Under the pieces are notes generated by a model that was not told the origin of the DNA, ran no database searches, and worked only from the letters and a program-made list of their open reading frames with translations. The position numbers were made by a program, and so were the translations under genes. A stretch of DNA of 64,000 nt from Candidatus Scalindua sediminis. Its GTDB lineage: Bacteria; Planctomycetota; Brocadiia; Brocadiales; Scalinduaceae. Location: positions 1 through 64,000 of the forward strand of contig VSDH01000007.1 of assembly GCA_008636105.1 (NCBI GenBank). The letters run 5' to 3'. Below, one piece after another: positions 1-64,000 of this stretch. Positions within the stretch are counted from its first letter, which is position 1. Each line of letters starts with the position of its first letter.

Positions 1-527
1 TATGCCACCTCGTTGGTAGCATCATCTATCATGGTTATGAGCCACCATTTATTCTCTACAAGAGGTAACCAGTAATGTAAAGAGGAGTCCATTTGGACAA
101 GCATACCTGCTTTGGGCATTCTGCGGCGTTGTCTGTACACTTTCTTTTTCTTCTTTGGAAGATGCTCATTGTGTTTTATTAGGATTTGCCTTATAGATTC
201 ATAACAGTATGGCATCTTGTGAAATTCGTGTAGTTTGTCCATAAAGTGCATGATATTGAAATCGTAGTATAATTCTTTACGTAGTTTGAGGATCTTTTCT
301 ACATCTTTATCATAGATTTTCTTGTTTGGCCGAGAGGCTGGGGATTTTCGTAATAAACCATGAAAACCTTCCTTTAAGAATCTTTTCTTTAGTCTTGATA
401 TGTGTACTGGGGTAAGACTGAGTATTTGTGCTGCTTGTGTGCCTTTTAGCTTCTTTTCTGTGACATCTTTTAGTACTTTGTATTTTTGTATGTCTTTCAT
501 GGTGACCAATAGTTTTTGTTGATCCAT
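1..527 (-). mobile_element. ISNCY-like transposase, 3' end beyond the window
   Basis: Reading the minus strand from an ATG at 525-527, preceded by an AAAGGAGG ribosome binding site, gives about 175 residues with no stop before the window edge. The first ~60 residues form a helix-turn-helix (TQAAQILSLTPVHISRLKKR). A linker follows, and then the start of a DDE integrase core with 'MPKAGMLVQMDSS', whose D should be the first catalytic aspartate, and 'LITMIDDATNEV'. This matches transposases of the ISNCY/IS1202 type that I know. The other catalytic residues and the left end of the element lie outside the window, so completeness cannot be judged. A different-frame ORF at 310-564 is only a shadow of this gene. 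Confidence 0.85.
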
Positions 528-580
528 TTGTGATAACCTCCTTTCTTGACGAAGAGGTTACCACAATATCGAATTTGGGT

Positions 581-637
581 GGATGTTATGGCTAACTCCA
601 GTCGGCCTACGGCCTCCTTCCGTTAGCCATAACATCC
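581..637. repeat. Perfect 16-bp inverted repeat next to the transposase
   Basis: The arms at 581-596 (GGATGTTATGGCTAAC) and 622-637 are exact reverse complements around a 25-base loop containing a smaller CGGCCTACGGCC palindrome. It sits 54 bp upstream of the transposase start, so it could be the IS end, a structured target site, or a transcription block. No second copy is visible in this window. Confidence 0.8.
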
Positions 638-897
638 AAAAATACTCAATTAGTACAAATATAAAAAATTAACATTTTAAAATAGTAATAACTGTTAACA
701 TTTCAAAATTGTAACATCACATATTAGTTTTTATTTGACAATATAGACCTTTCTTGATAAATTCTGGGACTCTTATGATTTTTTATTAATACTTAATAAT
801 TTAACAAGAATAAGAGTTTTTGTCTTCGTTTTATATATATTTTTGATACTGGAATGAAGGCTAATATTTTTTAATATGTTAGTCATCGAAAAATCAA
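638..897. other. AT-rich gap without a recognisable gene
   Basis: This stretch between the palindrome and the hemL remnant is very AT-rich, has stops in all frames, and shows no terminator or clear promoter. A near repeat, 'taacattttaaaat' then 'taacatttcaaaat', occurs around 670-710. I see nothing else. Confidence 0.5.
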
Positions 898-1090
898 ATG
901 AAGCACATTCAAGCAACCCTTGAAAGTATCTCTGGCGGTGTAAATAGCCCTGTAAGGGCCTTTGGAGCGGTAGGGGGTAATCCGCTTTTTATAGAATCAG
1001 GCAGCCTTTGTTTCTACCGCTCATAGTGAAGAGGATATAGATTCGACAATAGCGGCCAGTTGTGAAATTATGAAGACCTTAAAACAGTTA
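898..1090 (+). pseudogene. hemL: hemL remnant (both termini kept, middle deleted)
   Basis: From ATG 898 the frame reads 'SGGVNSPVRAFGAVGGNPL' followed by FIESG, the classic N-terminus of glutamate-1-semialdehyde 2,1-aminomutase. After about 35 codons the reading shifts by +1 and continues 'FVSTAHSEEDIDSTIAAS' and 'CEIMKTLKQL', which matches the extreme C-terminus of the same enzyme. The roughly 360 internal residues, including the PLP-binding lysine, are missing, so this is an internal deletion with frameshift and no function is expected. It lies directly upstream of atpH and downstream of the IS, suggesting local rearrangement. A working hemL must exist elsewhere if haem is made by the C5 route. 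Confidence 0.85.
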
Positions 1091-1142
1091 ATCGGAAAAT
1101 ATTTTATATTTGAATCTGAAATAATGTTGTGGAGGAACTGTC

Positions 1143-1694
1143 TTGATAGAAGAGAGTGTTGTAGTAGGTTATGCACAGGCGTTGTTTGAAGTAGCGGATG
1201 AAAAGGGAGTTGCCGGTGATGTGGAAAAAGATCTGGAAGGTATTAAAGAACTACTAAGAACAAACAAAAAATTCCGCGCTGTTCTATATCATCCGGCAAT
1301 TACAAAAACCGAAAAAAAAGACATAATTAACAAAACCATTGGTCCTCAATGTTCAAATAAGTGGGTTAGAAACCTTCTCTTTCTCTTGATAGAAAAGAGG
1401 AGAGAGAGGATACTGGATTCTCTACCGGATGTGTTCAAAGAAGTAGCAGGACGAATAAAGGGTGTAACACATGTTAAAGTTCAAACGGCATTTCCTTTAC
1501 CTGATTCCAGGCTTATCAAATTAAAAGAAAATCTTGAAAAACTGACGAAGAAAAAGGTGGAATTAGAAACTGAGATAAATAAGGATATAATCGGTGGAAT
1601 GATAATTAGAATAGGAAATAAAATAATTGATGGAAGCGTAATCAATAACTTAAAAAATCTAAAAAAGAATTTGTCAAAAACTGCCTTAGCTTAA
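1143..1694 (+). CDS. atpH: F1 ATP synthase delta subunit
   Basis: This 183-residue protein is the OSCP/delta stator subunit that links F1 to the peripheral stalk. The N-terminal helical domain 'VVGYAQALFEVADEKG' and the C-terminal 'DIIGGMIIRIGNKIIDGSV' are diagnostic. The start is TTG at 1143, with GGAGG at 1131-1135. It is the first gene of atpH-A-G-D-C. Unusually, no atpB, atpE or atpF precedes it; the hemL remnant does. The gap to atpA is only about 33 bp, so co-transcription is expected. Confidence 0.95.
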   Translation: MIEESVVVGYAQALFEVADEKGVAGDVEKDLEGIKELLRTNKKFRAVLYHPAITKTEKKDIINKTIGPQCSNKWVRNLLFLLIEKRRERILDSLPDVFKEVAGRIKGVTHVKVQTAFPLPDSRLIKLKENLEKLTKKKVELETEINKDIIGGMIIRIGNKIIDGSVINNLKNLKKNLSKTALA

Positions 1695-1727
1695 GGGCTT
1701 TTCATTTTTTATGGGGGTATATCAGGT

Positions 1728-3251
1728 ATGACTGTAAGACCAGATGAAGTTGCTTCAATAATAAAGAGAGAAATTGAAGGATATGAAGATAAATTAAAGA
1801 TGGAGAGTGTTGGTACAATACTTCAAGTAGGAGATGGTGTTGCGAGAGTATATGGATTGGATGACTGTATGTCAAACGAATTGATAGAATTTTCAGATGG
1901 AGTATATGGGATAGCACTTAATTTAGAGGAAGATAATGTTGGCTGTATCTTATTAGGATCAGATACGAATATAAAAGAGGGTGACACGGTAAAGACAACA
2001 GGAAAAATTGTAGAAGTTCCCGTTGGTGAGGCATTACTCGGAAGGGTAGTGAATGCACTAGGTCAACCACTGGATGGTAAAGGAGCAATTTTTACAGATA
2101 AATCTATGCCAGTAGAAGGAAGCGCTCCAAATGTTATTGAAAGACAACCTGTAAAGGAACCGTTACAGACTGGAATAAAAGCAATCGATTCTATGATACC
2201 AATAGGCCGTGGACAAAGGGAATTAATCATTGGTGACAGACAGACAGGTAAGACGGCATTATTAGTTGATACAATCATAAACCAGAGGGAAACCGGGGTT
2301 TATAGTATTTATGTAGCTATCGGTCAGAAACTTTCTACGGTGGCTGATGTAACTAAGACGCTTGAAGATTACGGGGCAATGAAAAATACAATAGTTGTTG
2401 TTGCCGCTGCAAGCGATCCTGCACCTATGCAATATCTTGCACCCTATGCAGGTTGTGCGATGGGAGAATATTTCAGAGATAATGGAATGCATGCTGTGAT
2501 AATGTACGACGACCTTTACAAACATGCCATTGCATATAGACAGGTATCTTTATTACTTAGACGACCTCCAGGCAGAGAGGCATTTCCGGGAGACATCTTT
2601 AATCTCCACTCCCGCTTGCTGGAGAGGGCAGCTAAATTAAGTGATGAACTGGGGGGTGGATCATTAACAGCACTTCCGGTAGTGGAAACTCAGGCAGGAG
2701 ATTATGCGGCTTATATTCCTACGAATGTTATATCTATTACGGACGGGCAAATTTATCTTGAGAGTGATTTGTTCAATTCAGGGGTTCGTCCTGCGATAAG
2801 TGTTGGACTGTCAGTATCAAGAGTAGGAGGTAATGCACAGATTCCGGCGATGAAGAAGGTTGCTGGAGCACTAAGACTCAATTTGGCTCAGCACAGAGAG
2901 TTGGCGGCATTTGCTCAATTTGGTTCTGAGTTAGATAAATCAACACAAGAACAGTTATCCAGAGGTGATAGATTAATAGAAATCTTAAAACAGCCTCAAT
3001 ATGAACCGGTACCTGTAGAAGATCAGGTTATAATGATATTCGTTGCCATAAATGGTTACCTGGATGATATACCAACTGAAAAAGTAAAAGACTTTGAGGG
3101 AAAATTCCTGCAATATATGAAAGATAAACATTCAGGAATAGTCCTTGAAATAAAAGAGAAGAAAAAAATCGATGTTGATACTTCTAACAGACTAAAAAAG
3201 GCAACTATGGAGTTTAAGGAAGAATATAAATTAGTTCCTTCCCACGCCTGA
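1728..3251 (+). CDS. atpA: F1 ATP synthase alpha subunit
   Basis: This 507-residue non-catalytic nucleotide-binding subunit of the F1 hexamer is of normal family length. The Walker A motif GDRQTGKT lies at residues 169-176 and the alpha signature '[14 protein letters not shown]' near residue 362. The N-terminal beta-barrel starts '[17 protein letters not shown]'. It follows atpH closely and precedes atpG. Its last codons run into a short GC-rich stretch (3242-3265, CCTG...CAGG) unlike the surrounding AT-rich DNA, which may be a small inserted repeat at the 3' end. Confidence 0.98.
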
Positions 3252-3292
3252 ACGAAGTCGGGCAGGCAGTCGCTGATTTATATTTAAGGATT

Positions 3293-4189
3293 ATGGAAAG
3301 TACCAGAGATATAAAAAGAAGAATCAAGAGCATAAAAAACATTCAACAGATTACACGTGCAATGGAGATGGTTGCTGCTAATAGACTGAAAAAAGCTGAA
3401 GCTAGAGTATTGTCTGCACGGCCATATACTCAAAATATTAACAACATTCTATACCGTTTAATGGGATCCACTCCAGAAAAGGCCCATTTTTTTAATCCGA
3501 AAAAAGAAGTTAGTAAAATTTTGATTTTACTGATAACCTCCGATAAGGGTCTATGTGGAGCTTATAATACAAATATTATACAGCATACACTTGAGTTTAT
3601 CAGGGAAAATTCACAAAAAGAAATAAAACTCCATTTGTTAGGAAGAAAAGGGTTTGTACGCTTCCAGAATAAACCATACGAGATTGAGAAGTATTATAAA
3701 GAAACTGTGGAACAATTGAGCCTTTCGTCATTACAAATTGGTGATAATAAGATAACGGAAATAGCCGGCAAATTAATAAAAGACTTTGAAGAAAATGTTT
3801 TCGATGAAATATATTTATTCTTTACTAAATTCAAAACTGTAATGAAATCTATACCTTCTAAATTAAGACTATTACCGATAGCAAGTGGTGATAGTACTTC
3901 CGAAAAACCTGAAGAAGGAAAACTTTTAGGATATTACATTTTAGAACCCTCATCTGAGGCGATATTTTCAAATCTTCTACCCAAGTATATAGAAGCTCAA
4001 TTGCGTCAGGCAATATTTGAATCGTTAACGGCAGAATTTGCAGCACGAAGGGTAGCCATGATTGCTGCATCAGAAAATGCTGAAGAAGTTATAGATGATC
4101 TTACTCGTTCGTTTAATAGGGCAAGACAGGAGGCTATTACCAAGGAATTACTTGAGGTTGTTTCTGGTTCTGAGGCGTTAGCAAAATGA
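3293..4189 (+). CDS. atpG: F1 ATP synthase gamma subunit
   Basis: This 298-residue rotor shaft subunit has the coiled-coil N-terminus 'RRIKSIKNIQQITRAMEMVA' and the conserved C-terminal helix containing 'AEFAARRVAMIAASENA', which pass through the alpha3beta3 ring. The central Rossmann-like part includes 'SDKGLCGAYN', a family hallmark. Position between atpA and atpD and length are normal. Confidence 0.97.
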   Translation: MESTRDIKRRIKSIKNIQQITRAMEMVAANRLKKAEARVLSARPYTQNINNILYRLMGSTPEKAHFFNPKKEVSKILILLITSDKGLCGAYNTNIIQHTLEFIRENSQKEIKLHLLGRKGFVRFQNKPYEIEKYYKETVEQLSLSSLQIGDNKITEIAGKLIKDFEENVFDEIYLFFTKFKTVMKSIPSKLRLLPIASGDSTSEKPEEGKLLGYYILEPSSEAIFSNLLPKYIEAQLRQAIFESLTAEFAARRVAMIAASENAEEVIDDLTRSFNRARQEAITKELLEVVSGSEALAK

Positions 4190-4296
4190 GCTTTTTAGGT
4201 TATTTTATTGCAATCTTTGTTACAATTAATTGAAATATTAGATTAAAGTTTTAACTAACTGAAATCTTACATAAAGTACAATTTTAGAATGATTGA

Positions 4297-5718
<1,422 letters not shown>

Positions 5719-5782
5719 TAAATAGAAAATTGAAAAGAGACGTAAAAATCGTAACATTCTATCCTGGGATTAATGTAAATTT

Positions 5783-6049
5783 ATGGCAGATAAAACATTT
5801 AATTTAAACGTAATCACTCCGGAAAAGGTAGTCTATAGCAAAGAAGTAGCGGCTATAATTGTTCATGGTACCGATGGATATTTAGGTATCCTACCTCAAC
5901 ATGCCCCCCTTATCACCTCTCTTGAACCAGGCCCATTGGATATTACTGAATCCGATGAGGAAAAAGTTACTTTTTCTCTGGGCGGAGGTTTTATGGAGGT
6001 AAGAGAAAATAAAGTTGTAATTCTAACTGATACTGTTGAGAAGTCGTAA
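5783..6049 (+). CDS. atpC: F1 ATP synthase epsilon subunit, beta-barrel domain only
   Basis: This 88-residue protein matches only the N-terminal ten-stranded beta-sandwich of epsilon ('VITPEKVVYSKEVAAIIVHG', 'GYLGILPQHAPLIT', 'VILTDTVE'). The C-terminal helical hairpin (about 45 residues), which in many bacteria inhibits ATP hydrolysis, is absent; the frame stops right after the barrel. Short epsilons of this kind are known, for example in green sulfur bacteria as I recall. Downstream frames before rfbB do not give a convincing helical domain, so I read it as naturally short rather than frameshifted. Confidence 0.9.
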   Translation: MADKTFNLNVITPEKVVYSKEVAAIIVHGTDGYLGILPQHAPLITSLEPGPLDITESDEEKVTFSLGGGFMEVRENKVVILTDTVEKS

Positions 6050-6134
6050 GCTATCAGATAGCAAGGCGAAGAGCACTAAAAAGAAACAACAAAACATCTC
6101 ATATACTGGTAAAGAAGAAAATTAAGAATTTAAA

Positions 6135-7169
6135 ATGACAATATTAGTTACTGGCGGCGCTGGTTTTATTGGAAGTCACTTTGCAAGGTTAAAGGTAAAG
6201 CAACAAAAAAGAGTAGTTGTACTTGATAAATTAACCTATGCAGGTAACCTTGAGAATCTGGATGAGATAACAAAAGATTCCAGTAAATCTCAGTACTTTA
6301 AGTTTTGTAAGGGAGATATTTGCGATAGGCCCCTTGTTGAAAAAATAGTAAAAGAGGAGAAGGTTAACGTAATAGTAAATTTTGCCGCAGATTCACATGT
6401 TGATAGAAGCATAATGAATGCAGATTCATTTATTGATACCGATATCAAGGGGACATATATATTACTCGAAGCGGCAAAGGAAAACAATATTGAGAAATTT
6501 ATACAGATATCAACAGATGAAGTATACGGAAGTATAGAGAGTGGTTCGTTTAAGGAAAGTGATGTTTTACATCCGAGGAATCCGTATTCTGCCAGCAAGG
6601 CAGGTGCAGAGTTATTGACAAATGCTTATTGGGTTACGCATAAGGTTCCCGTCATAATAACCAGATCATGTAATAATTACGGCCCCAACCAGTACCCTGA
6701 AAAACTGATGTCCCTCTTTGTTACGAACGCTATAGAGGATAAGGCGCTTCCTGTTTATGGTGATGGAAAACAGATTCGTGACTGGTTACATGTTGAAGAC
6801 AATTGTGCTGCTGTAGATTTTTTACTGGAAAATGGCAAGCAGGGAGAAGTTTACAATATCAGCGCAGGTAACGAATGCACAAATATCGAAATAACCAATA
6901 TCATCCTTGATGAACTCAAAAAACCGAAGTCACTAATCAAAAATGTTGAAGACAGAGTGGGGCATGACAGGAGATATTCTATAGATTGCAGCAAGCTTCG
7001 TTCACTGGGATGGAAACCAGGGATAAACCACGAAGATGGTATAAGAAGTACTATAAAATGGTATGTCGAGAATCAGGATTGGTGGAGTAAGATTAAAACA
7101 GGTGAATTCCTGAAATATTACGAAGAACAATACGACAACAGAACAACAAATTTATCGTCCTTCGCATAG
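6135..7169 (+). CDS. rfbB: dTDP-glucose 4,6-dehydratase
   Basis: This 344-residue extended short-chain dehydrogenase would convert dTDP-glucose to dTDP-4-keto-6-deoxyglucose for deoxysugar synthesis. The NAD-binding TGGAGFIGS motif is at residues 5-13, the catalytic 'STDEVYGS' near 126 and the YxxxK of 'YSASKAG' near 152. 'NNYGPNQYPEKLMSL' and 'GDGKQIRDWLHVEDN' are RfbB signatures. The other rhamnose genes are not adjacent. Its stop codon falls inside the recombination-site-like repeat at 7164-7193, making it the left border of the accessory island. Confidence 0.93.
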   Translation: MTILVTGGAGFIGSHFARLKVKQQKRVVVLDKLTYAGNLENLDEITKDSSKSQYFKFCKGDICDRPLVEKIVKEEKVNVIVNFAADSHVDRSIMNADSFIDTDIKGTYILLEAAKENNIEKFIQISTDEVYGSIESGSFKESDVLHPRNPYSASKAGAELLTNAYWVTHKVPVIITRSCNNYGPNQYPEKLMSLFVTNAIEDKALPVYGDGKQIRDWLHVEDNCAAVDFLLENGKQGEVYNISAGNECTNIEITNIILDELKKPKSLIKNVEDRVGHDRRYSIDCSKLRSLGWKPGINHEDGIRSTIKWYVENQDWWSKIKTGEFLKYYEEQYDNRTTNLSSFA

Positions 7170-7193
7170 ACGCAGTCTATTTAACTGTTAGGC
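7164..7193 (+). repeat. Cassette-entry (attI-like) site 0
   Basis: The sequence reads GCATAGACGCAGTCTATTTA then ACTGTTAGGC. It shares about 26 of 30 bases with 9130-9159 and the core (GTCTATTTA...GTTAGG) with 11291-11320. All three end in a GTTRRRY-type core, the integron crossover motif, immediately before an accessory gene unit. Confidence 0.65.
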
Positions 7194-7213
7194 ACTTCTA
7201 AATGGATGTATAG

Positions 7214-7657
7214 ATGACATCTAATAAAATGCTGGGGAGTACAAGTGTACTGTTGGTTCTTGTGTTAATGATTGTTACTTTTGGCATATATTATCCAATA
7301 TGGTTTTTACGCAGAAAGAACATACTAAATAGGCTTTCCACAACGACAAAGTTGTATTCACAAATGGCGGTAGTGCTTCTCATACTCTTAGTCCTTACTA
7401 TTCCTGGTCAATTCCGTGAGGTGTTTTCATTTGATGAAACAATTCTGGGTATTCTTATGCTCATTACAGCAGCATTATTTTTTGTCAGTGCTATACTTGG
7501 ATGGATTCTTGCGTTTAGAGTTCGACGTATGCTGGATGAACATTATAACAGGGATTTGAGAATGGAAATCCCATTTTCAGGTTTAACGACATTTTTTCTT
7601 ACAATTTACTATTTGCAATACAAGATGAATCGGTTAACGATTTCTAGTGAACAGTAG
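7214..7657 (+). CDS. DUF4234-type membrane protein
   Basis: This 147-residue protein has three likely membrane helices (about residues 10-30, 47-65 and 75-100) and the DUF4234 signature 'TFGIYYPIWFLRRKNILNRL'. Its function is unknown. It is the first gene after the rfbB recombination-like site. Its unit would begin at the GTT of 7187 and end at a shrunken attC-like site 7712-7732. A TGGGTT/AACCCA hairpin lies in its downstream region near 7679-7700. Confidence 0.8.
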   Translation: MTSNKMLGSTSVLLVLVLMIVTFGIYYPIWFLRRKNILNRLSTTTKLYSQMAVVLLILLVLTIPGQFREVFSFDETILGILMLITAALFFVSAILGWILAFRVRRMLDEHYNRDLRMEIPFSGLTTFFLTIYYLQYKMNRLTISSEQ

Positions 7658-7711
7658 AAAAAGTGGCAGTTCGTAGGTTGGGTTAAGGAACGAAACCCAT
7701 TGAACGCTTTT

Positions 7712-7732
7712 GCCTAACCAGTCGTTATATTC
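7712..7732 (+). repeat. Collapsed attC-like site
   Basis: GCCTAAC (7712-7718) complements the GTTAGGC that opens the DUF4234 unit. Five bases later GTTATATTC (7724-7732) opens the next unit and perfectly complements GAATATAAC at 8859-8867. The central stem normally found in an attC is missing here. Confidence 0.5.
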
Positions 7733-7764
7733 TAAATCAGTCATCAACAAGAAGTAAGGGAAAG

Positions 7765-8829
7765 ATGAATATGCAAAAGTATGATGGTTTAAAGTTCAAA
7801 CCATTATTTCATTCAGAAATATCAAGCAGTTTTCTTGTTTGTGAAATTTTCAATAACCACAAAGAGATTGCAAAATCCTTTTTGAATCATTTTCTCAACT
7901 TAAATATCAGGCATGTTAATATTTCAATAGTTAGAGAGCGGAATTATAAAGGGAAAGGAAGTATCGATCTGTTTTTAACTTTTGAGAATAATGGAATAGA
8001 AACTCATGTATTAATTGAAGTTAAAGTTCACGATTATTTGAGTGCAACTAAAGGACAAATTCGGACATATTATGAAGCTGCGTTGGGAGAATTGATCGAG
8101 GGGGATGTGTATTTTATTTACTTGACTCAGTTCAACAATAATAACCGTCCAAATTCATCAAATATAGCTTTACCACCGACAATACAAGAATTTGAAGATA
8201 GTCAAAATGATTTGGGAGAAAATAAATTAACTCATGTTAACTGGAAAGAATTTCATGATTTCATAAGACAGTTTAATGATACTTTTTCAATTGAAGAGAA
8301 ATTAATGATTTCTCTTCAAGAAAAGTGGATAACGGTACAATCAATCAAGGATATTGAAGACAATATGATTATTGTTGGAGAAAGAGATATTTTAGATTAT
8401 TTCGATGACATCTCCATCGGTTTGGAGGAGGCTCTTCCTTTTGGAAAAAAGCAATCTAAAAACAAACGATTAAATTACGTCATTCAGCTTGTGAGGTGTT
8501 CCAGAGAAGAACTTGACAAGGTTTTTCAAGTAATAAAAAATTATTCAGAATCTAACAAAATCAATAGAACTTTAGTAAAAATCACAGAAGATTTGACATT
8601 ATGTGCAGTAAAAGATTTTTTAAGCGATTTGGCACAAGATGAGAATAATTGGGTGTTGCTAAATTTTTATGCTTCACTTTTTGATTTAATAAATAAAACT
8701 AACTACCTGATGTTGTATGGAACAGGCACTAAAGGATTTTCAATCAAGGTCAATGTTTCTGAAAAAGGAAATATTAGTTTATGTACATTATGGAGAAACA
8801 AAACAGTGGAGTTTAGTTTAAAAAGGTAA
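7765..8829 (+). CDS. PD-(D/E)XK nuclease superfamily protein
   Basis: This 354-residue protein has a nuclease-like core with D68 ('GSIDLFLTF') and E85-V86-K87 ('HVLIEVKV'), the D...ExK arrangement of restriction-like nucleases. 'GQIRTYYEAAL' follows the active site, as in several PD-(D/E)XK families linked to defence. The C-terminal ~170 residues match nothing I recognise. The gene lies alone between two recombination-like sites, with very low GC. A role in phage defence is plausible from fold and context only. Confidence 0.65.
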   Translation: MNMQKYDGLKFKPLFHSEISSSFLVCEIFNNHKEIAKSFLNHFLNLNIRHVNISIVRERNYKGKGSIDLFLTFENNGIETHVLIEVKVHDYLSATKGQIRTYYEAALGELIEGDVYFIYLTQFNNNNRPNSSNIALPPTIQEFEDSQNDLGENKLTHVNWKEFHDFIRQFNDTFSIEEKLMISLQEKWITVQSIKDIEDNMIIVGERDILDYFDDISIGLEEALPFGKKQSKNKRLNYVIQLVRCSREELDKVFQVIKNYSESNKINRTLVKITEDLTLCAVKDFLSDLAQDENNWVLLNFYASLFDLINKTNYLMLYGTGTKGFSIKVNVSEKGNISLCTLWRNKTVEFSLKR

Positions 8830-8858
8830 TTCCATTAATAATAACAAATCGTAGAGCG

Positions 8859-8945
8859 GAATATAACAAGTCGTTTGATAACGAACTTTGGGACGCCGTT
8901 CGTACCTCACTCTGCCCCAAAGTCATCTCGACTCTGCGTTCTAGG
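8859..8945 (+). repeat. attC-like site after the nuclease gene
   Basis: R'' box GAATATAAC is at 8859-8867 and R' box GTT at 8938-8940. Nested arms pair: AGTCG with CGACT (8929-8933), and ACTTTGGG (8885-8892) with CCCAAAGT (8916-8923). R'' perfectly complements GTTATATTC at 7724, the start of the same unit, as expected for an integron cassette whose attC was split by integration at G^TT. Confidence 0.75.
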
Positions 8946-9129
8946 CCATTTGTGCTTGTATGTGGCGAAATATACAATTACTTACATCCCTCTAATCTCT
9001 CCTCGGCCTCTGATCTTCTCAAATAAAGAGGCGCCAGTAAATTAATTTCACAACGCTCGCCCTTGACTAAGTCAAGCTTTTTCCTAAGTTTTTTATAAAT
9101 TTCACTTGAAAAATTACCTTAAAGTAATA
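8937..9129 (-). repeat. tsaB 3'-end duplicate, copy 1
   Basis: Positions 8937-9063 are nearly identical to 12321-12447, the true tsaB terminus with its flank. Read on the minus strand they encode the same tail (CEINLLAPLYLRRSEAEERL and EGCK, then stop). The next ~65 bp, shared with copy 2 but not with tsaB, continue an open minus-strand frame ('SSEIYKKLRKKLDLVKGER'). No start or full gene is present, so this is a fragment. Confidence 0.9.
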
Positions 9130-9159
9130 GCATAGTCGCAGTCTGTTTGACTGTTAGGA
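9130..9159 (+). repeat. Cassette-entry (attI-like) site 1
   Basis: This is a near copy of the site behind rfbB (GCATAGTCGCAGTCTGTTTG, then ACTGTTAGGA). It lies directly before the NotI-like restriction gene and ends in the GTTAGG core. Confidence 0.65.
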
Positions 9160-9188
9160 TTGAAGATGAACAGAAAGGTCAAAAACGA

Positions 9189-10070
9189 ATGACGAAACAC
9201 ATACAACCACTCGCCGAGGTCTTTGGGCATCTCGTTGATGAACAATCACCTAAAGCTATCAGGTACCGATCTGGCCGCCTCTGTCCATTCAATAACAAGG
9301 TTCCCAATTGCACCAAAGACAAAGCAAAGAATCCCCTTGGCGTATGCAGTATATTTCATGATGGCATTCCAGCGATTACATGTCCTATCAGGTTTAGGGA
9401 GGATTGGCTTATTACTGATGATGCATCATCTTTTTTCTTTGGTGATGCCATTGCATGGAGTTCACTCACTGAAGTCCGTCTGAATGACGGTAACGGAAAG
9501 TCGGCTGGTAACATTGACGTTGTACTTGTTGCATACGACGACAATGGAAAAATCTTCGACTTCGGCGCTCTCGAAATACAAGCGGTTTACATCTCCGGAA
9601 ATGTTCGCGACCCATTTGAGTACTACATGAAGAACCTAAAGACTAACGCACAAATGGACTGGTCAACTCAGCCTAATTATCCACGACCAGATTACCTGTC
9701 TTCTTCTCGAAAACGCTTAGCGCCTCAGCTTCTATATAAGGGTGGTATTCTTCATTCCTGGCGAAAGAAGATAGCCGTCGCGCTAAACAAGAGTTTCTTT
9801 GAAACTCTTCCGCCTTTAAAAACAGTTAGTAAGTCTAAAGCTGATATTTCTTGGCTCATATACGATCTCCAGTTGGTCAAAGAAGAAGGGCAGGAAAGAT
9901 TCGTACTAACAAAAACTGATGAAGTTTTTACTGAATTTGAGCCCGCCCTTATATCTATCACGACTTCTTCTCCAGGAAATATAGACGATTTTATTAAGTT
10001 GCTTCAAGGGAAGCTCGATGAGCAGCTTGAAACACCACCAAATAACAAAATAATTGAAAATCCATTCTGA
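9189..10070 (+). CDS. NotI-family restriction endonuclease
   Basis: This ~293-residue protein (ATG 9189; a TTG at 9147 would add 14 residues) matches R.NotI in its key parts. Four cysteines, C32, C41, C53 and C65 ('CPFNNKVPNC', 'GVCSIF', 'ITCPIRF'), correspond to the cysteine-rich iron-binding region. D110 and E129-I130-Q131 ('GNIDVVL', 'GALEIQAVY') give the PD...ExQ active site that NotI uses instead of ExK. Its partner methylase starts one base after its stop. It is probably a rare-cutter-like type II enzyme; the target is not predictable from sequence. Base composition is visibly richer in GC than the nuclease gene before it. Confidence 0.88.
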   Translation: MTKHIQPLAEVFGHLVDEQSPKAIRYRSGRLCPFNNKVPNCTKDKAKNPLGVCSIFHDGIPAITCPIRFREDWLITDDASSFFFGDAIAWSSLTEVRLNDGNGKSAGNIDVVLVAYDDNGKIFDFGALEIQAVYISGNVRDPFEYYMKNLKTNAQMDWSTQPNYPRPDYLSSSRKRLAPQLLYKGGILHSWRKKIAVALNKSFFETLPPLKTVSKSKADISWLIYDLQLVKEEGQERFVLTKTDEVFTEFEPALISITTSSPGNIDDFIKLLQGKLDEQLETPPNNKIIENPF

Positions 10071-10071
10071 A

Positions 10072-11025
10072 ATGAAAGCATCCAGACAACTATCGCTGTT
10101 CCCGAAACTGTGTGATACGGAATCCCCTAAACCTGTTAACGTTGCCTCAGTTCCGCAAAGAAGTCCATTCCGCTATCCCGGAGGAAAAACCTGGTTTGTT
10201 CCTACATTCCGAAACTGGATCAAAAATCTCTATCCTAAGCCCCAAATCATGGTTGAACCGTTTGCCGGTGGGGGCATTATAAGCCTCACCGCTTTGTTTG
10301 AGGAACTCGTCTCACATGTCGTCATGGTGGAAATTGATGAGGATATGGCGGCAGTCTGGCAATCAGTGGTCGATGGACACGCGGGATGGCTTGCGAAAAG
10401 AATCCTTGATTTTGAGTTGACCAAGGAAGCAGTCATACAGGAAATATCCAAAACAGACGTTAGCATTAAAGAGAAAGCGTTTCAAACCATTCTGAAAAAT
10501 CGAACATTTCACGGCGGTATACTGGCTGATGGATCAGGTTTCTTAAAACATGGGGAGAATGGCAAAGGAATCAGCTCTCGTTGGTACCCAACCACAATTG
10601 CGAAACGATTCGACAATTTAAAACTCGTTGCTGATAGGATTATGTTCCGCCGAGAGGACGGGCTAAAGGTTATTCGGGAGTATTCTCAACGCAATGATGT
10701 GGTGTTTTTTATTGACCCGCCTTATACGGCTGGTGGAAAGAAGGCAGGTAAGCGTCTTTACCGTCATTATATCTTAGACCATGAGTGTTTATTCACGCTC
10801 TGTAAATCAGTAAAAGGCGATTTCTTAATGACCTATGATAATGCGGATGAGGTTAAGACAATGGCCAGAGAGCATGGTTTTCAGATGCGTCTCATTCCCA
10901 TGAAGAACACTCACCATGCGACAATGGAAGAACTTGTTATCGGTAAAGACCTGTCATGGATGGATCGCTACCCAGAAGTACATGAGCCTCTCGCTGAATA
11001 TAAAGTCGATAGTAAGGAGAAGTAA
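10072..11025 (+). CDS. Dam-family adenine-N6 DNA methyltransferase
   Basis: This ~317-residue protein (ATG 10072, one base after the NotI-like stop; a TTG at 10054 is less likely) has the Dam order of motifs. The SAM-binding 'SPFRYPGGKTWFVPTF' and 'VEPFAGGGI' come first, and the catalytic DPPY at 215-218 ('FFIDPPYTAGG') comes later. It should protect host DNA from the adjacent NotI-like nuclease. Family membership predicts adenine methylation, whereas NotI's own GCGGCCGC site has no adenine, so the recognition site here is probably different. The pair forms one cassette. Confidence 0.88.
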   Translation: MKASRQLSLFPKLCDTESPKPVNVASVPQRSPFRYPGGKTWFVPTFRNWIKNLYPKPQIMVEPFAGGGIISLTALFEELVSHVVMVEIDEDMAAVWQSVVDGHAGWLAKRILDFELTKEAVIQEISKTDVSIKEKAFQTILKNRTFHGGILADGSGFLKHGENGKGISSRWYPTTIAKRFDNLKLVADRIMFRREDGLKVIREYSQRNDVVFFIDPPYTAGGKKAGKRLYRHYILDHECLFTLCKSVKGDFLMTYDNADEVKTMAREHGFQMRLIPMKNTHHATMEELVIGKDLSWMDRYPEVHEPLAEYKVDSKEK

Positions 11026-11030
11026 GTCCC

Positions 11031-11085
11031 AACAAACCATTGTAGCAGACGCAAAAAACCGCGCCGCTGAAATCTGCGTCTAGGC
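11031..11085 (+). repeat. attC-like site after the restriction-modification pair
   Basis: R'' is AAC at 11031 and R' GTC at 11078. Stem pieces AGC..CGC (11044-11052) pair with GCG..GCT (11061-11068) around an A-rich loop, about 60 bp overall, as in short integron attC sites. TCCCAAC before the stem nearly complements GTTAGGA, the start of the unit at 9153. The R' box has lost one T relative to the site at 8938. Confidence 0.7.
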
Positions 11086-11290
11086 CATTTGTGCTTATGT
11101 GTGGCTAAATATACAATTACTTACATCCTTCTAATCTTTCCTCAGCCTCTGATCTTCTCAGATAGAGAGGCGCCAGTAGATTAATGTCACAACGCTTGCC
11201 TTGGCCAAGTCAGGCTTTTTCATAAGTTTTCTAGAAATTTACTTGAAAAATTGCTTTAAAGTAATATAAATCATGTCTATGTTATTCGAA
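11077..11290 (-). repeat. tsaB 3'-end duplicate, copy 2
   Basis: This is the second diverged copy of the tsaB terminus (11077-11202), followed by the same non-tsaB extension as copy 1 up to about 11270. A one-base deletion relative to copy 1 and an internal stop break the minus-strand frame, so it is decayed further. It lies between the restriction-modification unit and the zinc-ribbon/DUF4145 unit. Confidence 0.88.
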
Positions 11291-11320
11291 ATAGTCAGTT
11301 GCGGTCTATTTATGTTAGGT
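11291..11320 (+). repeat. Cassette-entry (attI-like) site 2
   Basis: This is the most diverged of three related sites (TTGCGGTCTATTTATGTTAGG). It sits just before the zinc-ribbon gene and keeps the GTCTATTTA and GTTAGG parts. Confidence 0.55.
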
Positions 11321-11345
11321 TCTTATAATTAAAACAGGAGTAAAT

Positions 11346-11609
11346 ATTTTTAGTAAACAATATGTTCCTAGCAAGTGCCATTCTTGCGGATATTGGTCTA
11401 TCCATGAGATTGTCAAAATCGATAAAGGTGCAAATTTACTCTGCACACATTGTAAAAATAAAGAATTTATGGAATGTACAAAAAGAGATTTTCATAAATT
11501 TATTAAAGGTATTCAAAAATTTATTGAATTATCTACGCCAAAATATCCCCAGCTTCTTGATCTGAAAAAACCTGGCGATCATGTACTAATCCCATTAAAG
11601 AAGGGTTGA
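11346..11609 (+). CDS. Small zinc-ribbon protein, probable ATT start
   Basis: This 87-residue reading has two CxxC knuckles ('CHSCGYW' and 'LLCTHCKNKEF') typical of a zinc ribbon, then a lysine-rich tail. Its frame has no ATG, GTG or TTG after the upstream stop. The best candidate start is ATT 11346, six bases after AGGAG (11336-11340). The stop is one base from the ATG of the DUF4145 gene, which favours translational coupling and a real gene. A longer-looking ORF at 11362-11565 in another frame is a shadow. Alternatively the start codon has mutated and the gene is dying. Confidence 0.6.
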   Translation: MFSKQYVPSKCHSCGYWSIHEIVKIDKGANLLCTHCKNKEFMECTKRDFHKFIKGIQKFIELSTPKYPQLLDLKKPGDHVLIPLKKG

Positions 11610-11610
11610 T

Positions 11611-12258
11611 ATGAAAGCAGAATACATTTCACCACAAAAAGGAGCAAATGCATTTAATTGCCCAAACTGCCACGTTTATGCGCAGCAATCATGGTTCTTC
11701 ATGGCTGGCGCATCTAATTCAACGGGATATGGGCAGACGTATCAAAATAAAAGTTTTTTAATATCTAGTTGCGCAAACTGTTCATCACCAACTATTTGGC
11801 TAGGCGATAAAATTATATTCCCTATTCATTCCGCTTCTGAGCCCCCAAACATAGATCTGCCCGAAGACATAAAACAAGATTATGAAGAAGCAAGAACAAT
11901 ATCGAATTTGTCTCCAAGAGGTGCCGCTGCTTTACTACGCTTGGCAATTCAGAAATTATGTGCACATTTAGGGCAACCGGGTAAAAATATAAATTCAGAT
12001 ATAAAGGCATTAGTTGCGGAGGGTTTACCTCCAAAAGTGCAGGAAGCACTAGATAGTGTTCGTGTTATTGGTAATGATGCTGTTCACCCAGGTTCAATCG
12101 ACCTCAAAGATGATTTAGCTACTGTTAATAAACTGTTTAAGCTTGTTAATTTTATTGCAAATAAAATGATAACTGAGCCACGAGAAATAGATGAAATCTA
12201 CGGAAGCCTTCCGCAAGAGAAGCTTGATGGCATAAGCCAAAGGGACGAAAGTAATTAG
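11611..12258 (+). CDS. DUF4145 protein with N-terminal zinc knuckles
   Basis: This 215-residue protein has an N-terminal 'FNCPNCHVYAQQSWF' and 'SCANCSS' zinc-binding pair. The DUF4145 core follows: 'SPRGAAALLRLAIQKLCAHL', 'VRVIGNDAVHPGSIDL' and 'LFKLVNFI'. DUF4145 proteins often occur with restriction or abortive-infection genes, but their activity is not established. It is linked to the zinc-ribbon gene before it, and both ride in the last unit of the cassette array. Confidence 0.82.
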   Translation: MKAEYISPQKGANAFNCPNCHVYAQQSWFFMAGASNSTGYGQTYQNKSFLISSCANCSSPTIWLGDKIIFPIHSASEPPNIDLPEDIKQDYEEARTISNLSPRGAAALLRLAIQKLCAHLGQPGKNINSDIKALVAEGLPPKVQEALDSVRVIGNDAVHPGSIDLKDDLATVNKLFKLVNFIANKMITEPREIDEIYGSLPQEKLDGISQRDESN

Positions 12259-12267
12259 CTATATTAG

Positions 12268-12328
12268 TGCCTAACACGGCACTCAAGTAGACGGCAAAAG
12301 ACGCCGCTGCTTAGCTTAAACGTTCTAG
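12268..12328 (+). repeat. attC-like site after the DUF4145 gene
   Basis: This is the clearest of the series. GCCTAAC (R'') is followed by nine bases, then AAGtAGaCGGC (12285-12295), a short loop, GCCGctgCTT (12303-12312), nine bases, and GTT at 12322. The spacing equals that of the classic aadA-type attC. R'' nearly complements GTTAGGT, the start of the unit at 11314. It abuts the real tsaB end. Confidence 0.8.
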
Positions 12329-12361
12329 ACCGTTTGTGCTTATATGTGGCTAAATATACAA

Positions 12362-13042
12362 TTACTTACATCCCTCTAATCTCTCCTCGGCCTCTGATCT
12401 TCTCAAATAAAGAGGCGCCAGTAAATTAATTTCACAACGCTTGCCCTGTTCGTATCTTTTCAGGCCTAACCTGGCAACCGTAACCGCATCAGCAATACCT
12501 AATCCATCATTCGCAATTATGGCTTTCTTTTGCGCAAAGATATCTTTGTAGGGGGCTACACCGTCACCAAAGAGTAAAACCTGTTCAGGCAAGATATCGA
12601 GTAATTTCTCCGGTGAAATAATTAAATAGTCTGTAATCCTTTTTCTTTCGGTATCATTTCTGGCATAAATACAGGCATAAACTTTCTTTCTCTTTGCGTC
12701 TATAACGGGGCAAAGGTTTTTAACATCATCTCTTACGTTTTCTGCTAAAGCATCCAGGGTCGGAACATCAATAAGCGGCTTTCCCAGTCCGTATGCAAGT
12801 GTTTTTGCACACGTTATACCAATCCTGAGGCCTGTATAAGAACCCGGCCCAATGCTGACGGCAATAAGGTCTACATCATTTGGTTCCCATTTAATTTCAT
12901 CAAAAATAGCCTTAAGTGAGGAAACAATCTCTTTGCCATGATTTAATTGTTTTCCGAATGTTTTCTTACCGACAATAGTATCATCGTTACAAACTGCAAC
13001 ACTTCCGATTGAACCAGACGTTTCTATCCCTATTACCTTCAT
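12362..13042 (-). CDS. tsaB: tRNA t6A37 threonylcarbamoyltransferase component TsaB
   Basis: This 226-residue protein is the ASKHA-fold partner of TsaD, needed for t6A modification of ANN-decoding tRNAs. The start 'MKVIGIETSGSIGSVAVCND' and 'IAVSIGPGSYTGLRIGITCA' are family signatures. I chose ATG 13042 rather than the longer frame to 13132, because the extra 30 residues precede the normal N-terminus. Its last ~30 codons are duplicated at 8937 and 11077, and the accessory island abuts its 3' end. Confidence 0.93.
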   Translation of the reverse strand: MKVIGIETSGSIGSVAVCNDDTIVGKKTFGKQLNHGKEIVSSLKAIFDEIKWEPNDVDLIAVSIGPGSYTGLRIGITCAKTLAYGLGKPLIDVPTLDALAENVRDDVKNLCPVIDAKRKKVYACIYARNDTERKRITDYLIISPEKLLDILPEQVLLFGDGVAPYKDIFAQKKAIIANDGLGIADAVTVARLGLKRYEQGKRCEINLLAPLYLRRSEAEERLEGCK

Positions 13043-13125
13043 ATTAAACAAGTATATATTTAGTGGTTTTTTTTGCAAGTGATAAGTTTGTACTAATAGG
13101 ATATATGTCATTGTGTAGATTGGAC

Positions 13126-13154
13126 TTGACACACCCTATACTGTAGGCTATATT
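13126..13154 (+). promoter_or_regulatory. Sigma-70-like promoter upstream of argH
   Basis: TTGACA (13126-13131), a 17-bp spacer and TATATT (13149-13154) form a near-consensus promoter pointing at argH. The MITE-like element at 13184-13368 lies between it and the gene, giving a leader of about 215 nt. Confidence 0.55.
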
Positions 13155-13183
13155 ACCGCGAACTTATATTTTGAGATTATTTT

Positions 13184-13368
13184 AACCTAAGTCGAGCGAG
13201 TATTGTAGCCGCCCCCATTCCTAGCTTACGCATCGTGCCGATACGGTGCAAGGAAGCTATGGGGGCGTAACTTACGTGATAATCTCATTAGCCCATCAGA
13301 TGATAAGAAACGCAGGCTAAAGCCTTCGGCTACAGTAACGTATAATATGAAATCGCTCAATTTAGGTT
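13184..13368. mobile_element. MITE-like element with 16-bp inverted ends
   Basis: Ends at 13184-13199 (AACCTAAGTCGAGCGA) and 13353-13368 are inverted copies matching at 14 of 16 positions. Inside, GCCCCCAT (13211) pairs with ATGGGGGC (13259) around a further GCATCGT/ATACGGTGC hairpin. No ORF is present. Single copies of the end motif (CGCTCAATTTA) occur near 16691 and, inverted, near 46658. Confidence 0.6.
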
Positions 13369-13381
13369 TAAGTTTTTGATC

Positions 13382-14764
13382 ATGGCTATTAATAAGGCGT
13401 GGGGTGCTAGATTTAAGAAGAAAACGGCTTCATCAGTTGAGGCCTTTACGGAGTCTATATCGTTCGATCAGCGCTTATATAAATACGATATTGAGGGAAG
13501 CATCGTACATGCAAGAATGCTGGCCGAATGTAAACTAATCACGAACAGCGAAAGAGATGCGATTATTAAGGGACTAAAGGAAATCTTAAATGATATCGAA
13601 TCTGGTAAATTTAAGTTTAAGACCGAGCTGGAAGATATACATATGAATGTTGAAACTGCTTTATTAAAACGGATAGGTAATGTGGCGAAGAAACTTCATA
13701 CAGCCAGAAGTAGAAATGACCAGATAGCCCTGGATTTAAGGTTATGGGTTCGTGACCAGATTCAAGAAGTAGTGAGTGCAATTACCAATTTGCAATTGGG
13801 AATGGTATTGAAAGCAAAGGTGTTTGGGAAAGGCATCCTACCCGGTTTCACTCACCTTCAACATGCTCAACCGATTTTGATTGGACATTATTTTCTGGCT
13901 TACGTTGAAATGTTTGAGAGAGATCGTACAAGATTAATCGATGGTCTTAAACGTCTTAATAAATCTCCGCTTGGCGCATGTGCCCTGGCAGGGACAACTC
14001 TTAACATAAAGCCCGAGATGACGGCTAAAGCTCTTGGTTTTGATTCACCTTTTGAAAACAGTCTTGACGCAGTGAGTGATAGGGATTTCTGTCTGGAGTT
14101 TGCAGCATCATTGGCCATAATCTCAATGCATCTCTCAAGATTTTGTGAGGAATGGATAATATGGTCTAGTCAGGAGTTCGATTTTCTGGACATTGACGAT
14201 TCTTACTGCACGGGTTCCAGCATTATGCCGCAAAAGAAAAATCCGGATGTGCTTGAGCTTATCAGGGGTAAATGCGGTCGTGTGTATGGCAACCTGTTTT
14301 CTCTGTTAACTTTAATGAAAGGATTACCGCTTTCTTATAATAGAGATTTGCAGGAGGATAAAGAGGCAATATTTGATTCGTCTGATACAGTTAAGGATTG
14401 CTTGCTGATTCTTGGAGAACTAATAAAAAAGACTGCATTTAAGATTGATAACACAGAAAGAAGTTGTCAAAAAGGATTTCCGGATGCCACAGGGATTGCA
14501 GATTATCTGGTTAAAAAAGGTATTCCCTTCCGTGAGGCACATGAAATTGTTGGTAAGATAGTAAAGAAGTATAGCAAAGGCTATAAGGAATTGAGTGATA
14601 TCAGTATAAAAGAATTTAAGCAATTCTCACCTTTGATTAGTAAAGATATTTATAAAACACTGGGAGCGAGAAACTATATTAAACAATATAAAAGCCATGG
14701 CTCAACATCTCCCAGGTTAGTACAGAAAAGATTAAGTGCATGGGAGAAGAAACTTAAAAGGTAG
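13382..14764 (+). CDS. argH: Argininosuccinate lyase
   Basis: This ~460-residue protein carries out the last step of arginine synthesis, splitting argininosuccinate to arginine and fumarate. 'KLHTARSRNDQIALDLRLW' holds the TARSRND substrate loop, and 'GSSIMPQKKNPDVLELIRG' is the fumarase/ASL-superfamily signature with the catalytic serine loop. The longer frame begins MIMAINK; ATG 13382 (MAINKAWGARF) fits the family better. Followed by a hairpin terminator. Confidence 0.96.
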   Translation: MAINKAWGARFKKKTASSVEAFTESISFDQRLYKYDIEGSIVHARMLAECKLITNSERDAIIKGLKEILNDIESGKFKFKTELEDIHMNVETALLKRIGNVAKKLHTARSRNDQIALDLRLWVRDQIQEVVSAITNLQLGMVLKAKVFGKGILPGFTHLQHAQPILIGHYFLAYVEMFERDRTRLIDGLKRLNKSPLGACALAGTTLNIKPEMTAKALGFDSPFENSLDAVSDRDFCLEFAASLAIISMHLSRFCEEWIIWSSQEFDFLDIDDSYCTGSSIMPQKKNPDVLELIRGKCGRVYGNLFSLLTLMKGLPLSYNRDLQEDKEAIFDSSDTVKDCLLILGELIKKTAFKIDNTERSCQKGFPDATGIADYLVKKGIPFREAHEIVGKIVKKYSKGYKELSDISIKEFKQFSPLISKDIYKTLGARNYIKQYKSHGSTSPRLVQKRLSAWEKKLKR

Positions 14765-14813
14765 ATAGCCAAATTTCAAAACGTATAGTTTCAGGCAAGT
14801 TCAATTATAATAT

Positions 14814-14866
14814 AAAAGGCTAAAGCCTAAATTCCTATGGAGTCAAGGTTTTAGCCTTTTATTTCG
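14814..14866 (+). terminator. Terminator after argH
   Basis: AAAAGGCTAAA (14814-14824) pairs with TTTAGCCTTTT (14850-14860), followed by a T-rich tail. It separates argH from lysA and could also work in the reverse direction because of the A-run before it. Confidence 0.65.
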
Positions 14867-14904
14867 CTGCTTTTTAAGAGAACTTTTAGAACTTGGAGAA
14901 AAAA

Positions 14905-16218
14905 ATGTCCGGTTTTGATTTTTTTGATTACAGGAACAATGAATTATTTTGTGAACAAGTAAAGGTAAAAGAAATAATAGAAGAGGTAAAGACGCCGACA
15001 TACATTTACAGCAAGAATTCCATCCTGAGCCATTTTGCCGAAATAAGGGATGCATTTGCAGAGGCAAGCCCTTTGATATGTTTTTCGGTTAAGTCCAATT
15101 CAAATCTATCGATCTGTAGAATGTTATCTGATGCCGGCTCAGGGTTTGACGTTGTTTCTGGTGGAGAGCTTTACAGGGCCTTAAAGACAGGCACTGGTCC
15201 TGATAAGATCGTTTTTGCAGGTGTTGGTAAGACTTCTGAAGAAATAACCTATGCACTGGAAAATAATATCTTCATGTTCAACGTTGAATCACAAGCCGAA
15301 TTATCCAATATTAATAGAGTTGCAAATGGCCTAAACAAAACGGCTAGAGTAGCTTTACGAATCAATCCTGATGTAGATCCTAACACACATGTCAAGACTA
15401 CTACTGGCAAAAAGGAAAACAAGTTTGGAATGGATTTCGTAATTGCCGAACAGGTAATAAAGAATATTGCAAATTATAAAAATATAGACTTAAAGGGAAT
15501 ACACGTACATATTGGTTCACCTATTTATGAACCTGAACCTTACGTGCTTGTACTTGAAAAAGTAAATGAGTTTCTGCAGAAGGCTTTGGATGTTAAAGAT
15601 AAACAAAAGATTGAATATATCAACATTGGAGGTGGGTATTGTATATCATATACAGGTGAGAATGTAAAAAGACCTTCAGATTTTGCAGCAGAAATCATCC
15701 CCTTGGTTAAGAAGATTGGATGCAAGTTGATAATGGAACCCGGACGTTTTATTGTGGGGAATGCAGGGATATTGGTAAGTAAGGTAATCTACACTAAGAC
15801 TTCTACCGCAGGAAAGAAATATATCATTTGCGACGCAGCGATGAACGACCTTGTTCGACCTTCATTGTATGATGCCTTTCACAGGACATGGCCTGTTAAT
15901 ACTGAGATTCCAATGCCGGAAGTAGAGATTCCTGGAGAAGGGAAGGATATGGGTAATGGGTTAGAGTTTGTGGATATCGCAGGTCCAGTATGTGAGAGTA
16001 GTGATGTCTTAGCAAAAGGACGATGGTTTCCCGGGGTAAAAGAAGGAGACCTGATTGCAATTTTTAGTACGGGGGCATATGGTTCTACAATGAGTTCAAA
16101 TTATAATTCAAGGCCTCGTGCCTGCGAAATTTTGGTGGACGGCGACAATTTCTCAACCCTCAGGAAGAGGGAGACGTACGAGGATTTGGTTGTTAATGAG
16201 GAGGAGTTTTTAAACTAG
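14905..16218 (+). CDS. lysA: Diaminopimelate decarboxylase
   Basis: This 437-residue PLP enzyme of the alanine-racemase fold makes lysine from meso-diaminopimelate. 'ICFSVKSNSNLSICRML' holds the PLP lysine, 'HVHIGSPI' and 'INIGGGYCISYTGE' bind phosphate, and 'GPVCESSDVLAKGR' contributes the active-site cysteine. ATG 14905 follows GGAG by six bases and is preferred to TTG 14893. It is complete and of normal length. Confidence 0.95.
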   Translation: MSGFDFFDYRNNELFCEQVKVKEIIEEVKTPTYIYSKNSILSHFAEIRDAFAEASPLICFSVKSNSNLSICRMLSDAGSGFDVVSGGELYRALKTGTGPDKIVFAGVGKTSEEITYALENNIFMFNVESQAELSNINRVANGLNKTARVALRINPDVDPNTHVKTTTGKKENKFGMDFVIAEQVIKNIANYKNIDLKGIHVHIGSPIYEPEPYVLVLEKVNEFLQKALDVKDKQKIEYINIGGGYCISYTGENVKRPSDFAAEIIPLVKKIGCKLIMEPGRFIVGNAGILVSKVIYTKTSTAGKKYIICDAAMNDLVRPSLYDAFHRTWPVNTEIPMPEVEIPGEGKDMGNGLEFVDIAGPVCESSDVLAKGRWFPGVKEGDLIAIFSTGAYGSTMSSNYNSRPRACEILVDGDNFSTLRKRETYEDLVVNEEEFLN

Positions 16219-16275
16219 AGCTGTACTCTAACACATAGGCCAGATTGTTTTAGTGATATTTTATTTGTTGAATAA

Positions 16276-16341
16276 ATGACTAAATTTTATCCAGTTTATT
16301 TGGATGTTAAAGGTAAGGAATGCATTCGCAAAGCTTTATAA
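16276..16341 (+). pseudogene. Remnant of a sirohaem synthase gene
   Basis: The 21 codons read 'MTKFYPVYLDVKGKEC' and then 'IRKAL' before a stop. The intact gene at 18965 begins 'MPRFYPVYLDVKGKRC', and after its 'VIVGGGEVAY' comes 'RKACSL'. The remnant therefore keeps the start, lacks the NAD-binding glycine loop, rejoins at 'RKA' and ends. It is a deleted paralogue or duplication scar. Confidence 0.8.
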
Positions 16342-16430
16342 AAATAATGCTCGTCCTGTTCTACCTTTGAATGATCGAATTATCAGGATGAGTAAATGAT
16401 GTAAATTTAAAATTTAATTTGAGGCAAAAA

Positions 16431-16637
16431 ATGAGCTGGGATTGCCCTTATCAGGTAGTTGATTATTGTAAACGGCTAAAAATAAAATGCAATCCATTAT
16501 GCAAGGGTTGTGTTCTTCAGGGAAAGATGGACCCGGTTACTGGAATTTTCTTTAACGGTATAAAGATGATAGATGAGAAACATAAAATTAAGGAAGGTGA
16601 TTGCGATGACAAAGTTATACGCAAAAGGAATGTTTGA
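16431..16637 (+). CDS. Small cysteine-rich protein, unknown function
   Basis: This 68-residue protein (ATG 16431, GAGG eight bases upstream) has regularly placed cysteines: 'CPYQVVDYCKRLKIKCNPLC' and 'KGCVLQG'. Five to six cysteines in 30 residues suggest a metal or Fe-S site. I do not recognise the family. It sits between the sirohaem-synthase remnant and the FNT transporter genes, which face it. Confidence 0.6.
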   Translation: MSWDCPYQVVDYCKRLKIKCNPLCKGCVLQGKMDPVTGIFFNGIKMIDEKHKIKEGDCDDKVIRKRNV

Positions 16638-16707
16638 GATTAGTAAAATGGGGTGTGTGGCAATCTCTCTGGAAAATAATGTTTAAAAACCGCTCAATTT
16701 AGGATTA

Positions 16708-17703
16708 TTATTTCTCATCTGGTGGAAAGTCTTGTTTTATACTAAGCGATAAGTTGATTTTTGGCCGTAGATATATAAGCCAGAACGTTATGCCTACCAG
16801 AATAACGCCCCCAACAATGTTTCCTAGAATTACGGGAATTTGATTGTTTACAAAAAACCCCGTCCAGGTAAGTTGGGAGAGATCTAATGACTTTCCCGCC
16901 ATTTTTTCTGCGGCCGCAACAACATCTGGATTCCTTTTTAATACCACGCCCATAGGAATAAAATACATGTTTGCAACACAGTGCTCAAATCCACTAGCGA
17001 TGAAACCAGCTACGGGAAATGTAAGAGCAATGATCTTGTCTGCCACATTTCTTGCACTAAAGCATAACCAGACTGCCAGGCATACCATCGAATTACATAG
17101 GACACCCCTTGCGAAAGCAGTTTCAAATGTTAAATTAACCTTTGTGTTGGCAATAAGTAATGCCTTTGCGCCGACCATATTATGATAGAATTCAAATTGA
17201 TGCGCATTATATACAAAGAAAACTATTACGAGACTACCTACCAGATTGCCAGAAAATGAAATAGCCCAGTTATTAAGTACTTGTTTAGTTGTAACCCTTT
17301 TGTCAAGATATCCAATGATAATTAAGCAATTACCCGTAAAGAGTTCTGAGCCAGCAACGACGACCAGTATGAGCCCGAGAGAGAAAACAATGCCTGCAAT
17401 TATTGAATTAAGCCCAAAGTGCAGTGTGGAATCACTTATCACTAAAGTGGCAAATTGTGCGCCAAGTGCAATAAAGACTCCAGCATTAATACCCAGCAAA
17501 AAGGTTTGCAAAGTGCTAAATTTTGTCTTTACTGATGCTACCGCGTCAATTCGGGATGCAATTTGTGAGGGTGAATAGGCGTCTATATCGAAAACCTTAT
17601 GAGTACTTTTTGGAGTCTCAGTAGGTTTTTTAACCTTAATAGGTTTTTTAGCCTTAGCAGGTTTTTTAGCCCTAATACGTTTTGTAGTCTTGATTTCTGC
17701 CAT
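16708..17703 (-). CDS. FNT-family nitrite/formate channel with Lys/Pro N-terminal tail
   Basis: This 331-residue homologue of FocA/NirC has six membrane helices from about residue 60. Family motifs are visible: 'GSELFTGNCLIIIGYL' for the pore loop and 'GFEHCVANMYFIPMGV' with the pore histidine. The first ~35 residues are a cytoplasmic tail of repeating KKPxKxKKP units, absent from the neighbouring paralogue. It is second in a two-gene operon, 12 bp after the other channel. In an anammox-type cell nitrite is the likely cargo; formate cannot be excluded. Confidence 0.9.
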   Translation of the reverse strand: MAEIKTTKRIRAKKPAKAKKPIKVKKPTETPKSTHKVFDIDAYSPSQIASRIDAVASVKTKFSTLQTFLLGINAGVFIALGAQFATLVISDSTLHFGLNSIIAGIVFSLGLILVVVAGSELFTGNCLIIIGYLDKRVTTKQVLNNWAISFSGNLVGSLVIVFFVYNAHQFEFYHNMVGAKALLIANTKVNLTFETAFARGVLCNSMVCLAVWLCFSARNVADKIIALTFPVAGFIASGFEHCVANMYFIPMGVVLKRNPDVVAAAEKMAGKSLDLSQLTWTGFFVNNQIPVILGNIVGGVILVGITFWLIYLRPKINLSLSIKQDFPPDEK

Positions 17704-17715
17704 TTCTCGACTTTA

Positions 17716-18618
17716 TTATTTTTTTGATGGTCGTAAATATATAAACCAATATACACCCGCAACTAATATAATACCGCCAAATAAGTTTCCAAGGACAACG
17801 GGGCATAAATTATCAATCAAAAACCCGTTAAAGAAAGTAAGATTTGAAAGATCTAAATTTCCCCCTTGTACCTTTTCAGCAGCCGCTATTACGAAACGGT
17901 CGCTTTTCAGGACAATACCCATCGGGATAAGCCACATATTGACTACACAGTGCTCGAATCCACAGGCTATTAGACAACTTATTGGCCAAAGTAAAGACAA
18001 TATTTTATCTAGATTATTTCTGGCACTAAAACACAACCAAATACCCAGGCACACCAGGGCATTACAAAGTACCCCTCTGGCAAAGGCAACACCAAATGAC
18101 ATATTTACTTTATCATTGGCTGCGATGACAATTTTGGCGCCAAGCAGAAAATCGTTGATCGTCCACTGTGCGGAAATGTATATCCAGAAAACGACGCTCA
18201 ATGCACCTAGAAAATTCCCAATAAATGCAATAATCAGATTTCTAGTAAGGTCTTTACCCGTAATCTTTCGAGCAAAAAAGGACATACCAATAAGGCAATT
18301 TCCCGTAAAAAGCTCTGCGCCGGTAATTACGATTAAAATCAGGGCCATGGTAAAGACGACACCACCAACTAACGCATTTAAACCATAACTAGAGGTTGCT
18401 GTATGTGTTACTAACATCGCTAGCTGTATGCCTAATGCAATAAAAACACCAGCAAGAATACTCAGGAAAAGCGTTGTAAAGATGCCAAGATTTACTTTTG
18501 TTATAGCTACTTGTGCAACTCTATCTGCCATCTTTTGTGGTGCATAAGCGTCAGTATCAATTATTGGTGTGGTGCTCTCTTGAATTGTAATGTCTTTCTC
18601 TTTCATCGTATCAGACAT
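17716..18618 (-). CDS. FNT-family nitrite/formate channel
   Basis: This 300-residue paralogue of the following gene has the same motifs: 'GAELFTGNCLIGMSFF', 'RGVLCNALVCLGIWLCFSAR' and 'GFEHCVVNMWLIPMGI'. The N-terminus is a short acidic tail rather than a Lys/Pro repeat. It is transcribed divergently from the sirohaem synthase gene, starting after AAAGGCGG. The pair probably arose by tandem duplication. Confidence 0.9.
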   Translation of the reverse strand: MSDTMKEKDITIQESTTPIIDTDAYAPQKMADRVAQVAITKVNLGIFTTLFLSILAGVFIALGIQLAMLVTHTATSSYGLNALVGGVVFTMALILIVITGAELFTGNCLIGMSFFARKITGKDLTRNLIIAFIGNFLGALSVVFWIYISAQWTINDFLLGAKIVIAANDKVNMSFGVAFARGVLCNALVCLGIWLCFSARNNLDKILSLLWPISCLIACGFEHCVVNMWLIPMGIVLKSDRFVIAAAEKVQGGNLDLSNLTFFNGFLIDNLCPVVLGNLFGGIILVAGVYWFIYLRPSKK

Positions 18619-18964
18619 AGCGTACCGCCTTTCAACATTAGATTGATAGAGTGCATTAAAAAAGGAAAGAATTAGTGAAATGTGAGCGCGAAAATTATCA
18701 TATTTTCATTAACATTACAATAGTATATAGACTCTATTCATTTAATAAAAGTAAAGTAGGTATGTTATCATAATATTAGTAAAAAACACTTACTTTTACT
18801 TATCCTAGTTTAAATATATAGTATTAATAAATAATTTGATAATTAACAGTTACTAGATTAAGATACAAACCTGAAATATAATATCAGCTATGTTAAGAAG
18901 TTAAATAAAAATTTAGGATTTAAGGAACATAATTTCAATAGGTTATGTAATATCGGAGACAGAA
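18619..18964. other. Divergent intergenic region
   Basis: About 346 bp of AT-rich DNA lie between the leftward FNT genes and rightward sirohaem synthase. It must hold promoters for both. Several TATAAT-like boxes occur, but none pairs with a convincing -35 box, and no palindromic operator stands out. Confidence 0.5.
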
Positions 18965-19588
18965 ATGCCCAGGTTTTATCCTGTTTATTTGGATGTTAAA
19001 GGTAAGAGGTGTGTAATTGTTGGAGGAGGGGAGGTTGCATATCGAAAGGCATGCAGCCTGAGAGATGCGGGTGCAGACGTAATCGTGATCAGTCCTGATA
19101 CCTGCCCGGAAATGTCAAACGATAAGGGGCTTACGCTAATAAATAAAATCTATGATGAAAGTTGTTTAGATGGCGCCATGCTTGTTATTGCCGCAACAGA
19201 TGATGAGGAGGTTAACAAGAAGGTTTCGTCAGATGCAGGGAAAAGGAACATAATCATAAACGTAGTTGATCGCCCGGAACTTTGCTCATTTATCGTTCCT
19301 TCAACCGTAAACAGGGGAGACCTTTGTATAAGCATTTCAACTGGCGGAGCAAGTCCTGCCCTTGCCAGGAATATTAGAAAGGAATTGGAAGGTGTCTTTG
19401 GCTCAGAATATGGAGTATATATAAATTTATTAACCAGGATGCGTGATATTGCAATGTCTGATATAAAAGATGATACGAAGCGTAGAAAAATTCTCCAACG
19501 GTTGGCAGAAAAAGATATTCTGGAGATCGTAAAAACTAAAGGAACTGAAGAAGCAGAAGCAAAGATGAGAGAAATAATATTTCAATAA
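18965..19588 (+). CDS. Precorrin-2 dehydrogenase/ferrochelatase (Met8/CysG N-domain type)
   Basis: This 207-residue protein oxidises precorrin-2 to sirohydrochlorin and may insert iron to make sirohaem. 'GKRCVIVGGGEVAYRKACSL' is the NAD-binding loop and 'STGGASPALARNIRKELE' the chelatase-domain signature. The methyltransferase domain of full CysG is absent, which is normal for single-function homologues. It is the first gene of a rightward sulfur-related cluster and would supply sirohaem to the next gene. Confidence 0.92.
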   Translation: MPRFYPVYLDVKGKRCVIVGGGEVAYRKACSLRDAGADVIVISPDTCPEMSNDKGLTLINKIYDESCLDGAMLVIAATDDEEVNKKVSSDAGKRNIIINVVDRPELCSFIVPSTVNRGDLCISISTGGASPALARNIRKELEGVFGSEYGVYINLLTRMRDIAMSDIKDDTKRRKILQRLAEKDILEIVKTKGTEEAEAKMREIIFQ

Positions 19589-19766
19589 GGCCACGAGTTT
19601 ATTGAAATAAACCAGTTTAAACATTTCAAGCTTACTCACATTCTTTAATCCATTTGACATCGTTGTTCAATCTTTTTCTACTTGCAACATTTCACTCCTG
19701 GTGATAACATTTATTTATGCAGCTTTATAGAATCAATTCTATTATTTTAGTCTTAAGGAGCTCTTA

Positions 19767-20657
19767 ATGCCAGAAAGTACGGATGCTGAAAAGGTTGATA
19801 TAAATGAATTAAAATCTGGTGGATTTATAAAACAGAACCAGAAAGATCTTTTTACGGTTCGCTTACGGGTGCCTGGTGGCAGACTTGATATTGACAAGAT
19901 GATCAAGATTGCCGCAGTCGCAAAGAAATATAGCAGAATGGGTTATTGTCATCTTAGTCTCAGGCAAGCTGTTGAGATTATTGGAGTACATATAGATGAT
20001 TTTGATGCCCTGGTAAAGGAGTTAGCGGAATTTGGACAGCCAGTTGCATCTTGTGGCCCTAGGGTTCGTGTCCCTACCGCTTGTGGTGGTTGTGAATATA
20101 ATCCTCACGGGATTATGGATACCCAGAAAAAGGCACTTGAGGTAGATGAAAAGTATTTTGGTATAAATTGCCATCATAAGTTTAAGATGGCATTTTCTGG
20201 ATGTCCGATCGATTGTAATAGAACAACGGAAATGGATTTGGGTTTTCAAGGTGTTGTGGAACCTGTATGGGAGGAAGACCCATGTACAGGGTGTACCCTA
20301 TGTGAAAAGGCATGTCTGGAAGGTGCTATAGTTGCTGCAGAAGATGGGAAGCCTATTTTTTATAGAGAAAAATGCGTGTATTGTGGAGATTGTATAAAGG
20401 CTTGTCCTACTGATGCATGGACGGCAAAACGAAAAGGCTGGGCAGTCCGTATAGGTGGAAAGCATGGGAGACACCCCAGAGAAGCAAACGACGTAATGTT
20501 GTTCTTGCCAGATGAAAAGGTGTTTGACTTTATTGAACAAACACTTGACTGGTATAAAAGAAATGGTAAGCGAGGGGAAAGGATAGGAACCACTATTGAT
20601 CGTATAGGGATCGAAAAGTACAGAAAGGAAGTTGCACGACCTTTTATTACTGCATAG
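19767..20657 (+). CDS. Sirohaem sulfite/nitrite reductase-like protein with ferredoxin domain
   Basis: This 296-residue protein has an N-terminal ferredoxin-like half ('FTVRLRVPGGRLDIDKM') and a sirohaem/[4Fe-4S] region with C106-x2-C109 and C146-x3-C150 ('SGCPIDCNR'). Two 4Fe-4S ferredoxin motifs follow ('CTGCTLCEKAC' and 'CVYCGDCIKACP'). The order resembles AsrC/DsrA-type reductases. The sirohaem synthase upstream and DsrE, TusA downstream point to sulfite reduction for assimilation. The first cysteine pair spacing is not the textbook C-x5-C, so nitrite or another substrate remains possible. Confidence 0.8.
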   Translation: MPESTDAEKVDINELKSGGFIKQNQKDLFTVRLRVPGGRLDIDKMIKIAAVAKKYSRMGYCHLSLRQAVEIIGVHIDDFDALVKELAEFGQPVASCGPRVRVPTACGGCEYNPHGIMDTQKKALEVDEKYFGINCHHKFKMAFSGCPIDCNRTTEMDLGFQGVVEPVWEEDPCTGCTLCEKACLEGAIVAAEDGKPIFYREKCVYCGDCIKACPTDAWTAKRKGWAVRIGGKHGRHPREANDVMLFLPDEKVFDFIEQTLDWYKRNGKRGERIGTTIDRIGIEKYRKEVARPFITA

Positions 20658-21074
20658 ATGAAAGAGAAAAAATTTATACTTTTTCTTCATAGTGGTAGTT
20701 ACGATAAGTTATATCAAGCCGTGATGTTAGCCACCACGGCGGCCTCTATGGGGAGTAAGGTTTATATTTTTTTATTCTTTTGGGCGCTTGAGAAATTCGT
20801 AAATGATACGCTCGATGAGATTGAATTCCCTGCTGGAAGTCAGGACGAACATAAACAACTATTAGAAGCAATACCACAAGGAAGTTCAAATATGCTAAGG
20901 GAATTATTAGATGAAGTAAGCAAGATGGGAAATCTAAAAATCTATGCATGCAGTGGTGCTGTAAAGTTGATGGAACTAGATGAGGAGTTGGTAAAAACCA
21001 AGGTTAATGATATTATAGGGTTGCCTACAATGTTGAAAATGGCTGAAGGTGCTGAGACACAGCTCTTTATTTAG
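20658..21074 (+). CDS. DsrE-like sulfur relay protein
   Basis: This 138-residue DsrE/DrsE-fold protein has 'LFLHSGSYDKLYQAVMLATT' as the first strand-helix and 'KIYACSGAVKLM' carrying the likely sulfur-accepting cysteine. Its ATG follows the reductase stop directly, with no gap, so the two are translated together. It probably passes persulfide between the reductase, TusA and the JAMM-processed carrier. Confidence 0.82.
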   Translation: MKEKKFILFLHSGSYDKLYQAVMLATTAASMGSKVYIFLFFWALEKFVNDTLDEIEFPAGSQDEHKQLLEAIPQGSSNMLRELLDEVSKMGNLKIYACSGAVKLMELDEELVKTKVNDIIGLPTMLKMAEGAETQLFI

Positions 21075-21119
21075 AGGGTGGGGAACCTTTAATAGTAAAT
21101 TATTTTTTTAAAGAAAATT

Positions 21120-21794
21120 GTGATTTATATTAATCTACATTTAATCAACAGGATGCTAAAAGAGGCAAAGATTGCTTATCCTTACGAATGTTGTGGTTTA
21201 CTTGTAGGTAATAGTGATAATTCCAGGAAAGTAGTACATAAAATTTATCCGGTTGAAAATAAGAATAAGGTGAGAGCAGTGGATAGATATGAAATAGACT
21301 CAAAAGAGTTTGATGAGATAGATCGAGAGGCAACAAAAAAGGGGTTGAACATAATAGGTATATATCATTCACACCCTGACCATCCCGCGGCTCCATCAGC
21401 ATTTGATAAAGAATGTGCCAATGCATGGAGAGAATATTCATACATAATAATATCTGTTAAAAACGGAAAAGAAGAGGAACTGAAATCCTGGTGTTTTGAT
21501 TCTAAAAAGCAGGAGGTTGAGGAAGAAGAATTAAAAATAAAAAGACTCAACTTTATAATAGGTCTGTCGTTTATAGCATTTGGCTTTATTATTTATTTCT
21601 GCATGCCTTTGATATTTTTACTTCCTTTGTCCGTGAAATTAAAGACTAGTTCGGCTTACATAACCTATCTTTCTAGTTGGGGTTTAACAGGTATAGGTAT
21701 TGGTTTTGCTGGTAAGGAAGGTTATGAGTACATAAAGCAAGAGGTGTTAAAAGGTTTTTTGAGAAAAATAATAGGTAAAAATAAAAATGAGTGA
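21120..21794 (+). CDS. JAMM/MPN metalloprotease with two membrane helices
   Basis: This 224-residue protein starts at GTG 21120. The zinc motif is complete: 'IGIYHSHPDHPAAPSAFD' gives HxHx(10)D, with an upstream glutamate in 'YPYECCGLLVG'. Bacterial JAMM proteins of this type (Mec+-like) release cysteine or the carrier from ThiS/CysO-type sulfur carriers. A C-terminal pair of hydrophobic segments (about residues 145-170 and 180-200) anchors this one, which is unusual. No ThiS-like carrier is visible nearby. Overlaps tusA by eight bases. Confidence 0.85.
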   Translation: MIYINLHLINRMLKEAKIAYPYECCGLLVGNSDNSRKVVHKIYPVENKNKVRAVDRYEIDSKEFDEIDREATKKGLNIIGIYHSHPDHPAAPSAFDKECANAWREYSYIIISVKNGKEEELKSWCFDSKKQEVEEEELKIKRLNFIIGLSFIAFGFIIYFCMPLIFLLPLSVKLKTSSAYITYLSSWGLTGIGIGFAGKEGYEYIKQEVLKGFLRKIIGKNKNE

Positions 21795-22026
21795 AAATGT
21801 AGCAGATGAAAAGATTGATTTAAGAGGAGTTCTTTGCCCAATTAATTTTGTAAAAACAAAATTAAAGCTGGAGATGATGGAAAACGAACAGGTCTTGGAA
21901 GTAACCCTCGACGATGGAGAAGCAATGAGGAATGTTCCAAGGAGTATAAAGGAAGAGGGGCATAAAATTATAAAGGTTGAAAAACTCGATGGAGGGTACA
22001 AATTATTTATTAAAAAGAGTCAATAA
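21787..22026 (+). CDS. tusA: TusA/SirA-type sulfur carrier
   Basis: This 79-residue protein contains 'KIDLRGVLCPINFVKTKLKL', whose CP motif carries the persulfide cysteine. The family fold is complete. It is the last gene of the sulfur cluster and overlaps the JAMM gene. With DsrE it would move sulfur to biosynthetic acceptors. 'gene_symbol' is by family, not by proven orthology. Confidence 0.88.
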   Translation: MSENVADEKIDLRGVLCPINFVKTKLKLEMMENEQVLEVTLDDGEAMRNVPRSIKEEGHKIIKVEKLDGGYKLFIKKSQ

Positions 22027-22043
22027 ATAATTCTTTTAAGTGC

Positions 22044-22097
22044 TGACATAATGTCAACCAGTTTTTTTAATAGTTCAACGTATTGACATGTTGTCAA
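22044..22097. promoter_or_regulatory. Two palindromic operators, TGACA-N3-TGTCA
   Basis: TGACATAATGTCA (22044-22056) and TTGACATGTTGTCAA (22083-22097) share arms and a 3-base centre. Their centres are 40 bp apart, about four helical turns. The second overlaps the -35 box of the promoter below. The binding protein is unknown. Confidence 0.6.
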
Positions 22098-22109
22098 AAA
22101 GAATATAAT
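22083..22109 (+). promoter_or_regulatory. Promoter for the bc complex cluster
   Basis: Consensus TTGACA (22083-22088) and TATAAT (22104-22109) are separated by only 15 bp. The short spacer and the overlapping palindrome suggest a controlled promoter, though the distance to the first gene is about 330 bp. Confidence 0.5.
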
Positions 22110-22438
22110 GAGCCGATAAACAAATTGTTTCCTTAAGAGTTTGTATCTCTATATGTTCACTATTAGTAAATACTTAGCCAGTCAAACCTTCTTTTATTCC
22201 CATCTTTTTTTTAATGGTACATCTTTTGCTAAAAAAGGAAGCAATCTTAAAATATAGTATTTTATTGAGAAATATAGAGGGTATTATTGTGAACAATAGA
22301 TATTAAAACCCGTTATTATTTTAACTTTATAATGATATGCGCACATTAGCTATTTGTATTTAAATTCTTATCACAAAAAAATTCAATCGATTAATCCACT
22401 TTATTCATTATATATCATTATATAATGGAGGTTAAATC

Positions 22439-22942
22439 ATGGCTGAAGCATTAAAAGAAAAAGAATTGAAGAGCGGTGGAATATATACGTCAAGAAGAAG
22501 CTTTTTTACAATAGCTGGTTGGGGAATTTTCCTAATGACATTGTTAGCCTATGCGTGGGAAACATTGGGGCCTAAAGGATTTTTCTTTCCTAAGGTTCTT
22601 TTTGAGCCTTCTCCAGTTTTTCCCGTTGGTACACCATCGGATTTTGCAGAGAATACGGTAACAACATTAAAGTCCAGGAAGGTTTTTATCGTTAGAGATG
22701 GTAATAGCTTTAAGGTAATATCAGTGGTATGCCAACACCTCGGTTGTGCAGTGCATTGGACAAAGGAAAAGAACATATTTGAATGTCCATGCCATGGAAG
22801 TAAATATTATAGAAACGGAGTAAATTTTGCAGGTCCAGCACCAAGGCCATTGTATCATTTTCAGCTTTCACTTTCAGATGATGGCAAGTTGATTACAGAT
22901 ACACGTAAAATTGTACCAATCGAGACGGAGTTGACTATATAA
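22439..22942 (+). CDS. Rieske [2Fe-2S] protein of the bc complex
   Basis: This 167-residue protein has an N-terminal twin-arginine-like stretch ('TSRRSFFTIAGWGIFL') joined to one membrane helix, then the Rieske fold with 'CQHLGC' and 'CPCHGSKY', giving both Cys-His cluster ligand pairs. It takes electrons from quinol and passes them to cytochrome c. TGGAGGTTAAATC precedes the ATG. It heads a six-gene cluster that continues to 29263. Confidence 0.95.
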   Translation: MAEALKEKELKSGGIYTSRRSFFTIAGWGIFLMTLLAYAWETLGPKGFFFPKVLFEPSPVFPVGTPSDFAENTVTTLKSRKVFIVRDGNSFKVISVVCQHLGCAVHWTKEKNIFECPCHGSKYYRNGVNFAGPAPRPLYHFQLSLSDDGKLITDTRKIVPIETELTI

Positions 22943-22989
22943 ACATTTATAAAATTCAATAAAGAATATTTATTAAAAGGTTAGGATAT

Positions 22990-24750
22990 ATGGCTCAAGC
23001 GGTTATATCTAAACAAGGGACACGGGTATCTCTTGATTTGGATTGGTTACAAAAGAACATTCGTTGTCAGCATCGATGCCCTGCACACATGGATGTGCCT
23101 GGTTACATACGTTTAATTAGCCAAGGTAAGTATACAGAATCGTACAAATTAATGTTAGAAACCAATCCATTTCCTGCCGTTTGTGGATATGTATGTCCAC
23201 GCCCTTGTGAGTCTAAATGTAAACGTGGTGATTTTGACAAACCAGTAGCAATTGATGCCTTAAAGCGATTTGTTACAGACTATATTTACAAAAATAAGAT
23301 AAAAATTCCACCCTCAAAGGTGAAACAGAGAGAGGAAAAAGTTGCCATAATTGGTGCTGGACCTGCTGGGTTAACGGCAGCCAATGACCTCGCTGGTATG
23401 GGATGTAAGGTGACTATTTTTGAAAAGGAATCTCAAATTGGAGGTATGATGATGTGGGCGATCCCGTCATTTAGACTCCCACGTGAGCAGATTATGTTTG
23501 ATGTAAGCAATATTCAGGCACGAGGTGTTGAGATAAAGACAAATACCCCTGTTGGAAGCCCGGGAAAGACGATTTCCGATTTATTCGAAGAAGGATACAA
23601 ATCAGTATTTATAGCGGTAGGTGCACAAAAGGTGAGGATGCTTGAGATTCCTGGAGAAGAAGGGACAGAAGGTGTTATGGATTGCCTGGACTTCTTAAAG
23701 GGTGTGAATACTGGTAATTTGAAAAGCCCAGGTAAAAAAGTGGCGGTGATTGGCGGTGGAAATTCGGCAATTGATGCGGCCAGGACAGCAAAAAGGCTGA
23801 GTCCTGAAGTTTATATAGTTTATAGGAGGACGCGAAATGAGATGCCAGCCCTCCAATTGGAGGTTGAAGAGGCAGAACATGAGGGCGTTAAATTTCATTA
23901 TCTTGCTGCACCGGTGAAAATTTTAACAGAAAAAGGGAAAGTAAAGGCTATGGAATGTATTAAAATGAAATTGGGTGAGCCTGATAGTAGTGGAAGAAAG
24001 CGGCCTGAACCGATTCCTAACTCTGAATTTACAATTGAAACGGACTGTATTATTACGGCTATTAGTCAGGAAGCAGACCTGAAATTTCTCGAAGAAGGTT
24101 ATGATATAGACGTTACTAGATGGGGAACACTTGCCGTGGACGACAACCTTAAGTCTAATAAAGAAGGTATCTTTGCTGGAGGTGATGTAACGCTGGGGCC
24201 GAGCACGATTATCGAATGTATTGCGCAAGGACATACTGCAGCAAAATCTATCGATAGGTATATAAGAGGGGAAGAGGTTCAGGAATCCAAAGACAAGGCC
24301 TGGGTCACGCTTATAGAAGGTGATTTTATTAGTGAACGAGAAAAAAATTATGATGTTACACCTCGCCGGGAGATGAAAACATTGCCTGAGACGGACAGAG
24401 AGGGCACGTTTAATTTAGTAGAATTTGGTCTTACTGAATCTCAGGCGCAAATAGAGGCCGAACGTTGTCTGAAATGTGATCTTAGTATTAACGTGGCGAC
24501 GGATGATTGTATACTCTGTGGTCGATGCAGTAGCGTATGTCCTGTTGATGCACTGGAGCAGGTTGATGTAGATACTGGTGGTGAACATCGGCCTCATGTT
24601 AGTAAAGATGGTATTGTGATAAGATATACTGATGTTTGTATCAGATGTGGTAATTGTAAAGATTGTCCTGTGGATGCAATATCCATGAAGCGTGTATTTT
24701 GGGAGCCTAATGAAGAAATCAATAAAATATTAGAAGGAAGCAATAGATAG
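22990..24750 (+). CDS. NAD(P)-dependent flavoprotein, GltD-like, bc-complex associated
   Basis: This 586-residue protein has an N-terminal Fe-S domain ('CQHRCPAHMDVPGYI', 'CGYVCPRPCESKCKRGDFD'), an FAD loop 'VAIIGAGPAGLTAANDLAGM' and an NAD(P) loop 'KVAVIGGGNSAIDAARTA'. A C-terminal double ferredoxin follows ('CILCGRCSSVCPVDAL', 'CIRCGNCKDCPVDAI'). It resembles glutamate synthase beta subunit but sits inside the bc operon. It probably couples NAD(P) to quinone or cytochrome reactions at the complex, perhaps by bifurcation. The last ferredoxin motif is one residue short (CGNCKDCP). Confidence 0.85.
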   Translation: MAQAVISKQGTRVSLDLDWLQKNIRCQHRCPAHMDVPGYIRLISQGKYTESYKLMLETNPFPAVCGYVCPRPCESKCKRGDFDKPVAIDALKRFVTDYIYKNKIKIPPSKVKQREEKVAIIGAGPAGLTAANDLAGMGCKVTIFEKESQIGGMMMWAIPSFRLPREQIMFDVSNIQARGVEIKTNTPVGSPGKTISDLFEEGYKSVFIAVGAQKVRMLEIPGEEGTEGVMDCLDFLKGVNTGNLKSPGKKVAVIGGGNSAIDAARTAKRLSPEVYIVYRRTRNEMPALQLEVEEAEHEGVKFHYLAAPVKILTEKGKVKAMECIKMKLGEPDSSGRKRPEPIPNSEFTIETDCIITAISQEADLKFLEEGYDIDVTRWGTLAVDDNLKSNKEGIFAGGDVTLGPSTIIECIAQGHTAAKSIDRYIRGEEVQESKDKAWVTLIEGDFISEREKNYDVTPRREMKTLPETDREGTFNLVEFGLTESQAQIEAERCLKCDLSINVATDDCILCGRCSSVCPVDALEQVDVDTGGEHRPHVSKDGIVIRYTDVCIRCGNCKDCPVDAISMKRVFWEPNEEINKILEGSNR

Positions 24751-24814
24751 GATTATAAATTTCTAATATAATGATTGTGTTAAAAAAAAGTAATGAGAAG
24801 AAGGGAATGTTCAA

Positions 24815-25585
24815 ATGAATTTAATCTCGGATATAATAAAGAAAATTACGGACAATGAAATTTGGAAGTCTGTATTTCGACATGGTTACGCGGATACCCC
24901 CAGAAACAGGGCTCTTCAGACTATAAGTAACGTATGGTTGCATATACATCCCGTGAAGATTCCAGAGCACGCTACGAAGATCCGCTTCACATGGTGTCTG
25001 GGTGGTATAACATTTTTTATCTTTTTTTTCGAGACAGTAACAGGCATTCTTTTAATGTTTTATTATGTCCCCGATGTCAATCGTGCATATGCAGATATGA
25101 TTGACTTAATGTACGCAGTACCTTTTGGACGTTTTTTGCGGAATTCACACCGCTGGGCTGGTCATGCAATGGTCATAACGGTTTGTTTCCACATGCTCAG
25201 GGTATTCCTGACAGGTTCTTACAAGGCTCCTAGACAGTTCAATTGGCTTTTGGGTGTAATGTTATTAGTATTAACACTTCTCTTAAGCTTTACGGGGTAT
25301 TTATTGCCCTGGGATCAGCTTGGATATTGGGCGATTACGGTTGGTACTAATATGGGTGGGGCAACACCTTTTATAGGTTATCAAGGTCCCTTTGCTGAAC
25401 TTTTGGGGGTAAAGATAAATAGTGATATACGTTTTGCTCTTTTGGGTGGTACTCAAATTGACGCCCCTGCTCTACTTCGTGCTTACGTATGGCATTGTAT
25501 AGCAATACCCATAATTGCTGGAGGGCTAATGATACTTCATTTCTGGCGTATAAGAAAAGACGGGGGTATCTCAGGGCCTCTTTGA
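24815..25585 (+). CDS. Cytochrome b6-type subunit
   Basis: This 256-residue quinol-oxidising core has four membrane helices. Haem ligands are visible as H-x13-H in 'HRWAGHAMVITVCFHMLR' and H-x14-H in 'WHCIAIPIIAGGLMILHFWR'. The x14 spacing of the second pair is the b6f rather than bc1 form. 'GYLLPWDQLGYWAITVGTN' is the Qo-side motif. The C-terminal half of cytochrome b is a separate gene 16 bp downstream. Confidence 0.93.
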   Translation: MNLISDIIKKITDNEIWKSVFRHGYADTPRNRALQTISNVWLHIHPVKIPEHATKIRFTWCLGGITFFIFFFETVTGILLMFYYVPDVNRAYADMIDLMYAVPFGRFLRNSHRWAGHAMVITVCFHMLRVFLTGSYKAPRQFNWLLGVMLLVLTLLLSFTGYLLPWDQLGYWAITVGTNMGGATPFIGYQGPFAELLGVKINSDIRFALLGGTQIDAPALLRAYVWHCIAIPIIAGGLMILHFWRIRKDGGISGPL

Positions 25586-25601
25586 TAATTAGGAGAATTT
25601 A

Positions 25602-26312
25602 ATGTCAAATCATGTAGAGGTTAACAATAAAACTAAAAAAGTTTTTACATGGCCAAACCTGGTAGCAAAGGAATTTTTGGCGGCCATTCTTGTAACTATT
25701 TTTTTACTTTTGTATTCGTATTATGTTGATGCTCCTCTAAGAGAACTTGCCAATCCAGGAGAACCTGAGAATCCGGCAAAGGCACCATGGTATTTTTTAG
25801 GTTTGCAGGAGGCCCTTGTCTATTTCGATCCATGGTTTGCCGGAGTGGTACTTCCCAGCATTATAATTGTTGGATTAATGGCGATTCCATACCTGGACAT
25901 AAATCCAAAAGGAAATGGTGGTTACAACTTCTCAGATAGAAAATTTGCAGTTACAGTTTTCGTTTTTGGATTTACCTTCTGGTTTGTACTTATAATTATA
26001 GGTGTATACATGAGAGGTCCGTTCTGGACATTCTTCTGGCCGTGGGAGAAATGGAGTTTCGATTTCCCAACGCCGCCACCACTGGTGAGTTTCCCTAACT
26101 GGTTAGGTGTTTTAGCACTTCTTATTTATTTCGGAGGAGGATTGATGCTCCCAATAAAACGATGTAGAAGCTTTTACGAGAAATTGGGGCTTATCAGATA
26201 CAATATTACTATGATTATGTTTTTAATTATGATGGGCGTAATCATAAAGATTGTTTTAAGGCTTATGTTTAATATTAGATACGTACTACAAACACCCTGG
26301 TTTAATATTTAG
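25602..26312 (+). CDS. Cytochrome b C-terminal part (subunit IV-like)
   Basis: This 236-residue protein includes 'NPGEPENPAKAPWYFLGLQE', whose family motif (P-x-K-A-P-W-Y-F) marks the quinol site in the PEWY-like region. About four membrane helices follow, including 'VFGFTFWFVLIIIGVYMRGP'. It is longer than plant subunit IV (about 160) because of extra C-terminal helices. It pairs with the preceding b6-type subunit. Confidence 0.9.
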   Translation: MSNHVEVNNKTKKVFTWPNLVAKEFLAAILVTIFLLLYSYYVDAPLRELANPGEPENPAKAPWYFLGLQEALVYFDPWFAGVVLPSIIIVGLMAIPYLDINPKGNGGYNFSDRKFAVTVFVFGFTFWFVLIIIGVYMRGPFWTFFWPWEKWSFDFPTPPPLVSFPNWLGVLALLIYFGGGLMLPIKRCRSFYEKLGLIRYNITMIMFLIMMGVIIKIVLRLMFNIRYVLQTPWFNI

Positions 26313-26370
26313 GATTTCAAGATTAGGTTAATAGAAATTTACTTTCAATTTTTTACAAAGAAATAGTCAA

Positions 26371-27426
26371 ATGAAAAAGAAATTGTTTTTTTTGTTCAGC
26401 ATAATACTTTTTTTAAGTTCTTACATCTGGATTAAGGATGCCGCTGAGCCTGGTTGGAAGAAGTACCAGGTGGCATATTATGAGCAAAAAGTAAAAGAGG
26501 TAGAAAAAGAACTGCAAAACGAAACGGATATTGAAGTAATAGAGAAACTGAAGGAGAGACTAGCTAAGTTACAGAATCCAAAATATGAGATTAAACAAAT
26601 ACTTTTACAAGGGGAATATAGTTGGGCCAATCAGAGAAATGGACAGAAAGCTGACAGATGCATGACGTGCCATATAGACGAAGGAAAGCTGAAATACTCA
26701 CATCACACAGTTGTTAAGGACTTCCCTTTTGACATATACGGTTGTACTGTTTGCCATGGTGGAATAGGAAGGATGTTAGACGAAGAGCATGCTCATCATG
26801 ATATGTTTAAACATAAGAGACAGATGTATAAAAGGTTGGAGAATTCAGATGTAATCTTCGCGATGTGGGAAGAGTTGGCCACGCTTTCACTAGATGAAGA
26901 GATTGAATGGGGTGATTTTAAAAATAGAACTATAACAGGTGAAAAGGCGATATATATGGGAAGTGGTAGGTGTCTACGATGCCATACTGGTTTGACGGCA
27001 CCACATGTCGAAAGGTGGAAGAGGGTAAAATTCGAAAGTTTCAATGTTATACAGGAAGCACCTGATTTTATAGACGGTGATGAACATTATAGGAAGACGT
27101 GTTATGAATGTCATACAACAGGATATGATAAGGAAACAGGTACATATTCTGAAGAGGGAATAACGTGTGAGGCGTGTCATGGACCCGGAGAGGTTTATGG
27201 ATATTTTATGGATATTGGTAAGGCGCTAGAAGGCCAAAAAATCTCACGAATAACCACTGCTTACAACGTCTGTGGTAGCAATACCGGATGCCATAGAAGC
27301 AGGCGACATGAAAAGAGGGTAAAGTACTTCAGAGAGCACAAAGAGCATGACCCTTATGATTGGTTCCAACCAAAATATAAGAAACTTGTTAATGAATCTT
27401 TAGAAATGATAAAGGAAGGAAAATAA
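26371..27426 (+). CDS. Multihaem cytochrome c with five CxxCH sites and one CX5CH site
   Basis: This 351-residue protein has an N-terminal signal/anchor (residues 3-20), then a charged coiled coil ('EVEKELQNETDIEVIEKLKE'). Haem sites start at C97, C125, C201, C244 and C266, all CxxCH. A sixth possible site, C301-x5-C307-H308 ('CGSNTGCHRSRR'), has abnormal spacing. It probably carries electrons between the Rieske/cytochrome b core and the next octahaem protein on the outer or anammoxosome side of the membrane. Confidence 0.88.
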   Translation: MKKKLFFLFSIILFLSSYIWIKDAAEPGWKKYQVAYYEQKVKEVEKELQNETDIEVIEKLKERLAKLQNPKYEIKQILLQGEYSWANQRNGQKADRCMTCHIDEGKLKYSHHTVVKDFPFDIYGCTVCHGGIGRMLDEEHAHHDMFKHKRQMYKRLENSDVIFAMWEELATLSLDEEIEWGDFKNRTITGEKAIYMGSGRCLRCHTGLTAPHVERWKRVKFESFNVIQEAPDFIDGDEHYRKTCYECHTTGYDKETGTYSEEGITCEACHGPGEVYGYFMDIGKALEGQKISRITTAYNVCGSNTGCHRSRRHEKRVKYFREHKEHDPYDWFQPKYKKLVNESLEMIKEGK

Positions 27427-27484
27427 TTAAATAAATTATGATTTTTGCGGTAAACTTTGATAAGAGAAAGGGAGGATTTTTATA

Positions 27485-29263
27485 ATGAATCTTCTAAAAG
27501 CTTGTGCGATTGTCGTTTCAGTATCAATTATTTGTACGTTCCAGGGTAAGTTTGCAAAAGCTTCATCAGAATCAAGTGGCGCTTCTGCAGAAAATGTTGT
27601 TCTCGAGCCTATTACAAAAGAAATGCAGGAAAGGGCAAAGAATTACTATAGTGAAATTTATCCAAGTGAGCAGTTAAGGGCGTTGTATTCAGATAACGTC
27701 GGGCTGGAAAAAGGTGCAGGGCCATGGCAGGATTTCTACAAACCTGTGCCAATGCAAATGTACTGGTTTCCCTCAAGACACTATGTTAGACCTGATGGTA
27801 CCTATTACGATCAGCTCTTGGAAAAGTATAAGGCAGAAGAATGTGTGAAGTGCCATGAAGAAGTGACGCCGGGGATAGTACATGATTGGAGGAAATCGAC
27901 TCATGCAGATCCAAGAAAGAATAGTTATTTTTCACAAAAGACGAAACAGATAGAGGAATTACTGGAGCAAGAATTAAAGGAAGTTACGTGTAGTAATTGT
28001 CATGGTAAAGATCACAAAGAGCTTTATATGCCGACACCTGATGTATGTGGAGAATGTCACCCTAAGGAGGTAGGCGAGTATCTGGACGAAATGAAATATG
28101 GTCGGCCGAATCACGTAGATACGTTTTCGGCCAACGTAGTACCACCATGGTATCCGGAGAATGCAAGGCAGGGCTTGATTACGACCATGTTTGGTTGCGA
28201 TTATTGTCATGCCACTACTGAGAAGTGTGATATTTGCCATACAAGACATAGATTTTCGGCTGCTGAGGGTAGAAGGCCTGAGGCTTGCATTAGTTGCCAC
28301 ATGGGGTACGACCATCCTGATGCTGAATCTTATCTGGAATCAAAGATGGGAATAATATACCATCTCGAAGGAGAACACTGGGATTGGGAAAAACCACTTG
28401 GCCAAATGGTACCTGGTAAAGATTATAGAACTCCTACCTGTCAATTTTGTCATATGTATCAGGCGGAGGGGAAGTTCACACACACTACCGCAGCAAAGGG
28501 TATTTGGAGAATGGGTACTGTCCCACCAAAGAGTTTTGATTTTAAGTCTTCCTTAAAGGCCTATCCATATGGGGTAAAACTACCACCACTGGATTATAAA
28601 CTAGATATATATTCAGCGGAAAATAAGAAAAAACGAGAACAATGGATACAAATGTGTTCCAATTGCCACAGTCCCAGGTGGGCAAGACTTTACCTTGAAA
28701 ACCTGGATAATATGATGTTTGAACAGTGGCAACTGCAGGATAGGGCACACCTAATTCTGGACGAAATAGCAGCAGCAGATGCCTTTGACCCTCCGGTTTC
28801 AGAGAGAGACCCATACCCAATGGGAGAGGTACTTGCGGATGCATTAGGAGCCGACTTACTTGGAGATGCTATTTATAATGCGTTTAAGACCACTGGCGGC
28901 AAGATACCTGTATATGGACCCATTTTAGGCGTATACTCTGTGTTTATGGCTGGTAAGAATAATCCTTCGTATATAGAAAACTTGTATACCGATATGTGGT
29001 TTGGCGACAAGGCACATGCATACAAAGGTACTGCACACGTGCAGCAGGATATATCCTGGTGGTATGGTTCTTCTATGGTTTACAAGAAGATAAGTGCGAT
29101 GGAAAGTGAGGCGCAAAGATTAATAAGGGCCAAGGAAGTAGACAAAAAATTACTCAAAAAGGGTAGAAAAGGAGTACTTGGTGTACTTGGTGGTATTATT
29201 GTAGTTGCAGCAGTAGTAATTTTTGGCATTGCAGCAATGTCTAGAAAGAGAAAAGAAGATTAA
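27485..29263 (+). CDS. Membrane-anchored octahaem HAO-like cytochrome c
   Basis: This 592-residue protein has a signal peptide (residues 1-26) and eight CxxCH motifs (CVKCH, CSNCH, CGECH, CDYCH, CDICH, CISCH, CQFCH, CSNCH), and ends in a single membrane helix 'GVLGGIIVVAAVVIFGIAAM' plus a KRK stop-transfer. Haem number and spacing fit the hydroxylamine oxidoreductase family. Whether the crosslinking tyrosine of true HAO is present I could not decide by eye. Being in the bc cluster and anchored, it probably docks to that complex. From memory, anammox genomes have such a gene next to bc. Confidence 0.88.
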   Translation: MNLLKACAIVVSVSIICTFQGKFAKASSESSGASAENVVLEPITKEMQERAKNYYSEIYPSEQLRALYSDNVGLEKGAGPWQDFYKPVPMQMYWFPSRHYVRPDGTYYDQLLEKYKAEECVKCHEEVTPGIVHDWRKSTHADPRKNSYFSQKTKQIEELLEQELKEVTCSNCHGKDHKELYMPTPDVCGECHPKEVGEYLDEMKYGRPNHVDTFSANVVPPWYPENARQGLITTMFGCDYCHATTEKCDICHTRHRFSAAEGRRPEACISCHMGYDHPDAESYLESKMGIIYHLEGEHWDWEKPLGQMVPGKDYRTPTCQFCHMYQAEGKFTHTTAAKGIWRMGTVPPKSFDFKSSLKAYPYGVKLPPLDYKLDIYSAENKKKREQWIQMCSNCHSPRWARLYLENLDNMMFEQWQLQDRAHLILDEIAAADAFDPPVSERDPYPMGEVLADALGADLLGDAIYNAFKTTGGKIPVYGPILGVYSVFMAGKNNPSYIENLYTDMWFGDKAHAYKGTAHVQQDISWWYGSSMVYKKISAMESEAQRLIRAKEVDKKLLKKGRKGVLGVLGGIIVVAAVVIFGIAAMSRKRKED

Positions 29264-29327
29264 GGGCTTTATGGTGATTTCAAATAAAACTATTTAATTT
29301 TCATTGTTGTTCAATTTTGAAAGAAAA

Positions 29328-29356
29328 AGGCGCTCATTATTTGAGCGCCTTTTTTA
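29328..29356 (+). terminator. Terminator after the bc cluster
   Basis: AGGCGCTCA (29328-29336) pairs with TGAGCGCCT (29342-29350) around a short loop, followed by TTTTTT. This is a textbook intrinsic terminator, closing the six-gene cluster. Confidence 0.9.
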
Positions 29357-29499
29357 TGTCTGAAGTATGGGTGTATTAGCTGTATTAGCCTTGATTTATC
29401 CAGAAAATAAGAATAAAATTAATTTGTCAGTCTTTACTGGTCAGAGTTGCTTATTAACAACAAATTATCATAATTATAGTTTGATATTTCATAAGCGTA

Positions 29500-30891
29500 A
29501 TGCGTAATAATAACCTTTTTCTAAAAAATGGTTCTAAGATTGCCATAATTGGTGGAGGTCCTGCGGGGAGCTTTTTTGCGCATTTTGCGTCGCGATATGC
29601 TGCAGAAACGGGTATTGATGTATCTATAAAGATATTTGACAGGAAGAGCTTCTGTCAAAGGGGACCACGTGGTTGCAATATGTGTGCAGGTGTCATCTCT
29701 GAAAATCTATTTAATAAATTAGAAGAAGAAGGAATAAATATTGCTGAATTCTGTGTTCAAAGAAAAATAGAGGCTTACTGCTTCTACACACAGGATGACA
29801 GTGTATTTCTACATCACCCTGTTTCTGGACACACCCCAAAAATTGTTACTGTGTTTCGTGGAAATGGTCCTATGCAATCTCCACATGAAGGTAATATTAG
29901 TTTTGATGATTTTCTTTTGAATCATGTTGAGAAGCAGGGAGTAGAGGTAATTTTTGAGATTGTAAAAAGGCTTAAGCTACCTTCTAAAAAAGGAGGTCCT
30001 GTAAAAGTGATTTTTGGTGAAAGAAAGTCAGGAAAGGAATTTGAGGCGGATTTGGTGGTAGGTGCATTTGGCGTAAATACAGGGATGATGGAAAAGATTG
30101 GTCAAATGGATTTTGGCTATAAACCGCCGAAAACTGTACGAACCTGCCAATGTGAAATAATGTTGAGTCCTGAACATATAGAAAAGGCATTTGGCAATAA
30201 CGTTTTTGTTTTCGCATTGGGTAAAAAGGAACTTAAATTTGCATCAATTACACCAAAAGCTGATTATGTAACCGTTAATTTAGTAGGTAGACAGGATTTG
30301 ACAAGGAACAATCTGATAGACTTTCTTAATCATCAAGCGGTGAAAAGATTGATGCCAAAAGATTGGGAGATACCAAAGAGTTTCTGTATGTGTATCTCTA
30401 AGATTCCAGTGAGCTATGCAAAACATCCTTATACGGACAGGATAGTTGTATTAGGGGATGCAAGTATTTCAAGGTCTTATAAAAGTGGCATTGAGTCTGC
30501 CTTTAATATGGCAAAGTTATCGGCTTATACAGCTTTTAAGTGCGGAGTATCGGAAAAGGCGCTTATGAATGGTTATTTTAAACCGGCTAAAAGGGCTCTG
30601 GCTCGTGATAATTTATATGGTATTATGATGCTAAAAATTAACGATTTTTTGTCATCTCAAAGGCAAATAGCAAATGCTAATATAAGGATTATAAAATCCG
30701 ACAAGGATAAGGAAACTGCAAACCAAATTAATGAGATATTATGGAACATGCTTACGGGAAATGCACCTTACAAAGAAATATTTTATAAGGCAATGAAACC
30801 ACGCCTTGTTTTAAAGATGTTACCGATTGATGCGTTTGCATGGGTAAGACAAAAGTGGGATGATGTTGGTGCTTGGCTAAGAAGGAATTGA
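29500..30891 (+). CDS. Geranylgeranyl-reductase-like FAD oxidoreductase
   Basis: This 463-residue protein has the FAD loop 'IAIIGGGPAGSFFAHFAS' at residues 14-31, a cysteine motif 'CQRGPRGCNMCAGVISENL' and a second FAD segment 'RIVVLGDASISRSYKSGIES'. The family reduces isoprenoid double bonds or related lipids, but substrates vary widely and are not predictable here. A closely similar, fused double version follows eight bases later. Confidence 0.82.
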   Translation: MRNNNLFLKNGSKIAIIGGGPAGSFFAHFASRYAAETGIDVSIKIFDRKSFCQRGPRGCNMCAGVISENLFNKLEEEGINIAEFCVQRKIEAYCFYTQDDSVFLHHPVSGHTPKIVTVFRGNGPMQSPHEGNISFDDFLLNHVEKQGVEVIFEIVKRLKLPSKKGGPVKVIFGERKSGKEFEADLVVGAFGVNTGMMEKIGQMDFGYKPPKTVRTCQCEIMLSPEHIEKAFGNNVFVFALGKKELKFASITPKADYVTVNLVGRQDLTRNNLIDFLNHQAVKRLMPKDWEIPKSFCMCISKIPVSYAKHPYTDRIVVLGDASISRSYKSGIESAFNMAKLSAYTAFKCGVSEKALMNGYFKPAKRALARDNLYGIMMLKINDFLSSQRQIANANIRIIKSDKDKETANQINEILWNMLTGNAPYKEIFYKAMKPRLVLKMLPIDAFAWVRQKWDDVGAWLRRN

Positions 30892-30898
30892 GTGTCCT

Positions 30899-33628
30899 AT
30901 GAAAGATAGAGATTTTTTTCTAAGTGATGGTTCACAGATTGCCATAATTGGAGGAGGTCCTGCTGGGAGTTTTTTCGCTCACTTTGCTTCCAAAATTGCT
31001 AAGGAAAGAGGCATAAACGTTGGAATAACCATATTTGAAGGAAAGAATTTTTGCCAAAAGGGGCCTCGTGGCTGCAATATGTGTTCAGGAGTTATTTCAG
31101 AAAAACTTTATGGCGATTTAAAAAGCCAAGAAATACTTATCCCGGAAAGATGCATTCAAAGAGAAATTGATAGCTATCATTTTCAAACACAGGATGGTTG
31201 TATAGAAGTTCACAATCCAAGACCATCTACAGGAAAAAAGATAGTAACCGTTTGCAGGGGCGATGGGCCGATGTTTTCACGACAGTCTAAAAGTATAAGC
31301 TTTGACAACTTCCTTTTAAGGCACGTTGAGAGTATGGGTGTAAAGATTAGTTCTGAGATTGTGAAGGACGTTGTCTTGCCTTCAAATTCAGAGGAACGGG
31401 TAAGGATAATTTTTGGAAAGGAAGGCTCAAGAAAGGAACTAGCTGCAGATTTGGTAGTGGGTGCGTTTGGATTAAATACCGGCATGTTGGAAAGAATAAA
31501 GAGATTAAAATTTGGTTATGTTCCACCTCGTACTATCAGAGCTTGCCAGGCAGAGATTTATATAGGGGAGGAGAATGTTCATAAATATTTTAAAAATAAG
31601 ATTCACATTTTTTCACTAGGAATAAAACCTATTACATATGCCACTTTTACCCCCAGGGGTGACTATATAACTGTTACACTGATTGGTAAAACTGATTTAA
31701 ATAAAGCCCATTTACTTGAATTTCTTAACCACCCTATTATCCGCCATACGTTTCCAGAAGGTTGGAAAATGCCGAAAAGTTATTGTATTTGTTTTCCCAA
31801 GATATATGTCACGCAGGCAAAAAATCCGTTTACCGACAGGTTTGTCATTGTAGGAAGTGCCGCAATCTCCAGATATTTTAAAAACGGGATTGAATCTGCT
31901 TTTATTACCTCTAAGGTGGCAGCAAATAGTATTTTTGATCTAGGCGTTTCCCAAAAGGCTCTTTTAAGAGGTTATTATAAACCTGTCAGGAAGCTCTTTA
32001 GGTCCGACAATTATTATGGGAGGAAGCTATTTGAATTTAATGATTATATAACGTCTAGAAGGCGCATCTCGTCCAGTTACTTAGCATTCCTTAAATCAGG
32101 CAAGGATTCATCTACCGTAAAAAAGCAGTTAGAAATTATATGGAATATGTGTACGGGAAGTATACCCTATAAAGAGGTTTTTTTTAACATATTCAATCCG
32201 ATTTTTCAGTTTAAATTAATGCCTATTACTGTGACTGCTTTGATGAAACAAACTATTGAATCTACGGTTGGTGGTAGGGAGTTGAAACACGCAAAGAGAT
32301 TAAGGAGTTTGGCAAATAAGGGGCTTGGTCCCCTTGAAGATGGTCAAACGGTTGTGATTATTGGTGGTGGTCCTGCTGGCACGAGCTGCGCAATCACACT
32401 TAGCAAATTGGCTAAAAGACGTAACATAGATTTGAACGTAGTGTTGTATGAGGGTAAGGATTTTGGGAAAGATGAGCAGTTTAATCCATGTGTAGGGGTA
32501 CTATCCCCACCTATAGAAGAAATACTGGAAAAAGATTTGGGGATTCCATTTCCGCGTCATCTTATACTGGAAGAAATCCCGGCATATTACCTGCACTCTG
32601 ATGACGATGTGATAAAATTGGAGGGTGACGGTGAGGTGTCTCATGCAGTGCACAGAATGTTATTTGATAATTATCTATTACATGGGGCAAGAGATGCAGG
32701 AGTAAATATAATACGAAGCCGTATAACAAATATTGATATTGATTCAAGTGGCGTAATGGTTTATAGTGAAAAAGATAATAGAAGGGCTGATGTGTTAGTC
32801 GGAGCATTTGGCTTAGATGAGGGCGCTTGCAAGATGTTTGAAACAACAACACGTTATCGAACGGCTCAATATTTGAGTACAATTTTGACTAAGTTTTATC
32901 CTGAAAAAGAGGAGATGAAGAAGTTTGGGAACTGTATACATGCATTTCTTCCCTCACTTAAAGGAATAGAATTTGGTGCCATAACTCCCAAAATAGACCA
33001 TTTCGATATAAACATTGCGGGTTCGAAGGTTAATTGGCGCTGGATGGATAACTTTCTATTGCTTCCACAAGTGAACAAAGTTTTACCCCCTAACTTTGCT
33101 ATGCAAAGACACGAATTATCTTATAGCCGTTGGCAGTTTCCAACAGCCCCTGCAAAAAATCTCTTTGGTGATAGATATGTTACGATAGGTGATGCGGCGG
33201 GTATAGTTCGCGCCTTTAAAGGTAAAGGCGTAAATACCGCATGTGTTACTGGTATTAGGGCTGCAGAGGTTATGATGAATGTAGGCGTTTCCAAAGAGGC
33301 TTTTAAGGATTACTATGATAGTTTTTCTTATATAACGAATGATCTTCCCTATGGAAAGGCCGTTAGACGACTTGCAACATTCAGTTCGCATTTTGGCTTA
33401 TTCTCTCCGATGATTCAACTTGCAAAAGAAGATAAGGATTTAAAAATGGCTCTTTTCCATTCTGTTGCCGGCAGTAAAATGTTTAAGAAAATAATATTTG
33501 AGGCTATCAGCGTACAATTATCCTGGAAGATTGTAAAAATCCTTATTACATGGTTCTTAAAACAATTCTCTTTTATGACATGGGTGACAAAACCTGTAAG
33601 TAAGATTATAAAAAACAAGCGAATTTGA
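30899..33628 (+). CDS. Double-length fusion of two geranylgeranyl-reductase-like flavoproteins
   Basis: This 909-residue protein has a first half (about 1-450) that is a clear paralogue of the preceding gene ('IAIIGGGPAGSFFAHFASKI', 'CQKGPRGCNMCSGVISEKL'). The second half begins with its own FAD loop 'VVIIGGGPAGTSCAITLSKL' near residue 482, has 'NPCVGVLSPP' in the cysteine-motif position and 'GDRYVTIGDAAGIVRAFKGK' as the second FAD motif. Two complete oxidoreductase units are joined in one frame, so with the upstream gene the locus carries three such modules. No stop or frameshift marks the join. Confidence 0.82.
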   Translation: MKDRDFFLSDGSQIAIIGGGPAGSFFAHFASKIAKERGINVGITIFEGKNFCQKGPRGCNMCSGVISEKLYGDLKSQEILIPERCIQREIDSYHFQTQDGCIEVHNPRPSTGKKIVTVCRGDGPMFSRQSKSISFDNFLLRHVESMGVKISSEIVKDVVLPSNSEERVRIIFGKEGSRKELAADLVVGAFGLNTGMLERIKRLKFGYVPPRTIRACQAEIYIGEENVHKYFKNKIHIFSLGIKPITYATFTPRGDYITVTLIGKTDLNKAHLLEFLNHPIIRHTFPEGWKMPKSYCICFPKIYVTQAKNPFTDRFVIVGSAAISRYFKNGIESAFITSKVAANSIFDLGVSQKALLRGYYKPVRKLFRSDNYYGRKLFEFNDYITSRRRISSSYLAFLKSGKDSSTVKKQLEIIWNMCTGSIPYKEVFFNIFNPIFQFKLMPITVTALMKQTIESTVGGRELKHAKRLRSLANKGLGPLEDGQTVVIIGGGPAGTSCAITLSKLAKRRNIDLNVVLYEGKDFGKDEQFNPCVGVLSPPIEEILEKDLGIPFPRHLILEEIPAYYLHSDDDVIKLEGDGEVSHAVHRMLFDNYLLHGARDAGVNIIRSRITNIDIDSSGVMVYSEKDNRRADVLVGAFGLDEGACKMFETTTRYRTAQYLSTILTKFYPEKEEMKKFGNCIHAFLPSLKGIEFGAITPKIDHFDINIAGSKVNWRWMDNFLLLPQVNKVLPPNFAMQRHELSYSRWQFPTAPAKNLFGDRYVTIGDAAGIVRAFKGKGVNTACVTGIRAAEVMMNVGVSKEAFKDYYDSFSYITNDLPYGKAVRRLATFSSHFGLFSPMIQLAKEDKDLKMALFHSVAGSKMFKKIIFEAISVQLSWKIVKILITWFLKQFSFMTWVTKPVSKIIKNKRI

Positions 33629-36090
33629 TATCATTTAAAATGGGGGAAAAAGATATTTTTATTTTAGACGCCTTTAAGAAAAGAATACCTCCTACAGTCA
33701 TTGAAAAGGGAAGCGCCATATTAAAGGCAATCGAAATAAGATCATTAAAGAAGAAGACTATTTTTTTATTTTTAATACTGGCTGTTATCCCTTTGTTCGT
33801 AATGAGGGTGGTAGTTTATCCTAAGGCACAAAAGGCATTACAAGAGTCTTTAATACAGAATCTACAAGGCGTTGGATACAAACAAGCTGAACTCATCAAG
33901 GGTTGGATAGAAGAAAGAAAGGGTGATGTAAGGGTTATCGCAGAAAATCCTTTTACGCTCCTTGCTACAAGAATCACAATGGATGATGCGAGGTTCTGGC
34001 GCCTTTTGAGATATACTCACTATATAAGATACGAGTATGACTATAAGGAAGTTCTTATAAGTGATGCAGAAGGTATTGTTCACTTATCAACTACAAAGGG
34101 CAAAGTAGGCAAAAATATCTCTGAACACGAATATTTTAAGAAGGCAATGGACGGGGAAACATTCGTATCCCAGATAGTTCCTTCAGAGATTCCAATTGAA
34201 AATGAATTCGGACATTTAGAAGTAGGTATTCCAACCATGGTTGTCTCAACTCCTATTACTGACAGAAATAGAATTATGGGTGTTGCATGTCTCAGGGTTG
34301 ATGTAAATAAAATAAGTGAATTGATGAGAAGCATAAAATTAGGTGAGACTGGGGAAACATATCTCATTAATAAACAAGGATATATGGTAACAGAATCTCG
34401 ATTTGTTGCTTACTTAAAGAAGGAAGGTTTTATAAAAAAAAGGACTGCCCTGGAAATAAAGTTAATCAACCCTGAAACAGGAAAATTGACCAAGTCAGTC
34501 TCGGAATGTTTGAAGGGATACACAGGCTATGATGGAGAAGGTTATCTGGATTATCGTGGAATAAAGGTAATAGGTTTCTGGGAATGGATTTCTGAACTTG
34601 ATTGGGGGATAATCGCCGAAATTGATTATGACGAAGGTTATAAGGCTGTTAACAAACTGAATAGGAATGTTACAACTATTATGGTAATAGTCTCAATAGG
34701 AGTAATAGTGCTTGCCTTTTTTATGGGGCAAAGGATGACGGCTCCAATCCTTTATTTGACAGACGCAACAAGAAAAATGGCTTCAGGGGACCTTACTCAG
34801 GATGTAAAAATAGACACCAAGGATGAAATTGGTGAGCTTGCAGATTCCTTTAACATGATGACCAAAACCATAAAAAAGAGAAATGAGGAACTTCAATCTT
34901 CCAGTAATTTTATGGAGTCGATATTCGATGCCATAAGAGATCCCATGACTGTCCTTGGAAAGGATGGGACTATTATGCAAGTAAATAAGGTTGCAATGGA
35001 TACTTACGGTAAGGATATTATTGGAAAAAAATGCTACTGTGTCTATAAAGGTAGAGAAACTATCTGTGACGATTGTCCTACAATGAAGGCAATTGAAACA
35101 TTAACTCCTGCTACGGCAGAACACTATGTAGAAAGAGACAAAAAATATGTCTTTATTGCATCTTATCCTATTTTGGACAATGAAGGCGAATTAAAATCTA
35201 TAATAAAGATTGTTAGAGACATTACGGCACAGAAGAAACTTGAGAAGGAACTTCAGAACTATACCTCGAATCTGGAAAAGACTGTTGAAGAAAGGACTGG
35301 TGATCTGAAGATAATAAATAGGGAACTTGAACAAAGGAACGTTGAGATAGAAAAGGCGAATGAGGAATTACGTAGCCTTGATAAGATGAAAGACACAATG
35401 ATTCGAGACGTATCTCATGAATTAAAGTCACCAGTCGCACAAGTTCAAATGGCAATAGATCTCTGGACTAAGGAAGTAAAGCAAGAACAGGTAGATAGAA
35501 AAAAAGAAGAAAAACTGAGTAAAATAATTACCGATAACATCCAGAGGCTGTACAAGACGATACAAAGCATCCTGGCTTTATCGGTTTTGGAATCTGGCCG
35601 TGTGAAATACAAAAAGGAGCGTTTAGACCTGGAAGAGTTAATACACCAAGTAACTGAGGGATTAAAGTTAATAGCGGAGAAGAAAAATTTATCACTGACA
35701 GCAAAAGTTCCTGACAAATTACCAATTGTTTTGGGAGATAGAGAGGAAATTACCAGAGTTATTTCTAACTTAGTAGACAATGCTATAAAGTATTCTGAAT
35801 TTGGAGAGATTGTCATCTCTGCAGTGAGAAGGAATAGGGAAATAGAAGTAGCAGTTAAAGATTCGGGAGTTGGTATAAGTACGCCAAAGGGTCATTACGA
35901 CAAGCTTTTTGATAGGTTTTTCCAGGAAAAAGCGAGAAGTGATGGTTCTGGTGTTGGTCTCGCTATCTGTAAGAAGATTGTTGAGGCACATGGTGGTAGA
36001 ATTTGGGTTGAAAGTGAAGGCAAAGGTAAGGGGGCAATATTTAAGTTTAACTTACCTTTGAACAGCGAAAAAGAGGATAAGAAAGAGTAG
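33625..36090 (+). CDS. Sensor histidine kinase: dCache-HAMP-PAS-HisKA-HATPase
   Basis: This 821-residue membrane kinase has a first helix at about 46-66, a periplasmic dCache-like sensor to ~340, a second helix at about 348-370, HAMP, then a PAS domain with four cysteines (C470, C472, C481, C484: 'CYCVYKGRETICDDCP'). A coiled coil, HisKA with H598 ('RDVSHELKSPVAQ') and an ATPase with N, G1 and G2 boxes follow. The cysteine cluster could bind zinc or Fe-S and sense redox state. The TTG 33625 start overlaps the previous stop; ATG 33640 is an equal alternative. Paired with the receiver protein downstream. Confidence 0.88.
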   Translation: MISFKMGEKDIFILDAFKKRIPPTVIEKGSAILKAIEIRSLKKKTIFLFLILAVIPLFVMRVVVYPKAQKALQESLIQNLQGVGYKQAELIKGWIEERKGDVRVIAENPFTLLATRITMDDARFWRLLRYTHYIRYEYDYKEVLISDAEGIVHLSTTKGKVGKNISEHEYFKKAMDGETFVSQIVPSEIPIENEFGHLEVGIPTMVVSTPITDRNRIMGVACLRVDVNKISELMRSIKLGETGETYLINKQGYMVTESRFVAYLKKEGFIKKRTALEIKLINPETGKLTKSVSECLKGYTGYDGEGYLDYRGIKVIGFWEWISELDWGIIAEIDYDEGYKAVNKLNRNVTTIMVIVSIGVIVLAFFMGQRMTAPILYLTDATRKMASGDLTQDVKIDTKDEIGELADSFNMMTKTIKKRNEELQSSSNFMESIFDAIRDPMTVLGKDGTIMQVNKVAMDTYGKDIIGKKCYCVYKGRETICDDCPTMKAIETLTPATAEHYVERDKKYVFIASYPILDNEGELKSIIKIVRDITAQKKLEKELQNYTSNLEKTVEERTGDLKIINRELEQRNVEIEKANEELRSLDKMKDTMIRDVSHELKSPVAQVQMAIDLWTKEVKQEQVDRKKEEKLSKIITDNIQRLYKTIQSILALSVLESGRVKYKKERLDLEELIHQVTEGLKLIAEKKNLSLTAKVPDKLPIVLGDREEITRVISNLVDNAIKYSEFGEIVISAVRRNREIEVAVKDSGVGISTPKGHYDKLFDRFFQEKARSDGSGVGLAICKKIVEAHGGRIWVESEGKGKGAIFKFNLPLNSEKEDKKE

Positions 36091-36256
36091 TTCTTGACAT
36101 GCAGGCCTGATTATCAACTCTACCAACATTATTAGTGAAGTTGCAGACAATGAATATGGAAGCAGGAATAATGATATCATTGGTGGTGTTTCGAAGAACC
36201 AGAGTACATTGTGTAGATGAAAGTATGGTAGTTTTTCTTGAAAAAGGATGTGAGAG

Positions 36257-36628
36257 ATGAGCAGGAAAATAATGATAGTTGAGGACGAAAAGGCATTTCA
36301 CGATTTGTATTCAGTAATGTTTGAAGGCAAGGGTTACGATATAATTTGTGCGTATGATGGTGACGAAGCAATGGCGAAGCTTGAGGAAGATAAGCCAGAT
36401 GTGATAATCCTGGATATGCTTTTGGATATGGTTACGGGAGATACGTTTTTCTTATATCTAAAAGGCATGCCAGAGTATGCAGATATTCCTGTATTAATAA
36501 TAAGTGCCCTTTCTGAAAAACAATACAAAAACCTTAAGAAGATAGACCCAAATCTTGTGTATATTGAGAAGTCGTATTTAACCAAAGAGAGATTACTTGA
36601 GGAATTAGATAAAATATTGATCAGTTAG
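36257..36628 (+). CDS. Single-domain response regulator (CheY-like), copy 1
   Basis: This 123-residue receiver has the acidic pair 'VEDE', phospho-acceptor D in 'VIILDMLLDMVTGD' (about D53), and K in 'YIEKSYLTKE'. The residue after K is serine rather than the usual proline. There is no output domain, so it may act by protein contact or phosphorelay. It follows the kinase at 33625 and closely resembles the receiver at 38509. Confidence 0.9.
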   Translation: MSRKIMIVEDEKAFHDLYSVMFEGKGYDIICAYDGDEAMAKLEEDKPDVIILDMLLDMVTGDTFFLYLKGMPEYADIPVLIISALSEKQYKNLKKIDPNLVYIEKSYLTKERLLEELDKILIS

Positions 36629-36661
36629 TTTAAATATTAAAATAAATTTCATTTCTTAATT

Positions 36662-38311
36662 ATGTTTTCAAGACTTAAGCTGGGTACAAAGCTATTATGG
36701 TTTATCGCACCAATTATGGTTGTTGCAATGGGAATAGTGTTTACGTGGCTAATAAAAAAGGAAGAACGTTTAATTAGGGGAGAAATAAAGACGAAGGCAG
36801 AAATGCTTGCACTACAATTAGAAATTATTCGCGAATACATTGCGGAGAAACAAGATGTAATCAATACAGACCCAGAGACTGGAAATGTAACGTTTAAGCA
36901 CTTAAACCCGGCAAAGGTTGGTGCGGCAATTTCAAAGCGAATTAGTTCGTCTACGGATTATATTATAAAGCAAACGAGCTTAAACTATAGAAACCCTGAA
37001 AATGCCCCTGATGAATATGAGATAAAGATGTTAAAACAGCTCCAAACAAAAGATAACGAAGATACGATATGGGGAGAAGACTATGACAGGGAAGGTAAAA
37101 AGATAATTAGATATATAGTACCATTATATATAAAAGAAGATTGCCTTCAGTGTCATGGCATGCCAGCTTATGAAGGTGAGTTAGATATAACCGGATACAA
37201 AAAGGAGGGTTACAAATTAGGTGATTTGAGAGGAGCAATAAGTGTTATTGCACCAGCAGGACATATGGAGGCTGTAATATGGACTAATACATTAATTTTG
37301 TTTAGTATAGGTATAATTTCGACTATTTCAGTAATCTTTCTTACTTATCTATTGATAAGAAAATTTGTAAGGAAACCACTTGACCGCACAGTTGCTGCTA
37401 CAAGGGCAATAACAAGCGGTGACCTGTCAAAAAGAGTTGATGTGAAGTCAGGTGATGAGTTTGGAGAATTAGCAGAATCCTTTAATATTATGGCTGAATC
37501 TATAGAAGAAAAAACCAGGGCACTTGAGGAAACTACGCAGAATCTTGAGAGAGCTAATCAAGAACTCCGAGGCCTTGACGAGATGAAGGATAATATAATT
37601 AGAGATGTATCCCATGAGCTGAAATCTCCGTTGGCTCAATTAAGGCTGGCGCTTGAATTATGGGTTGGAGACAAGAAAGATGGAGCAAAGGATGAAAACA
37701 AAGCAAACCTCTTTAATGGTATCATAAAAGAAAATATCAAAAGGCTTAATAAAACTGTAGAAAGCATTCTGGAATTAACATCTCTGGAATCTGGCAGGGA
37801 AAATTATGACAAAGAATCTCTTCAGTTGAAAAAATTAATCGTTCAGGTAACAAAAAGCTCAACTTTATTGGCAAGACAGAAAGGTCTGACTATAAGAAGT
37901 ATATTACCCAATAAGTTACCAAACGTTGTGGTAGATAGACATGGAATTACCCGAGTGGTCACAAATTTAATAGATAATGCTATAAAATATACTAATAGTG
38001 GTGAGATATCCGTTTCACTTCAGCAAAAGAATTCTGAATTAGAAGTTTCAGTGAGGGATTCTGGTATAGGTATTGGCCTTTCCAAGGAACAACAATATAA
38101 GCTGTTTGAAAGATTCTATCAGGAGAATGCAAGCACACCTGGTACAGGTGTTGGCCTTTCTATATGTAAGACTATTGTAGAGGCTCATGGGGGGAAAATA
38201 TGGGCTGAAAGTAAAGGTAAAGGTGAAGGCTCTACTTTTAGGTTTACGTTACCATTGGTGACAGAAAAGGAGCCTATTGCTACAGATACGAAGGTTAATG
38301 ATGGAAACTAA
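36662..38311 (+). CDS. Sensor histidine kinase with haem-c sensor domain (Tll0287/DUF3365-like)
   Basis: This 549-residue protein has a first helix at about 10-30 and an extracytoplasmic domain ending in 'CLQCHGMPAYEGELD' (C161-C164-H165), a c-type haem site as in DUF3365/Tll0287-like sensors. A second helix (about 205-227), HAMP, coiled coil, HisKA with H318 ('RDVSHELKSPLAQ') and ATPase follow. Its catalytic half is plainly paralogous to the kinase at 33625. It probably senses redox state, NO or a small ligand through haem. Followed by its own receiver gene. Confidence 0.88.
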   Translation: MFSRLKLGTKLLWFIAPIMVVAMGIVFTWLIKKEERLIRGEIKTKAEMLALQLEIIREYIAEKQDVINTDPETGNVTFKHLNPAKVGAAISKRISSSTDYIIKQTSLNYRNPENAPDEYEIKMLKQLQTKDNEDTIWGEDYDREGKKIIRYIVPLYIKEDCLQCHGMPAYEGELDITGYKKEGYKLGDLRGAISVIAPAGHMEAVIWTNTLILFSIGIISTISVIFLTYLLIRKFVRKPLDRTVAATRAITSGDLSKRVDVKSGDEFGELAESFNIMAESIEEKTRALEETTQNLERANQELRGLDEMKDNIIRDVSHELKSPLAQLRLALELWVGDKKDGAKDENKANLFNGIIKENIKRLNKTVESILELTSLESGRENYDKESLQLKKLIVQVTKSSTLLARQKGLTIRSILPNKLPNVVVDRHGITRVVTNLIDNAIKYTNSGEISVSLQQKNSELEVSVRDSGIGIGLSKEQQYKLFERFYQENASTPGTGVGLSICKTIVEAHGGKIWAESKGKGEGSTFRFTLPLVTEKEPIATDTKVNDGN

Positions 38312-38508
38312 ACCCTGCAATATGTGAATTGTAAACGTAAACCTTTGGTTATGCTGTCTATCTGCCCAAAATAACTCGTTCAGGCGAATGAAAGGCATTT
38401 AGTTGACTTTTTAGGTGAGTTTGATAAAGTTTGCTGTTGCCATAATTTTAAAAATAATTATAATATATTTTTTTGCTATGTATCACAAATAAGAGGAGTA
38501 TTAAAAAA

Positions 38509-38874
38509 ATGGGTAAAACAATAATGATAGTAGAAGATGAACAATCTTTTCAGGACCTTTATGCAATGATGTTAGAAGACACGGATTATGAGATTGTTCG
38601 TGCGTATGATGGAGATGAGGCTTTATCAAAATTGGAGGAAGGGAAGCCCGATTTGATTATTCTCGATATACTATTAGATCTGGTAACAGGTGATACATTC
38701 TTCTTATACATAAAGGGCATGCCTGAATACGCCAATATTCCAGTCATTGTAGCCAGTAGCTTTTCCCCGAAAGCTTATAAAAACTTAAAGGAGATGGACC
38801 CAGACCTTGTATTTCTTGAGAAACCTTTTACAAAAGAAAAGTTAATTGAAGAAATCAAGGCCAAGATCAAGTAA
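38509..38874 (+). CDS. Single-domain response regulator (CheY-like), copy 2
   Basis: This 121-residue receiver starts at ATG 38509 (GAGG at 38494; the longer frame from 38473 is unlikely). 'TIMIVEDEQ', 'LIILDILLDLVTGD' and 'FLEKPFTKE' give all receiver residues, including the K-P that copy 1 lacks. The high similarity to copy 1 ('MPEYANIP', 'YDGDEALSKLEEGKPD') shows duplication of a kinase-receiver pair. Confidence 0.9.
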   Translation: MGKTIMIVEDEQSFQDLYAMMLEDTDYEIVRAYDGDEALSKLEEGKPDLIILDILLDLVTGDTFFLYIKGMPEYANIPVIVASSFSPKAYKNLKEMDPDLVFLEKPFTKEKLIEEIKAKIK

Positions 38875-38926
38875 GAAAAGCTGTATAATATATTGTTAAT
38901 ATTCTTCCGTTTTTGATTTTATCGTA

Positions 38927-39445
38927 TTACGCCTTGTTAGAAAGTCTTATGAGATAACTGATAAGTTTAAAGCAGAGTCCTGATAGCCTTTCGTAACGGG
39001 AGCAAACGGAGCTTTCTACAGTTACTGCGTCACTAACGTGAAGATCCCCTCCTTTAATAACTCGGCAGCGCACGCCACCCTGGCCGTTCATTGCATCCTT
39101 TGCCCCGTTACCAATCATTACTTCCATATTATTACATGGTTTACATCTCTCTTCTATCAGGACAAGGACAGATCCAAGACGTAATTTATACCCAATCGAT
39201 TCCTCCAGTAAAATACCCCTGACCACAATCTGCCGCCTACTCGCCCCAGCAGGTATTTCATAACCAAGTTCACGGGATACCATGTCCATAACTTCGGATT
39301 CAATTAAGGTAATCTGTCCAGTCTGGTATTTCCCTGAACGATAGTCTCCTTCAATACCGAAATTAGTGCGTATCGTGACGTGGTCACAAGATTCTGCAGG
39401 AGTCTTTTTTTCTCGTACAATATGAATTGAAACAACTCCAGCCAT
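38927..39445 (-). CDS. MOSC-domain protein
   Basis: This 172-residue protein starts 'MAGVVSIHIVREKKTPAESC' and has the MOSC core 'GIEGDYRSGKYQTGQITLIE', 'GASRRQIVVRGI' and 'ERCKPCNNMEV', where the CKPC cysteine is the conserved sulfur or metal-sulfur carrier site. MOSC domains act in molybdenum-cofactor sulfur transfer. Its first 62 bases overlap the end of the DUF2809 gene in another frame. Last gene of a leftward operon. Confidence 0.85.
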   Translation of the reverse strand: MAGVVSIHIVREKKTPAESCDHVTIRTNFGIEGDYRSGKYQTGQITLIESEVMDMVSRELGYEIPAGASRRQIVVRGILLEESIGYKLRLGSVLVLIEERCKPCNNMEVMIGNGAKDAMNGQGGVRCRVIKGGDLHVSDAVTVESSVCSRYERLSGLCFKLISYLIRLSNKA

Positions 39446-39833
39446 TTTTCTCCTTACTTTTAATTAATCCTATCAAAATCCAACCTGTGAAGCAACCGAT
39501 AACATAATGAGGGAAATCCCACCATGTAAATGTAGTTCCGATTAAGGCACTGCCTATAAATGTGGAACGAATAGTTTCCAGAAACGGAGGATGCCACAAC
39601 TGAAGAAATTCAAGAAAACAGGTAATTACCAATACAAAACTTGCTATCAAAAAAGCAGAAGTATAAGGTAACAATAAGATCACTACTAGACACCAGAATA
39701 TCTCGTAAAAGATACCGCCGGCATAGTCATTAAACCACCATGCCCCGGGTCCGATGTAAAATTTACTAGCAAAGCCAAGAGGAGTTATTATTAAGAGTGA
39801 TATGAGGGTGGGTAATCGTAAGGTTTTAGACAC
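39384..39833 (-). CDS. DUF2809-type membrane protein
   Basis: This 149-residue protein has four hydrophobic segments and family motifs 'GAWWFNDYAGGIFYEIFWCL', 'FLQLWHPPFLETIRSTFIG' and 'WWDFPHYVIGCFTGWILIG'. Function is unknown. It starts one base after the etfA stop and overlaps the MOSC gene for 62 bases, so translation of all three may be coupled. Confidence 0.85.
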   Translation of the reverse strand: MSKTLRLPTLISLLIITPLGFASKFYIGPGAWWFNDYAGGIFYEIFWCLVVILLLPYTSAFLIASFVLVITCFLEFLQLWHPPFLETIRSTFIGSALIGTTFTWWDFPHYVIGCFTGWILIGLIKSKEKNGWSCFNSYCTRKKDSCRIL

Positions 39834-39834
39834 T

Positions 39835-40827
39835 TTATTTTTTTCTCAACATCTTTTTCAGTTCCTCAGTCAGGAGAGGAACTATTGTAAAAAGGTCGCC
39901 AACTATCCCGTAGTCCGCAATTTTGAATATAGGGGCATCAGGGTCCTTGTTGATGGCAACGATACATTTTGATGTTGACATGCCAGCCTGATGTTGAATG
40001 GCTCCAGATATACCACATGCAATGTAAAGCTCAGGAGTCACAATCTTACCAGTTAAACCGACGTGGTGTTCATGTCCTACCCAACCTGCATCAACAACTG
40101 GACGAGACACTCCTAATGCTCCGCCCAATATATTTGCAAGTTCTTCGAGCATCTTAAAATTTTCTGGGGCTTTCATACCTCTACCGCCGGAAACAATAAT
40201 CCTGGCTTCAGTCAGGTTCACAACGGTTTTTGGTGGAGGTATAATCTCTTTAATTTGCACCCTCAGATTTTCAGGAAGGATTTCAGTATCTATCTTTTCC
40301 AGGATAGCAGTTTTTGAACTATTCTCTATTGAAGGTTTGAATATATTCTGTCTTAATGTAGCTATTTGATATTTTGGTGTGTTACTTGTTACAGTTGCTC
40401 TCGTCTTTCCTCCGTATATTGGCCTTACGGCTGTGAGTAGTGTATCATTAATGTCCAGGGAGATACACTCACTGATTAAGTTTGTTTTTAACCTTGCAGC
40501 CAGTCGGGGAGCAACGTCTTTACCAATGGACGTAGCACCCAGAAGTACTATTGAAGGTTCTATCTTCGATACTACATCAGTTAAAGTATTGATGTATGCT
40601 TCACTATTATAATTTTCAAGGATTTTACTATCGGCTACTAATACCTTATCGGGACTATGAAATCTTAATATGTCTGCTAAAGAACTTATATTAAAACCCA
40701 ATATGGTAACGTTTAATTCAGTATTCAGTTTATCAGCTAATCGTCTTGCTTCGCCTATTACTTCAAACGTAATCCTTCTAAGTGTTCCTTCTCTTTGTTC
40801 GGCAATAGCCAGTACAGGTTTGTTCAT
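39835..40827 (-). CDS. etfA: Electron transfer flavoprotein alpha subunit
   Basis: This 330-residue protein binds FAD and passes electrons from acyl-CoA dehydrogenases to quinone or a bifurcating partner. The C-terminal FAD motif reads 'ARIIVSGGRGMKAPENFKML' and 'YIACGISGAIQHQAGM'. The N-terminal domain is complete. It lies 36 bp after etfB in the acyl-CoA operon. No acyl-CoA dehydrogenase or ETF-quinone oxidoreductase is in view. Confidence 0.95.
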   Translation of the reverse strand: MNKPVLAIAEQREGTLRRITFEVIGEARRLADKLNTELNVTILGFNISSLADILRFHSPDKVLVADSKILENYNSEAYINTLTDVVSKIEPSIVLLGATSIGKDVAPRLAARLKTNLISECISLDINDTLLTAVRPIYGGKTRATVTSNTPKYQIATLRQNIFKPSIENSSKTAILEKIDTEILPENLRVQIKEIIPPPKTVVNLTEARIIVSGGRGMKAPENFKMLEELANILGGALGVSRPVVDAGWVGHEHHVGLTGKIVTPELYIACGISGAIQHQAGMSTSKCIVAINKDPDAPIFKIADYGIVGDLFTIVPLLTEELKKMLRKK

Positions 40828-40863
40828 GAGGTATCACGTTTTATGTCTGGAATCTTTTGTGGA

Positions 40864-41658
40864 TTATATTACCCCTGCTTCCTCACGTAAAAGTCTTGTT
40901 AATTCCTTTACCACATCCTGTGGTTCCCCTTCTAAAATCTTCCCTGCCCTTCTTGCTGATGGTATCTCCATCTTTATCACTTGAAGTTTCGAACCAGCTT
41001 TACCAATTTCTTTTTTATTCAATCCCAGACTATCAGAATCGATTTCCTGGAAAGGTTTTTGCCTTGCCTTCATGATTCCTGGCAAGGAAGCATAACGAGG
41101 TTGATTCAGTCCATAATGACAGGTAAAGACAGCGGGTAGTTTACATTCTATTATCTCAATATTGTCTTCCGTTTTTCTATGTACTGTAGCCTTACAATAT
41201 GTTTCATCAATTTCTATTTTATTTATTAATGAAACATGAGGTAAGTTTAGAAGTTCTGCTAATTGAATGGCAACGGCTCCATTATCATCGTCCATAGCCT
41301 GCCTTCCGCAGAGAATAATGTCGTAAGGTATTTTTTTTATTGCCTCATAAAGTATAAGAGCAGTTCCGTATGAATCAGATTCTTCAAATGATTCATCCTT
41401 CAAGTGTATAGCCTTGTCTACTCCCATTGCCAGACAACTTCTTAACGCTTCAGTTACCCTTGCTGGTCCCATACTGATGACTGTAATAGCTCCCTTATCC
41501 AATCTTTCTTTAATTCTAAGGGCTTCTTCCACGGCATTTTCGTCGTAAGGATTAACAATATACGAAATGTTTGATCTATCAATATCAAGACCAGATTGAG
41601 CTATTGTTATCTTGGTTTCTGTGTCGGGGACCTGCTTTATACAAACGATAATGTTCAT
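40864..41658 (-). CDS. etfB: Electron transfer flavoprotein beta subunit
   Basis: This 264-residue partner of EtfA has 'NIIVCIKQVPDTE' at the start, 'NPYDENAVEEALRIKE' and 'LCGRQAMDDDNGAVAIQLAE', the nucleotide-site signature. The downstream half is normal. It is co-directional with enoyl-CoA hydratase, about 105 bp upstream. Confidence 0.95.
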   Translation of the reverse strand: MNIIVCIKQVPDTETKITIAQSGLDIDRSNISYIVNPYDENAVEEALRIKERLDKGAITVISMGPARVTEALRSCLAMGVDKAIHLKDESFEESDSYGTALILYEAIKKIPYDIILCGRQAMDDDNGAVAIQLAELLNLPHVSLINKIEIDETYCKATVHRKTEDNIEIIECKLPAVFTCHYGLNQPRYASLPGIMKARQKPFQEIDSDSLGLNKKEIGKAGSKLQVIKMEIPSARRAGKILEGEPQDVVKELTRLLREEAGVI

Positions 41659-41763
41659 GAATAGATTAGTTCATTCAGGGTATTAACACATGTTTTTTGC
41701 GATGCAAAACAGAATTTGTAGAAGAAAATACATTTTATGTTGTGGGTTATGTGATTCCTTCGT

Positions 41764-42573
41764 CTATTTATCTTTGAATTTAGGTTGTCGTTTTTCTAGA
41801 AATGCTGAAACCCCTTCTCTCCAATCTTCTGTTTCAAATATCTTGTTAAAAAGACTTGTTTCTAGTTCTAGACCTCTATCGAAACTTCCTGCATACTCAT
41901 TTCGTGCCTCTGGCAGATTCGACGAGGCGAACATAATCGCTTTCAATGCGGAGGAAACAGCAATGAATCCTTTTTCAGCAATCTTCGTTGCAAGCCCTTT
42001 TGCTTCTTTAATTAGTTCGTCTGCGGGAGCTAAAAGATTAATCAATCCTATTTCCTTCATGTCTTTTGCCAATACCTTTTCACCAGTTAAAATCATTTCG
42101 ATCGCCTTTCCTCTTCCTACTAATCTCGGGAGTAACTGTGTTCCACCGAATCCAGGTATGATTCCAAGGGCTATCTCTGGCAGGCCTAACTTGGCATTAT
42201 CTGTGGCGATTCTAATATGACAGGCCATTGCCAATTCTAATCCACCACCGAGGCAGACGTTGTTAATAGCGGCAATTATAGGTTTTTGCAAATTTAACAT
42301 CTTTTTAATAAGTCCCTGACCGAGGTGACTAAATTCCTTTGCTTCTTTAGCAGAATTAATCTTTGCAATCTCCTTTATATCCGCTCCTGCACAGAAGAAT
42401 TTCCCTTTCCCTGTTATTATTATTACTTTGGTATCATCTCTTTCTATGAGTGAGTCAAGTGTATTACTCAATTCGTTTATTACTTGAGTGGAAAGTACAT
42501 TTGCAGGTGGATTATCAATTTGTAGAATAGCAACCTTGTTTTCAATCTCACAAGTGATATGCTGTTTTTTCAT
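41764..42573 (-). CDS. Enoyl-CoA hydratase
   Basis: This 269-residue crotonase-fold protein hydrates enoyl-CoA. Both catalytic glutamates are present, in 'GGGLELAMACHIRIA' and 'LGLPEIALGIIPGFGGTQ', and the oxyanion loop 'FCAGADIKEI' is intact. The context with ETF and acyl-CoA mutase suggests short branched- or straight-chain acyl-CoA oxidation or synthesis. Confidence 0.92.
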   Translation of the reverse strand: MKKQHITCEIENKVAILQIDNPPANVLSTQVINELSNTLDSLIERDDTKVIIITGKGKFFCAGADIKEIAKINSAKEAKEFSHLGQGLIKKMLNLQKPIIAAINNVCLGGGLELAMACHIRIATDNAKLGLPEIALGIIPGFGGTQLLPRLVGRGKAIEMILTGEKVLAKDMKEIGLINLLAPADELIKEAKGLATKIAEKGFIAVSSALKAIMFASSNLPEARNEYAGSFDRGLELETSLFNKIFETEDWREGVSAFLEKRQPKFKDK

Positions 42574-42587
42574 CTTTTGTTTATTTT

Positions 42588-42791
42588 CTAACCTTCCAGT
42601 ATAAAGGTTATATCTACTGTTACTCTGTATTCCGTTATCTTACCTTCAATAATCTTTGCCTTCTGGCTCACTATTTCTAAACCGGTTATACCCCTGAGAG
42701 TTTTGTTTGCCCTCTTAAGCCCTTCCTGTACTGCGTCTTGCCAACTGGTTGGCGATGAGGACGTTATCCTGGTTACCCTTGCTACTGCCAT
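42588..42791 (-). CDS. Dodecin
   Basis: This 67-residue flavin-storage protein forms a hollow dodecamer. The sequence 'RVTRITSSSPTSWQDAVQEG' contains the flavin-stacking tryptophan, and the end 'EYRVTVDITFILEG' is standard. It may buffer FMN/FAD for the ETF genes in the same operon. It ends 14 bp before the enoyl-CoA hydratase start. Confidence 0.93.
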   Translation of the reverse strand: MAVARVTRITSSSPTSWQDAVQEGLKRANKTLRGITGLEIVSQKAKIIEGKITEYRVTVDITFILEG

Positions 42792-42848
42792 TAGAAATCA
42801 CCCCCCTTCAAAAAACTTATGTTTTTATTTGTTTATATAAAATTGGAT

Positions 42849-43277
42849 TTATGATGACTTATAGTTTTTAACGAATTCTATAATTTCTTCAAGAGGTGTT
42901 CCTGATCCGAAGAGTTTTTTTACTCCCATTTTTTTTAGTTTTTTTATGTCTTCATCCGGTATGATTCCACCCCCAAAGACTCCGATATCCCTGGCACCCT
43001 TTTCCTTAAGGAGCTTTACTGCTCTGGGAAATACTGCCATGTGTGCTCCAGAAAGGATACTAAAACCAATAAGGTCTACGTTTTCTTCAATTGCCCTTTC
43101 GATTACAGATTCGGGCGTTTGATGAAGTCCCGTGTAGATTATGTTTATACCGGCTTCAGACAAGGCCTTTGCCACGATCTTTATTCCGCGATCATGGCCG
43201 TCTAGTCCTGCCTTTGCAAGCAATACACGAACCTTTGTTTTTGTCTTCGGCTTCCTTTTGATTTTAATTTTTGGCAT
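42849..43277 (-). CDS. B12-binding subunit of acyl-CoA mutase
   Basis: This ~142-residue protein starts at ATG 43277 (nine extra codons upstream are unlikely). A Lys-rich leader is followed by 'RVLLAKAGLDGHDRG', the DxHxxG cobalamin ligand motif with histidine, then 'GFSILSGAHM' and 'GGGIIPDED', all standard for mutase small subunits. It works with the large subunit at 43514. The 236-bp gap between them holds a folded repeat. Confidence 0.93.
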   Translation of the reverse strand: MPKIKIKRKPKTKTKVRVLLAKAGLDGHDRGIKIVAKALSEAGINIIYTGLHQTPESVIERAIEENVDLIGFSILSGAHMAVFPRAVKLLKEKGARDIGVFGGGIIPDEDIKKLKKMGVKKLFGSGTPLEEIIEFVKNYKSS

Positions 43278-43347
43278 TAAATCTATGGTAAACAACCATA
43301 TCACTTTGTAGCACTACGAAGCATGAAAACTATAGTCGTTTAGATCT

Positions 43348-43419
43348 TGGATTCCCTGCGAGAGCAGGGTATTTCCTTCCTATCGGAAGGCGTCCTCGTC
43401 CGCCCTGGCGGGACTCCAA
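43348..43419. repeat. Cloverleaf-like hairpin repeat
   Basis: Three hairpins in a row (CCCTGC/GCAGGG, CCTTCC/GGAAGG, CCGCC/GGCGG) are closed by a long-range stem TTGGA (43348)/TCCAA (43415). The result is a GC-rich four-arm fold in an AT-rich gap between mutase subunit genes. It lacks tRNA anticodon and T-loop features. Confidence 0.7.
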
Positions 43420-43513
43420 TGTTTATTTTCAAATTAAAAGACGAAAAAAGTATAATCCAAGGTGAAAACGATGCAAGCTGGCAACCGTAGTTGCTTTGCT
43501 CGCAATTATAGTA

Positions 43514-45169
43514 TTAAAATATTATAGGTTCTTTGTATACTCCAAATACCTTACGCCATACATCCATAATCTCCCCAAGTGTTGCATAGCTTTTCACGCA
43601 CTCCATTACGTAGGGCATCAAGTTTTTATCAGTTTTTGAAGATTCTTCTAACGCCTTTAAACTGCTCTTAACTTTCTTGTTGTTCCTTTTTCCTTTTATG
43701 GCCTTTAGATTCTTTATCTGTTCTCTTTCAAGTGATGGATCTATCTCAAGTATATTAATTGTAGTAGCCTTCTCCTCTGGATTGACGTATTCATTTACTC
43801 CTACTGTAATTCTTTCTTTCCGTTCTACAGATTCTTGATACGCCTTGGCAGATTTAGTAATTTCTTTTTGGAAGTAACCATCTTCAAGACACTTAAATAC
43901 TCCACCATGTCTTTTTATTTCTTTAAAATACGCATTAGCTTCGTCTTCTAGTTTGTTGGTCAAGGTTTCAACAAAATATGATCCACCAAGTGGATCGACA
44001 GTATTGATAACGCCTGTTTCGTGAGCAATGATTTGTTGTGTTCTAAGGGCAATAAGTACTGCTTTTTCTGAAGGCAGGGCTAGTGTTTCATCCATTGAGT
44101 TTGTGTGGAGTGATTGTGCTCCTCCTAACACCCCCTGCAGTGCTTGAAGTGTTGTCCTGATTATGTTGTTTTCTGGCTGCTGAGCAGTTAGCGTACAACC
44201 TGCTGTCTGTACATGGAAGCGTAATAAGAGTGATTCCTTTTTCTTTGCACCGTATTTTTCCTTCATCGTCTTTGCCCAGATTCTACGGGCAGCCCGAAAT
44301 TTTGCTATCTCTTCGAAGAAGTCTGAATGGGAATTAAAAAAGAACGAAAGCCTTGGAGCAAAAGAGTCTACGTCCAGTCCTGCATTTATGGCAGCTTCTA
44401 CGTAAGTAAAACCGTCTGCCAGGGTAAAGGCCAGTTCCTGAATTGCAGTGGCACCTGCCTCTCTGATGTGATAACCGCTTATCGAGATAGTATTCCATCT
44501 TGGAACATTTTCTATACAGTAAGCAATTATGTTTGTGATTATTCTTACCGATTCTTTTGGTGGTAAAATGTATGTCTTTTGTGCTATATATTCTTTTAAG
44601 GTATCATTTTGTATTGTCCCCCCAAGTTTATCAAAAGGGATGCCCCTCTTTTCTGCTACTGCCAGATACATAGCGAAGATTATGGCTGCTGGTGAGTTGA
44701 TTGTCATAGATGTAGTTATTTTGTCGAGTGGAATATTGCCAAACAGTATTTCCATGTCTGTCAGCGTATCAATAGCCACACCACATCTGCCTACTTCACC
44801 CTTTGAACGTGGATGGTCAGAATCATAGCCCATAATTGTAGGTACATCAAATGCCACCGAAAGACCTGTTTCACCTTGGTTGAGTAAATATTTAAACCTT
44901 TTATTTGTTTCCCTGGCCGTACCAAATCCGGCAAACATTCTCATTGTCCAGAGACGCCCTCGGTACATATTTTCATGTATTCCTCGGGTGTACGGGTATT
45001 TACCTGGTAAGCCTATATCTTCGAGATAGTTGCAGGAGGAGATGTCTAGTGGTGTATAGAGTGATTTAACTTTTGTACCTGAAATGGTGCGAAACTTGGT
45101 GGCTCTTTCATGAGCTTTCTTCATTTTTATCCCTACGGGCTTTCTCTTTTTTAATTTTTTGACTTTCAA
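43514..45169 (-). CDS. B12-dependent acyl-CoA mutase large subunit, isobutyryl-CoA-mutase-like
   Basis: This 551-residue TIM-barrel subunit matches the archaeal-type methylmalonyl-CoA mutase family ('YPYTRGIHENMYRGRLWTMR', 'SISGYHIREAGATA', 'AQQPENNIIRT'). At the two positions that set specificity, it has F79 ('MRMFAGFGT') and Q197 ('KEYIAQKTYILPP') where methylmalonyl-CoA mutase has Tyr and Arg. Phe/Gln is the isobutyryl-CoA mutase pair. I therefore expect an uncharged acyl-CoA substrate (isobutyryl/butyryl or similar). The lysine-rich N-terminus has several possible starts. It heads the leftward operon. Confidence 0.88.
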   Translation of the reverse strand: MKVKKLKKRKPVGIKMKKAHERATKFRTISGTKVKSLYTPLDISSCNYLEDIGLPGKYPYTRGIHENMYRGRLWTMRMFAGFGTARETNKRFKYLLNQGETGLSVAFDVPTIMGYDSDHPRSKGEVGRCGVAIDTLTDMEILFGNIPLDKITTSMTINSPAAIIFAMYLAVAEKRGIPFDKLGGTIQNDTLKEYIAQKTYILPPKESVRIITNIIAYCIENVPRWNTISISGYHIREAGATAIQELAFTLADGFTYVEAAINAGLDVDSFAPRLSFFFNSHSDFFEEIAKFRAARRIWAKTMKEKYGAKKKESLLLRFHVQTAGCTLTAQQPENNIIRTTLQALQGVLGGAQSLHTNSMDETLALPSEKAVLIALRTQQIIAHETGVINTVDPLGGSYFVETLTNKLEDEANAYFKEIKRHGGVFKCLEDGYFQKEITKSAKAYQESVERKERITVGVNEYVNPEEKATTINILEIDPSLEREQIKNLKAIKGKRNNKKVKSSLKALEESSKTDKNLMPYVMECVKSYATLGEIMDVWRKVFGVYKEPIIF

Positions 45170-45486
45170 TTTCAGAATTTTAAAAAATTGTGCCTAATTC
45201 ATATTACTATTATGGTTGTTAAGATTCTTTAATCAAATTTTGACATAAAAGAATTTTAAAGTCAAGGGGAACATATCACGGTAGTTCATTATAAAGAAGA
45301 TTTAAAATGTTGACACACGCTTTACCTTTTGATAAGCTTTTTGAAATGGATATATGATCAAAAAATGCATGATGGCCATGGATAATTGGTGTTTTGTAAT
45401 GATTTTTATTGTTGATTCATAGAAAAGGATTATTTAGAATTACAACAAATTGAATTTCGATTAAAGTTTTTCAATATAATATAAAA
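45170..45486. other. Divergent gap before the ferredoxin
   Basis: About 317 bp of AT-rich DNA lie between the leftward mutase operon and the rightward ferredoxin. It must contain both promoters. I see no strong hexamer pair, riboswitch-like fold or hairpin. Confidence 0.4.
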
Positions 45487-45690
45487 ATGGGAAAAATTGT
45501 AATTAATGAAGATAGATGTAAAGGTTGTGAACTTTGTGTTACAGTATGTCCCTACGATCTTATAAAGATGTCCACAGAGGTAAATCGCTCAGGCTATCAT
45601 ATTGCACAATTTGTAAATGGCAAACAATGTACCACATGTAAATTTTGTGGTATGATATGTCCAGATTTTGCTATCGACGTCTACAAATAA
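45487..45690 (+). CDS. Double [4Fe-4S] ferredoxin, KorD-like
   Basis: This 67-residue protein has 'CKGCELCVTVCP' and 'CTTCKFCGMICP', two full cluster motifs. Length and the ending resemble the delta subunit of 2-oxoacid:ferredoxin oxidoreductases, but no alpha, beta or gamma genes follow. It is monocistronic here. It could be an electron carrier for ETF-type or radical SAM enzymes nearby. Confidence 0.88.
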   Translation: MGKIVINEDRCKGCELCVTVCPYDLIKMSTEVNRSGYHIAQFVNGKQCTTCKFCGMICPDFAIDVYK

Positions 45691-45926
45691 AAGTTTTTTT
45701 CATAGCATTCAAGCAAGATAAGAATCAGCATATTCTTAGACCCCCTTAACCAATTCTTATAAAAATATCATGTCAGTTTTTGAATGTAAACCACGTTAGA
45801 TAGGGTGTTCCTGCTAAAGTTCTTTTTTTGAAATATTCCTTCATTAAAAAAGTTGCAAACGTATAATTTCAATAGACTATAGAAATTCCAAGACATTTTT
45901 AGACATCGAAGTTAAGGAGGTAAAAT

Positions 45927-46583
45927 ATGGTAAAAATAACCTTTCTAGGACATTCAGCCGTACGTATCGAGGGAGTTAAGACTATTTATATTGACCCATT
46001 CTTAAGTGATAATCCAATCGCTGAAATTTCCCCGGATCAGATAAATACCGCTGATATTGTTATTGTTACTCATAATCATGCTGATCATATTGGTGATGCT
46101 TATGAAATTTGCAAGAAAACAAGTGCTATTTTAGTTGGAATCCATGAGATAGCAGTTGAGGCTGAGAACGCCGGTATTCAAGCTGAAGGAATGAATATAG
46201 GTGGGACAATAAATATAGAGGGTGTAATCATAAATATGGTGAATGCGAACCATTCAAGTTTAAATAGCCACCCCGCTGGAGTAGTCATAGAGACAGAAGG
46301 ATTGAAGATTTACCATTCGGGGGATACAGGTCTTTTTGGTGATATGAACATAATCGGTGAATTCTTTGATATTGATCTTGCCTTTTTGCCAATAGGAGAC
46401 CGATATACAATGGGGGTAAGATCAGCCGCCAAAGCGGTGCAATTTTTAAGACCTAAAAAGGTTATTCCAATGCATTATAATACATTTCCAATAATTCAAG
46501 CTGATCCGGGTGAGTTTAAAGAACTTGTGGGAAGCCTGGCTGAGGTGTTGATATTAAGTCCGGGAGAGAGTATGGAACTGTGA
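45927..46583 (+). CDS. UPF0173-type metal-dependent hydrolase
   Basis: This 218-residue metallo-beta-lactamase-fold protein contains 'VTHNHADHIGD' (HxHxDH zinc motif), 'GLKIYHSGDTGLFGDM' and 'PMHYNTFPI', typical of the UPF0173 group. The substrate is unknown. AAGGAGG precedes ATG 45927. No operon partner is close. Confidence 0.88.
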   Translation: MVKITFLGHSAVRIEGVKTIYIDPFLSDNPIAEISPDQINTADIVIVTHNHADHIGDAYEICKKTSAILVGIHEIAVEAENAGIQAEGMNIGGTINIEGVIINMVNANHSSLNSHPAGVVIETEGLKIYHSGDTGLFGDMNIIGEFFDIDLAFLPIGDRYTMGVRSAAKAVQFLRPKKVIPMHYNTFPIIQADPGEFKELVGSLAEVLILSPGESMEL

Positions 46584-46674
46584 AACTGCAGGATCTGGCA
46601 ACTAGTATACAAACAAACCCACCGCATTCCTTTATAAATACGATAAATCTTGAACATAAATTGAGCGATTTATG

Positions 46675-46694
46675 CCTGCCCGCCATCGGGCAGG
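46675..46694. repeat. GC-rich hairpin before hslV
   Basis: CCTGCCCG pairs with CGGGCAGG around four bases. It stands directly beside a TTGAGCGATTTAT copy of the MITE end motif. A relative (CCTG...GGGCAGGC) occurs at the end of atpA near 3246. Confidence 0.7.
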
Positions 46695-46849
46695 GGCTCC
46701 ACAATTAAAAAACTTGATAAGCATTGTTAGTATTGTTAGTATACAAAACGATTTTAGATCCAGATTGAACTTTTTCTTATAAATCTGGATTTTCGCTAAC
46801 TTACTATGCTAATTTAAGATAGAGCAATTTGTTATTTTAGGTTATTAAA

Positions 46850-47380
46850 ATGTTCCAATCTACAACCATATTATCAGTAAGGCATAAAGGAGATGTAGCT
46901 ATAGGTGGTGATGGGCAGGTTACAATGAGTTCAGTTATAGTTAAGAAAGAAGCATGTAAGATACGAAAACTGTATCATGATAAGGTTATTGTGGGTTTTG
47001 CTGGGTCGGCTGCCGATGCCTTTGCTCTTTTAGAAAGGTTCGAGGCTAAGTTGGAGGAGTTTCAAGGTAATGTGCTAAAAAGCGCACTTGAACTTGCTAA
47101 AGACTGGCGTACGGATAAGGTCTTAAGGCGGTTAGAGTCACTTTTGACGGCAGTTGATAAGGACTATTCACTTCTTATTTCTGGCAATGGCGAGATAATT
47201 GAGCCTGATGACGGTATAATAGGTATAGGCTCAGGGGGGGCGTATGCTACTGCTGCTGCAAGGGCTCTTGTGAAACATTCAGATCTTAGTGCAAGACAAA
47301 TAGTGGAAGAGGCCTTGAAGATAACTGCAGAGATATGTGTATATACGAACACAAATATACATGTGGAGGAAGTTAAGTGA
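46850..47380 (+). CDS. hslV: HslV peptidase subunit
   Basis: This 176-residue proteasome-like threonine peptidase starts '[20 protein letters not shown]', so the mature N-terminus should be T5 after removal of four residues. '[20 protein letters not shown]' and '[14 protein letters not shown]' are family signatures. It forms an ATP-dependent protease with HslU, whose GTG start overlaps its stop by four bases. Confidence 0.94.
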
Positions 47381-48714
47381 AAGAATTGACACCCAGGAAG
47401 ATAGTCACAGAATTGGATAAGTATATAGTAGGTCAAAAGGATGCTAAAAAGGCGGTTGCAATTGCAATTAGAAACCGATGGAGGAGATTGCAGCTTTCTA
47501 GCGAACTACGTGAAGAGATTATACCTAAAAATATTATAATGATAGGTCCAACTGGTGTAGGAAAAACTGAAATAGCACGAAGGATAGCAAACTTGGTCAA
47601 AGCACCCTTTTTGAAGGTTGAAGCTTCTAAATATACAGAAGTGGGTTATCATGGGCGTGATGTAGAGTCAATGATCAGGGATATTGTAGAAGTAGCAGTT
47701 AATATGGTTCGAACGGAACAGATGGAAAAGGTTAGTGTAAAAGCAGAGGTAAATGCAGATGAAAGATTGCTGGATTTGCTTTTGCCACTGCCCGAAAAAA
47801 AAGAAGTTACTGAAAGTGAGACTGGAATTGTTGAAGAACAAAAAACTACTCGTGAGAAGTTTAGAAACAAATTGAAGCAGGGAACACTCGAAGATCGTGT
47901 AGTGGAAATTAAGATTCAGGAAAAACCTGTGGTTATGCAAGGCATTATTGCTGGAATTGAGGAGATAGGTGTTGATTTTCAGAATGTTATTGAAAAAATG
48001 ATACCAACACGGTCACAAGTAAAGAAAGTTCCAATAAGTGAAGCACGAAAGATTCTTAAGCAAGAAGAAGCTGAAAAGTTGGTTGACAAAGAAAAGGTTA
48101 TTAAGGAGGCTTTGTATAGTGCAGAAAATATGGGAATAATATTTATAGACGAACTGGACAAAATAGCAAGTCGTGAGTCCGGACACGGTCCCGATATATC
48201 ACGTGAAGGGGTACAAAGAGATATATTACCAATAGTAGAGGGCTCTACTGTTATTACCAGGTACGGTATGGTTAAGACGGATCGGATCCTTTTCATAGCT
48301 GCTGGTGCATTTCACGTCTCTAAACCCTCAGATTTAATACCTGAACTTCAGGGAAGATTTCCGATCAGAGTTGAACTAAAGGATTTGGGAAAAGAAGAAT
48401 TTATCCGAATTCTGACAGAGCCTAAGAATGCACTTATAAAACAATATACTGCACTATTGGAGACCGAAGGAGTAAAACTTAGATTTGAAAAAGATGCAAT
48501 TGATGAAATAACCGATATTGCTGTTAAGATAAACAGAAGGGGTCAGAGTATTGGCGCAAGAAGACTGCATACGGTTATGGAAAAATTATTAGAGGATGAT
48601 TCTTTTGATGCCCCCGAATTGAACGGTAAGGACATAGTAGTCGATGCCAAATACGTACGGGAAAAGATGAAAGATATAGTAAAAGATGAAGATTTGACTA
48701 AATATATTCTATGA
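47377..48714 (+). CDS. hslU: HslU ATPase subunit
   Basis: This 445-residue AAA+ unfoldase has '[18 protein letters not shown]' (Walker A), '[12 protein letters not shown]' (Walker B), a variable I-domain between, and the C-terminal 'LTKYIL' tail that docks into HslV. '[16 protein letters not shown]' is the sensor-2 region. GTG start. Of normal length and complete. Confidence 0.95.
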
Positions 48715-48794
48715 TTTTAGAGTTATTTAATATCTTAACTCAGAAGTGAATACATATCGATAAGATATTTTATTGCAAGAAAGATTCTCAGGTT

Positions 48795-49046
48795 TCAAGA
48801 GACATTGTACCAGCGCAACAATTTGGTAATATTTTGAAGTTTTTTATGTTTTATTGAGTAACCGATAAGCTTCCTTTTCTTTCCTGATTTCGGATACAAA
48901 TCATCTTTAAGTGCAGAGGCAATCATGGAGGATGCCAAAGTCACGCAAGTGGAAGCAAAAGACCAGTATGGTTTTTTAGCCTCACTCCATTCATTAATCT
49001 CATCCATTACTTTAGAAACAATCCTGGAGAACAATGTAAAAGCCAT
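48795..49046 (-). CDS. Possible small protein, unknown
   Basis: An 83-residue frame begins at an ATG (49044-49046) that abuts the ATG of the rightward radical SAM gene in one CATATG. It reads 'MAFTLFSRIVSKVMDEINEW' and ends in a Lys-rich part. I know no family. Composition looks protein-like, but there is no clear ribosome binding site, and a longer frame would run into the radical SAM gene. Confidence 0.35.
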   Translation of the reverse strand: MAFTLFSRIVSKVMDEINEWSEAKKPYWSFASTCVTLASSMIASALKDDLYPKSGKKRKLIGYSIKHKKLQNITKLLRWYNVS

Positions 49047-49934
49047 ATGAAGACTATTACTTTTTACGCGCCAAGTATAAAACGTTATGAGACTACGGAA
49101 TTGGCGCAGGAAAATCATTATAATTTCATACCTGTTAGCATTACGGGTACTCAGTGTGCATTAGACTGTGACCATTGTAAGGGCCAACTCTTGAAGCACA
49201 TGAAATCAGTATCCGACCCGGAATCCCTGTTCAAGGTTTGTACTGATCTTACAAGGAAGAATGCTAAAGGAGTCCTTATTTCGGGTGGTTGTGATTCTGC
49301 CGGAAAGGTTCCGCTTACAGATTTTTATGAACAAATTCACAGAGTAAAAAACGAGTTGGGATTGAAGGTTGTTGTTCATACCGGAATTGTGGATGATGAA
49401 ATGGCTAAGGGTCTCAGTTACAGCGAGGTTGACAGTGCATTGTTTGACGTAATCGGGGATGATCATACTATTAAGGAGGTTTATCACTCAGGTGTTACCG
49501 TGGAAGATTATGAGAAATCACTATACTATCTTAATAAGTATTGTGTTCCTGTAGTACCGCATATCGTTATAGGTCTCAATTACGGCAGATTGATTGGAGA
49601 GTATAATGCCCTGGAAATAATTGCAAAGTACAAAATTAAATCTTTGGTTTTGGTAATTCTAACTCCTTTTATGAATACTCCAATGCAAGACGTCATCCCT
49701 CCATCTATTGATGATGTAGAAAAAGTCTTCTCGAGGGCTAGAGAAATTATAACTGAGAGTCCTGTTATACTGGGTTGTGCCAGACCTATGGGAGAATATA
49801 AAATAAAGGTGGACAGGTTGGCAGTGGATTATAGCTTTGATGGAATTGCTTTCCCCTCGGATGGGATTGTTTCATATGCCCGGAAAAAGGAACTTAAACC
49901 TCTTTTTACTGAAACATGTTGTGGCGTTATATAG
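49047..49934 (+). CDS. lipS2: Radical SAM protein, probable lipoyl synthase component LipS2
   Basis: This 295-residue protein contains 'CALDCDHC', a C-x3-C-x2-C cluster for SAM cleavage, and further cysteines at the end ('LFTETCCGVI'). Together with the radical SAM gene at 51093 and the lipoate ligase between, the layout fits the LipS1/LipS2 lipoyl synthase pair, two proteins replacing LipA. The assignment to LipS2 rests on size and context, so treat the letter as tentative. The start has no strong ribosome site. It overlaps the ligase gene by 19 bases. Confidence 0.7.
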   Translation: MKTITFYAPSIKRYETTELAQENHYNFIPVSITGTQCALDCDHCKGQLLKHMKSVSDPESLFKVCTDLTRKNAKGVLISGGCDSAGKVPLTDFYEQIHRVKNELGLKVVVHTGIVDDEMAKGLSYSEVDSALFDVIGDDHTIKEVYHSGVTVEDYEKSLYYLNKYCVPVVPHIVIGLNYGRLIGEYNALEIIAKYKIKSLVLVILTPFMNTPMQDVIPPSIDDVEKVFSRAREIITESPVILGCARPMGEYKIKVDRLAVDYSFDGIAFPSDGIVSYARKKELKPLFTETCCGVI

Positions 49935-51013
49935 AAAATGATTCTGTCCCTGCAAGCCTCGGTTTGGCAACAGACGAGTATTTAGCCGATACACATATAC
50001 CTGACCATTCTAATTACGGTCATATCTTGAGACTTTATACGTATAGAGACCACTGCGTTGTTCTGGGTAGATTTCAAGATGCAGAATCAGAGGTTAATCT
50101 TCCGGAATGTAAAAGGTTGGGAGTTGAAGTCAATAGACGTATAACTGGTGGTGGGACGATTATTATGGGACGTAACCAGCTGGGAGTTGCCATAATTATT
50201 CCACCCGGGGGTGCGAATGGTTCGAGAAAAAACAATGTACATTTCTCAACAAGGAAAATTTTTGAAGATTATGCCAGGGGAATAATTGAGGCGTTATCAT
50301 TACTGGGAATACAGTCTGAGTTCAGGCAAAAGAACGACATCCTTGTTAAAGGGAAAAAGATCGCAGGATTGGCTGCGTGTGTGCAAGAAAACGGCAATGC
50401 GTTATTTCATGCCAGTATATTGTTAGACATCGATACCAGGCTTATGGCCAGCGTGTTAAAAATACCTTTTGAGAAGATATCGGATAAAGAAATCACAGAA
50501 GTGGATGATAGGCTCACTACCGTGAATAGGGAAAGTAAAGAAAAGGTGACAATTGATAAGTTGAAAAGATTCTTAAAAACAGGATTTGAAAATGCATTTC
50601 AGATGAAGCTGCATAATATACTATTAACTGATTCTGAGATTTCTGGTATTAAGACCCTTGAAAGGAAGAGGTATTTGACAGATGAATGGATATATCAGAA
50701 GTCATTGATATCCAGCGAAACGACGGCAGTAAGGAAAAAGACTAAGGCCGGTATGATAAACGTCCACATGGCAGTTATGAATAATGTTATAAAAGATATT
50801 ATCATTACGGGTGATTTTTTTTCTACCACTGAATTTGTATCTGCCCTTGAGCGAAGATTGAGATGGAAGGCGATTGATAGAGAAGTTATAGCAAAGGTTA
50901 TCAAAGGTACATGGTCATTTTCTCCGGATTCAATTTTGGAACTGAATCCGGAAATACTGACCGACTGTATATTAGAAGGCGGAAATTCACCACGGAAAAA
51001 ATTAAGGAATTGA
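49916..51013 (+). CDS. Lipoate-protein ligase, LplA/sLpl(AB)-like
   Basis: This 365-residue protein has the ligase core 'RRITGGGTIIMG', 'KNDILVKGKKIAGLAA' with the catalytic lysine, and a C-terminal accessory domain of ~100 residues ('KAGMINVHMAVMNNVIKDII'). Both A and B parts are therefore in one protein. It would attach octanoate or lipoate to carrier proteins, which the adjacent radical SAM pair then modifies. No lipoyl carrier (GcvH/LbpA) is in the window. Confidence 0.82.
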   Translation: MLWRYIENDSVPASLGLATDEYLADTHIPDHSNYGHILRLYTYRDHCVVLGRFQDAESEVNLPECKRLGVEVNRRITGGGTIIMGRNQLGVAIIIPPGGANGSRKNNVHFSTRKIFEDYARGIIEALSLLGIQSEFRQKNDILVKGKKIAGLAACVQENGNALFHASILLDIDTRLMASVLKIPFEKISDKEITEVDDRLTTVNRESKEKVTIDKLKRFLKTGFENAFQMKLHNILLTDSEISGIKTLERKRYLTDEWIYQKSLISSETTAVRKKTKAGMINVHMAVMNNVIKDIIITGDFFSTTEFVSALERRLRWKAIDREVIAKVIKGTWSFSPDSILELNPEILTDCILEGGNSPRKKLRN

Positions 51014-51035
51014 GGAATTATTTGACAGGTTTCCT

Positions 51036-51053
51036 GGAGGTCTGAAGACCTCC
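51036..51053. repeat. Hairpin between ligase and lipS1
   Basis: GGAGGTCT pairs with AGACCTCC around two bases, in the 79-bp gap. There is no T-run, so it is a dispersed repeat or processing site rather than a terminator. Confidence 0.6.
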
Positions 51054-51092
51054 GCTACGTGTGAATGATTATTTATAACAAAATAACATTTG

Positions 51093-52187
51093 ATGGTGGC
51101 TATATTGGAACAAAATCATAATAAAACTATATCAAACCCCGAATACATTAAAACAAGCCTTGCCTCTGCAATTGGATTGAGATTTAGGTCCGGAAGGTTT
51201 TATCGTGATGCAAAACCCCTTTGCATCAACTTGCTCCTGAGCTATCCTGATAATTGCTACGCCAATTGTGCATATTGTGGACTCGCAAGGTCAAGGCCAC
51301 AGAATAATGGAGAAAAATCTTTTATCAGAGTAGATTGGCCGGTCTTAAAGACGGAAGACGTTATTGAAAGGATAGAAAGGTATCAATCAAACATAAGGCG
51401 TGTTTGCGTATCTATGGTTACACATAAAAATGCGGTTAGTGATACTTTTAGTATTACTAAACAAATAGCGCAATGTTGTCACTCGCCAATTTCTGTCCTT
51501 ATAACACCCAACCTCATGAACAAGGAAGATCTCGTGAGACTAAAAGAAATAGGGGCTGACACTATAGGCATAGGACTGGATGCAGCTTCCAAGAGGGTTT
51601 TTGAATTAACGAGAGGTAAAAAAGTAAATGGAGGCTTAGTGTGGGCAAAATATTGGGAAGTATTAGAAGATGCAGTTGACGTATTCGGTAGAGAGAAGAT
51701 AAGTTGCCATATAATGGTTGGAATAGGTGAAACAGATAGTGAACTTGTTGAAATATTTTTCAAACTTCGGGAATGTGGCGCCCTGGCACATCTATTTTCA
51801 TTCTACCCTGAACCTGATTCTACTATGTCTCTAAGGAATAGACCTTCTTTGAGGAGATTTCGAAGGATACAATTAGTTCGGTATCTGATAGAAAACGAAA
51901 TAATAAAAGAGAAACATTTATTGTGTGACGGAAAAGGGAAAATCAGCAAAGTCTTAACAAATAATGATATAATAAATAGTATTATTGAAAGTGGTAAACC
52001 TTTTATAACAGGGGGGTGTGAAGGTAAAAATGGTGAGATTGGTTGTAATAGACCCTTTGGAAGCTACAGACCCGGCGAACCGTTTCGCGACTTCCCTTTT
52101 CAACCGGGATCAGACGATATTCTCAGGATTAGGAAAGAATCTAAATTAGATGAAATAATTTGTTTTGAATGTAATCTGGTATCTTAA
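51093..52187 (+). CDS. lipS1: Radical SAM protein, probable lipoyl synthase component LipS1 (BioB-like)
   Basis: This ~364-residue protein has 'CYANCAYCGLARSRP' for the SAM cluster, a BioB-like barrel, and extra cysteines near the end ('CEGKNGEIGC', 'ICFECNLVS') suitable for an auxiliary Fe-S cluster that donates sulfur. ATG 51093 or TTG 51090 are the starts. It follows the ligase and precedes, by one base, the DsrE-like gene. Assignment as LipS1 is from size, BioB likeness and context. Confidence 0.7.
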   Translation: MVAILEQNHNKTISNPEYIKTSLASAIGLRFRSGRFYRDAKPLCINLLLSYPDNCYANCAYCGLARSRPQNNGEKSFIRVDWPVLKTEDVIERIERYQSNIRRVCVSMVTHKNAVSDTFSITKQIAQCCHSPISVLITPNLMNKEDLVRLKEIGADTIGIGLDAASKRVFELTRGKKVNGGLVWAKYWEVLEDAVDVFGREKISCHIMVGIGETDSELVEIFFKLRECGALAHLFSFYPEPDSTMSLRNRPSLRRFRRIQLVRYLIENEIIKEKHLLCDGKGKISKVLTNNDIINSIIESGKPFITGGCEGKNGEIGCNRPFGSYRPGEPFRDFPFQPGSDDILRIRKESKLDEIICFECNLVS

Positions 52188-52496
52188 ATGATCAAAAAGC
52201 TGGGTATATTACTTACTACAAGTACTGAGAGTGAGAATACGCATACTGTCGTAAAGCTTACTGAGGCTGCAATTAATGAAGGTGTGGAGGTTGACATATT
52301 CCTCATGTGTGATGGAGTCTATCACTTAAATCATGAGGAACTTAAAGGATTAGCAGATAAAGGTGCACGTGTTGTGGTTTGTGCTCACAATGCAATTGAA
52401 AGAAAGGTTGATAAAAAGGATTTTGCCCTGTGGGGTAGTCAATATGATTTAGCTTGTATGGTCAAGGAATGCGACAGGTTCCTTGCATTTAATTAA
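52188..52496 (+). CDS. DsrE-like sulfur transfer protein
   Basis: This 102-residue protein of the DsrE/TusD fold has 'GILLTTSTESENTHTVVKLT' and C65 in 'RVVVCAHNAIER', the place of the DsrE active cysteine. Its ATG directly follows the radical SAM stop codon, so coupling is tight. With the next two genes it makes an E-F-H set that could deliver sulfur for lipoate formation. Confidence 0.8.
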   Translation: MIKKLGILLTTSTESENTHTVVKLTEAAINEGVEVDIFLMCDGVYHLNHEELKGLADKGARVVVCAHNAIERKVDKKDFALWGSQYDLACMVKECDRFLAFN

Positions 52497-52507
52497 GGAA
52501 GTCTAAT

Positions 52508-52855
52508 TTGAATGAAGTTGTCGTCGTAATTCGTAAGTCACCTTTTAATACAACTCTCAACTCCGAGATGTTGAGAATGTGTGTGGGGTTGACACTGGAT
52601 GAAAACAAGATTACGGTAGTATTTCTTGGTGACGGTGTATATTTAATGCTAGAAAATAAGCCTGAGCTAATAAATTCAGGAGTTATCCATAAACATATAG
52701 AAACTCTACAGCTTTTGAAGCATAAGCTTATTGTCGAGAAAGAAGTATTTGAAAAATTGGGGAAGGACAATATTAAATATGACGATGTGGAGATTATGAA
52801 TCAGTCTCAAATAGCAAAGGTTATCTCCACTGCGGACGTGGTTATTACGTGTTAA
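52508..52855 (+). CDS. DsrF/TusC-like protein
   Basis: This 115-residue protein has the strand-helix start 'VVVVIRKSPFNTTLNSEMLR' and 'VVFLGDGVYLML', typical of DsrF/TusC. It is probably the second subunit of a heterohexamer. It starts at TTG 52508, 11 bp after the DsrE-like gene. Only the C-terminal cysteine is obvious, in keeping with DsrF's structural role. Confidence 0.72.
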   Translation: MNEVVVVIRKSPFNTTLNSEMLRMCVGLTLDENKITVVFLGDGVYLMLENKPELINSGVIHKHIETLQLLKHKLIVEKEVFEKLGKDNIKYDDVEIMNQSQIAKVISTADVVITC

Positions 52856-52860
52856 AAATA

Positions 52861-53130
52861 ATGAAATTACTATTTATTGTAAAAGAAAAGAAAGATTTTA
52901 ATTTCTTATTAAGGATGTATGGAAAATCTCAAACAGGAATGGTCAATAAGATTACGATTCTTCTTATTCATGATGCTGTTTTAGTTGAATCGATTCCCAA
53001 TAATGATTTTAGATTATTTGCCTGTAATGATGATGTAGAAGCAAGAGGTGTAAATACATTATTCAATACCTTAGATTATGTACAAATGTTAAAGCTTATA
53101 GCTGATTGTGATAAGGTTATATGCTGGTAA
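52861..53130 (+). CDS. DsrH/TusB-like protein
   Basis: An 89-residue frame (ATG 52861; GTG 52849 would overlap the previous gene) has 'LFACNDDVEARGVNTLF', which matches the DxxARG signature of DsrH/TusB, and ends 'ADCDKVICW', as family members often do. It completes the E-F-H trio. It is the last gene before the chaperonin cluster, about 290 bp away. Confidence 0.75.
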   Translation: MKLLFIVKEKKDFNFLLRMYGKSQTGMVNKITILLIHDAVLVESIPNNDFRLFACNDDVEARGVNTLFNTLDYVQMLKLIADCDKVICW

Positions 53131-53417
53131 TGTTCTATGTGGAATAGGCCAAAAACCTTGGTCTTAAACACTGGAATCAACAGCAGAATTTTAGCCTGCC
53201 ACATTGGCACTCACTACAAAATTAGGAAATGGGCAACTGTCATAATGGCATTTTGCTTGCTTGAATTATTGATTATTTAAGGAAATAATATTTCCTAAGA
53301 TATACATATACAATGAGTTAAGGCCATATGAGATATTACAGGTATATTGGTACATATTTTGCTCTTAATAAATCGAAATAAGAAAATAGCGTCTATAAAT
53401 TAGATAAGGAGGAAACT

Positions 53418-55103
53418 ATGGCAGCAAAGCAGTTATTGTTTAGAGAAGAAGCAAGATTGGCCATAAAAAGAGGAGTCTCAAAGCTAGCTAGCGCAGTTAA
53501 ATGTACATTAGGACCAAGGGGCAGAAATGCAATTCTTGATAAGGGATGGGGTGGTCCCACAATAACAAAGGATGGGGTAACGGTTGCAGAAGAGATAGAA
53601 CTGAGAGACCCATATGAGAATTTGGGTGCAAAACTGGTAAAGGAAGTGGCATCAAAGACAAGTGATGTTGCAGGGGACGGTACTACTACTGCAACGATAT
53701 TGGCTGAGGCTTTTTTCAATAATGGTTTAAAATGTGTTTCAGCAGGTGCGGATCCAATGGCACTTAATCGTGGGATGAAGGTAGCAGTTGACAAAGTGGT
53801 TGAAAAACTTGGGGACATGAGTAAGAAAGTAAAAGACCAGACAGAAATTGCTAATATCGCTGCTATTGCAGGCAATAATGATAGCGAAATAGGTAATATG
53901 ATTGCTAATGCAATGGAAAAAGTAGGTAAAGATGGTGTTATTACTGTTGAGGAAGGAAAAGCTCTTGGTACGGATGTAGAGATAGTTGAAGGTATGCAAT
54001 TTGATCGTGGATATCTATCACCTCATTTTGTAACTGACAAAGATAATATGAAGGTAGAACTGAAAGATGCTTATGTACTGATACATGAGGAAAAGATTTC
54101 TACTATTAAGGGAATTGTACCTTTGCTTGAAAAAATTGCAAAGGCTAAAAGGCCTCTTTTTATAATAGCAGAAGATATTGAAAGTGAAGCATTAGCTACC
54201 CTGGTCGTTAACAACCTTCGAGGCACTGTAACATGTGCTGCTGTTAAGGCACCAGGGTACGGAGATCGCAGAAAAGCAATGATGGACGATATTGCTATGC
54301 TTACAGGTGGTAAGGCTGTATTTAAAGATTTAGGAATACAGTTGGAAACTGTTGAGTTGAATGAACTCGGAACTGCAAGGAAAATTAATATAGATTCCGA
54401 AAATACAACTATTATTCAGGGTGGTGGTACCTCAAAAGCGATTAAGGGACGTATAGATCAGATAAAAGGGGAAATAGAGGGAACGACCTCTGACTACGAC
54501 CGTGAAAAATTACAAGAACGGCTGGCGAAATTGGCAGGCGGTGTAGCACAAATAAACGTCGGTGCATCAACGGAGACTGAAATGAAGGAAAAGAAGGCAC
54601 GTGTAGAGGACGCGTTACATGCTACTCGTGCAGCAATAGAAGAAGGTGTTTTACCGGGTGGTGGCATTGCATTGTTAAGAGCTTTGGAGGTATTAAATAA
54701 TCTTAAATTGAAAGACGACGAAAATATTGGTGTTGACATAATAAAGAATTCTCTTAGCGAACCTGCAAAACAGATAGCCAGAAATGCAGGATTAGAAGGT
54801 GCGATCGTAGTAAAAAAGATTTTAGCATCTAAAGATAAGGCTTTTGGTTACGATGCTGAGAGAGAAGTGTACTGTAATCTTCTTGAATCAGGTGTGATAG
54901 ATCCTACAAAAGTTACAAGGTGTGCATTACAAAACGCATTGAGTATCGCAGGAATACTTCTTACAAGTGATTGTCTTATTACCGAAATTCCTGGCAAGGA
55001 AGAAGGAATGATGCCACCGGGTGGTGGTATGCCTCCAGGAGGAATGGGAGGTATGGGAGGTATGGGTGGTATGGGAGGTATGGGAGGTATGGGTGGCATG
55101 TAA
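53418..55103 (+). CDS. groEL: Chaperonin GroEL, copy 1 (Gly-Gly-Met tail)
   Basis: This 561-residue protein folds other proteins in the cytoplasm. '[15 protein letters not shown]' is the ATP-binding loop with catalytic aspartate, and '[20 protein letters not shown]' is the GroEL signature. The tail is (GGM)n, as in E. coli. AAGGAGG precedes ATG 53418. A GGAAAT/ATTTCC palindrome at 53281-53295 may be an operator; no complete CIRCE element is visible. It precedes groES and a second groEL. Confidence 0.97.
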
Positions 55104-55164
55104 AACCCCATAAATTATAAATGAATATTTATTATGATTATTAGAACAAAAAGGAGGATTAGTT

Positions 55165-55452
55165 ATGGCAATTAGACCTTTAGATGATAGGGTTGTTGTT
55201 GAACCCCTGGAGGCAGAAGAAAAAACAGAAGGTGGAATTGTTTTACCTGACACTGCAAAAGAAAAACCTACAAAAGGAAAGGTAATTTCTGTAGGTGAAG
55301 GAAAACTTTTGGATAATGGCAGCAGAGCCAAAATTTTAGTAAAAAAGGGCGATCAAGTATTGTACGGCAAATATGCAGGATCAGAAATAACGGTTGGTGG
55401 AAAAGAATATCTTATTTTAAGAGAAAGTGATATATTGGCTAAAATTGAATAA
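55165..55452 (+). CDS. groES: Co-chaperonin GroES
   Basis: This 95-residue lid of the chaperonin has '[20 protein letters not shown]' (start) and a mobile loop '[14 protein letters not shown]'. It lies between the two groEL genes, 61 bp after groEL1 and 21 bp before groEL2, rather than first as in the common groES-groEL order. Confidence 0.97.
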
Positions 55453-55473
55453 TTAAGTTCAGGAGGTTTTATT

Positions 55474-57099
55474 ATGGCAGCAAAACAGCTTTTGTTTGAT
55501 GAAGAGGCAAGGCGTAGCATGAGAAGTGGGATAAAGAAATTAGCAGATGCTGTAAGGGTAACTATGGGTCCTACTGGCAGGAATCTGATCCTGGAAAAGA
55601 GTTTTGGTTCACCTACCGTTACAAAGGATGGTGTGACTGTAGCAAAAGAAGTAGAGTTAGGAGAACCCTTCGAAAATATGGGTGCAAAGATGGTTTGCGA
55701 AGTGGCTACTAAGACCAGTGATGTAGCTGGAGATGGTACAACGACCGCAACGATTCTGGCTGAAGCAATTTTTAATGAGGGTATAAAGAACGTTACCGCA
55801 GGTGCAAATCCCATGGCGTTAAAAAGGGGTATAGATAAGGCCGTAAAGGCAGTGGTTGAAGAAATGGAACGTTTAAGCAAAGAAGTCAAGGATAGATCAC
55901 AGATTGCCCAGGTCGGCACGATTTCAGCTAATAATGATTCTTCAATAGGAAATCTACTGGCAGATGCCATGGATAAAGTGGGTAAGGATGGCGTTATTAC
56001 GGTTGAAGAAGCTAAAAGTATTCAAACAACCTTAGATGTTGTTGAAGGAATGCAGTTTGACAAGGGATTTATCTCACCTTATTTTATAACAAACGCCCAA
56101 ACCATGGAAGTTGTCTTTGAAGACCCTTATATACTGATTCATGAAAAGAAAATTTCTAGTATGAAGGATATTCTTCCCCTTTTAGAGAAGATAGCAAGCA
56201 TTGGTAAACCCCTTTTAATCATCTCTGAGGAGATTGAGGGTGAGGCATTGGCTACGTTGGTCGTCAATAAATTACGAGGAGTTTTAAACTGTGCGGCTGT
56301 TAAGGCACCTGGTTTTGGTGACAGAAGAAAGGCCATGCTTGAAGACATCGCTATACTCACAGAAGGGCGCATGGTTTCAGAAGACATCGGGGTAAAATTA
56401 GAAACATTGGGACTTGAAGACCTTGGTCGAGCAAAACGAGTTACGATCGATAAAGATAATACTACAATAATTGAAGGAGCAGGAAAAAAGGCAGACATAA
56501 AGGGTAGAATTTCTCAAATCCGAAATCAAATTGAACAGAGTACATCTGATTATGATAAGGAGAAATTTCAGGAGAGACTTGCAAAACTTACAGGTGGTAT
56601 TGCAGTCATAAACGTAGGTGGTGCTACTGAAGCTGAGGTGAACGAAAGGAAGGCACTGGTTGAGGATGCCCTTCACGCTACAAGAGCAGCAGTAGAAGAA
56701 GGGATTATTCCAGGAGGCGGAGTTGCATTTATCAGGGTAATTCCAAAGATTGGAGAGATACGTAAGAAACTAAGGGGTGATGAAAAAGTAGGTGCTGATA
56801 TAATAGTAAAAGCCATTGAAGCTCCCTTAAGGCAGATTGCGTCTAACGCAGGTGAAGATGGGTCTGTAGTTGTAGAAGAGGTAAAAGAAAAAGGCACTAA
56901 TATAGGTTTTGATGCCAACACGTGTGAGTATGTAGATATGTTAGAAAAAGGGATAATTGATCCCACGAAAGTTGCACGTAGTGCTTTACAAAATGCAGCT
57001 AGCATAGCAGGATTAATGTTGACGACCGAAGTTATGGTTACAGAGTTAAAGGAAGGCGAGGATGAGGAAGAAGGCCCTGTTGCGGGAAGCGTATACTAA
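55474..57099 (+). CDS. groEL: Chaperonin GroEL, copy 2 (no Gly-Met tail)
   Basis: This 541-residue paralogue of copy 1 has the same ATP loop ('[15 protein letters not shown]') and signature ('[20 protein letters not shown]'). The end is acidic ('[17 protein letters not shown]') rather than GGM-rich, suggesting a changed cavity and substrate range. An AGGAGG site precedes ATG 55474. Followed by a strong terminator. Confidence 0.97.
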
Positions 57100-57130
57100 T
57101 TAACGTCTGGGATTTAAATAATATGTTTTG

Positions 57131-57166
57131 AAAAAGGCCACATATAAAATGTGGCCTTTTTATTTT
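57131..57166 (+). terminator. Terminator after groEL2
   Basis: AAAAAGGCCACAT (57131-57143) pairs with ATGTGGCCTTTTT, ending in a T-run. It works in both directions and closes the groEL1-groES-groEL2 operon. Confidence 0.9.
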
Positions 57167-57365
57167 GGTACGGTAAAAAACACGATCTTGTTAGTAACAA
57201 AACATGCTTGACATTTTGCATATTGCCTGTGTATATTATTAGAAAGAATATTTCATAGTTTTAAGTTCTTGTATATTTTAGGGTTATATAGTTCTGGAAG
57301 TGATTTAGATTAATGTTGAATATATAATAAATTTTAAACGTCATGCTTAGCTTGAGTATAAATAT

Positions 57366-58484
57366 ATGCGCAAAGAAGATTATTATAATGTTCTTGGAGT
57401 TAAAAAAAATGCTGGTCAAGAGGATATAAAACGTGCTTACAGAAAAATGGCTATAAAATATCATCCGGATAAAAATCCTGGCGACAAAAAAGCAGAAGAT
57501 ATGTTTAAAGGAGCAGCCGAGGCATATGAGGTTCTTAGTGATCAGGAAAAAAGAAGAAGGTACGATCACTTTGGTCACGAAGGATTAAGGGGAGTAGAAA
57601 CCAGAGGGTTTGGTAATTATGATGATATATTCGATGCATTCGGTGACATCTTTGGTGGGGGTAGCATATTTGAAGAATTTTTTGGTGGTATAACCCGGGC
57701 AAGAGCGGGCCGTCGTGGTGCAAGTCTAAGATGTGATATTGTCTTGGATTTTAGTGAGGTTGCTACTCGTGTAGAGAAAGTAATAGAAATTACCAAGAAA
57801 AATCTTTGTGAAGAGTGCGGGGGTACAGGAGCAAGAAAAGGAACATCACCAGTAACCTGCCCATATTGCAGGGGTAAAGGGGAGGTGCATCAAAAGCAGG
57901 GTTTTTTTACGTTAAGGACTACATGCCCAAGATGTCAGGGTAAGGGGAAAATTATAGAAACTCCCTGCCATAGATGTAGGGGGAATGGCGTGTATCCAAA
58001 AAAATCTGAAATTAAGGTTCAGATACCTGCTGGCATTGAAGATGGAACCAGGCTGCGTGTAGTAGGACAGGGTGAACCTGGGGAAAACGGTGCACCTTCA
58101 GGAGATTTATATTGTGATATACTTATAAGACCACATCCTATTTTTAAAAGACAGGATTATGACGTAATTTGTGATTTTCCTATTACGTTTTCTCAGGCAG
58201 CATTGGGGAGTGAAATTGATGTACCTACAATTTCAGGGAAGTTTGTAAAGGTTAAGGTTCCTTGTGGAATACAAAATGGAGATATCCTTCCAGTTAAGGG
58301 AGAGGGATTTCCGCATGTTCGTGGCTATGGGAAGGGAAATTTGTTAGTGCATATTATAGTTGAGATTCCCGCTAAATTAACGCCTAGACAGGAACAATTA
58401 TTAAGAGAGTTTGCAGAACTGGAACATAAAAATGTAACACCTAAACGAAAAAGTTTTTTTCGAAAGGTAAAGGAACTTTTGTGA
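57366..58484 (+). CDS. dnaJ: DnaJ co-chaperone
   Basis: This 372-residue protein has a J domain with HPD ('[16 protein letters not shown]'), a G/F-rich linker, four CxxCxGxG zinc repeats ([32 protein letters not shown]) and the client-binding C-terminus. It stimulates DnaK. dnaK itself is not in the window; grpE follows after 40 bp. Confidence 0.96.
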
Positions 58485-58524
58485 GTAATTCATTTCATTG
58501 AAGTAACGGGGGGAATTTGCTGAT

Positions 58525-59202
58525 ATGTCTGAAGTAAAAAATGACCAGAAAACAAAAGACACTAATGATGAACCCGTAAAAGAGGAAAAAAAGCAGGAAC
58601 CGAAGGTGCAGGATGAGTCAGAAGGTAAAGGGGAAGCGGGAATAAAAGACGCGGAATCTGGCATTGATGAAGAAGTAGTTTTAAAAAAAAGTGAGGTTGA
58701 TGAGTTAAGAAAAAAAGCAGAAGAGAGTGACTCCTTCCTGGATAAATTATTAAGAACCAGAGCGGAGTTATTGAATTACCAGAAGAGAATGCGTAAGGAA
58801 CACGAGTCAACTGCTCAATATGCGATTCAAGACCTTATACTTGACCTCTTACCGGAATTTGACAATTTTGAAAGAGCTGCAAAATTGGCCGAGAACTCAA
58901 AAGATATCAATAAATTTGTAGAGGGTGTAAAGTTAATAGAAGACCAATTGTTTAAAGTTTTAGAAAAACATGGGGTAAAAGCTATCGAGACGGTAGGAAA
59001 GCCATTTGATCCTAACCTTCATGAAGCTGTAGCTTGGGAGGAGGATAATGAACATTCCCATCATACAGTTATTGAGGAATTACAACGGGGTTTTCTTTTG
59101 AAAGAGCGTGTTGTCAGGCCTTCAAAAGTAAAAGTTTCCAAGAGAACCATTAATGAAAAGGAATCAGACGTAACTAAAGATGACAGCTCTGCGTCTGAAT
59201 AA
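58525..59202 (+). CDS. grpE: GrpE nucleotide exchange factor
   Basis: This 225-residue protein has an acidic, disordered N-terminus (about 70 residues), then a long coiled coil ('RTRAELLNYQKRMRKEHEST') and the beta-wing with 'GKPFDPNLHEAVAWEED' and 'GFLLKERVVRPSKVKV'. It releases ADP from DnaK. The start is ATG 58525, preceded by GGGGG; it is co-transcribed with dnaJ. Confidence 0.95.
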   Translation: MSEVKNDQKTKDTNDEPVKEEKKQEPKVQDESEGKGEAGIKDAESGIDEEVVLKKSEVDELRKKAEESDSFLDKLLRTRAELLNYQKRMRKEHESTAQYAIQDLILDLLPEFDNFERAAKLAENSKDINKFVEGVKLIEDQLFKVLEKHGVKAIETVGKPFDPNLHEAVAWEEDNEHSHHTVIEELQRGFLLKERVVRPSKVKVSKRTINEKESDVTKDDSSASE

Positions 59203-59228
59203 ATTTTGTTGGAAGGAAGAGAAGAAAT

Positions 59229-59507
59229 ATGCCGACTTACGATTATAAATGTAATGCATGCGATTATAAATTCGAGTTGTTTCAACCAATATCTGCCAGA
59301 CGTATTAGAAGATGTCCGGAATGTGGAAAACCAAAAGTGAAGCGACTTATTGGTGCGGGTAGTACGATTATTTTTAAAGGATCCGGTTTTTATCAGACCG
59401 ATTACCGAAGCGAAGAATATAAGTCGCGCTTAGAAGCAGAAAAGTCACCTGCCACTTCAGATAGCAAAAATAAGAAAACAGAAAAGAAGAAAAATGCCAA
59501 AGATTAA
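59229..59507 (+). CDS. FmdB-family zinc ribbon protein
   Basis: This 92-residue protein has 'MPTYDYKCNACDYKFELFQP' and 'RRCPECGKPKVKRLIG', the FmdB/CxxC regulatory-like zinc ribbon, with a Lys-rich tail. Function is not established; some relatives are called regulators. It is 27 bp after grpE and overlaps yacG by 14 bases. Confidence 0.9.
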   Translation: MPTYDYKCNACDYKFELFQPISARRIRRCPECGKPKVKRLIGAGSTIIFKGSGFYQTDYRSEEYKSRLEAEKSPATSDSKNKKTEKKKNAKD

Positions 59508-59664
59508 GTGCCGGAATTGTAAAAAAGAACTTATCTATGATTGTATAAGCGATATTCCTACATTTCCTTTTTGCTGTGAACGTTGCAAACTAATAGACTT
59601 GGGCTCATGGCTTGACGAGGAACGACGCATTGAAGAACCGATTACGGATGATAAGGCGGAATGA
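59494..59664 (+). CDS. yacG: DNA gyrase inhibitor YacG-like zinc protein
   Basis: A 56-residue frame has 'CRNCKKE' and 'FPFCCERCKLIDLGSWL', giving the two CxxC/CxxxC zinc pairs and the F-CS..C--IDLG-WL signature of YacG. It is short, so easy to miss. It overlaps the FmdB-like gene by 14 bases. In E. coli YacG binds GyrB. Confidence 0.88.
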   Translation: MPKIKCRNCKKELIYDCISDIPTFPFCCERCKLIDLGSWLDEERRIEEPITDDKAE

Positions 59665-59774
59665 TATAAAAATAAACAAGTCGCACAGCTTTTACTTGAC
59701 AAATTGGATGAGTTGTTATAATTAAAGCGCTTATTTCCATTTCTGACTTAAAAATTACAAGGAAGGAGTAAAAA

Positions 59775-61007
59775 ATGCAGGGAATTACACAGGACGTTCG
59801 TGATATACTGCGCGGATTTAAGATGACGGTTGATTTCAACAAGTTAATTTTTGCCTTTGTTGGAATTGTTTTTAGTATAATCTGGCTTTTAGTAGTTCTT
59901 GCCTTTCTCTCTGCTTTGGGATTAATTGACACTAGTCCGTTTGTAATAATCAATCATGTTTTGATTTCACCTCGTCTTGGTTTGTCCTATTTATTTAGTG
60001 CATTTTTATCTGTAATGGTAACTGTTGATTGGGCTGAGTATCTTGGTCTTGTTGTCTTGGTTGTGGGATTATTAGCAATCTGGTCTATTATTGGTGGTGC
60101 AATTACTCGCTTAGCGGCTTTAGAATTTGCAAGGGATGAAAAAATAGGTTTTAAAGAGGCACTTTCTTTTGCATCAAAAAAGTTTTGGTCATACTTCTGG
60201 TCACCGCTTACCCCCGCCTTAGGCGTATTATTCTTTGTTGCGTGTAATATTATCGGAGGACTTTTTGGTCAAATAAAATATATAGGTGAAATTGCCGTGG
60301 CAATCGGATTTCCTTTGGCTATTCTTTCAGGCTTCTTAATTATCTTTATAGGAATCATTGGTGTAATAGGGTTTTTTCTCATGTTTCCTACAATAAGTGC
60401 AGAGGGTTCAGATGCATTTGATGCAATGAGCAGGGCATATAGTTATGTAATTTCAAAACCTAAGCATTTTATATCATTATTCCTTGGCATAATAATTTGT
60501 GGAACTATTTTTGCTATTTTCGTAAGCCTTGCTGCCTGCCTTATTATGCAGACTTCTTTTTATACTGTTGGATTTGGTATGGGAGAAAAATTTGAATCTA
60601 TAAAAGCGGTTGTGGTAGGAGGTGCTTATGGCAAGGCTCAGATGGCATCACTTGGCCTTTTGTCAATGAAATTTACCGCTTTGATGCTTATGATATATAT
60701 AGTGTTAATTAAGGTAGCTGTTGGAAGTCTGGTAGTTGCATTTGCAGGTTCGGCCAGTACTATTGCGTATTTCCTCTTGAGAAAGGACGTTGATGGTACA
60801 GATATAAATGATGTATATATAGAGGAGAAAGAAGGGGAAGAGGAAAAAAGAGAGGAAGAAAAAGAAGAGACTAAGGTTGAGACAGAAAAAGTAGAAACAA
60901 AAGCTACAGAAGGGAAGCAAACGGCACCAGAGGAGAAACCAAAGGAGAAACCAAAGGAAAAACCTCCTGAAGAACCAGGTGAGTCCTCACCTGAGAAACA
61001 GACTTAA
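59775..61007 (+). CDS. Multi-pass membrane protein with acidic/Pro-rich tail
   Basis: This 410-residue protein has about six membrane helices in residues 20-325 and a conserved-looking centre ('FPTISAEGSDAFDAMSRAYS'). The last ~75 residues are E/K/P-rich low complexity ('EEKPKEKPKEKPPEEPGESS'), cytoplasmic. It resembles planctomycete membrane proteins of unknown function. GGAAGGAG precedes ATG 59775. It stands alone between yacG and der. Confidence 0.75.
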   Translation: MQGITQDVRDILRGFKMTVDFNKLIFAFVGIVFSIIWLLVVLAFLSALGLIDTSPFVIINHVLISPRLGLSYLFSAFLSVMVTVDWAEYLGLVVLVVGLLAIWSIIGGAITRLAALEFARDEKIGFKEALSFASKKFWSYFWSPLTPALGVLFFVACNIIGGLFGQIKYIGEIAVAIGFPLAILSGFLIIFIGIIGVIGFFLMFPTISAEGSDAFDAMSRAYSYVISKPKHFISLFLGIIICGTIFAIFVSLAACLIMQTSFYTVGFGMGEKFESIKAVVVGGAYGKAQMASLGLLSMKFTALMLMIYIVLIKVAVGSLVVAFAGSASTIAYFLLRKDVDGTDINDVYIEEKEGEEEKREEEKEETKVETEKVETKATEGKQTAPEEKPKEKPKEKPPEEPGESSPEKQT

Positions 61008-61132
61008 AAGGATAAAATGACTTGTCATTTAAAATAATTTTGACACCTTAACCATAGATTTTCACATAAGGCAATAAGCTATTTACCCAATTAATTATGG
61101 ATATATCATGGTTTAATATCTGAGCCTTAATA

Positions 61133-62467
61133 ATGTTCCTTCCCATCGTAGCCATTATAGGGAGACCAAATGTTGGTAAATCTTCCCTCCTGAACTGCTT
61201 AGCCAGGAAACGTATTTCAATTGTTGATCCCACGAGTGGTGTTACCAGAGACAGAATATCCATAGAAATTGAACATGAAGGAAGACTATTTGAGCTGATT
61301 GATACAGGCGGTTTAGGCTTAAAAGATGATGTGGAACTCGCTCATGAGATAGAGGTTCAAATAGAGATAGCACTCCAAAAAGCAAATCTAATTATCTTCG
61401 TTGTTGATGTTCGCAAAGGAATCACCCCGTTAGATGTAGAAGTAACAGAAAGGCTCCGAAAAATTAAAAAACCACTCCTTCTTGTTGTCAACAAGTGTGA
61501 CACACCAAAATTTGAGCTTCAGGCGGGTGAATTTTACAAGCTGGGGTTGGGAGAGCCACTACCGATTTCCGCGTTGGAAAGACACGGTAGATCAAATCTT
61601 TTGGATAAGATTGTTGCTACCCTTCCTGAAATAAGTGAAAAGCAAAAAACACTCAAGCCATTAATGAAGATTGCAATTGTTGGGAAAAGGAATGCCGGAA
61701 AGTCTACGCTTATAAATACGCTTGCTAATGAGGAAAGGGTTATTGTTAGTGAAATAGCTGGTACTACCAGGGATTCTGTTGATGTAAGATTTGAAATAGA
61801 GGGTAAGCCGTTTGTTGCAATTGATACAGCAGGGATAAGGAAGAAGAAGCAAATCCAAGGTTCTATAGAATTTTATGGCATGTCAAGGGTAGAAAGGTCT
61901 ATCCGTCGGGCCGATGTTGTACTTTTATTGATAGATGCGCCCAGAAAGATTTCTCAGGTTGACAAAAAAATTGGTGATTTTATTAAAACTCAATTTAAAC
62001 CCTGTATATTGGTTATCAATAAATGGGACCTTGCAGAAGGTGCTGAAGTTGACCAGTTTACGGACTATATTCAATCTCGATTGCCCGGACTGTACTTTGC
62101 TCCTTTATCATTCATAAGTGCATTAAATGGTGAAAATGTAATTGAGACCGTTGAACTGGCTCAGGAAATTTTTCAACAGGCGCATACGCGTGTATCGACA
62201 TCTGAACTTAACAAAGTTCTTGAACATGCCTTTGCTCTACATCATCCGAGAAAAAGAAAAAATAAAATTGCTAAAATGTATTATGCTACGCAGGTATCTG
62301 TCTGTCCACCAACATTCGTACTGTTTGTCAATCACAAATCTCTTTTCACTTCTGATTATGAAAGGTATTTATCTAATCAATTGCGAAAGGATCTACCCTT
62401 TCATGAGATACCATTAAGGTTTTACTTCAGACCTAAAAAAAGAGGGCAACTAATTGAGCATAAATAG
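61133..62467 (+). CDS. der: Double GTPase Der (EngA), ribosome assembly
   Basis: This 444-residue protein has two G domains, with P-loops 'GRPNVGKSSLLNCLAR' and 'GKRNAGKSTLINTLAN', and 'NKCD' and 'NKWD' base motifs. A KH-like C-terminus follows ('RFYFRPKKRGQLIEHK'). The protein acts on 50S subunit maturation. The second P-loop reads GKRNAGKS, slightly different from the usual GRPNVGKS. Confidence 0.96.
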   Translation: MFLPIVAIIGRPNVGKSSLLNCLARKRISIVDPTSGVTRDRISIEIEHEGRLFELIDTGGLGLKDDVELAHEIEVQIEIALQKANLIIFVVDVRKGITPLDVEVTERLRKIKKPLLLVVNKCDTPKFELQAGEFYKLGLGEPLPISALERHGRSNLLDKIVATLPEISEKQKTLKPLMKIAIVGKRNAGKSTLINTLANEERVIVSEIAGTTRDSVDVRFEIEGKPFVAIDTAGIRKKKQIQGSIEFYGMSRVERSIRRADVVLLLIDAPRKISQVDKKIGDFIKTQFKPCILVINKWDLAEGAEVDQFTDYIQSRLPGLYFAPLSFISALNGENVIETVELAQEIFQQAHTRVSTSELNKVLEHAFALHHPRKRKNKIAKMYYATQVSVCPPTFVLFVNHKSLFTSDYERYLSNQLRKDLPFHEIPLRFYFRPKKRGQLIEHK

Positions 62468-62894
62468 CCCCTTTTGTCTTTACTGTAGCGGAAGGCTTTA
62501 GCCTTCCATTATGCGGTAAGCCGTAGCCCCGAATGAAATGAGGGGGAAGCGAAGCAATCCAGTCTTTTGCCCTTGTGATATTGCTTCATCCGCCCCCACA
62601 GCTTGCTAGCGCAAGCTAGCAGTGGGGGCTGACTCCCAATAATTTCTATATCCTTTTCCTCCGTCTTTTTCTAAAGGGAAAATAGAGGGATTTAAAATGG
62701 GGAACTAAGTTTTTTATTCATAATTACGGTAACGTACCTGTCTGAATGACATAGTGCGAAGGGTTCAGGGTGATCCACCTTGGCAGTAGTGCAGGCCCGC
62801 ACGGTCATTCTGAGCGACTAACGGGAGTGAAGAATCTCCTACTTCAAAAAAAACAGTGTTTATCTGTGGAAATCTTCATACTAACAAATTAAAC
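62468..62894. repeat. Mosaic of dispersed palindromic repeats
   Basis: This gene-free stretch holds several structured pieces: GCGGAAGGCT/AGCCTTCC near 62487-62507, GCCCCCAC (62592-62599) pairing with GTGGGGGC (62622-62629) around two GCTAGC boxes, and a REP-like 'TCATTCTGAGCG...GAAGAATCTCC' around 62804-62841. It is related in part to the MITE at 13184. No ORF is supported. Confidence 0.65.
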
Positions 62895-63875
62895 ATGAAT
62901 AATGATATGTTAAAAGATAAGTTTGTTGGTTGCATGTTGGGTACCCATGTCGGTGATGCATTAGGAATGCCTGTAGAAGGGTATGATTATAAGACCATAG
63001 AAGCCAATTTTGGCGAATTAAGGCAAATGCTTGATGCAAGGTTGGGGGTGGGAACTTACACTGATGATACCGAAATGATGATAGGAATTGCTGAGTCAAT
63101 TATAGAATGTGAAGGATTCGATGGTGCGGACATGGCAGATAGATTTATTAATCTATACAATCCGGAAAGGGGTTATGGTCAGGGCACCGTAAATGCCCTT
63201 TCTCTGATAAAAAATGGTGTTGAATGGAACCTTGCTGGTGAGAGAGTATTTGGTGGAGGTTCCTACGGTAACGGTTCTTCTATGCGAATTGCCCCGATTG
63301 GTGCATTTTACTATGATGACCCTAATAAACTCCGTGAGGTAGCTTATGATTCAAGTAGTATTACGCATGCTCATACATTTGGTAAAGAGGGTGCAGCGTT
63401 GCAGGCGTCTGCTATTGCAAAGGCCATAAACTTGGACCCCTCGGAAGAACTGGATAAACAATCGTTTGTTTCGGATTTGATTATGTTTGTTTCAGACGAA
63501 GGAAAGATTTATAAGGCGAAGATGCAACATATAAAAGAGCTTTTAGGATGTATGCCCGATAAGGCCGAAGTAGTAAACAAATTAGGACATGATAGTAGTG
63601 CTCCCAATTCCGTACCAACGGCCATATATTCTTTTGTTTCTCATAGTCATGATTTTGAAGATTCAGTTGCTTACGCTGTTTCCCTTGGGGGTGATACCGA
63701 TACAATTGGCGCTATGACAGGCGCAATAAGCGGTGCCTATCACGGGAAAAGAGGCATCCCTGAGAGATGGTTAGATGTACTGGAAAATGGTGAAAGAGGT
63801 AGAGATTATATTGAAAGCCTGGCTGAAAAACTATGGGAAATAAAGATCAATATAAAGAACAAATCCCCCCTTTAA
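62895..63875 (+). CDS. ADP-ribosylglycohydrolase family protein
   Basis: This ~326-residue protein starts at ATG 62895 ('MNNDMLKDKFVGCML'; the longer frame from 62856 adds 13 residues). 'GDALGMPVEGYD', 'TYTDDTEMMI' and 'GGDTDTIGAMTGAISGAYHG' provide the binuclear metal site of the DraG/ARH family. It would remove ADP-ribose from proteins, DNA or small molecules. No ADP-ribosyltransferase is seen nearby. Confidence 0.9.
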   Translation: MNNDMLKDKFVGCMLGTHVGDALGMPVEGYDYKTIEANFGELRQMLDARLGVGTYTDDTEMMIGIAESIIECEGFDGADMADRFINLYNPERGYGQGTVNALSLIKNGVEWNLAGERVFGGGSYGNGSSMRIAPIGAFYYDDPNKLREVAYDSSSITHAHTFGKEGAALQASAIAKAINLDPSEELDKQSFVSDLIMFVSDEGKIYKAKMQHIKELLGCMPDKAEVVNKLGHDSSAPNSVPTAIYSFVSHSHDFEDSVAYAVSLGGDTDTIGAMTGAISGAYHGKRGIPERWLDVLENGERGRDYIESLAEKLWEIKINIKNKSPL

Positions 63876-63890
63876 AATCAGATCCGCACA

Positions 63891-63998
63891 TTATTTCAAA
63901 AATGCCTTCTGTTTCCAAAAGACATAACTACTCCCCAGTAGAGCGATAGCGATACTAAGATCCAATATGCCCACGCCGATTAAGAAGACGTAATTATT
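63891..63998 (-). CDS. C-terminus of a membrane protein (partial)
   Basis: The minus strand from the window edge reads 'NNYVFLIGVGILDLSIAIAL' then LGSSYVFWKQKAFLK and a stop at 63891. It is a hydrophobic helix with a basic end, as in the last helix of a membrane protein. The rest lies outside the window. No family is assigned. Confidence 0.45.
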   Translation of the reverse strand, partial: NNYVFLIGVGILDLSIAIALLGSSYVFWKQKAFLK

Positions 63999-64000
63999 GT

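Follow-up and report, generated by a model that had tools for sequence, protein, structure and literature searches.

Organization of the atpC-tsaB Locus

The question raised by this locus of the anammox bacterium Candidatus Scalindua sediminis is how the 3' end of tsaB came to stand there in three copies, each bordered by different accessory genes, and what the DNA that joins these copies to their cargo represents. The window, a stretch of 64,000 nucleotides (contig VSDH01000007.1, assembly GCA_008636105.1), was searched for repeats, which revealed a unit of 127 nt at 8937-9063, 11076-11202 (88%) and 12321-12447 (96%), consisting of the last 28 codons of tsaB and about 40 bp of its 3' flank. 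BLAST of the whole genome with this unit returned these three places and no others (E 7e-66 and 4e-54 for the second and third), and the alignment placed the end of the tsaB homology within the gene, at 12447, 9063 and 11202. The three copies noticed in the initial annotation are thus real, with 88-96% identity, far from what chance would give. Their left limits coincide with the 3' ends of attC-like sites (G at 8938, 11078 and 12322, followed by TTCTAGG, TCTAGG and TTCTAGA, respectively), so that the copies are bounded on the left by recombination-type sites. As had also been observed correctly, copies 1 and 2 run on into a spacer that tsaB lacks (9079-9129 and 11216-11266, 75% identical without gaps) and then into a GTTAGG core; GTT entry sites occur in the window with their G at 7187, 9153 and 11314.

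An artefact of assembly may be considered for a metagenome-derived genome in 71 contigs. The copies differ by 4-12% and have distinct cargo between them, and the same arrangement was found in independent genomes, which leaves this explanation extremely improbable.

In five relatives (G004, G005, G008, G012, and G013), atpC lies next to tsaB in convergent orientation, a short gap apart, and therefore all of 6050-12322 was taken as an insertion in the lineage of the window. In the closest named relative, Candidatus Scalindua rubra (tsaB 83% identical), the rfbB orthologue is found at another location and has a different 3' end; in the window, the end of the rfbB-like gene is fused to core 1, which retains just the last ~26 bp of the element described below. 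Within the insertion lie four cassette-like units, of which three end in an attC-like site and one in a truncated attC (Table 1); the two enzymes of cassette 2 make up a NotI-type restriction-modification pair. In cassette 1a, the R'' sequence GCCTAAC is complementary to the cassette's own start GTTAGGC, as is ATATAAC to GTTATAT in cassette 1b, while the attC/start pattern of cassettes 2 and 3 fits with one deviation each. Profile searches of the window proteins gave no family match for the 354-aa protein of cassette 1b. With three attC-like sites, called by inspection and not by IntegronFinder, and no intI nearby, the locus falls within the definition of a CALIN (at least two attC sites, no intI nearby).

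Table 1. Features of the atpC-tsaB locus, with positions in the window (the slash marks the recombination boundary).
Feature	Position	Strand	Content	Basis
rfbB-like gene	6135..7169	+	dTDP-glucose 4,6-dehydratase, between atpC and core 1	inserted gene
attI-like core 1	7162..7187	+	CGCAGTCTATTTAACTG/TTAGGC; without promoter part; gives the rfbB stop codon	weak alone, E 0.08
Cassette 1a	7188..7724	+	DUF4234 membrane protein (7214-7657)	attC truncated to 7712-7724
Cassette 1b	7725..8938	+	354-aa protein (7765-8829)	start and R'' complementarity
attC-like site of cassette 1b	8861..8938	+		R'' complementary to own start
Tail copy 1 of tsaB 3' end	8939..9063	-		one coding difference from tsaB
Landing pad 2	9064..9153	+	Pc-like promoter and attI-like core, inverted repeat half deleted	nhmmer E 8e-7; R1 E 5e-7
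Cassette 2	9154..11078	+	NotI-family restriction endonuclease (to 10070) and Dam-like adenine methyltransferase (to 11025)	NotI E 8e-60; PD-Lambda-5_B/MTase_II E 7e-40
attC-like site of cassette 2	11027..11078	+		inspection
Tail copy 2 of tsaB 3' end	11079..11202	-		6 synonymous and 1 nonsynonymous (conservative) change from tsaB
Landing pad 3	11203..11314	+	Pc-like promoter TTGAAA-N16-TATAAA and attI-like core	nhmmer E 1e-18; R1 E 4e-18
Cassette 3	11315..12322	+	YnfU-like zinc-ribbon protein and PD-T7-4 / DUF4145 defence protein (11611-12258)	PD-T7-4 E 3.5e-88; YnfU E 7e-7
attC-like site of cassette 3	12269..12322	+	GCCTAAC...AAACG/TTCTAG	inspection
Tail 3 (repeat unit)	12323..12447	-	3' end of intact tsaB and flank	repeat search, alignment
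tsaB	12362..13042	-	intact; adjoins argH, convergent with atpC	TIGR03725 TsaB E 2.4e-47

The Spacer Is a Dispersed Element of Scalinduaceae

The initial annotation had regarded the stretch of about 65 bp shared by copies 1 and 2 as an extension of an ancestral tsaB, still readable in copy 1 as an open frame on the minus strand. This extension was absent from all 15 near-complete tsaB genes of relatives (15/15), and the 46-aa frame finds no support as old tsaB, since it belongs to a separate, dispersed element; the reading of the spacer as lost coding sequence was accordingly rejected. The element, here called a landing pad, comprises ~110-130 bp with a Pc-like promoter, an inverted repeat and the core TTTAACTG/TT. 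The consensus of 22 aligned copies reads AAATTTCACTTGAAAATTGCTTTAAAGTAATATAAATCATGACTATG, a long inverted repeat (missing in short forms), then CTGTATATTTAACTGTT, and a TTGAAA-N16-TATAAA-like sequence is kept across the family in this alignment. According to nhmmer, pads 2 and 3 of the window are deleted forms of the element.

A search with spacer and core across the order gave many matches, nearly all within Scalinduaceae. With a sequence model (R1), the pad was detected in 17 of 17 Scalinduaceae genomes, mostly drafts, with 2 to 21 hits per genome, counts that include both strands of the palindrome and correspond to ~60-70 distinct places, and in none of the 45 other genomes of the order. 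The model was restricted to sequence because RNAalifold gave no common pairs on the pads, the short forms being without the inverted repeat. Single full-length forms fold strongly (z about -8). A structured-RNA reading was rejected on the lack of common pairs in RNAalifold and of any Rfam match to the pad region of the window. Matches to the entry core in two viral contigs were set aside as coincidental, the sequence being unrelated and the rest of the pad missing.

The pads lie mostly beside conserved core genes and face accessory genes. At leuS, proA-like, ubiD-like, 426-aa HGD-D dehydratase, lexA-like, fabI-like and other positions, they occur in several species with differing cargo, and at two of these loci one or two species have a pad without cargo. 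By inspection, the cargo in relatives includes toxin-antitoxin-like, PIN-like, DUF4160-like and SWIB-like genes. These data bear out the earlier claim that the platform of tsaB end, spacer and entry site has been reused with different cargo in an integron-like manner.

Relationship of the Pads to Integrons

In integrons, attI and Pc normally sit upstream of intI and point away from it. On contig C45 of S. rubra, a pad was found in this very position, 122 bp from the start of an intact intI and oriented away from it, and the comparison of the pad model with the intI-adjacent region of S. rubra (E 2e-8 and 6e-8) revealed homology between pad and attI. Among the sampled pads, one other lies near an intI, ~0.8 kb away, in genome G001 (contig C22), and other intI-adjacent attI regions in Scalinduaceae resemble the pad by eye. 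Integron integrase hits were obtained in 12 of the 17 genomes at the threshold used, 10 of them above the curated cut-off, the genome studied here included. The tsaB locus itself has no attI beside an intI: the 64-kb window contains none, and the intact intI of this genome is on contig C14. Its attI region is dissimilar to the pad, so that the entry core was rejected as the attI of the genome's own integron.

Conservation of the pad is high through TTTAACTG/TT and then drops to ~0.5 bit or less; that of the two T's is partly due to selection, as cores were picked by a pattern requiring TT. In the pad hits with a readable GTT core (only 35 of 72), the bases after G/TT were R (31/35), R (23/35), R (28/35) and Y (26/35), as in GTTRRRY cassette starts. 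In 7 of these 35 segments, an R'' was the exact complement of the segment's own start and could close a stable hairpin, versus 6% with permuted starts (P = 0.005), and unmistakable attC sites stand at the cargo end of four pads (L103, L141, L153, and L176). Moreover, two pads of G001 with different flanks are followed by near-identical DNA from exactly G/TT to the contig ends (148 bp). The G/TT boundary is consistent with an insertion catalyzed by IntI, and from these features we infer that the pads are dispersed attI/Pc landing pads, which would depend on an intI located on a different contig and acting in trans.

The element may also be read as a promoter and hairpin of regulatory or MITE-like nature that belongs to accessory or toxin-antitoxin operons, at whose G/TT the cassettes of the window landed by chance, as at secondary (attG-like) sites. 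Of the testable pads, no more than about a fifth have a recognisable attC at the cargo end, many cargos being toxin-antitoxin or SWIB-domain genes without attC, and when attC sites were sought by hairpin energy with loose pairing, pads scored no better than controls. Seven species have a SWIB-like gene after the pad, in no fewer than three contexts, which recalls a conserved promoter-gene pair, and the cargo-free pads retain the promoter part only, without the final TTTAACTG core, and are thus not clean empty attI sites. Such a repeat would nevertheless not be expected in attI position beside the intI of S. rubra, nor would its conservation halt at G/TT with GTTRRRY next, nor would near-identical cargo begin at G/TT at both G001 pads; besides, no Rfam family matches its part of the window. 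On balance, a regulatory or MITE-like repeat appears unlikely, albeit worth keeping in view.

Duplicated Gene Ends and Probable Allele Exchange

The initial annotation knew of no integron whose entry platform is multiplied together with a gene end, and the case turned out not to be unique: in three other Scalinduaceae genomes, three other core genes have duplicated their 3' ends with the same element. These are leuS in G009 (307 bp, 85%), the HGD-D dehydratase gene in G003 (267 bp, 86%) and a gene for 610 amino acids in G012 (509 bp, 89%), while tsaB ends are duplicated without the pad in G010 and G002.

The differences between each tail and its intact gene were enriched for synonymous changes, over an expected share of about 22-23%, in all six cases: 6/7 for copy 2 of the window (P = 6e-4), 11/16 for leuS (P = 7e-5), 8/18 for the HGD-D gene (P = 0.04), 9/16 and 26/54 for tsaB of G010 (P = 5e-3) and G002 (P = 4e-5), respectively, and 26/45 for the 610-aa gene (P = 5e-7). 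Copy 1, with its single coding difference, offers too few changes for this test of allelic origin. The synonymous excess indicates, therefore, that the tails diverged, for most of their history at least, within working genes. In G010, furthermore, the native flank is still found on the remnant next to atpC (90/102 identical to G008), and it is the intact gene that has a new one. Judged by their substitutions, copy 2 and the five tails of relatives are apparently scars of allele recombination and not drifting local duplicates. Of the two mechanisms that had been put forward at the outset, recombination between alleles is hence the better one, the five tails of relatives showing the same trend as copy 2.

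A local tandem duplication of pad, cassettes and tsaB end, followed by cassette exchange and neutral drift, would be simple and would explain why the units stand in tandem and why copies 1 and 2 have identical junctions. Neutral remnants would not carry the synonymous excess seen in copy 2 and in the tails of five relatives, and in G010 the native flank is on the remnant and the new one on the gene; this origin is accordingly held to be quite improbable.

Target duplication in the transposon sense, the other of the two original proposals, found no support: the duplicated gene ends vary from 28 to ~135 codons, the leuS, HGD-D gene, G010 and G002 tails share no common site at their junctions, and among the inserts for which ORFs were listed, none had a recognisable integrase or transposase. 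The same observations bear on a genomic island moved by a tyrosine recombinase. Genomic islands integrate at the ends of tRNA genes and restore them, and an island entering the tsaB 3' end would similarly renew the gene and leave the old end at its far side; the recurrence at tsaB in three genera could be seen in this light. With no fixed att core in duplications of such varied length and no integrase recognised in the inserts, such an island is very improbable.

A further reading gives the integrase itself a role in moving the tails, in which a unit of cassette, attC, tail, Pc and attI would be inserted by IntI as a delta-attI-type cassette. G/TT-type sites bound the units on both sides, the same left and right limits of both extra copies would be accounted for, and IntI1 excises attI-ORF-attI units at over 97% in the laboratory (PMC12901181). 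How a tsaB end first came to be linked with a pad would be left unexplained, and the tail junctions of leuS, the HGD-D gene, G010 and G002 lie inside the gene without a common site. Transport of tails in integrase-mobile units is thus a minority possibility, though one with some weight.

Proposed Origin of the Locus

Taken together, these results make it probable that the locus is an integron-type cassette cluster at atpC-tsaB, built on three pad copies without intI, whose tsaB ends derive from recombination with diverged alleles. Cassettes would enter at the G/TT of the pad core TTTAACTG/TTRRRY and be transcribed toward tsaB, the enzyme presumably being an integron integrase encoded elsewhere and acting in trans, for which the intact intI on contig C14 is the candidate. 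An incoming segment of tsaB 3' end, cassette and pad would recombine homologously within tsaB on one side, while on the other an illegitimate join would fall within the 3' end of the resident tsaB, a one-sided route that would give the gene a different 3' end and leave its former end behind as a remnant. Events of this one-sided type have been observed in experiments and go by the name of homology-facilitated illegitimate recombination (PMC3240628). Because copies 1 and 2 have identical junctions, a later unequal crossover between two diverged descendant alleles is suggested as the source of the second copy.

For the family as a whole, we consider it about evenly balanced whether Scalinduaceae possess a distributed integron, in which an integrase acting in trans would serve up to about twenty promoter-bearing attI pads beside housekeeping genes, and in which recombination of core-gene alleles would swap blocks of pad and cassette between strains and leave scars at the 3' ends. 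An integron is usually viewed as a single array with one attI and a single integrase. Functional pads would mean that throughout a bacterial family the entry site has become a scattered series of ready expression sites that carry anti-phage and toxin-antitoxin genes, and if the distributed integron is true, cassettes would be expressed at many loci and not stored in one array. Each leftover core-gene 3' end would mark one allelic recombination event and thus form a record of strain-to-strain exchange, through which cassette flow in uncultured anammox bacteria may be traced from genomes alone.

Comparison with Known Systems

The open-access literature, which leaves most subscription papers outside it, yielded neither multiple dispersed attI sites nor a relevant pairing of Scalindua with integrons. 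The locus resembles a chromosomal integron in its Pc-like promoter followed by a GTT core, its TTRRRY cassette starts, attC ends and defence cargo, and in the intact intI of the genome; it differs in that the entry site lies far from intI and exists in many copies beside core genes, and in that the arrays are short, with one to a few cassettes per site. With a CALIN it shares several attC-like sites without intI nearby, although each unit here opens with a conserved attI/promoter element and not with attC alone.

Units ended by attI, or delta-attI-type cassettes, are known in the arrays of class 1 and 2 mobile integrons (PMC12901181). The window is similar in that its units end downstream in an attI copy, pads 2 and 3 following units 1 and 2, and dissimilar in that a complete Pc-like promoter and the end of a core gene are included, at chromosomal loci. 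Homology-facilitated illegitimate recombination (PMC3240628) likewise combines one homologous and one illegitimate side and would leave a gene remnant of variable length; it was seen in transformation and conjugation experiments, whereas here it is deduced from the DNA. Finally, as in insertion at attG or secondary sites, cassettes are found in the chromosome outside an integron. Sites of the attG type diverge from classical att sites (PMC12901181), whereas the target here belongs to a conserved family that bears a Pc-like promoter and a hairpin, occupies orthologous positions in several species and is related to the attI associated with intI. Insertion at attG, whose target is without classical attI features, is by these characters a poor description of the tsaB locus, where the target appears to carry them.

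Genes after landing pads, and the genome's own intI

A SWIB-like gene of about 108 aa (protein MAEAKGLSKPVKL...) was found after a landing pad, the dispersed element with an attI-like core, in seven Scalinduaceae genomes. At least three upstream contexts were observed for this pair among the seven, as if pad and gene had travelled or been retained together. Shared DNA from G|TT (the cargo start) onward also follows two different landing pads in the relative G001, L168 on contig C13 and L169 on contig C54; both contigs end about 150 bp past G|TT, and their assembly break is probably due to a cassette common to both pads.

The attI region of the genome's own integrase gene, intI, is unlike the pads. 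The predicted IntI has 459 aa with an N-terminal extension, and of two ORFs upstream, the first is GIY-YIG-like and ends in KAPQPTPKSGAAEL.

Other genes and the atpC-tsaB region

Between two tsaB ends (duplicated 3' ends), the atpC-tsaB gap of relative G010 holds pyrE-like and pyrF-like genes; the pad is absent from this insert, which is apparently of housekeeping type and sits at the same hotspot as in the window. A frameshifted tsaB piece (86.5% identical) lies near intact tsaB in relative G002. The window also carries tandem groEL-like genes and, side by side, two formate/nitrite-transporter-like genes. The attI core GCATAG completes the last codons and stop (SSF-A-stop) of an rfbB-like gene, whose S. 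rubra orthologue has a different end.

Locations of the features described
Feature	Location	Strand	Size
Pad + SWIB-like gene	L105, L143, L147, L149, L152, L155, L160		
intI and upstream ORFs	L054:11339-14626		
G010 insert	L048:1931-4936		
G002 tsaB piece	L052:11671-12078		408 bp
rfbB-like gene	6135-7169		
Formate/nitrite-transporter-like genes	16708-18618	minus	
groEL-like pair	53418-57099		561 + 541 aa

What the first reader, a model, noticed from the sequence alone, without database searches (positions are those of the whole stretch)
18965..22026. Compact sirohaem-sulfite reductase-DsrE-JAMM-TusA sulfur module
Five genes in a row make sirohaem, reduce sulfite (or nitrite) and relay sulfur. 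The JAMM protease is complete (HSHP...S..D) but membrane-anchored, and no ThiS/CysO-like carrier is present, which is unusual since this protease normally acts on such carriers. The reductase's first cysteine pair is C-x2-C rather than the usual C-x5-C, so its chemistry is uncertain. The module may show how an anammox-type cell assimilates sulfur.
Basis: partly seen in the sequence, partly recalled or inferred. Interest (0 to 1): 0.58.

Follow-up and report, generated by a model that had tools for sequence, protein, structure and literature searches.

The report
Anammox sulfite-to-cysteine carrier-protein gene module
These five genes look like one half of a pathway by which anammox bacteria turn sulfite into cysteine on a small carrier protein; the 'missing' carrier is encoded elsewhere in the genome and apparently has to be trimmed by the module's own protease before it can work.

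Summary
The five genes are real and old: a Brocadiales (anammox) module, with the reductase (Sir) in 54 of 59 genomes, own included. In 53 relatives' loci JAMM follows in 50, TusA in 48, and a cysteine synthase, gone from this spot in the window's family, in 37. The 'missing' carrier exists: a CysO-type protein encoded elsewhere, beside a threonine-synthase-like gene in 46 of 49 loci. In 'Deltaproteobacteria' MAGs the same Sir shares one operon with that gene, TusA, CysO, CysM, JAMM and a MoeB-type E1. The carrier runs 1-24 residues past its GG in 41 of 49, whereas ThiS did in 0 of 20, and the window's JAMM is the genome's only one over cut-off: it probably trims the carrier and frees cysteine from it.

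The parts
18965..19588 (+). Met8/CysG-N-type precorrin-2 dehydrogenase / ferrochelatase candidate (207 aa), last steps of sirohaem
   Evidence: TIGR01470 171 bits (cut-off 62), PF13241, PF14824; upstream of Sir in 44 of 53 relatives' loci
19767..20657 (+). Single-repeat sirohaem sulfite reductase (296 aa): NIR_SIR_ferr, NIR_SIR and an inserted two-cluster ferredoxin; C96, C106, C109 ... C146-x3-C150
   Evidence: strong match in 54 of 59 genomes, own included
20658..21074 (+). DsrE-family protein (138 aa) with a cysteine in the motif YAC(S/T), kept in the rows printed
   Evidence: PF13686, PF02635; downstream of Sir in 46 of 53 loci; 12 rows printed
21120..21794 (+). JAMM metallopeptidase (224 aa, GTG start) with a hydrophobic C-terminal extension found in most of this family only
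   Evidence: PF14464 92 bits; motif HSHPDHPAAPSAFD; only Prok-JAB over cut-off in its genome; best PDB match 2kcq; in 50 of 53 loci
21787..22026 (+). TusA-family sulfurtransferase (79 aa), motif LCPINF, overlapping the JAMM gene by 8 bases
   Evidence: PF01206 80 bits; in 48 of 53 loci

Best explanation
The module is the sulfite-reducing and protease half of a carrier-protein (CysO-type) sulfur-assimilation pathway. Proposed order: a DASS-type transporter takes up sulfate; sulfate adenylyltransferase and AprA/B make sulfite; the window's Sir, with sirohaem made by the first gene, reduces it to sulfide; TusA (and DsrE where present) hands the sulfur on; a MoeB-type E1 adenylates the C-terminal GG of a CysO-type carrier, which becomes a thiocarboxylate; a PLP enzyme (CysM type, possibly also the threonine-synthase-like partner of the carrier) adds an amino-acid skeleton; JAMM releases the amino acid and, earlier, trims the carrier's C-terminal tail to expose GG. 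Shown here: gene content, order, conservation, carrier tails, uniqueness of the JAMM. Inferred: every catalytic step, the use of TusA/DsrE as relay, and which PLP enzyme acts in the window's own species.
For: Synteny LysA-Met8-Sir-DsrE-[CysM]-JAMM-TusA-Rieske in relatives, CysM inside the cluster in 37 of 53 loci. In 41 loci from other phyla (37 titled Deltaproteobacteria) the same Sir (60-70% identity) sits in ThrC-like - Sir - TusA - CysO - NIL - CysM - JAMM - MoeB where the contig reaches that far; L179 (Daviesbacteria title) shows Sir alone. The genome's carrier aligns over residues 1-91 with CysO-type structures 4n6e_B and 3dwg_C and runs on past the GG. Tails: 41 of 49 Brocadiales carriers and 35 of 35 readable ones of the other loci have 1-24 extra residues; control ThiS: 20 of 20 end at GGG; Fisher p = 1.1e-11 for 41/49 against 0/21, own ThiS included (rows are related, so the p value is optimistic). 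One JAMM over cut-off in the genome. E1, ATP-sulfurylase, AprA, AprB-like and transporter genes found; no PAPS-reductase-family protein.
Against: The window's own genome has no close CysM: best matches 45% and 43% (cystathionine-beta-synthase-like and CysK-like by my reading), although 15 of 17 genomes of its family carry a 49-54% homologue at another place; G000 is 93.6% complete, so loss and gap cannot be told apart. 8 of 49 carriers have no tail, and those whose locus I read keep a JAMM, so trimming is not the protease's only job. 8 of 59 genomes gave no CysO-type match. Carrier, E1 and Sat/Apr are not linked to the module on the chromosome. AprB scores 60.6 bits, below its model's cut-off of 135.65. 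DsrE is missing in several loci.
Confidence: 0.75

Rival explanations
1. The reductase is mainly a nitrite (or sulfite-detoxifying) reductase that serves nitrogen metabolism; the neighbouring formate/nitrite transporters feed it, and the JAMM/TusA genes are only neighbours.
For: Two formate/nitrite-transporter genes lie just upstream on the other strand; sirohaem sulfite reductases often reduce nitrite as a side reaction (PMC10229431, passages seen).
Against: The transporters were not found beside Sir in any of 53 relatives' loci, whereas CysM, JAMM and TusA are; outside the phylum Sir is in the CysO/CysM operon.
Confidence: 0.1
2. The product is homocysteine rather than, or besides, cysteine: the threonine-synthase-like partner of the carrier uses an O-phosphohomoserine-type substrate with carrier thiocarboxylate, much as MetY does with HcyS in Wolinella (that system is recalled; only its citation was seen).
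For: Threonine-synthase-like gene beside the carrier in 46 of 49 Brocadiales loci and first gene of the operon in the other lineage; the genome has a second threonine-synthase-like PALP protein; the DUF39 homocysteine route is absent in 59 of 59.
Against: The protein scores over the threonine synthase cut-off of TIGR00260 (279 bits, cut-off 167); CysM is in most of the clusters; a Cys/Met-metabolism PLP enzyme elsewhere could make homocysteine.
Confidence: 0.2
3. JAMM deconjugates a ubiquitin-like protein tag (SAMP-like) rather than acting in amino-acid synthesis; the carrier modifies proteins.
For: The carrier comes close to the SAMP1 model (58.5 bits, cut-off 60) and JAMM matches the desampylase model below cut-off (77 of 130 bits).
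Against: CysO structures are far better matches than the archaeal SAMP1 homologue 2l52 (4e-23 and 4e-21 against 4e-5), and nearly all partners in the operons are sulfur or amino-acid enzymes.
Confidence: 0.08

Closest known systems
CysO-CysM-Mec+ cysteine pathway of Mycobacterium tuberculosis (as described in PMC3227635, passages seen)
   Same: CysO-type GG carrier (full-length match to 3dwg_C), CysM-type synthase in most relatives, JAMM protease
   Different: A sulfite reductase, sirohaem gene, TusA and often DsrE are in the cluster; the E1 is a 268-aa MoeB-type protein without the rhodanese domain of MoeZR; carriers mostly have C-terminal tails; in the window's family the parts are scattered and CysM is not in the cluster
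Gene-neighbourhood classes 4c and 4e of Iyer, Burroughs and Aravind 2006 (PMC1779556, passages and table rows seen)
   Same: 4e: ThiS/MoaD-like protein, JAB peptidase, E1 without rhodanese, SirA (TusA), ATP-sulfurylase, sulfite reductase; 4c: with cysteine synthase
   Different: The species codes listed there name, as far as I can tell, no planctomycete; here the cluster is split over the genome, uses AprA/B instead of PAPS reductase, and has a different reductase
Wolinella HcyS/HcyD/HcyF/MetY protein-thiocarboxylate methionine pathway (Krishnamoorthy and Begley 2011; recalled, the paper was not held)
   Same: Sulfite reductase near a JAMM; carrier with a residue after GG that the JAMM removes
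   Different: No MetY in the cluster; cysteine synthase instead; tails of variable length
Fsr C-terminal half and Dsr-like proteins (7npa, 7np8; PMC10229431 passages seen)
   Same: One reductase repeat with inserted ferredoxin; best fold match (Z 17.5, rmsd 8.3 over 253 residues) and best sequence match (E 3e-35)
   Different: No F420 domain; first cysteine pair not C-x5-C; an additional invariant cysteine, C96

Membership tests
CysO/CysM/Mec+ cysteine pathway | CysO-type carrier with C-terminal GG | tested here: met
   Residues 1-91 match 4n6e_B and 3dwg_C to the last GG; the own gene runs on past it; the carrier is outside the window (G000:C24)
CysO/CysM/Mec+ cysteine pathway | JAMM peptidase with H-x-H-x7-S-x2-D | tested here: met
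   HSHPDHPAAPSAFD; PF14464 over cut-off; only one in the genome over cut-off
CysO/CysM/Mec+ cysteine pathway | CysM-type synthase | tested here: inconclusive
   In 37 of 53 relatives' loci and elsewhere in 15 of 17 family genomes; own genome only 45% and 43% matches
CysO/CysM/Mec+ cysteine pathway | E1 with rhodanese domain (MoeZR) | tested here: not met
   The conserved E1 is 268 aa with the ThiF domain only; the second ThiF protein (343 aa) was not scanned for a rhodanese domain
CysO/CysM/Mec+ cysteine pathway | Cysteine formed on and released from the carrier | not testable with these tools
   Needs purified proteins
Iyer 2006 class 4e operon | Carrier, JAB, E1 without rhodanese, TusA and sulfite reductase in one neighbourhood | tested here: not met
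   Carrier and E1 near Sir in 0 of 53 Brocadiales loci; met in the longer loci of the other lineage
AsrC (TIGR02912) | Score over the equivalog cut-off | tested here: not met
   130.7 bits against 324.1
DsrA/DsrB | Scores over the equivalog cut-offs | tested here: not met
   64.5 and 86.7 bits against 392.85 and 341.5
Fsr | N-terminal F420-reductase domain fused to the reductase repeat | tested here: not met
   296 aa, the repeat only
Sirohaem reductases with canonical CX5CXnCX3C | C-x5-C first pair | tested here: not met
   Position of the second cysteine is Asn112 in 53 of 53 relatives and 41 of 41 other loci; C109 present in 44 of 53 and 41 of 41
Sirohaem reductases with canonical CX5CXnCX3C | C-x3-C second pair | tested here: met
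   C146 and C150 in 53 of 53 and 41 of 41
Sirohaem reductases with canonical CX5CXnCX3C | Binds sirohaem and reduces sulfite | not testable with these tools
   Model confidence under 50 at residues 95-114

The most novel reading that the evidence does not exclude
The reductase is a new sirohaem-cluster type in which the far upstream cysteine C96, not a C-x5-C partner, completes the ligand set with C106, C146 and C150 (C109 being replaceable by Asn), and it passes its reduced sulfur through TusA/DsrE straight to a pre-trimmed CysO-type carrier, so that free sulfide is never released; the carrier then serves two PLP enzymes, CysM for cysteine and the threonine-synthase-like partner for homocysteine, both products being cut loose by one JAMM.
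Probability: 0.15. Interest if true: 0.72.

Novelty: new variant of a known kind. Interest (0 to 1): 0.48.

Why it matters
How anammox bacteria, important makers of N2, get their cysteine from sulfate has no description that my searches found (the library lacks most subscription journals). This gives a full, testable gene list. The variable carrier tails give a natural assay for the JAMM's substrate. A reductase family without the canonical cysteine pair, with natural Cys-to-Asn variants at one of the remaining cysteines, makes the question of which residues hold a sirohaem-coupled cluster directly testable.

Tried and rejected
C-x2-C as the new cluster motif: I first took it as invariant, because all 23 rows of my alignment A3 have it. 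Those 22 homologues were picked by me from 80 loci, and VPTACGGC was one of the two search patterns. A check of all 53 Brocadiales loci showed Asn at position 109, together with Ala for Gly145, in 8 (L036-L042, L044, all of one genus of the window's family). Withdrawn; C96, C106, C146 and C150 are the invariant set.

Selenocysteine: one search flagged one in-frame TGA in many paralogous matches. Checked in L087: the TGA is the gene's own stop; the own genome's paralogue (L086) is a PCP_red/NIR_SIR protein beside sirohaem-decarboxylase-like genes. Rejected.

Decay of the JAMM where carriers have no tail: three f2 JAMMs failed a strict motif search, but they have a longer spacing after H-x-H, and one is cut by a contig end and one by masked bases. 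Rejected.

E1 always with DsrEFH: the own E1 lies between TusA and DsrE/F/H-like genes, but this held in only 4 of 30 loci.

DUF39 homocysteine route: 0 of 59 genomes.

Cysteine geometry from a model: the prediction (mean pLDDT 71.4, pTM 0.64) has pLDDT below 50 at residues 95-114, exactly the loop in question, so it says nothing on ligands. Fold matches have high rmsd (8.3 for 7npa), so they show fold family only.

Counting notes: carrier count: 49 of 50 loci given; L102 (a second MoaD-like gene of G051) was dropped; G058 (fetched later, L265) and G018 (partial) were not counted; 35 of 41 loci gave a readable carrier. ThiS control: 20 genomes, taken in ranking order. The motif print failed for several loci and was superseded.
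Full report
Observation. Sir, DsrE, JAMM and TusA are tightly packed (Sir ends at 20657, DsrE starts at 20658; JAMM and TusA overlap), while the sirohaem gene lies 178 bases before Sir. The reductase is one sulfite-reductase repeat with an inserted two-cluster ferredoxin; its best solved relatives are the C-terminal half of F420-dependent sulfite reductase (E 3e-35), also by fold. It fails the cut-offs of AsrC, DsrA and DsrB.

Where it comes from. Named close relatives are Candidatus Scalindua, Kuenenia, Brocadia, Jettenia, Loosdrechtia and Anammoxibacter; Scalindua belongs to the order Brocadiales, and records titled Scalindua are among the closest (78-84%). In the phylum, 37 of 392 genomes have a match at E <= 1e-60: 35 of the same order (own included) and 2 others at 55% and 42%.

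Conservation of the module. Of 59 genomes, own included, 54 have Sir at 65-100% identity (in G053 broken into two pieces, in G011 a fragment at a contig end). In 53 loci of 52 genomes (window and G011 not counted): JAMM 50, TusA 48, DsrE 46, sirohaem gene 44, and a cysteine synthase between DsrE (or Sir) and JAMM 37; none has the carrier or the E1 nearby (loci cut short by contig ends are listed there). The cysteine synthase is in 29 of 31 f5, 6 of 7 f2, 2 of 2 f4 and 0 of 13 f1 loci, f1 being the window's family. Fifteen of 17 f1 genomes have a 49-54% homologue elsewhere, in the four fetched beside a gene that looks like a TPR protein, not beside the module; the window's own genome and G008 do not.

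The carrier. The genome has two ThiS-family proteins. One is ThiS beside a thiG-like gene. The other aligns along residues 1-91 with CysO-type structures 4n6e_B and 3dwg_C (4e-23 and 4e-21) and lies beside a threonine-synthase-like gene, as in 46 of 49 loci read. From the places listed, a CysO-type match is present in 51 of 59 genomes (one partial).

All parts together. In 41 loci outside the phylum (L168-L208; 37 titled Deltaproteobacteria) the same Sir is, in nearly all, preceded by the threonine-synthase-like gene and followed by TusA, the carrier, a NIL-domain protein, CysM, JAMM and the MoeB-type E1 where the contig reaches that far; L179 shows Sir alone. A transporter resembling the own DASS protein follows in the four read in full. 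This ties the scattered Brocadiales genes into one system without relying on function names.

The tails. A carrier must expose its C-terminal GG to be adenylated (established for ThiS, MoaD and CysO; general knowledge). In Brocadiales 41 of 49 carriers continue 1-24 residues after AIAGG with no common sequence, 8 stop there; in the other lineage 35 of 35 readable ones continue, 28 by exactly two residues. ThiS of the same order stops at GGG in 20 of 20. The p value of 1.1e-11 ignores kinship. The window's JAMM is the only Prok-JAB protein over cut-off in its genome; the two weaker matches look like RadC-type proteins. I infer that it trims the carrier, as recalled for HcyD in Wolinella, besides freeing the amino acid as Mec+ does (PMC3227635, passages). 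Against trimming as its sole role: 8 carriers without a tail.

Upstream and relay. No PAPS-reductase-family protein was found; ATP-sulfurylase is clustered with AprA (765 bits, cut-off 557), an AprB-like protein (below cut-off), a DASS transporter and an Rrf2 regulator. A MoeB-type E1 is in 51 of 59 at E <= 1e-50, though G001's only hit is a weaker homologue; in the own genome it lies between TusA and DsrE/F/H-like genes, true of 4 of 30 loci.

The reductase's cysteines. Published motifs are CX5CXnCX3C for Fsr and assimilatory enzymes and CXnCCX3C for the active DsrB site (PMC10229431, passages). Here the second canonical cysteine is Asn112 in 53 of 53 Brocadiales and 41 of 41 other loci. C96, C106, C146 and C150 are present in all 94, and all eight ferredoxin cysteines in all but one (C213 in one of 53). 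In the 42% homologue L271 the canonical place is Cys again (read as C-x4-C), and C96 is still there. So C109 is unlikely to be an indispensable ligand, and C96 is the best candidate for the fourth one; this is inference, since the model is unreliable there. Arg66, Arg99, Arg101, Lys138 and Lys140 are invariant; that several of them line up with active-site basic residues of Fsr is my reading of the alignment.

Prior work. Iyer and others (2006, PMC1779556, passages and table rows) predicted sulfur-assimilation operons of carrier, JAB, E1, SirA and sulfite reductase, and others with cysteine synthase. So the kind is known; new here are its scattered form across Brocadiales, the Apr route, the tails as evidence, and the reductase's cysteine set. 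Searches for anammox with CysO or sulfate-assimilation terms listed no paper on this; none of the 13 hits holds the word anammox. Of those listings only titles and abstract starts were seen.

Noticed in passing
window 16708-18618 (-): Two tandem formate/nitrite-transporter genes of the FocA type, not found beside Sir in the 53 relatives' loci.
   Followed up: partly
window 22439-26312 (+): Rieske protein, GltD-like oxidoreductase and two cytochrome b parts follow the module, in the same order in most f5 loci; probably an anammox bc1-type complex next to the sulfur module.
   Followed up: partly
L086:3513-5746 (own genome, C23): A PCP_red/NIR_SIR reductase-like protein next to two sirohaem-decarboxylase-like genes, suggesting that sirohaem also feeds haem synthesis.
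   Followed up: partly
L001:1429-3151 (own genome, C24): Threonine-synthase-like gene paired with the CysO-type carrier, although a second threonine-synthase-like gene exists (L096).
   Followed up: partly
L262:7465-10646 (own genome, C48): TusA - MoeB - DsrE/F/H-like - TusA - GcvH-like gene run; the GcvH-like protein beside sulfur-relay genes may be a lipoate-binding sulfur protein.
   Followed up: no
L036-L042, L044: Eight Scalindua-family reductases share Cys109-to-Asn and Gly145-to-Ala beside the cluster cysteines; the two changes always occur together.
   Followed up: partly
window 21537-21791 (+): Hydrophobic C-terminal extension on the JAMM in 12 of 14 members of this family, weakly like a transporter suffix domain (24 bits, cut-off 40).
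   Followed up: partly
L169:10300-11511: A conserved protein of about 400 aa that looks like a radical-SAM enzyme follows the E1 in the operons of the other lineage; role unknown.
   Followed up: no

Follow-up and report, generated by a model that had tools for sequence, protein, structure and literature searches.

Six open reading frames, all on the forward strand, occupy positions 49047–53130 of the window, the 64,000-nt stretch of DNA that was analysed, which represents contig C67 of genome G000 (2.96 Mb). They are flanked by hslVU and groEL and follow one another tightly in the order lipS1-lpl-lipS2-dsrE-dsrF-dsrH (Table 1). The same block, again followed by groEL, is present in Candidatus Scalindua rubra (locus L133). 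The preliminary description had spoken of a lipoate locus fused to a DsrE-F-H relay, with close junctions. Nothing is fused, each gene being a separate ORF. The spacing is nevertheless tight: lipS1 shares its last 19 nt with lpl, dsrE begins right at the lipS2 stop (a gap of 0 nt), and dsrF and dsrH overlap by 7 nt, or stand about 5 nt apart if dsrH begins, as is likely, at ATG 52861 instead of GTG. Two junctions are wider, with 11 nt between dsrE and dsrF and 76 nt between lpl and lipS2. The 76-nt gap contains an 18-nt palindrome, GGAGGTCTGAAGACCTCC, which has one copy within the 64,000-nt window and, read by eye, no T run.

Table 1. Features of the lipS–dsrEFH locus (positions in the window)
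Feature	Coordinates	Strand	Details
lipS1, radical SAM lipoyl synthase subunit 1	49047..49934	+	295 aa; NF053742
lpl, lipoate/octanoate-protein ligase	49916..51013	+	365 aa; LplA catalytic domain and LplB-type C-terminal domain
palindrome GGAGGTCTGAAGACCTCC	51034..51058	+	within the lpl-lipS2 gap
lipS2, radical SAM lipoyl synthase subunit 2	51090..52187	+	start TTG 51090 or ATG 51093; NF053743 best family
dsrE-type sulfurtransferase, 'type A'	52188..52496	+	102 aa; PF02635; C65
dsrF/tusC-type subunit	52508..52855	+	115 aa; TTG start; TIGR03010, 2hy5_B
dsrH/tusB-type subunit	52849..53130	+	93 aa from GTG; DDVEARG; TIGR03011

The radical SAM pair is LipS1 plus LipS2, as first proposed, and its members do not fall into unrelated families; residues, best-matching families and the LipS2 tree agree on this. 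LipS1 scores 248 bits against NF053742, above the NCBIfam equivalog cut-off of 230. Its C37/C41/C44 (CX3CX2C), H172, C244 (in GCARP) and C291-C292 are invariant across 9 sequences and are the counterparts of Thermococcus kodakarensis LipS1 C27/31/34, H159, C230, C276 and C277, which were shown by mutation to be important (PMC9585515). The apparent LipS1–Lpl 'fusion' in S. rubra is probably a frameshift or assembly error, since it rests on one surplus A in a run immediately ahead of the CC codons. For LipS2, the best-matching family is NF053743, at 209.8 bits and under the cut-off of 270; such a cut-off is set for annotation and does not describe the protein itself. Because 270 was reached in none of the 16 genomes searched, including those with classical lipS1-lpl-lipS2/sHdr loci, and because residues, partner and tree all fit, we file the protein as LipS2. 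Its C56/C60/C63 (CX3CX2C), C106, C310 and C319 are invariant across 32 divergent homologues from many phyla; in T. kodakarensis LipS2, mutation showed three more cysteines beyond CX3CX2C to matter, C85, C276 and C279 (PMC9585515), and both window proteins retain every cysteine shown to be important in the Thermococcus enzymes. We considered whether the CX8C spacing of the last LipS2 pair was special relative to the CX2C of T. kodakarensis and rejected this, as nearly all bacterial LipS2 proteins seen have CX8C. The predicted LipS2 model (pLDDT 80.9) has HydE, BioB and lipoyl synthases as its nearest folds. LipS2 is 79% identical to its S. rubra homologue, from which we infer that the genome belongs to a relative of Scalindua. 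With this homologue it groups in a tree of 82 rows (SH-aLRT 99) inside a nine-row Brocadiales clade (100), joined by a Chloroflexota bin (support 89); 50 rows, including sHdr-linked Planctomycetota, form a separate clade (support 100).

The gene between them encodes, as had been stated, an Lpl(AB)-type ligase with LplA and LplB domains (PF21948, 141 bits; PF10437, 42 bits) and matches lipoate ligases in the PDB with E values down to 2.7e-32; the ligases of two other loci, L041 and L134, are without the LplB domain. The preliminary description had LipS1 and LipS2 standing in for LipA, which is not supported here, as the same genome has a canonical LipA (384 bits). A LipA alongside is itself shared with the sLpl(AB)-LipS1/S2 pathway of T. 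kodakarensis, Thioalkalivibrio and Hyphomicrobium, as are the lipS1-lpl-lipS2 order, the radical SAM and auxiliary-cluster cysteines and the two-domain ligase. The window differs from that pathway in having a LipS2 from a clade apart from sHdr-linked LipS2, with a score below the NCBIfam cut-off, in the dsrEFH genes behind lipS2, and in that no lipT was noted.

The trio behind lipS2, a kind that we call type A (DsrEFH_A), is DsrEFH/TusBCD-like, and the DsrE cysteine and DsrH DxxARG motif singled out from the sequence are present and conserved. DsrE C65, invariant in 8 type-A sequences, is the equivalent of the persulfide-carrying Cys78 of Allochromatium vinosum DsrE (PMC3397948). The AlphaFold model of DsrE (pLDDT 94) has as its top structural match 2hy5_A, the DsrE of DsrEFH, whereas the type-A DsrE profile matched no PDB sequence. 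DsrF scores 45.9 bits against TIGR03010 (cut-off 94) and its profile matches 2hy5_B, DsrF (E 6e-10); DsrH scores 34.8 bits against TIGR03011 (cut-off 49), its profile matches TM0979, 2hy5_C (DsrH) and 2d1p_C (TusB), and its motif reads DDVEARG. Both scores lie under the thresholds, and the type-A trio misses the NCBIfam cut-offs for TusB, TusC and TusD. In A. vinosum, DsrH-Cys20 is needed in vivo, although not for transfer in vitro (PMC3397948); the window DsrH, like most aligned type-A DsrH proteins, has no cysteine in the corresponding N-terminal stretch, so we file the trio as DsrEFH/TusBCD-like rather than as the A. vinosum Dsr system. Common to the window, A. vinosum DsrEFH and Escherichia coli TusBCD are three consecutive subunits, a DsrE fold with a persulfide cysteine, and DsrF- and DsrH-type partners; the window DsrE is shorter, and no DsrC/TusE or DsrAB link was seen for its trio.

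The linkage of lipS genes to dsrEFH recurs in other genomes. Across 80 lipS2 loci, one genome per species, type-A DsrEFH accompanies lipS2 at five, four times directly downstream and once (G206) after two small genes; the adjacency is more than chance, as four further genomes repeat the order without interruption and G206 repeats it around the insertion. Both the Scalindua/Brocadiales lineage and a single Chloroflexota bin conserve it, and on the LipS2 tree it arose once (one change). Two kinds of further neighbour were dropped as not conserved across the set: an 826-aa polyferredoxin behind DsrEFH_A in G228, and M16 peptidases in G206, G138, G393 and L135. Among 62 genomes of the order, LipS2 occurs in 9 and type-A DsrE in 8, with both in 7 and neither in 52 (Fisher p 5.7e-7, a value inflated by shared ancestry); in the two LipS2-only genomes the contigs end at lipS2, and one genome has DsrE only.

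This co-occurrence, together with the start of dsrE at the lipS2 stop, speaks for the function proposed in the preliminary description, in which the trio would give persulfide to LipS1 and LipS2 and so supply or rebuild their sacrificial auxiliary [4Fe-4S] clusters for repeated turnover. The LipS clusters are indeed the sulfur source, and only a few turnovers occur without regeneration (PMC9585515). However, the trio is missing at 64 of the 69 lipS2 loci that have enough downstream flank, many of which adjoin classical sHdr clusters; among the 80 loci, sHdr subunits are encoded at 22 and an LbpA-like protein at 52.

Such a lipoate-binding protein is encoded elsewhere in the genome. A second cluster, on contig C48, reads TusA-ThiF-DsrE-DsrF-DsrH-TusA-LbpA, its last gene encoding one of three GcvH-type proteins in the genome. 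Proteins of this type (LbpA_B) retain the lipoyl lysine, K71, and form one clade beside the LbpA of sHdr loci, apart from GcvH (SH-aLRT 93; GcvH 98). In sHdr sulfur oxidation LbpA is indispensable, and a dedicated ligase rather than the canonical machinery modifies it; two conserved cysteines that GcvH lacks distinguish this sHdr LbpA (PMC6067878). All 11 LbpA_B sequences contain no cysteine, and we therefore file the C48 protein only as LbpA-like, not as sHdr LbpA. Contig C13 encodes an unlinked membrane protein that is HdrDE/DsrMK/TfrB-like and has two CCG domains. A search of CCG domains led us to reject sHdr in this genome, whose sole HdrB-HdrA pair lies on C14 and has HdrB counterparts also in LipS-free relatives; no sHdr cluster was found in the window locus, in L120 or in the joined clusters of relatives. 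The window itself carries, at 18965–22026, genes for SirC, a sulfite reductase-like protein, a DsrE2-like protein, JAMM and TusA, a type of cluster that also occurs in relatives without LipS.

Since lipS and lbpA sit on separate contigs in this genome, we pair enzymes and substrate by comparison with relatives. LbpA_B is present in every tested genome with LipS2 and type-A DsrE (G000, G228, G206, G138 and the genomes of L133, L134, L135 and L137), as well as in the Dehalococcoidaceae bin of L140; it was not found in G182 or the genome of L138, both of whose assemblies break at lipS2. Beyond those lineages of the order that bear lipS, neither type of DsrEFH turned up. Several relatives join the modules physically. 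Locus L134 holds HdrDE-LbpA-LipS1-Lpl-LipS2-DsrEFH_A in one cluster, and G228 and G397 have DsrEFH_B-TusA-HdrDE-LbpA-LipS1 (L271 and L039). One Chloroflexota bin carries DsrEFH_B-HdrDE-LbpA-LipS1-Lpl and Lpl-LipS2-DsrEFH_A-TusA-ThiF on two contigs (L270 and L137). L140 reads sulfite-reductase-like-TusA-DsrFH_B-TusA-TfrA-TfrB-LbpA-LipS1-Lpl-LipS2; here a TfrAB-like pair (of the thiol:fumarate reductase type) takes the place of the CCG membrane protein, in keeping with a dithiol/disulfide partner.

The type-A DsrE profile, searched against 400 Chloroflexota genomes, provides a contrast. Two genomes, G454 and G546, each have ThiF-TusA-DsrEFH_B-TusA-HdrE-HdrD-LbpA_B-DsrEFH_A, with the type-A trio directly behind LbpA and well inside the contigs, and LipS2 was detected in neither, an absence that is provisional in metagenome-assembled genomes; their LbpA must be lipoylated by another route. 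Such an arrangement links the type-A trio with the relay of LbpA and not with LipS. More distant DsrEFH_A sets adjoin ThiF, TusA and JAMM (L296) or JAMM alone (L294). Set beside the many lipS2 loci that do without the trio, these cases leave a specific supply of LipS auxiliary clusters the weaker reading, and in our judgement an improbable one.

A housekeeping role can be weighed on the same distribution. By structural likeness to TusBCD and DsrEFH, the type-A trio could be an ordinary TusBCD for tRNA 2-thiolation, co-transcribed by happenstance. Its scattered occurrence is tied to LipS and LbpA, there are two trios per genome, and most Brocadiales, presumably still making thiolated tRNA, lack it. 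We regard this explanation as very improbable.

We instead assign the trio, with a probability of about 60%, to a sulfur relay of the lipoyl protein LbpA with a membrane CCG disulfide reductase, in which LipS1, Lpl and LipS2 probably mature LbpA and the window locus supplies one of two parts. These three proteins would build the lipoyl group on the dedicated GcvH-like LbpA encoded on C48, with canonical LipA probably serving the ordinary GcvH proteins. Type-A DsrEFH, bearing persulfide on DsrE C65, would work in the relay that uses this LbpA; TusA and the two DsrEFH complexes would hand on sulfane sulfur, which the dihydrolipoyl/lipoyl arm may take up or release, be it in sulfane oxidation, sulfur reduction or assimilation, and the DsrMK/HdrDE/TfrB-like CCG iron–sulfur protein would reoxidise or re-reduce the lipoyl disulfide against the quinone pool. 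The gene identities, their conserved linkages and co-occurrence, the lysine of LbpA and the cysteine of DsrE are observed; we infer LbpA as the LipS substrate, the order of the sulfur hand-offs and the role of the CCG protein. That no terminal enzyme was identified for the LbpA relay counts against it, as do the separate contigs of lipS and lbpA, the cysteine-free LbpA_B, the other lipoylation route needed in G454 and G546 and the scores of the type-A trio under the TusB, TusC and TusD cut-offs.

A serious rival, although we hold it to be unlikely, is an assimilatory relay, in which DsrEFH and TusA would pass sulfur to a ThiF-activated thiocarboxylate carrier acting with a JAMM protease in a CysO/CysM/Mec-like synthesis of cysteine, LbpA and the CCG protein serving as reductants. 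ThiF in the C48 cluster, JAMM beside DsrEFH_A in L294 and L296, the sulfite-reductase-like gene upstream in L140 and the genes at 18965–22026 would all suit it, as would two loci read by eye: L292 and L293 have a MoaD-like domain fused to ThiF, and L293 also has a CysM-like gene inside. Yet no MoaD/ThiS-like carrier was noticed beside ThiF in the genome of the window, the membrane CCG protein suggests quinone-linked energy metabolism, and the cluster with the sulfite reductase-like and JAMM genes is present in LipS-free relatives too.

The relay proposed around LbpA has a known counterpart. For sulfur oxidizers of the sHdr type, clusters that unite LipS genes, LbpA and DsrE/TusA carriers have been published (PMC6067878, PMC10332631). 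The operon link taken as new in the preliminary description is thus not new in itself; what seems new is a full DsrEFH without sHdr. As in sHdr-LbpA sulfur oxidation with TusA and DsrE3-type carriers, LbpA, dedicated LipS and Lpl, TusA and DsrE-family sulfurtransferases share one neighbourhood, with a CCG (heterodisulfide-reductase-type) protein. Here, by contrast, no sHdr cluster was found, LbpA is without the two cysteines, full DsrEFH trios occur in duplicate, the membrane partner is HdrDE/DsrMK-like or TfrAB-like, and ThiF is added. A relay that has two complete DsrEFH trios but no sHdr seems to be a variant not described before; in the open-access literature we found nothing that mentions both LipS1 and DsrEFH, and nothing on lipoate in S. 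rubra. More tentatively, and with the odds leaning slightly against the full set of claims, this may be a pathway of Scalindua-lineage Planctomycetota and some Chloroflexota that depends on LbpA but not on sHdr. In it, sulfane sulfur would pass between a lipoylated LbpA devoid of cysteine and its partners, TusA and two DsrEFH complexes, and a CCG enzyme of the membrane, DsrMK/HdrDE-like or TfrAB-like, would turn over the lipoyl disulfide of that LbpA.

Of the bacteria that possess LipS1/S2, only 42% are reported to have sHdr as well (PMC10332631), and the pathway must therefore serve some other purpose in the remainder. A concrete candidate for the role of LipS1/S2 in sHdr-free bacteria is a relay in which LbpA works with a CCG partner in the membrane and with two DsrEFH trios, here in a lineage near the anammox bacteria about whose sulfur metabolism little has been learned. 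The comparison of gene neighbourhoods suggests that the carriers are part of a little-known sulfur pathway around a lipoate-carrying protein and not helpers of the lipoate-making enzymes, which would widen the sulfur-handling role of lipoate past sHdr, through genes that can be tested in vitro.

The LplB domain present in the window ligase is missing from the LipS-linked ligases of the sister family (L041) and of the L134 lineage, and these LplB-less proteins may be transferases, not ligases. In Scalindua rubra (L133), lipS1 and lpl are spanned by a single ORF because one extra A precedes CC codons, with loss of the auxiliary-cluster cysteines; the joined frame is probably a frameshift or an assembly error.

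Within the window, an 18-nt palindrome, found there in one copy, separates lpl from lipS2, and directly downstream of the lipS/dsrEFH locus one groES is flanked by two groEL paralogues. Elsewhere in the window, genes for precorrin-2 dehydrogenase-like, small siroheme sulfite reductase-like and DsrE2-like proteins, a JAMM protease and TusA are clustered; the DsrE2-like and TusA pair also occurs in LipS-free Scalindua-family genomes (L070, L071 and L072).

Coordinates of the features discussed
Sequence	Positions	Feature
Window	18965-22026	Sulfite reductase-like cluster
Window	51034-51058	Palindrome
Window	53418-57099	groES/groEL genes
L041	842-1624	LplB-less ligase
L133	5052-7058	lipS1-lpl ORF
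L134	2978-3793	LplB-less ligase
L140	1-8677	LbpA with TfrA/TfrB-like pair
L297	8266-9801	SelD-like gene with DsrEFH_B and TusA

In a Dehalococcoidaceae bin (L140), LbpA is adjoined by a TfrA/TfrB-like thiol:fumarate reductase pair in place of the HdrDE-like protein, with TusA and the C-terminal portion of a gene resembling sulfite reductase upstream. LarE-like sulfur transferase genes lie close to distant DsrE_A and ThiF genes in two neighbourhoods (L296 and L300), in the former also near TusA and JAMM genes. In a Chloroflexota genome (L297), a SelD-like gene adjoins DsrEFH_B and TusA, near which neither LbpA_B nor HdrDE was found. Two further Chloroflexota clusters (L292 and L293) carry a MoaD/ThiS-like stretch at the N-terminal end of ThiF, and the DsrEFH/LbpA cluster of L293 includes a CysM-like gene, together hinting at thiocarboxylate cysteine synthesis.
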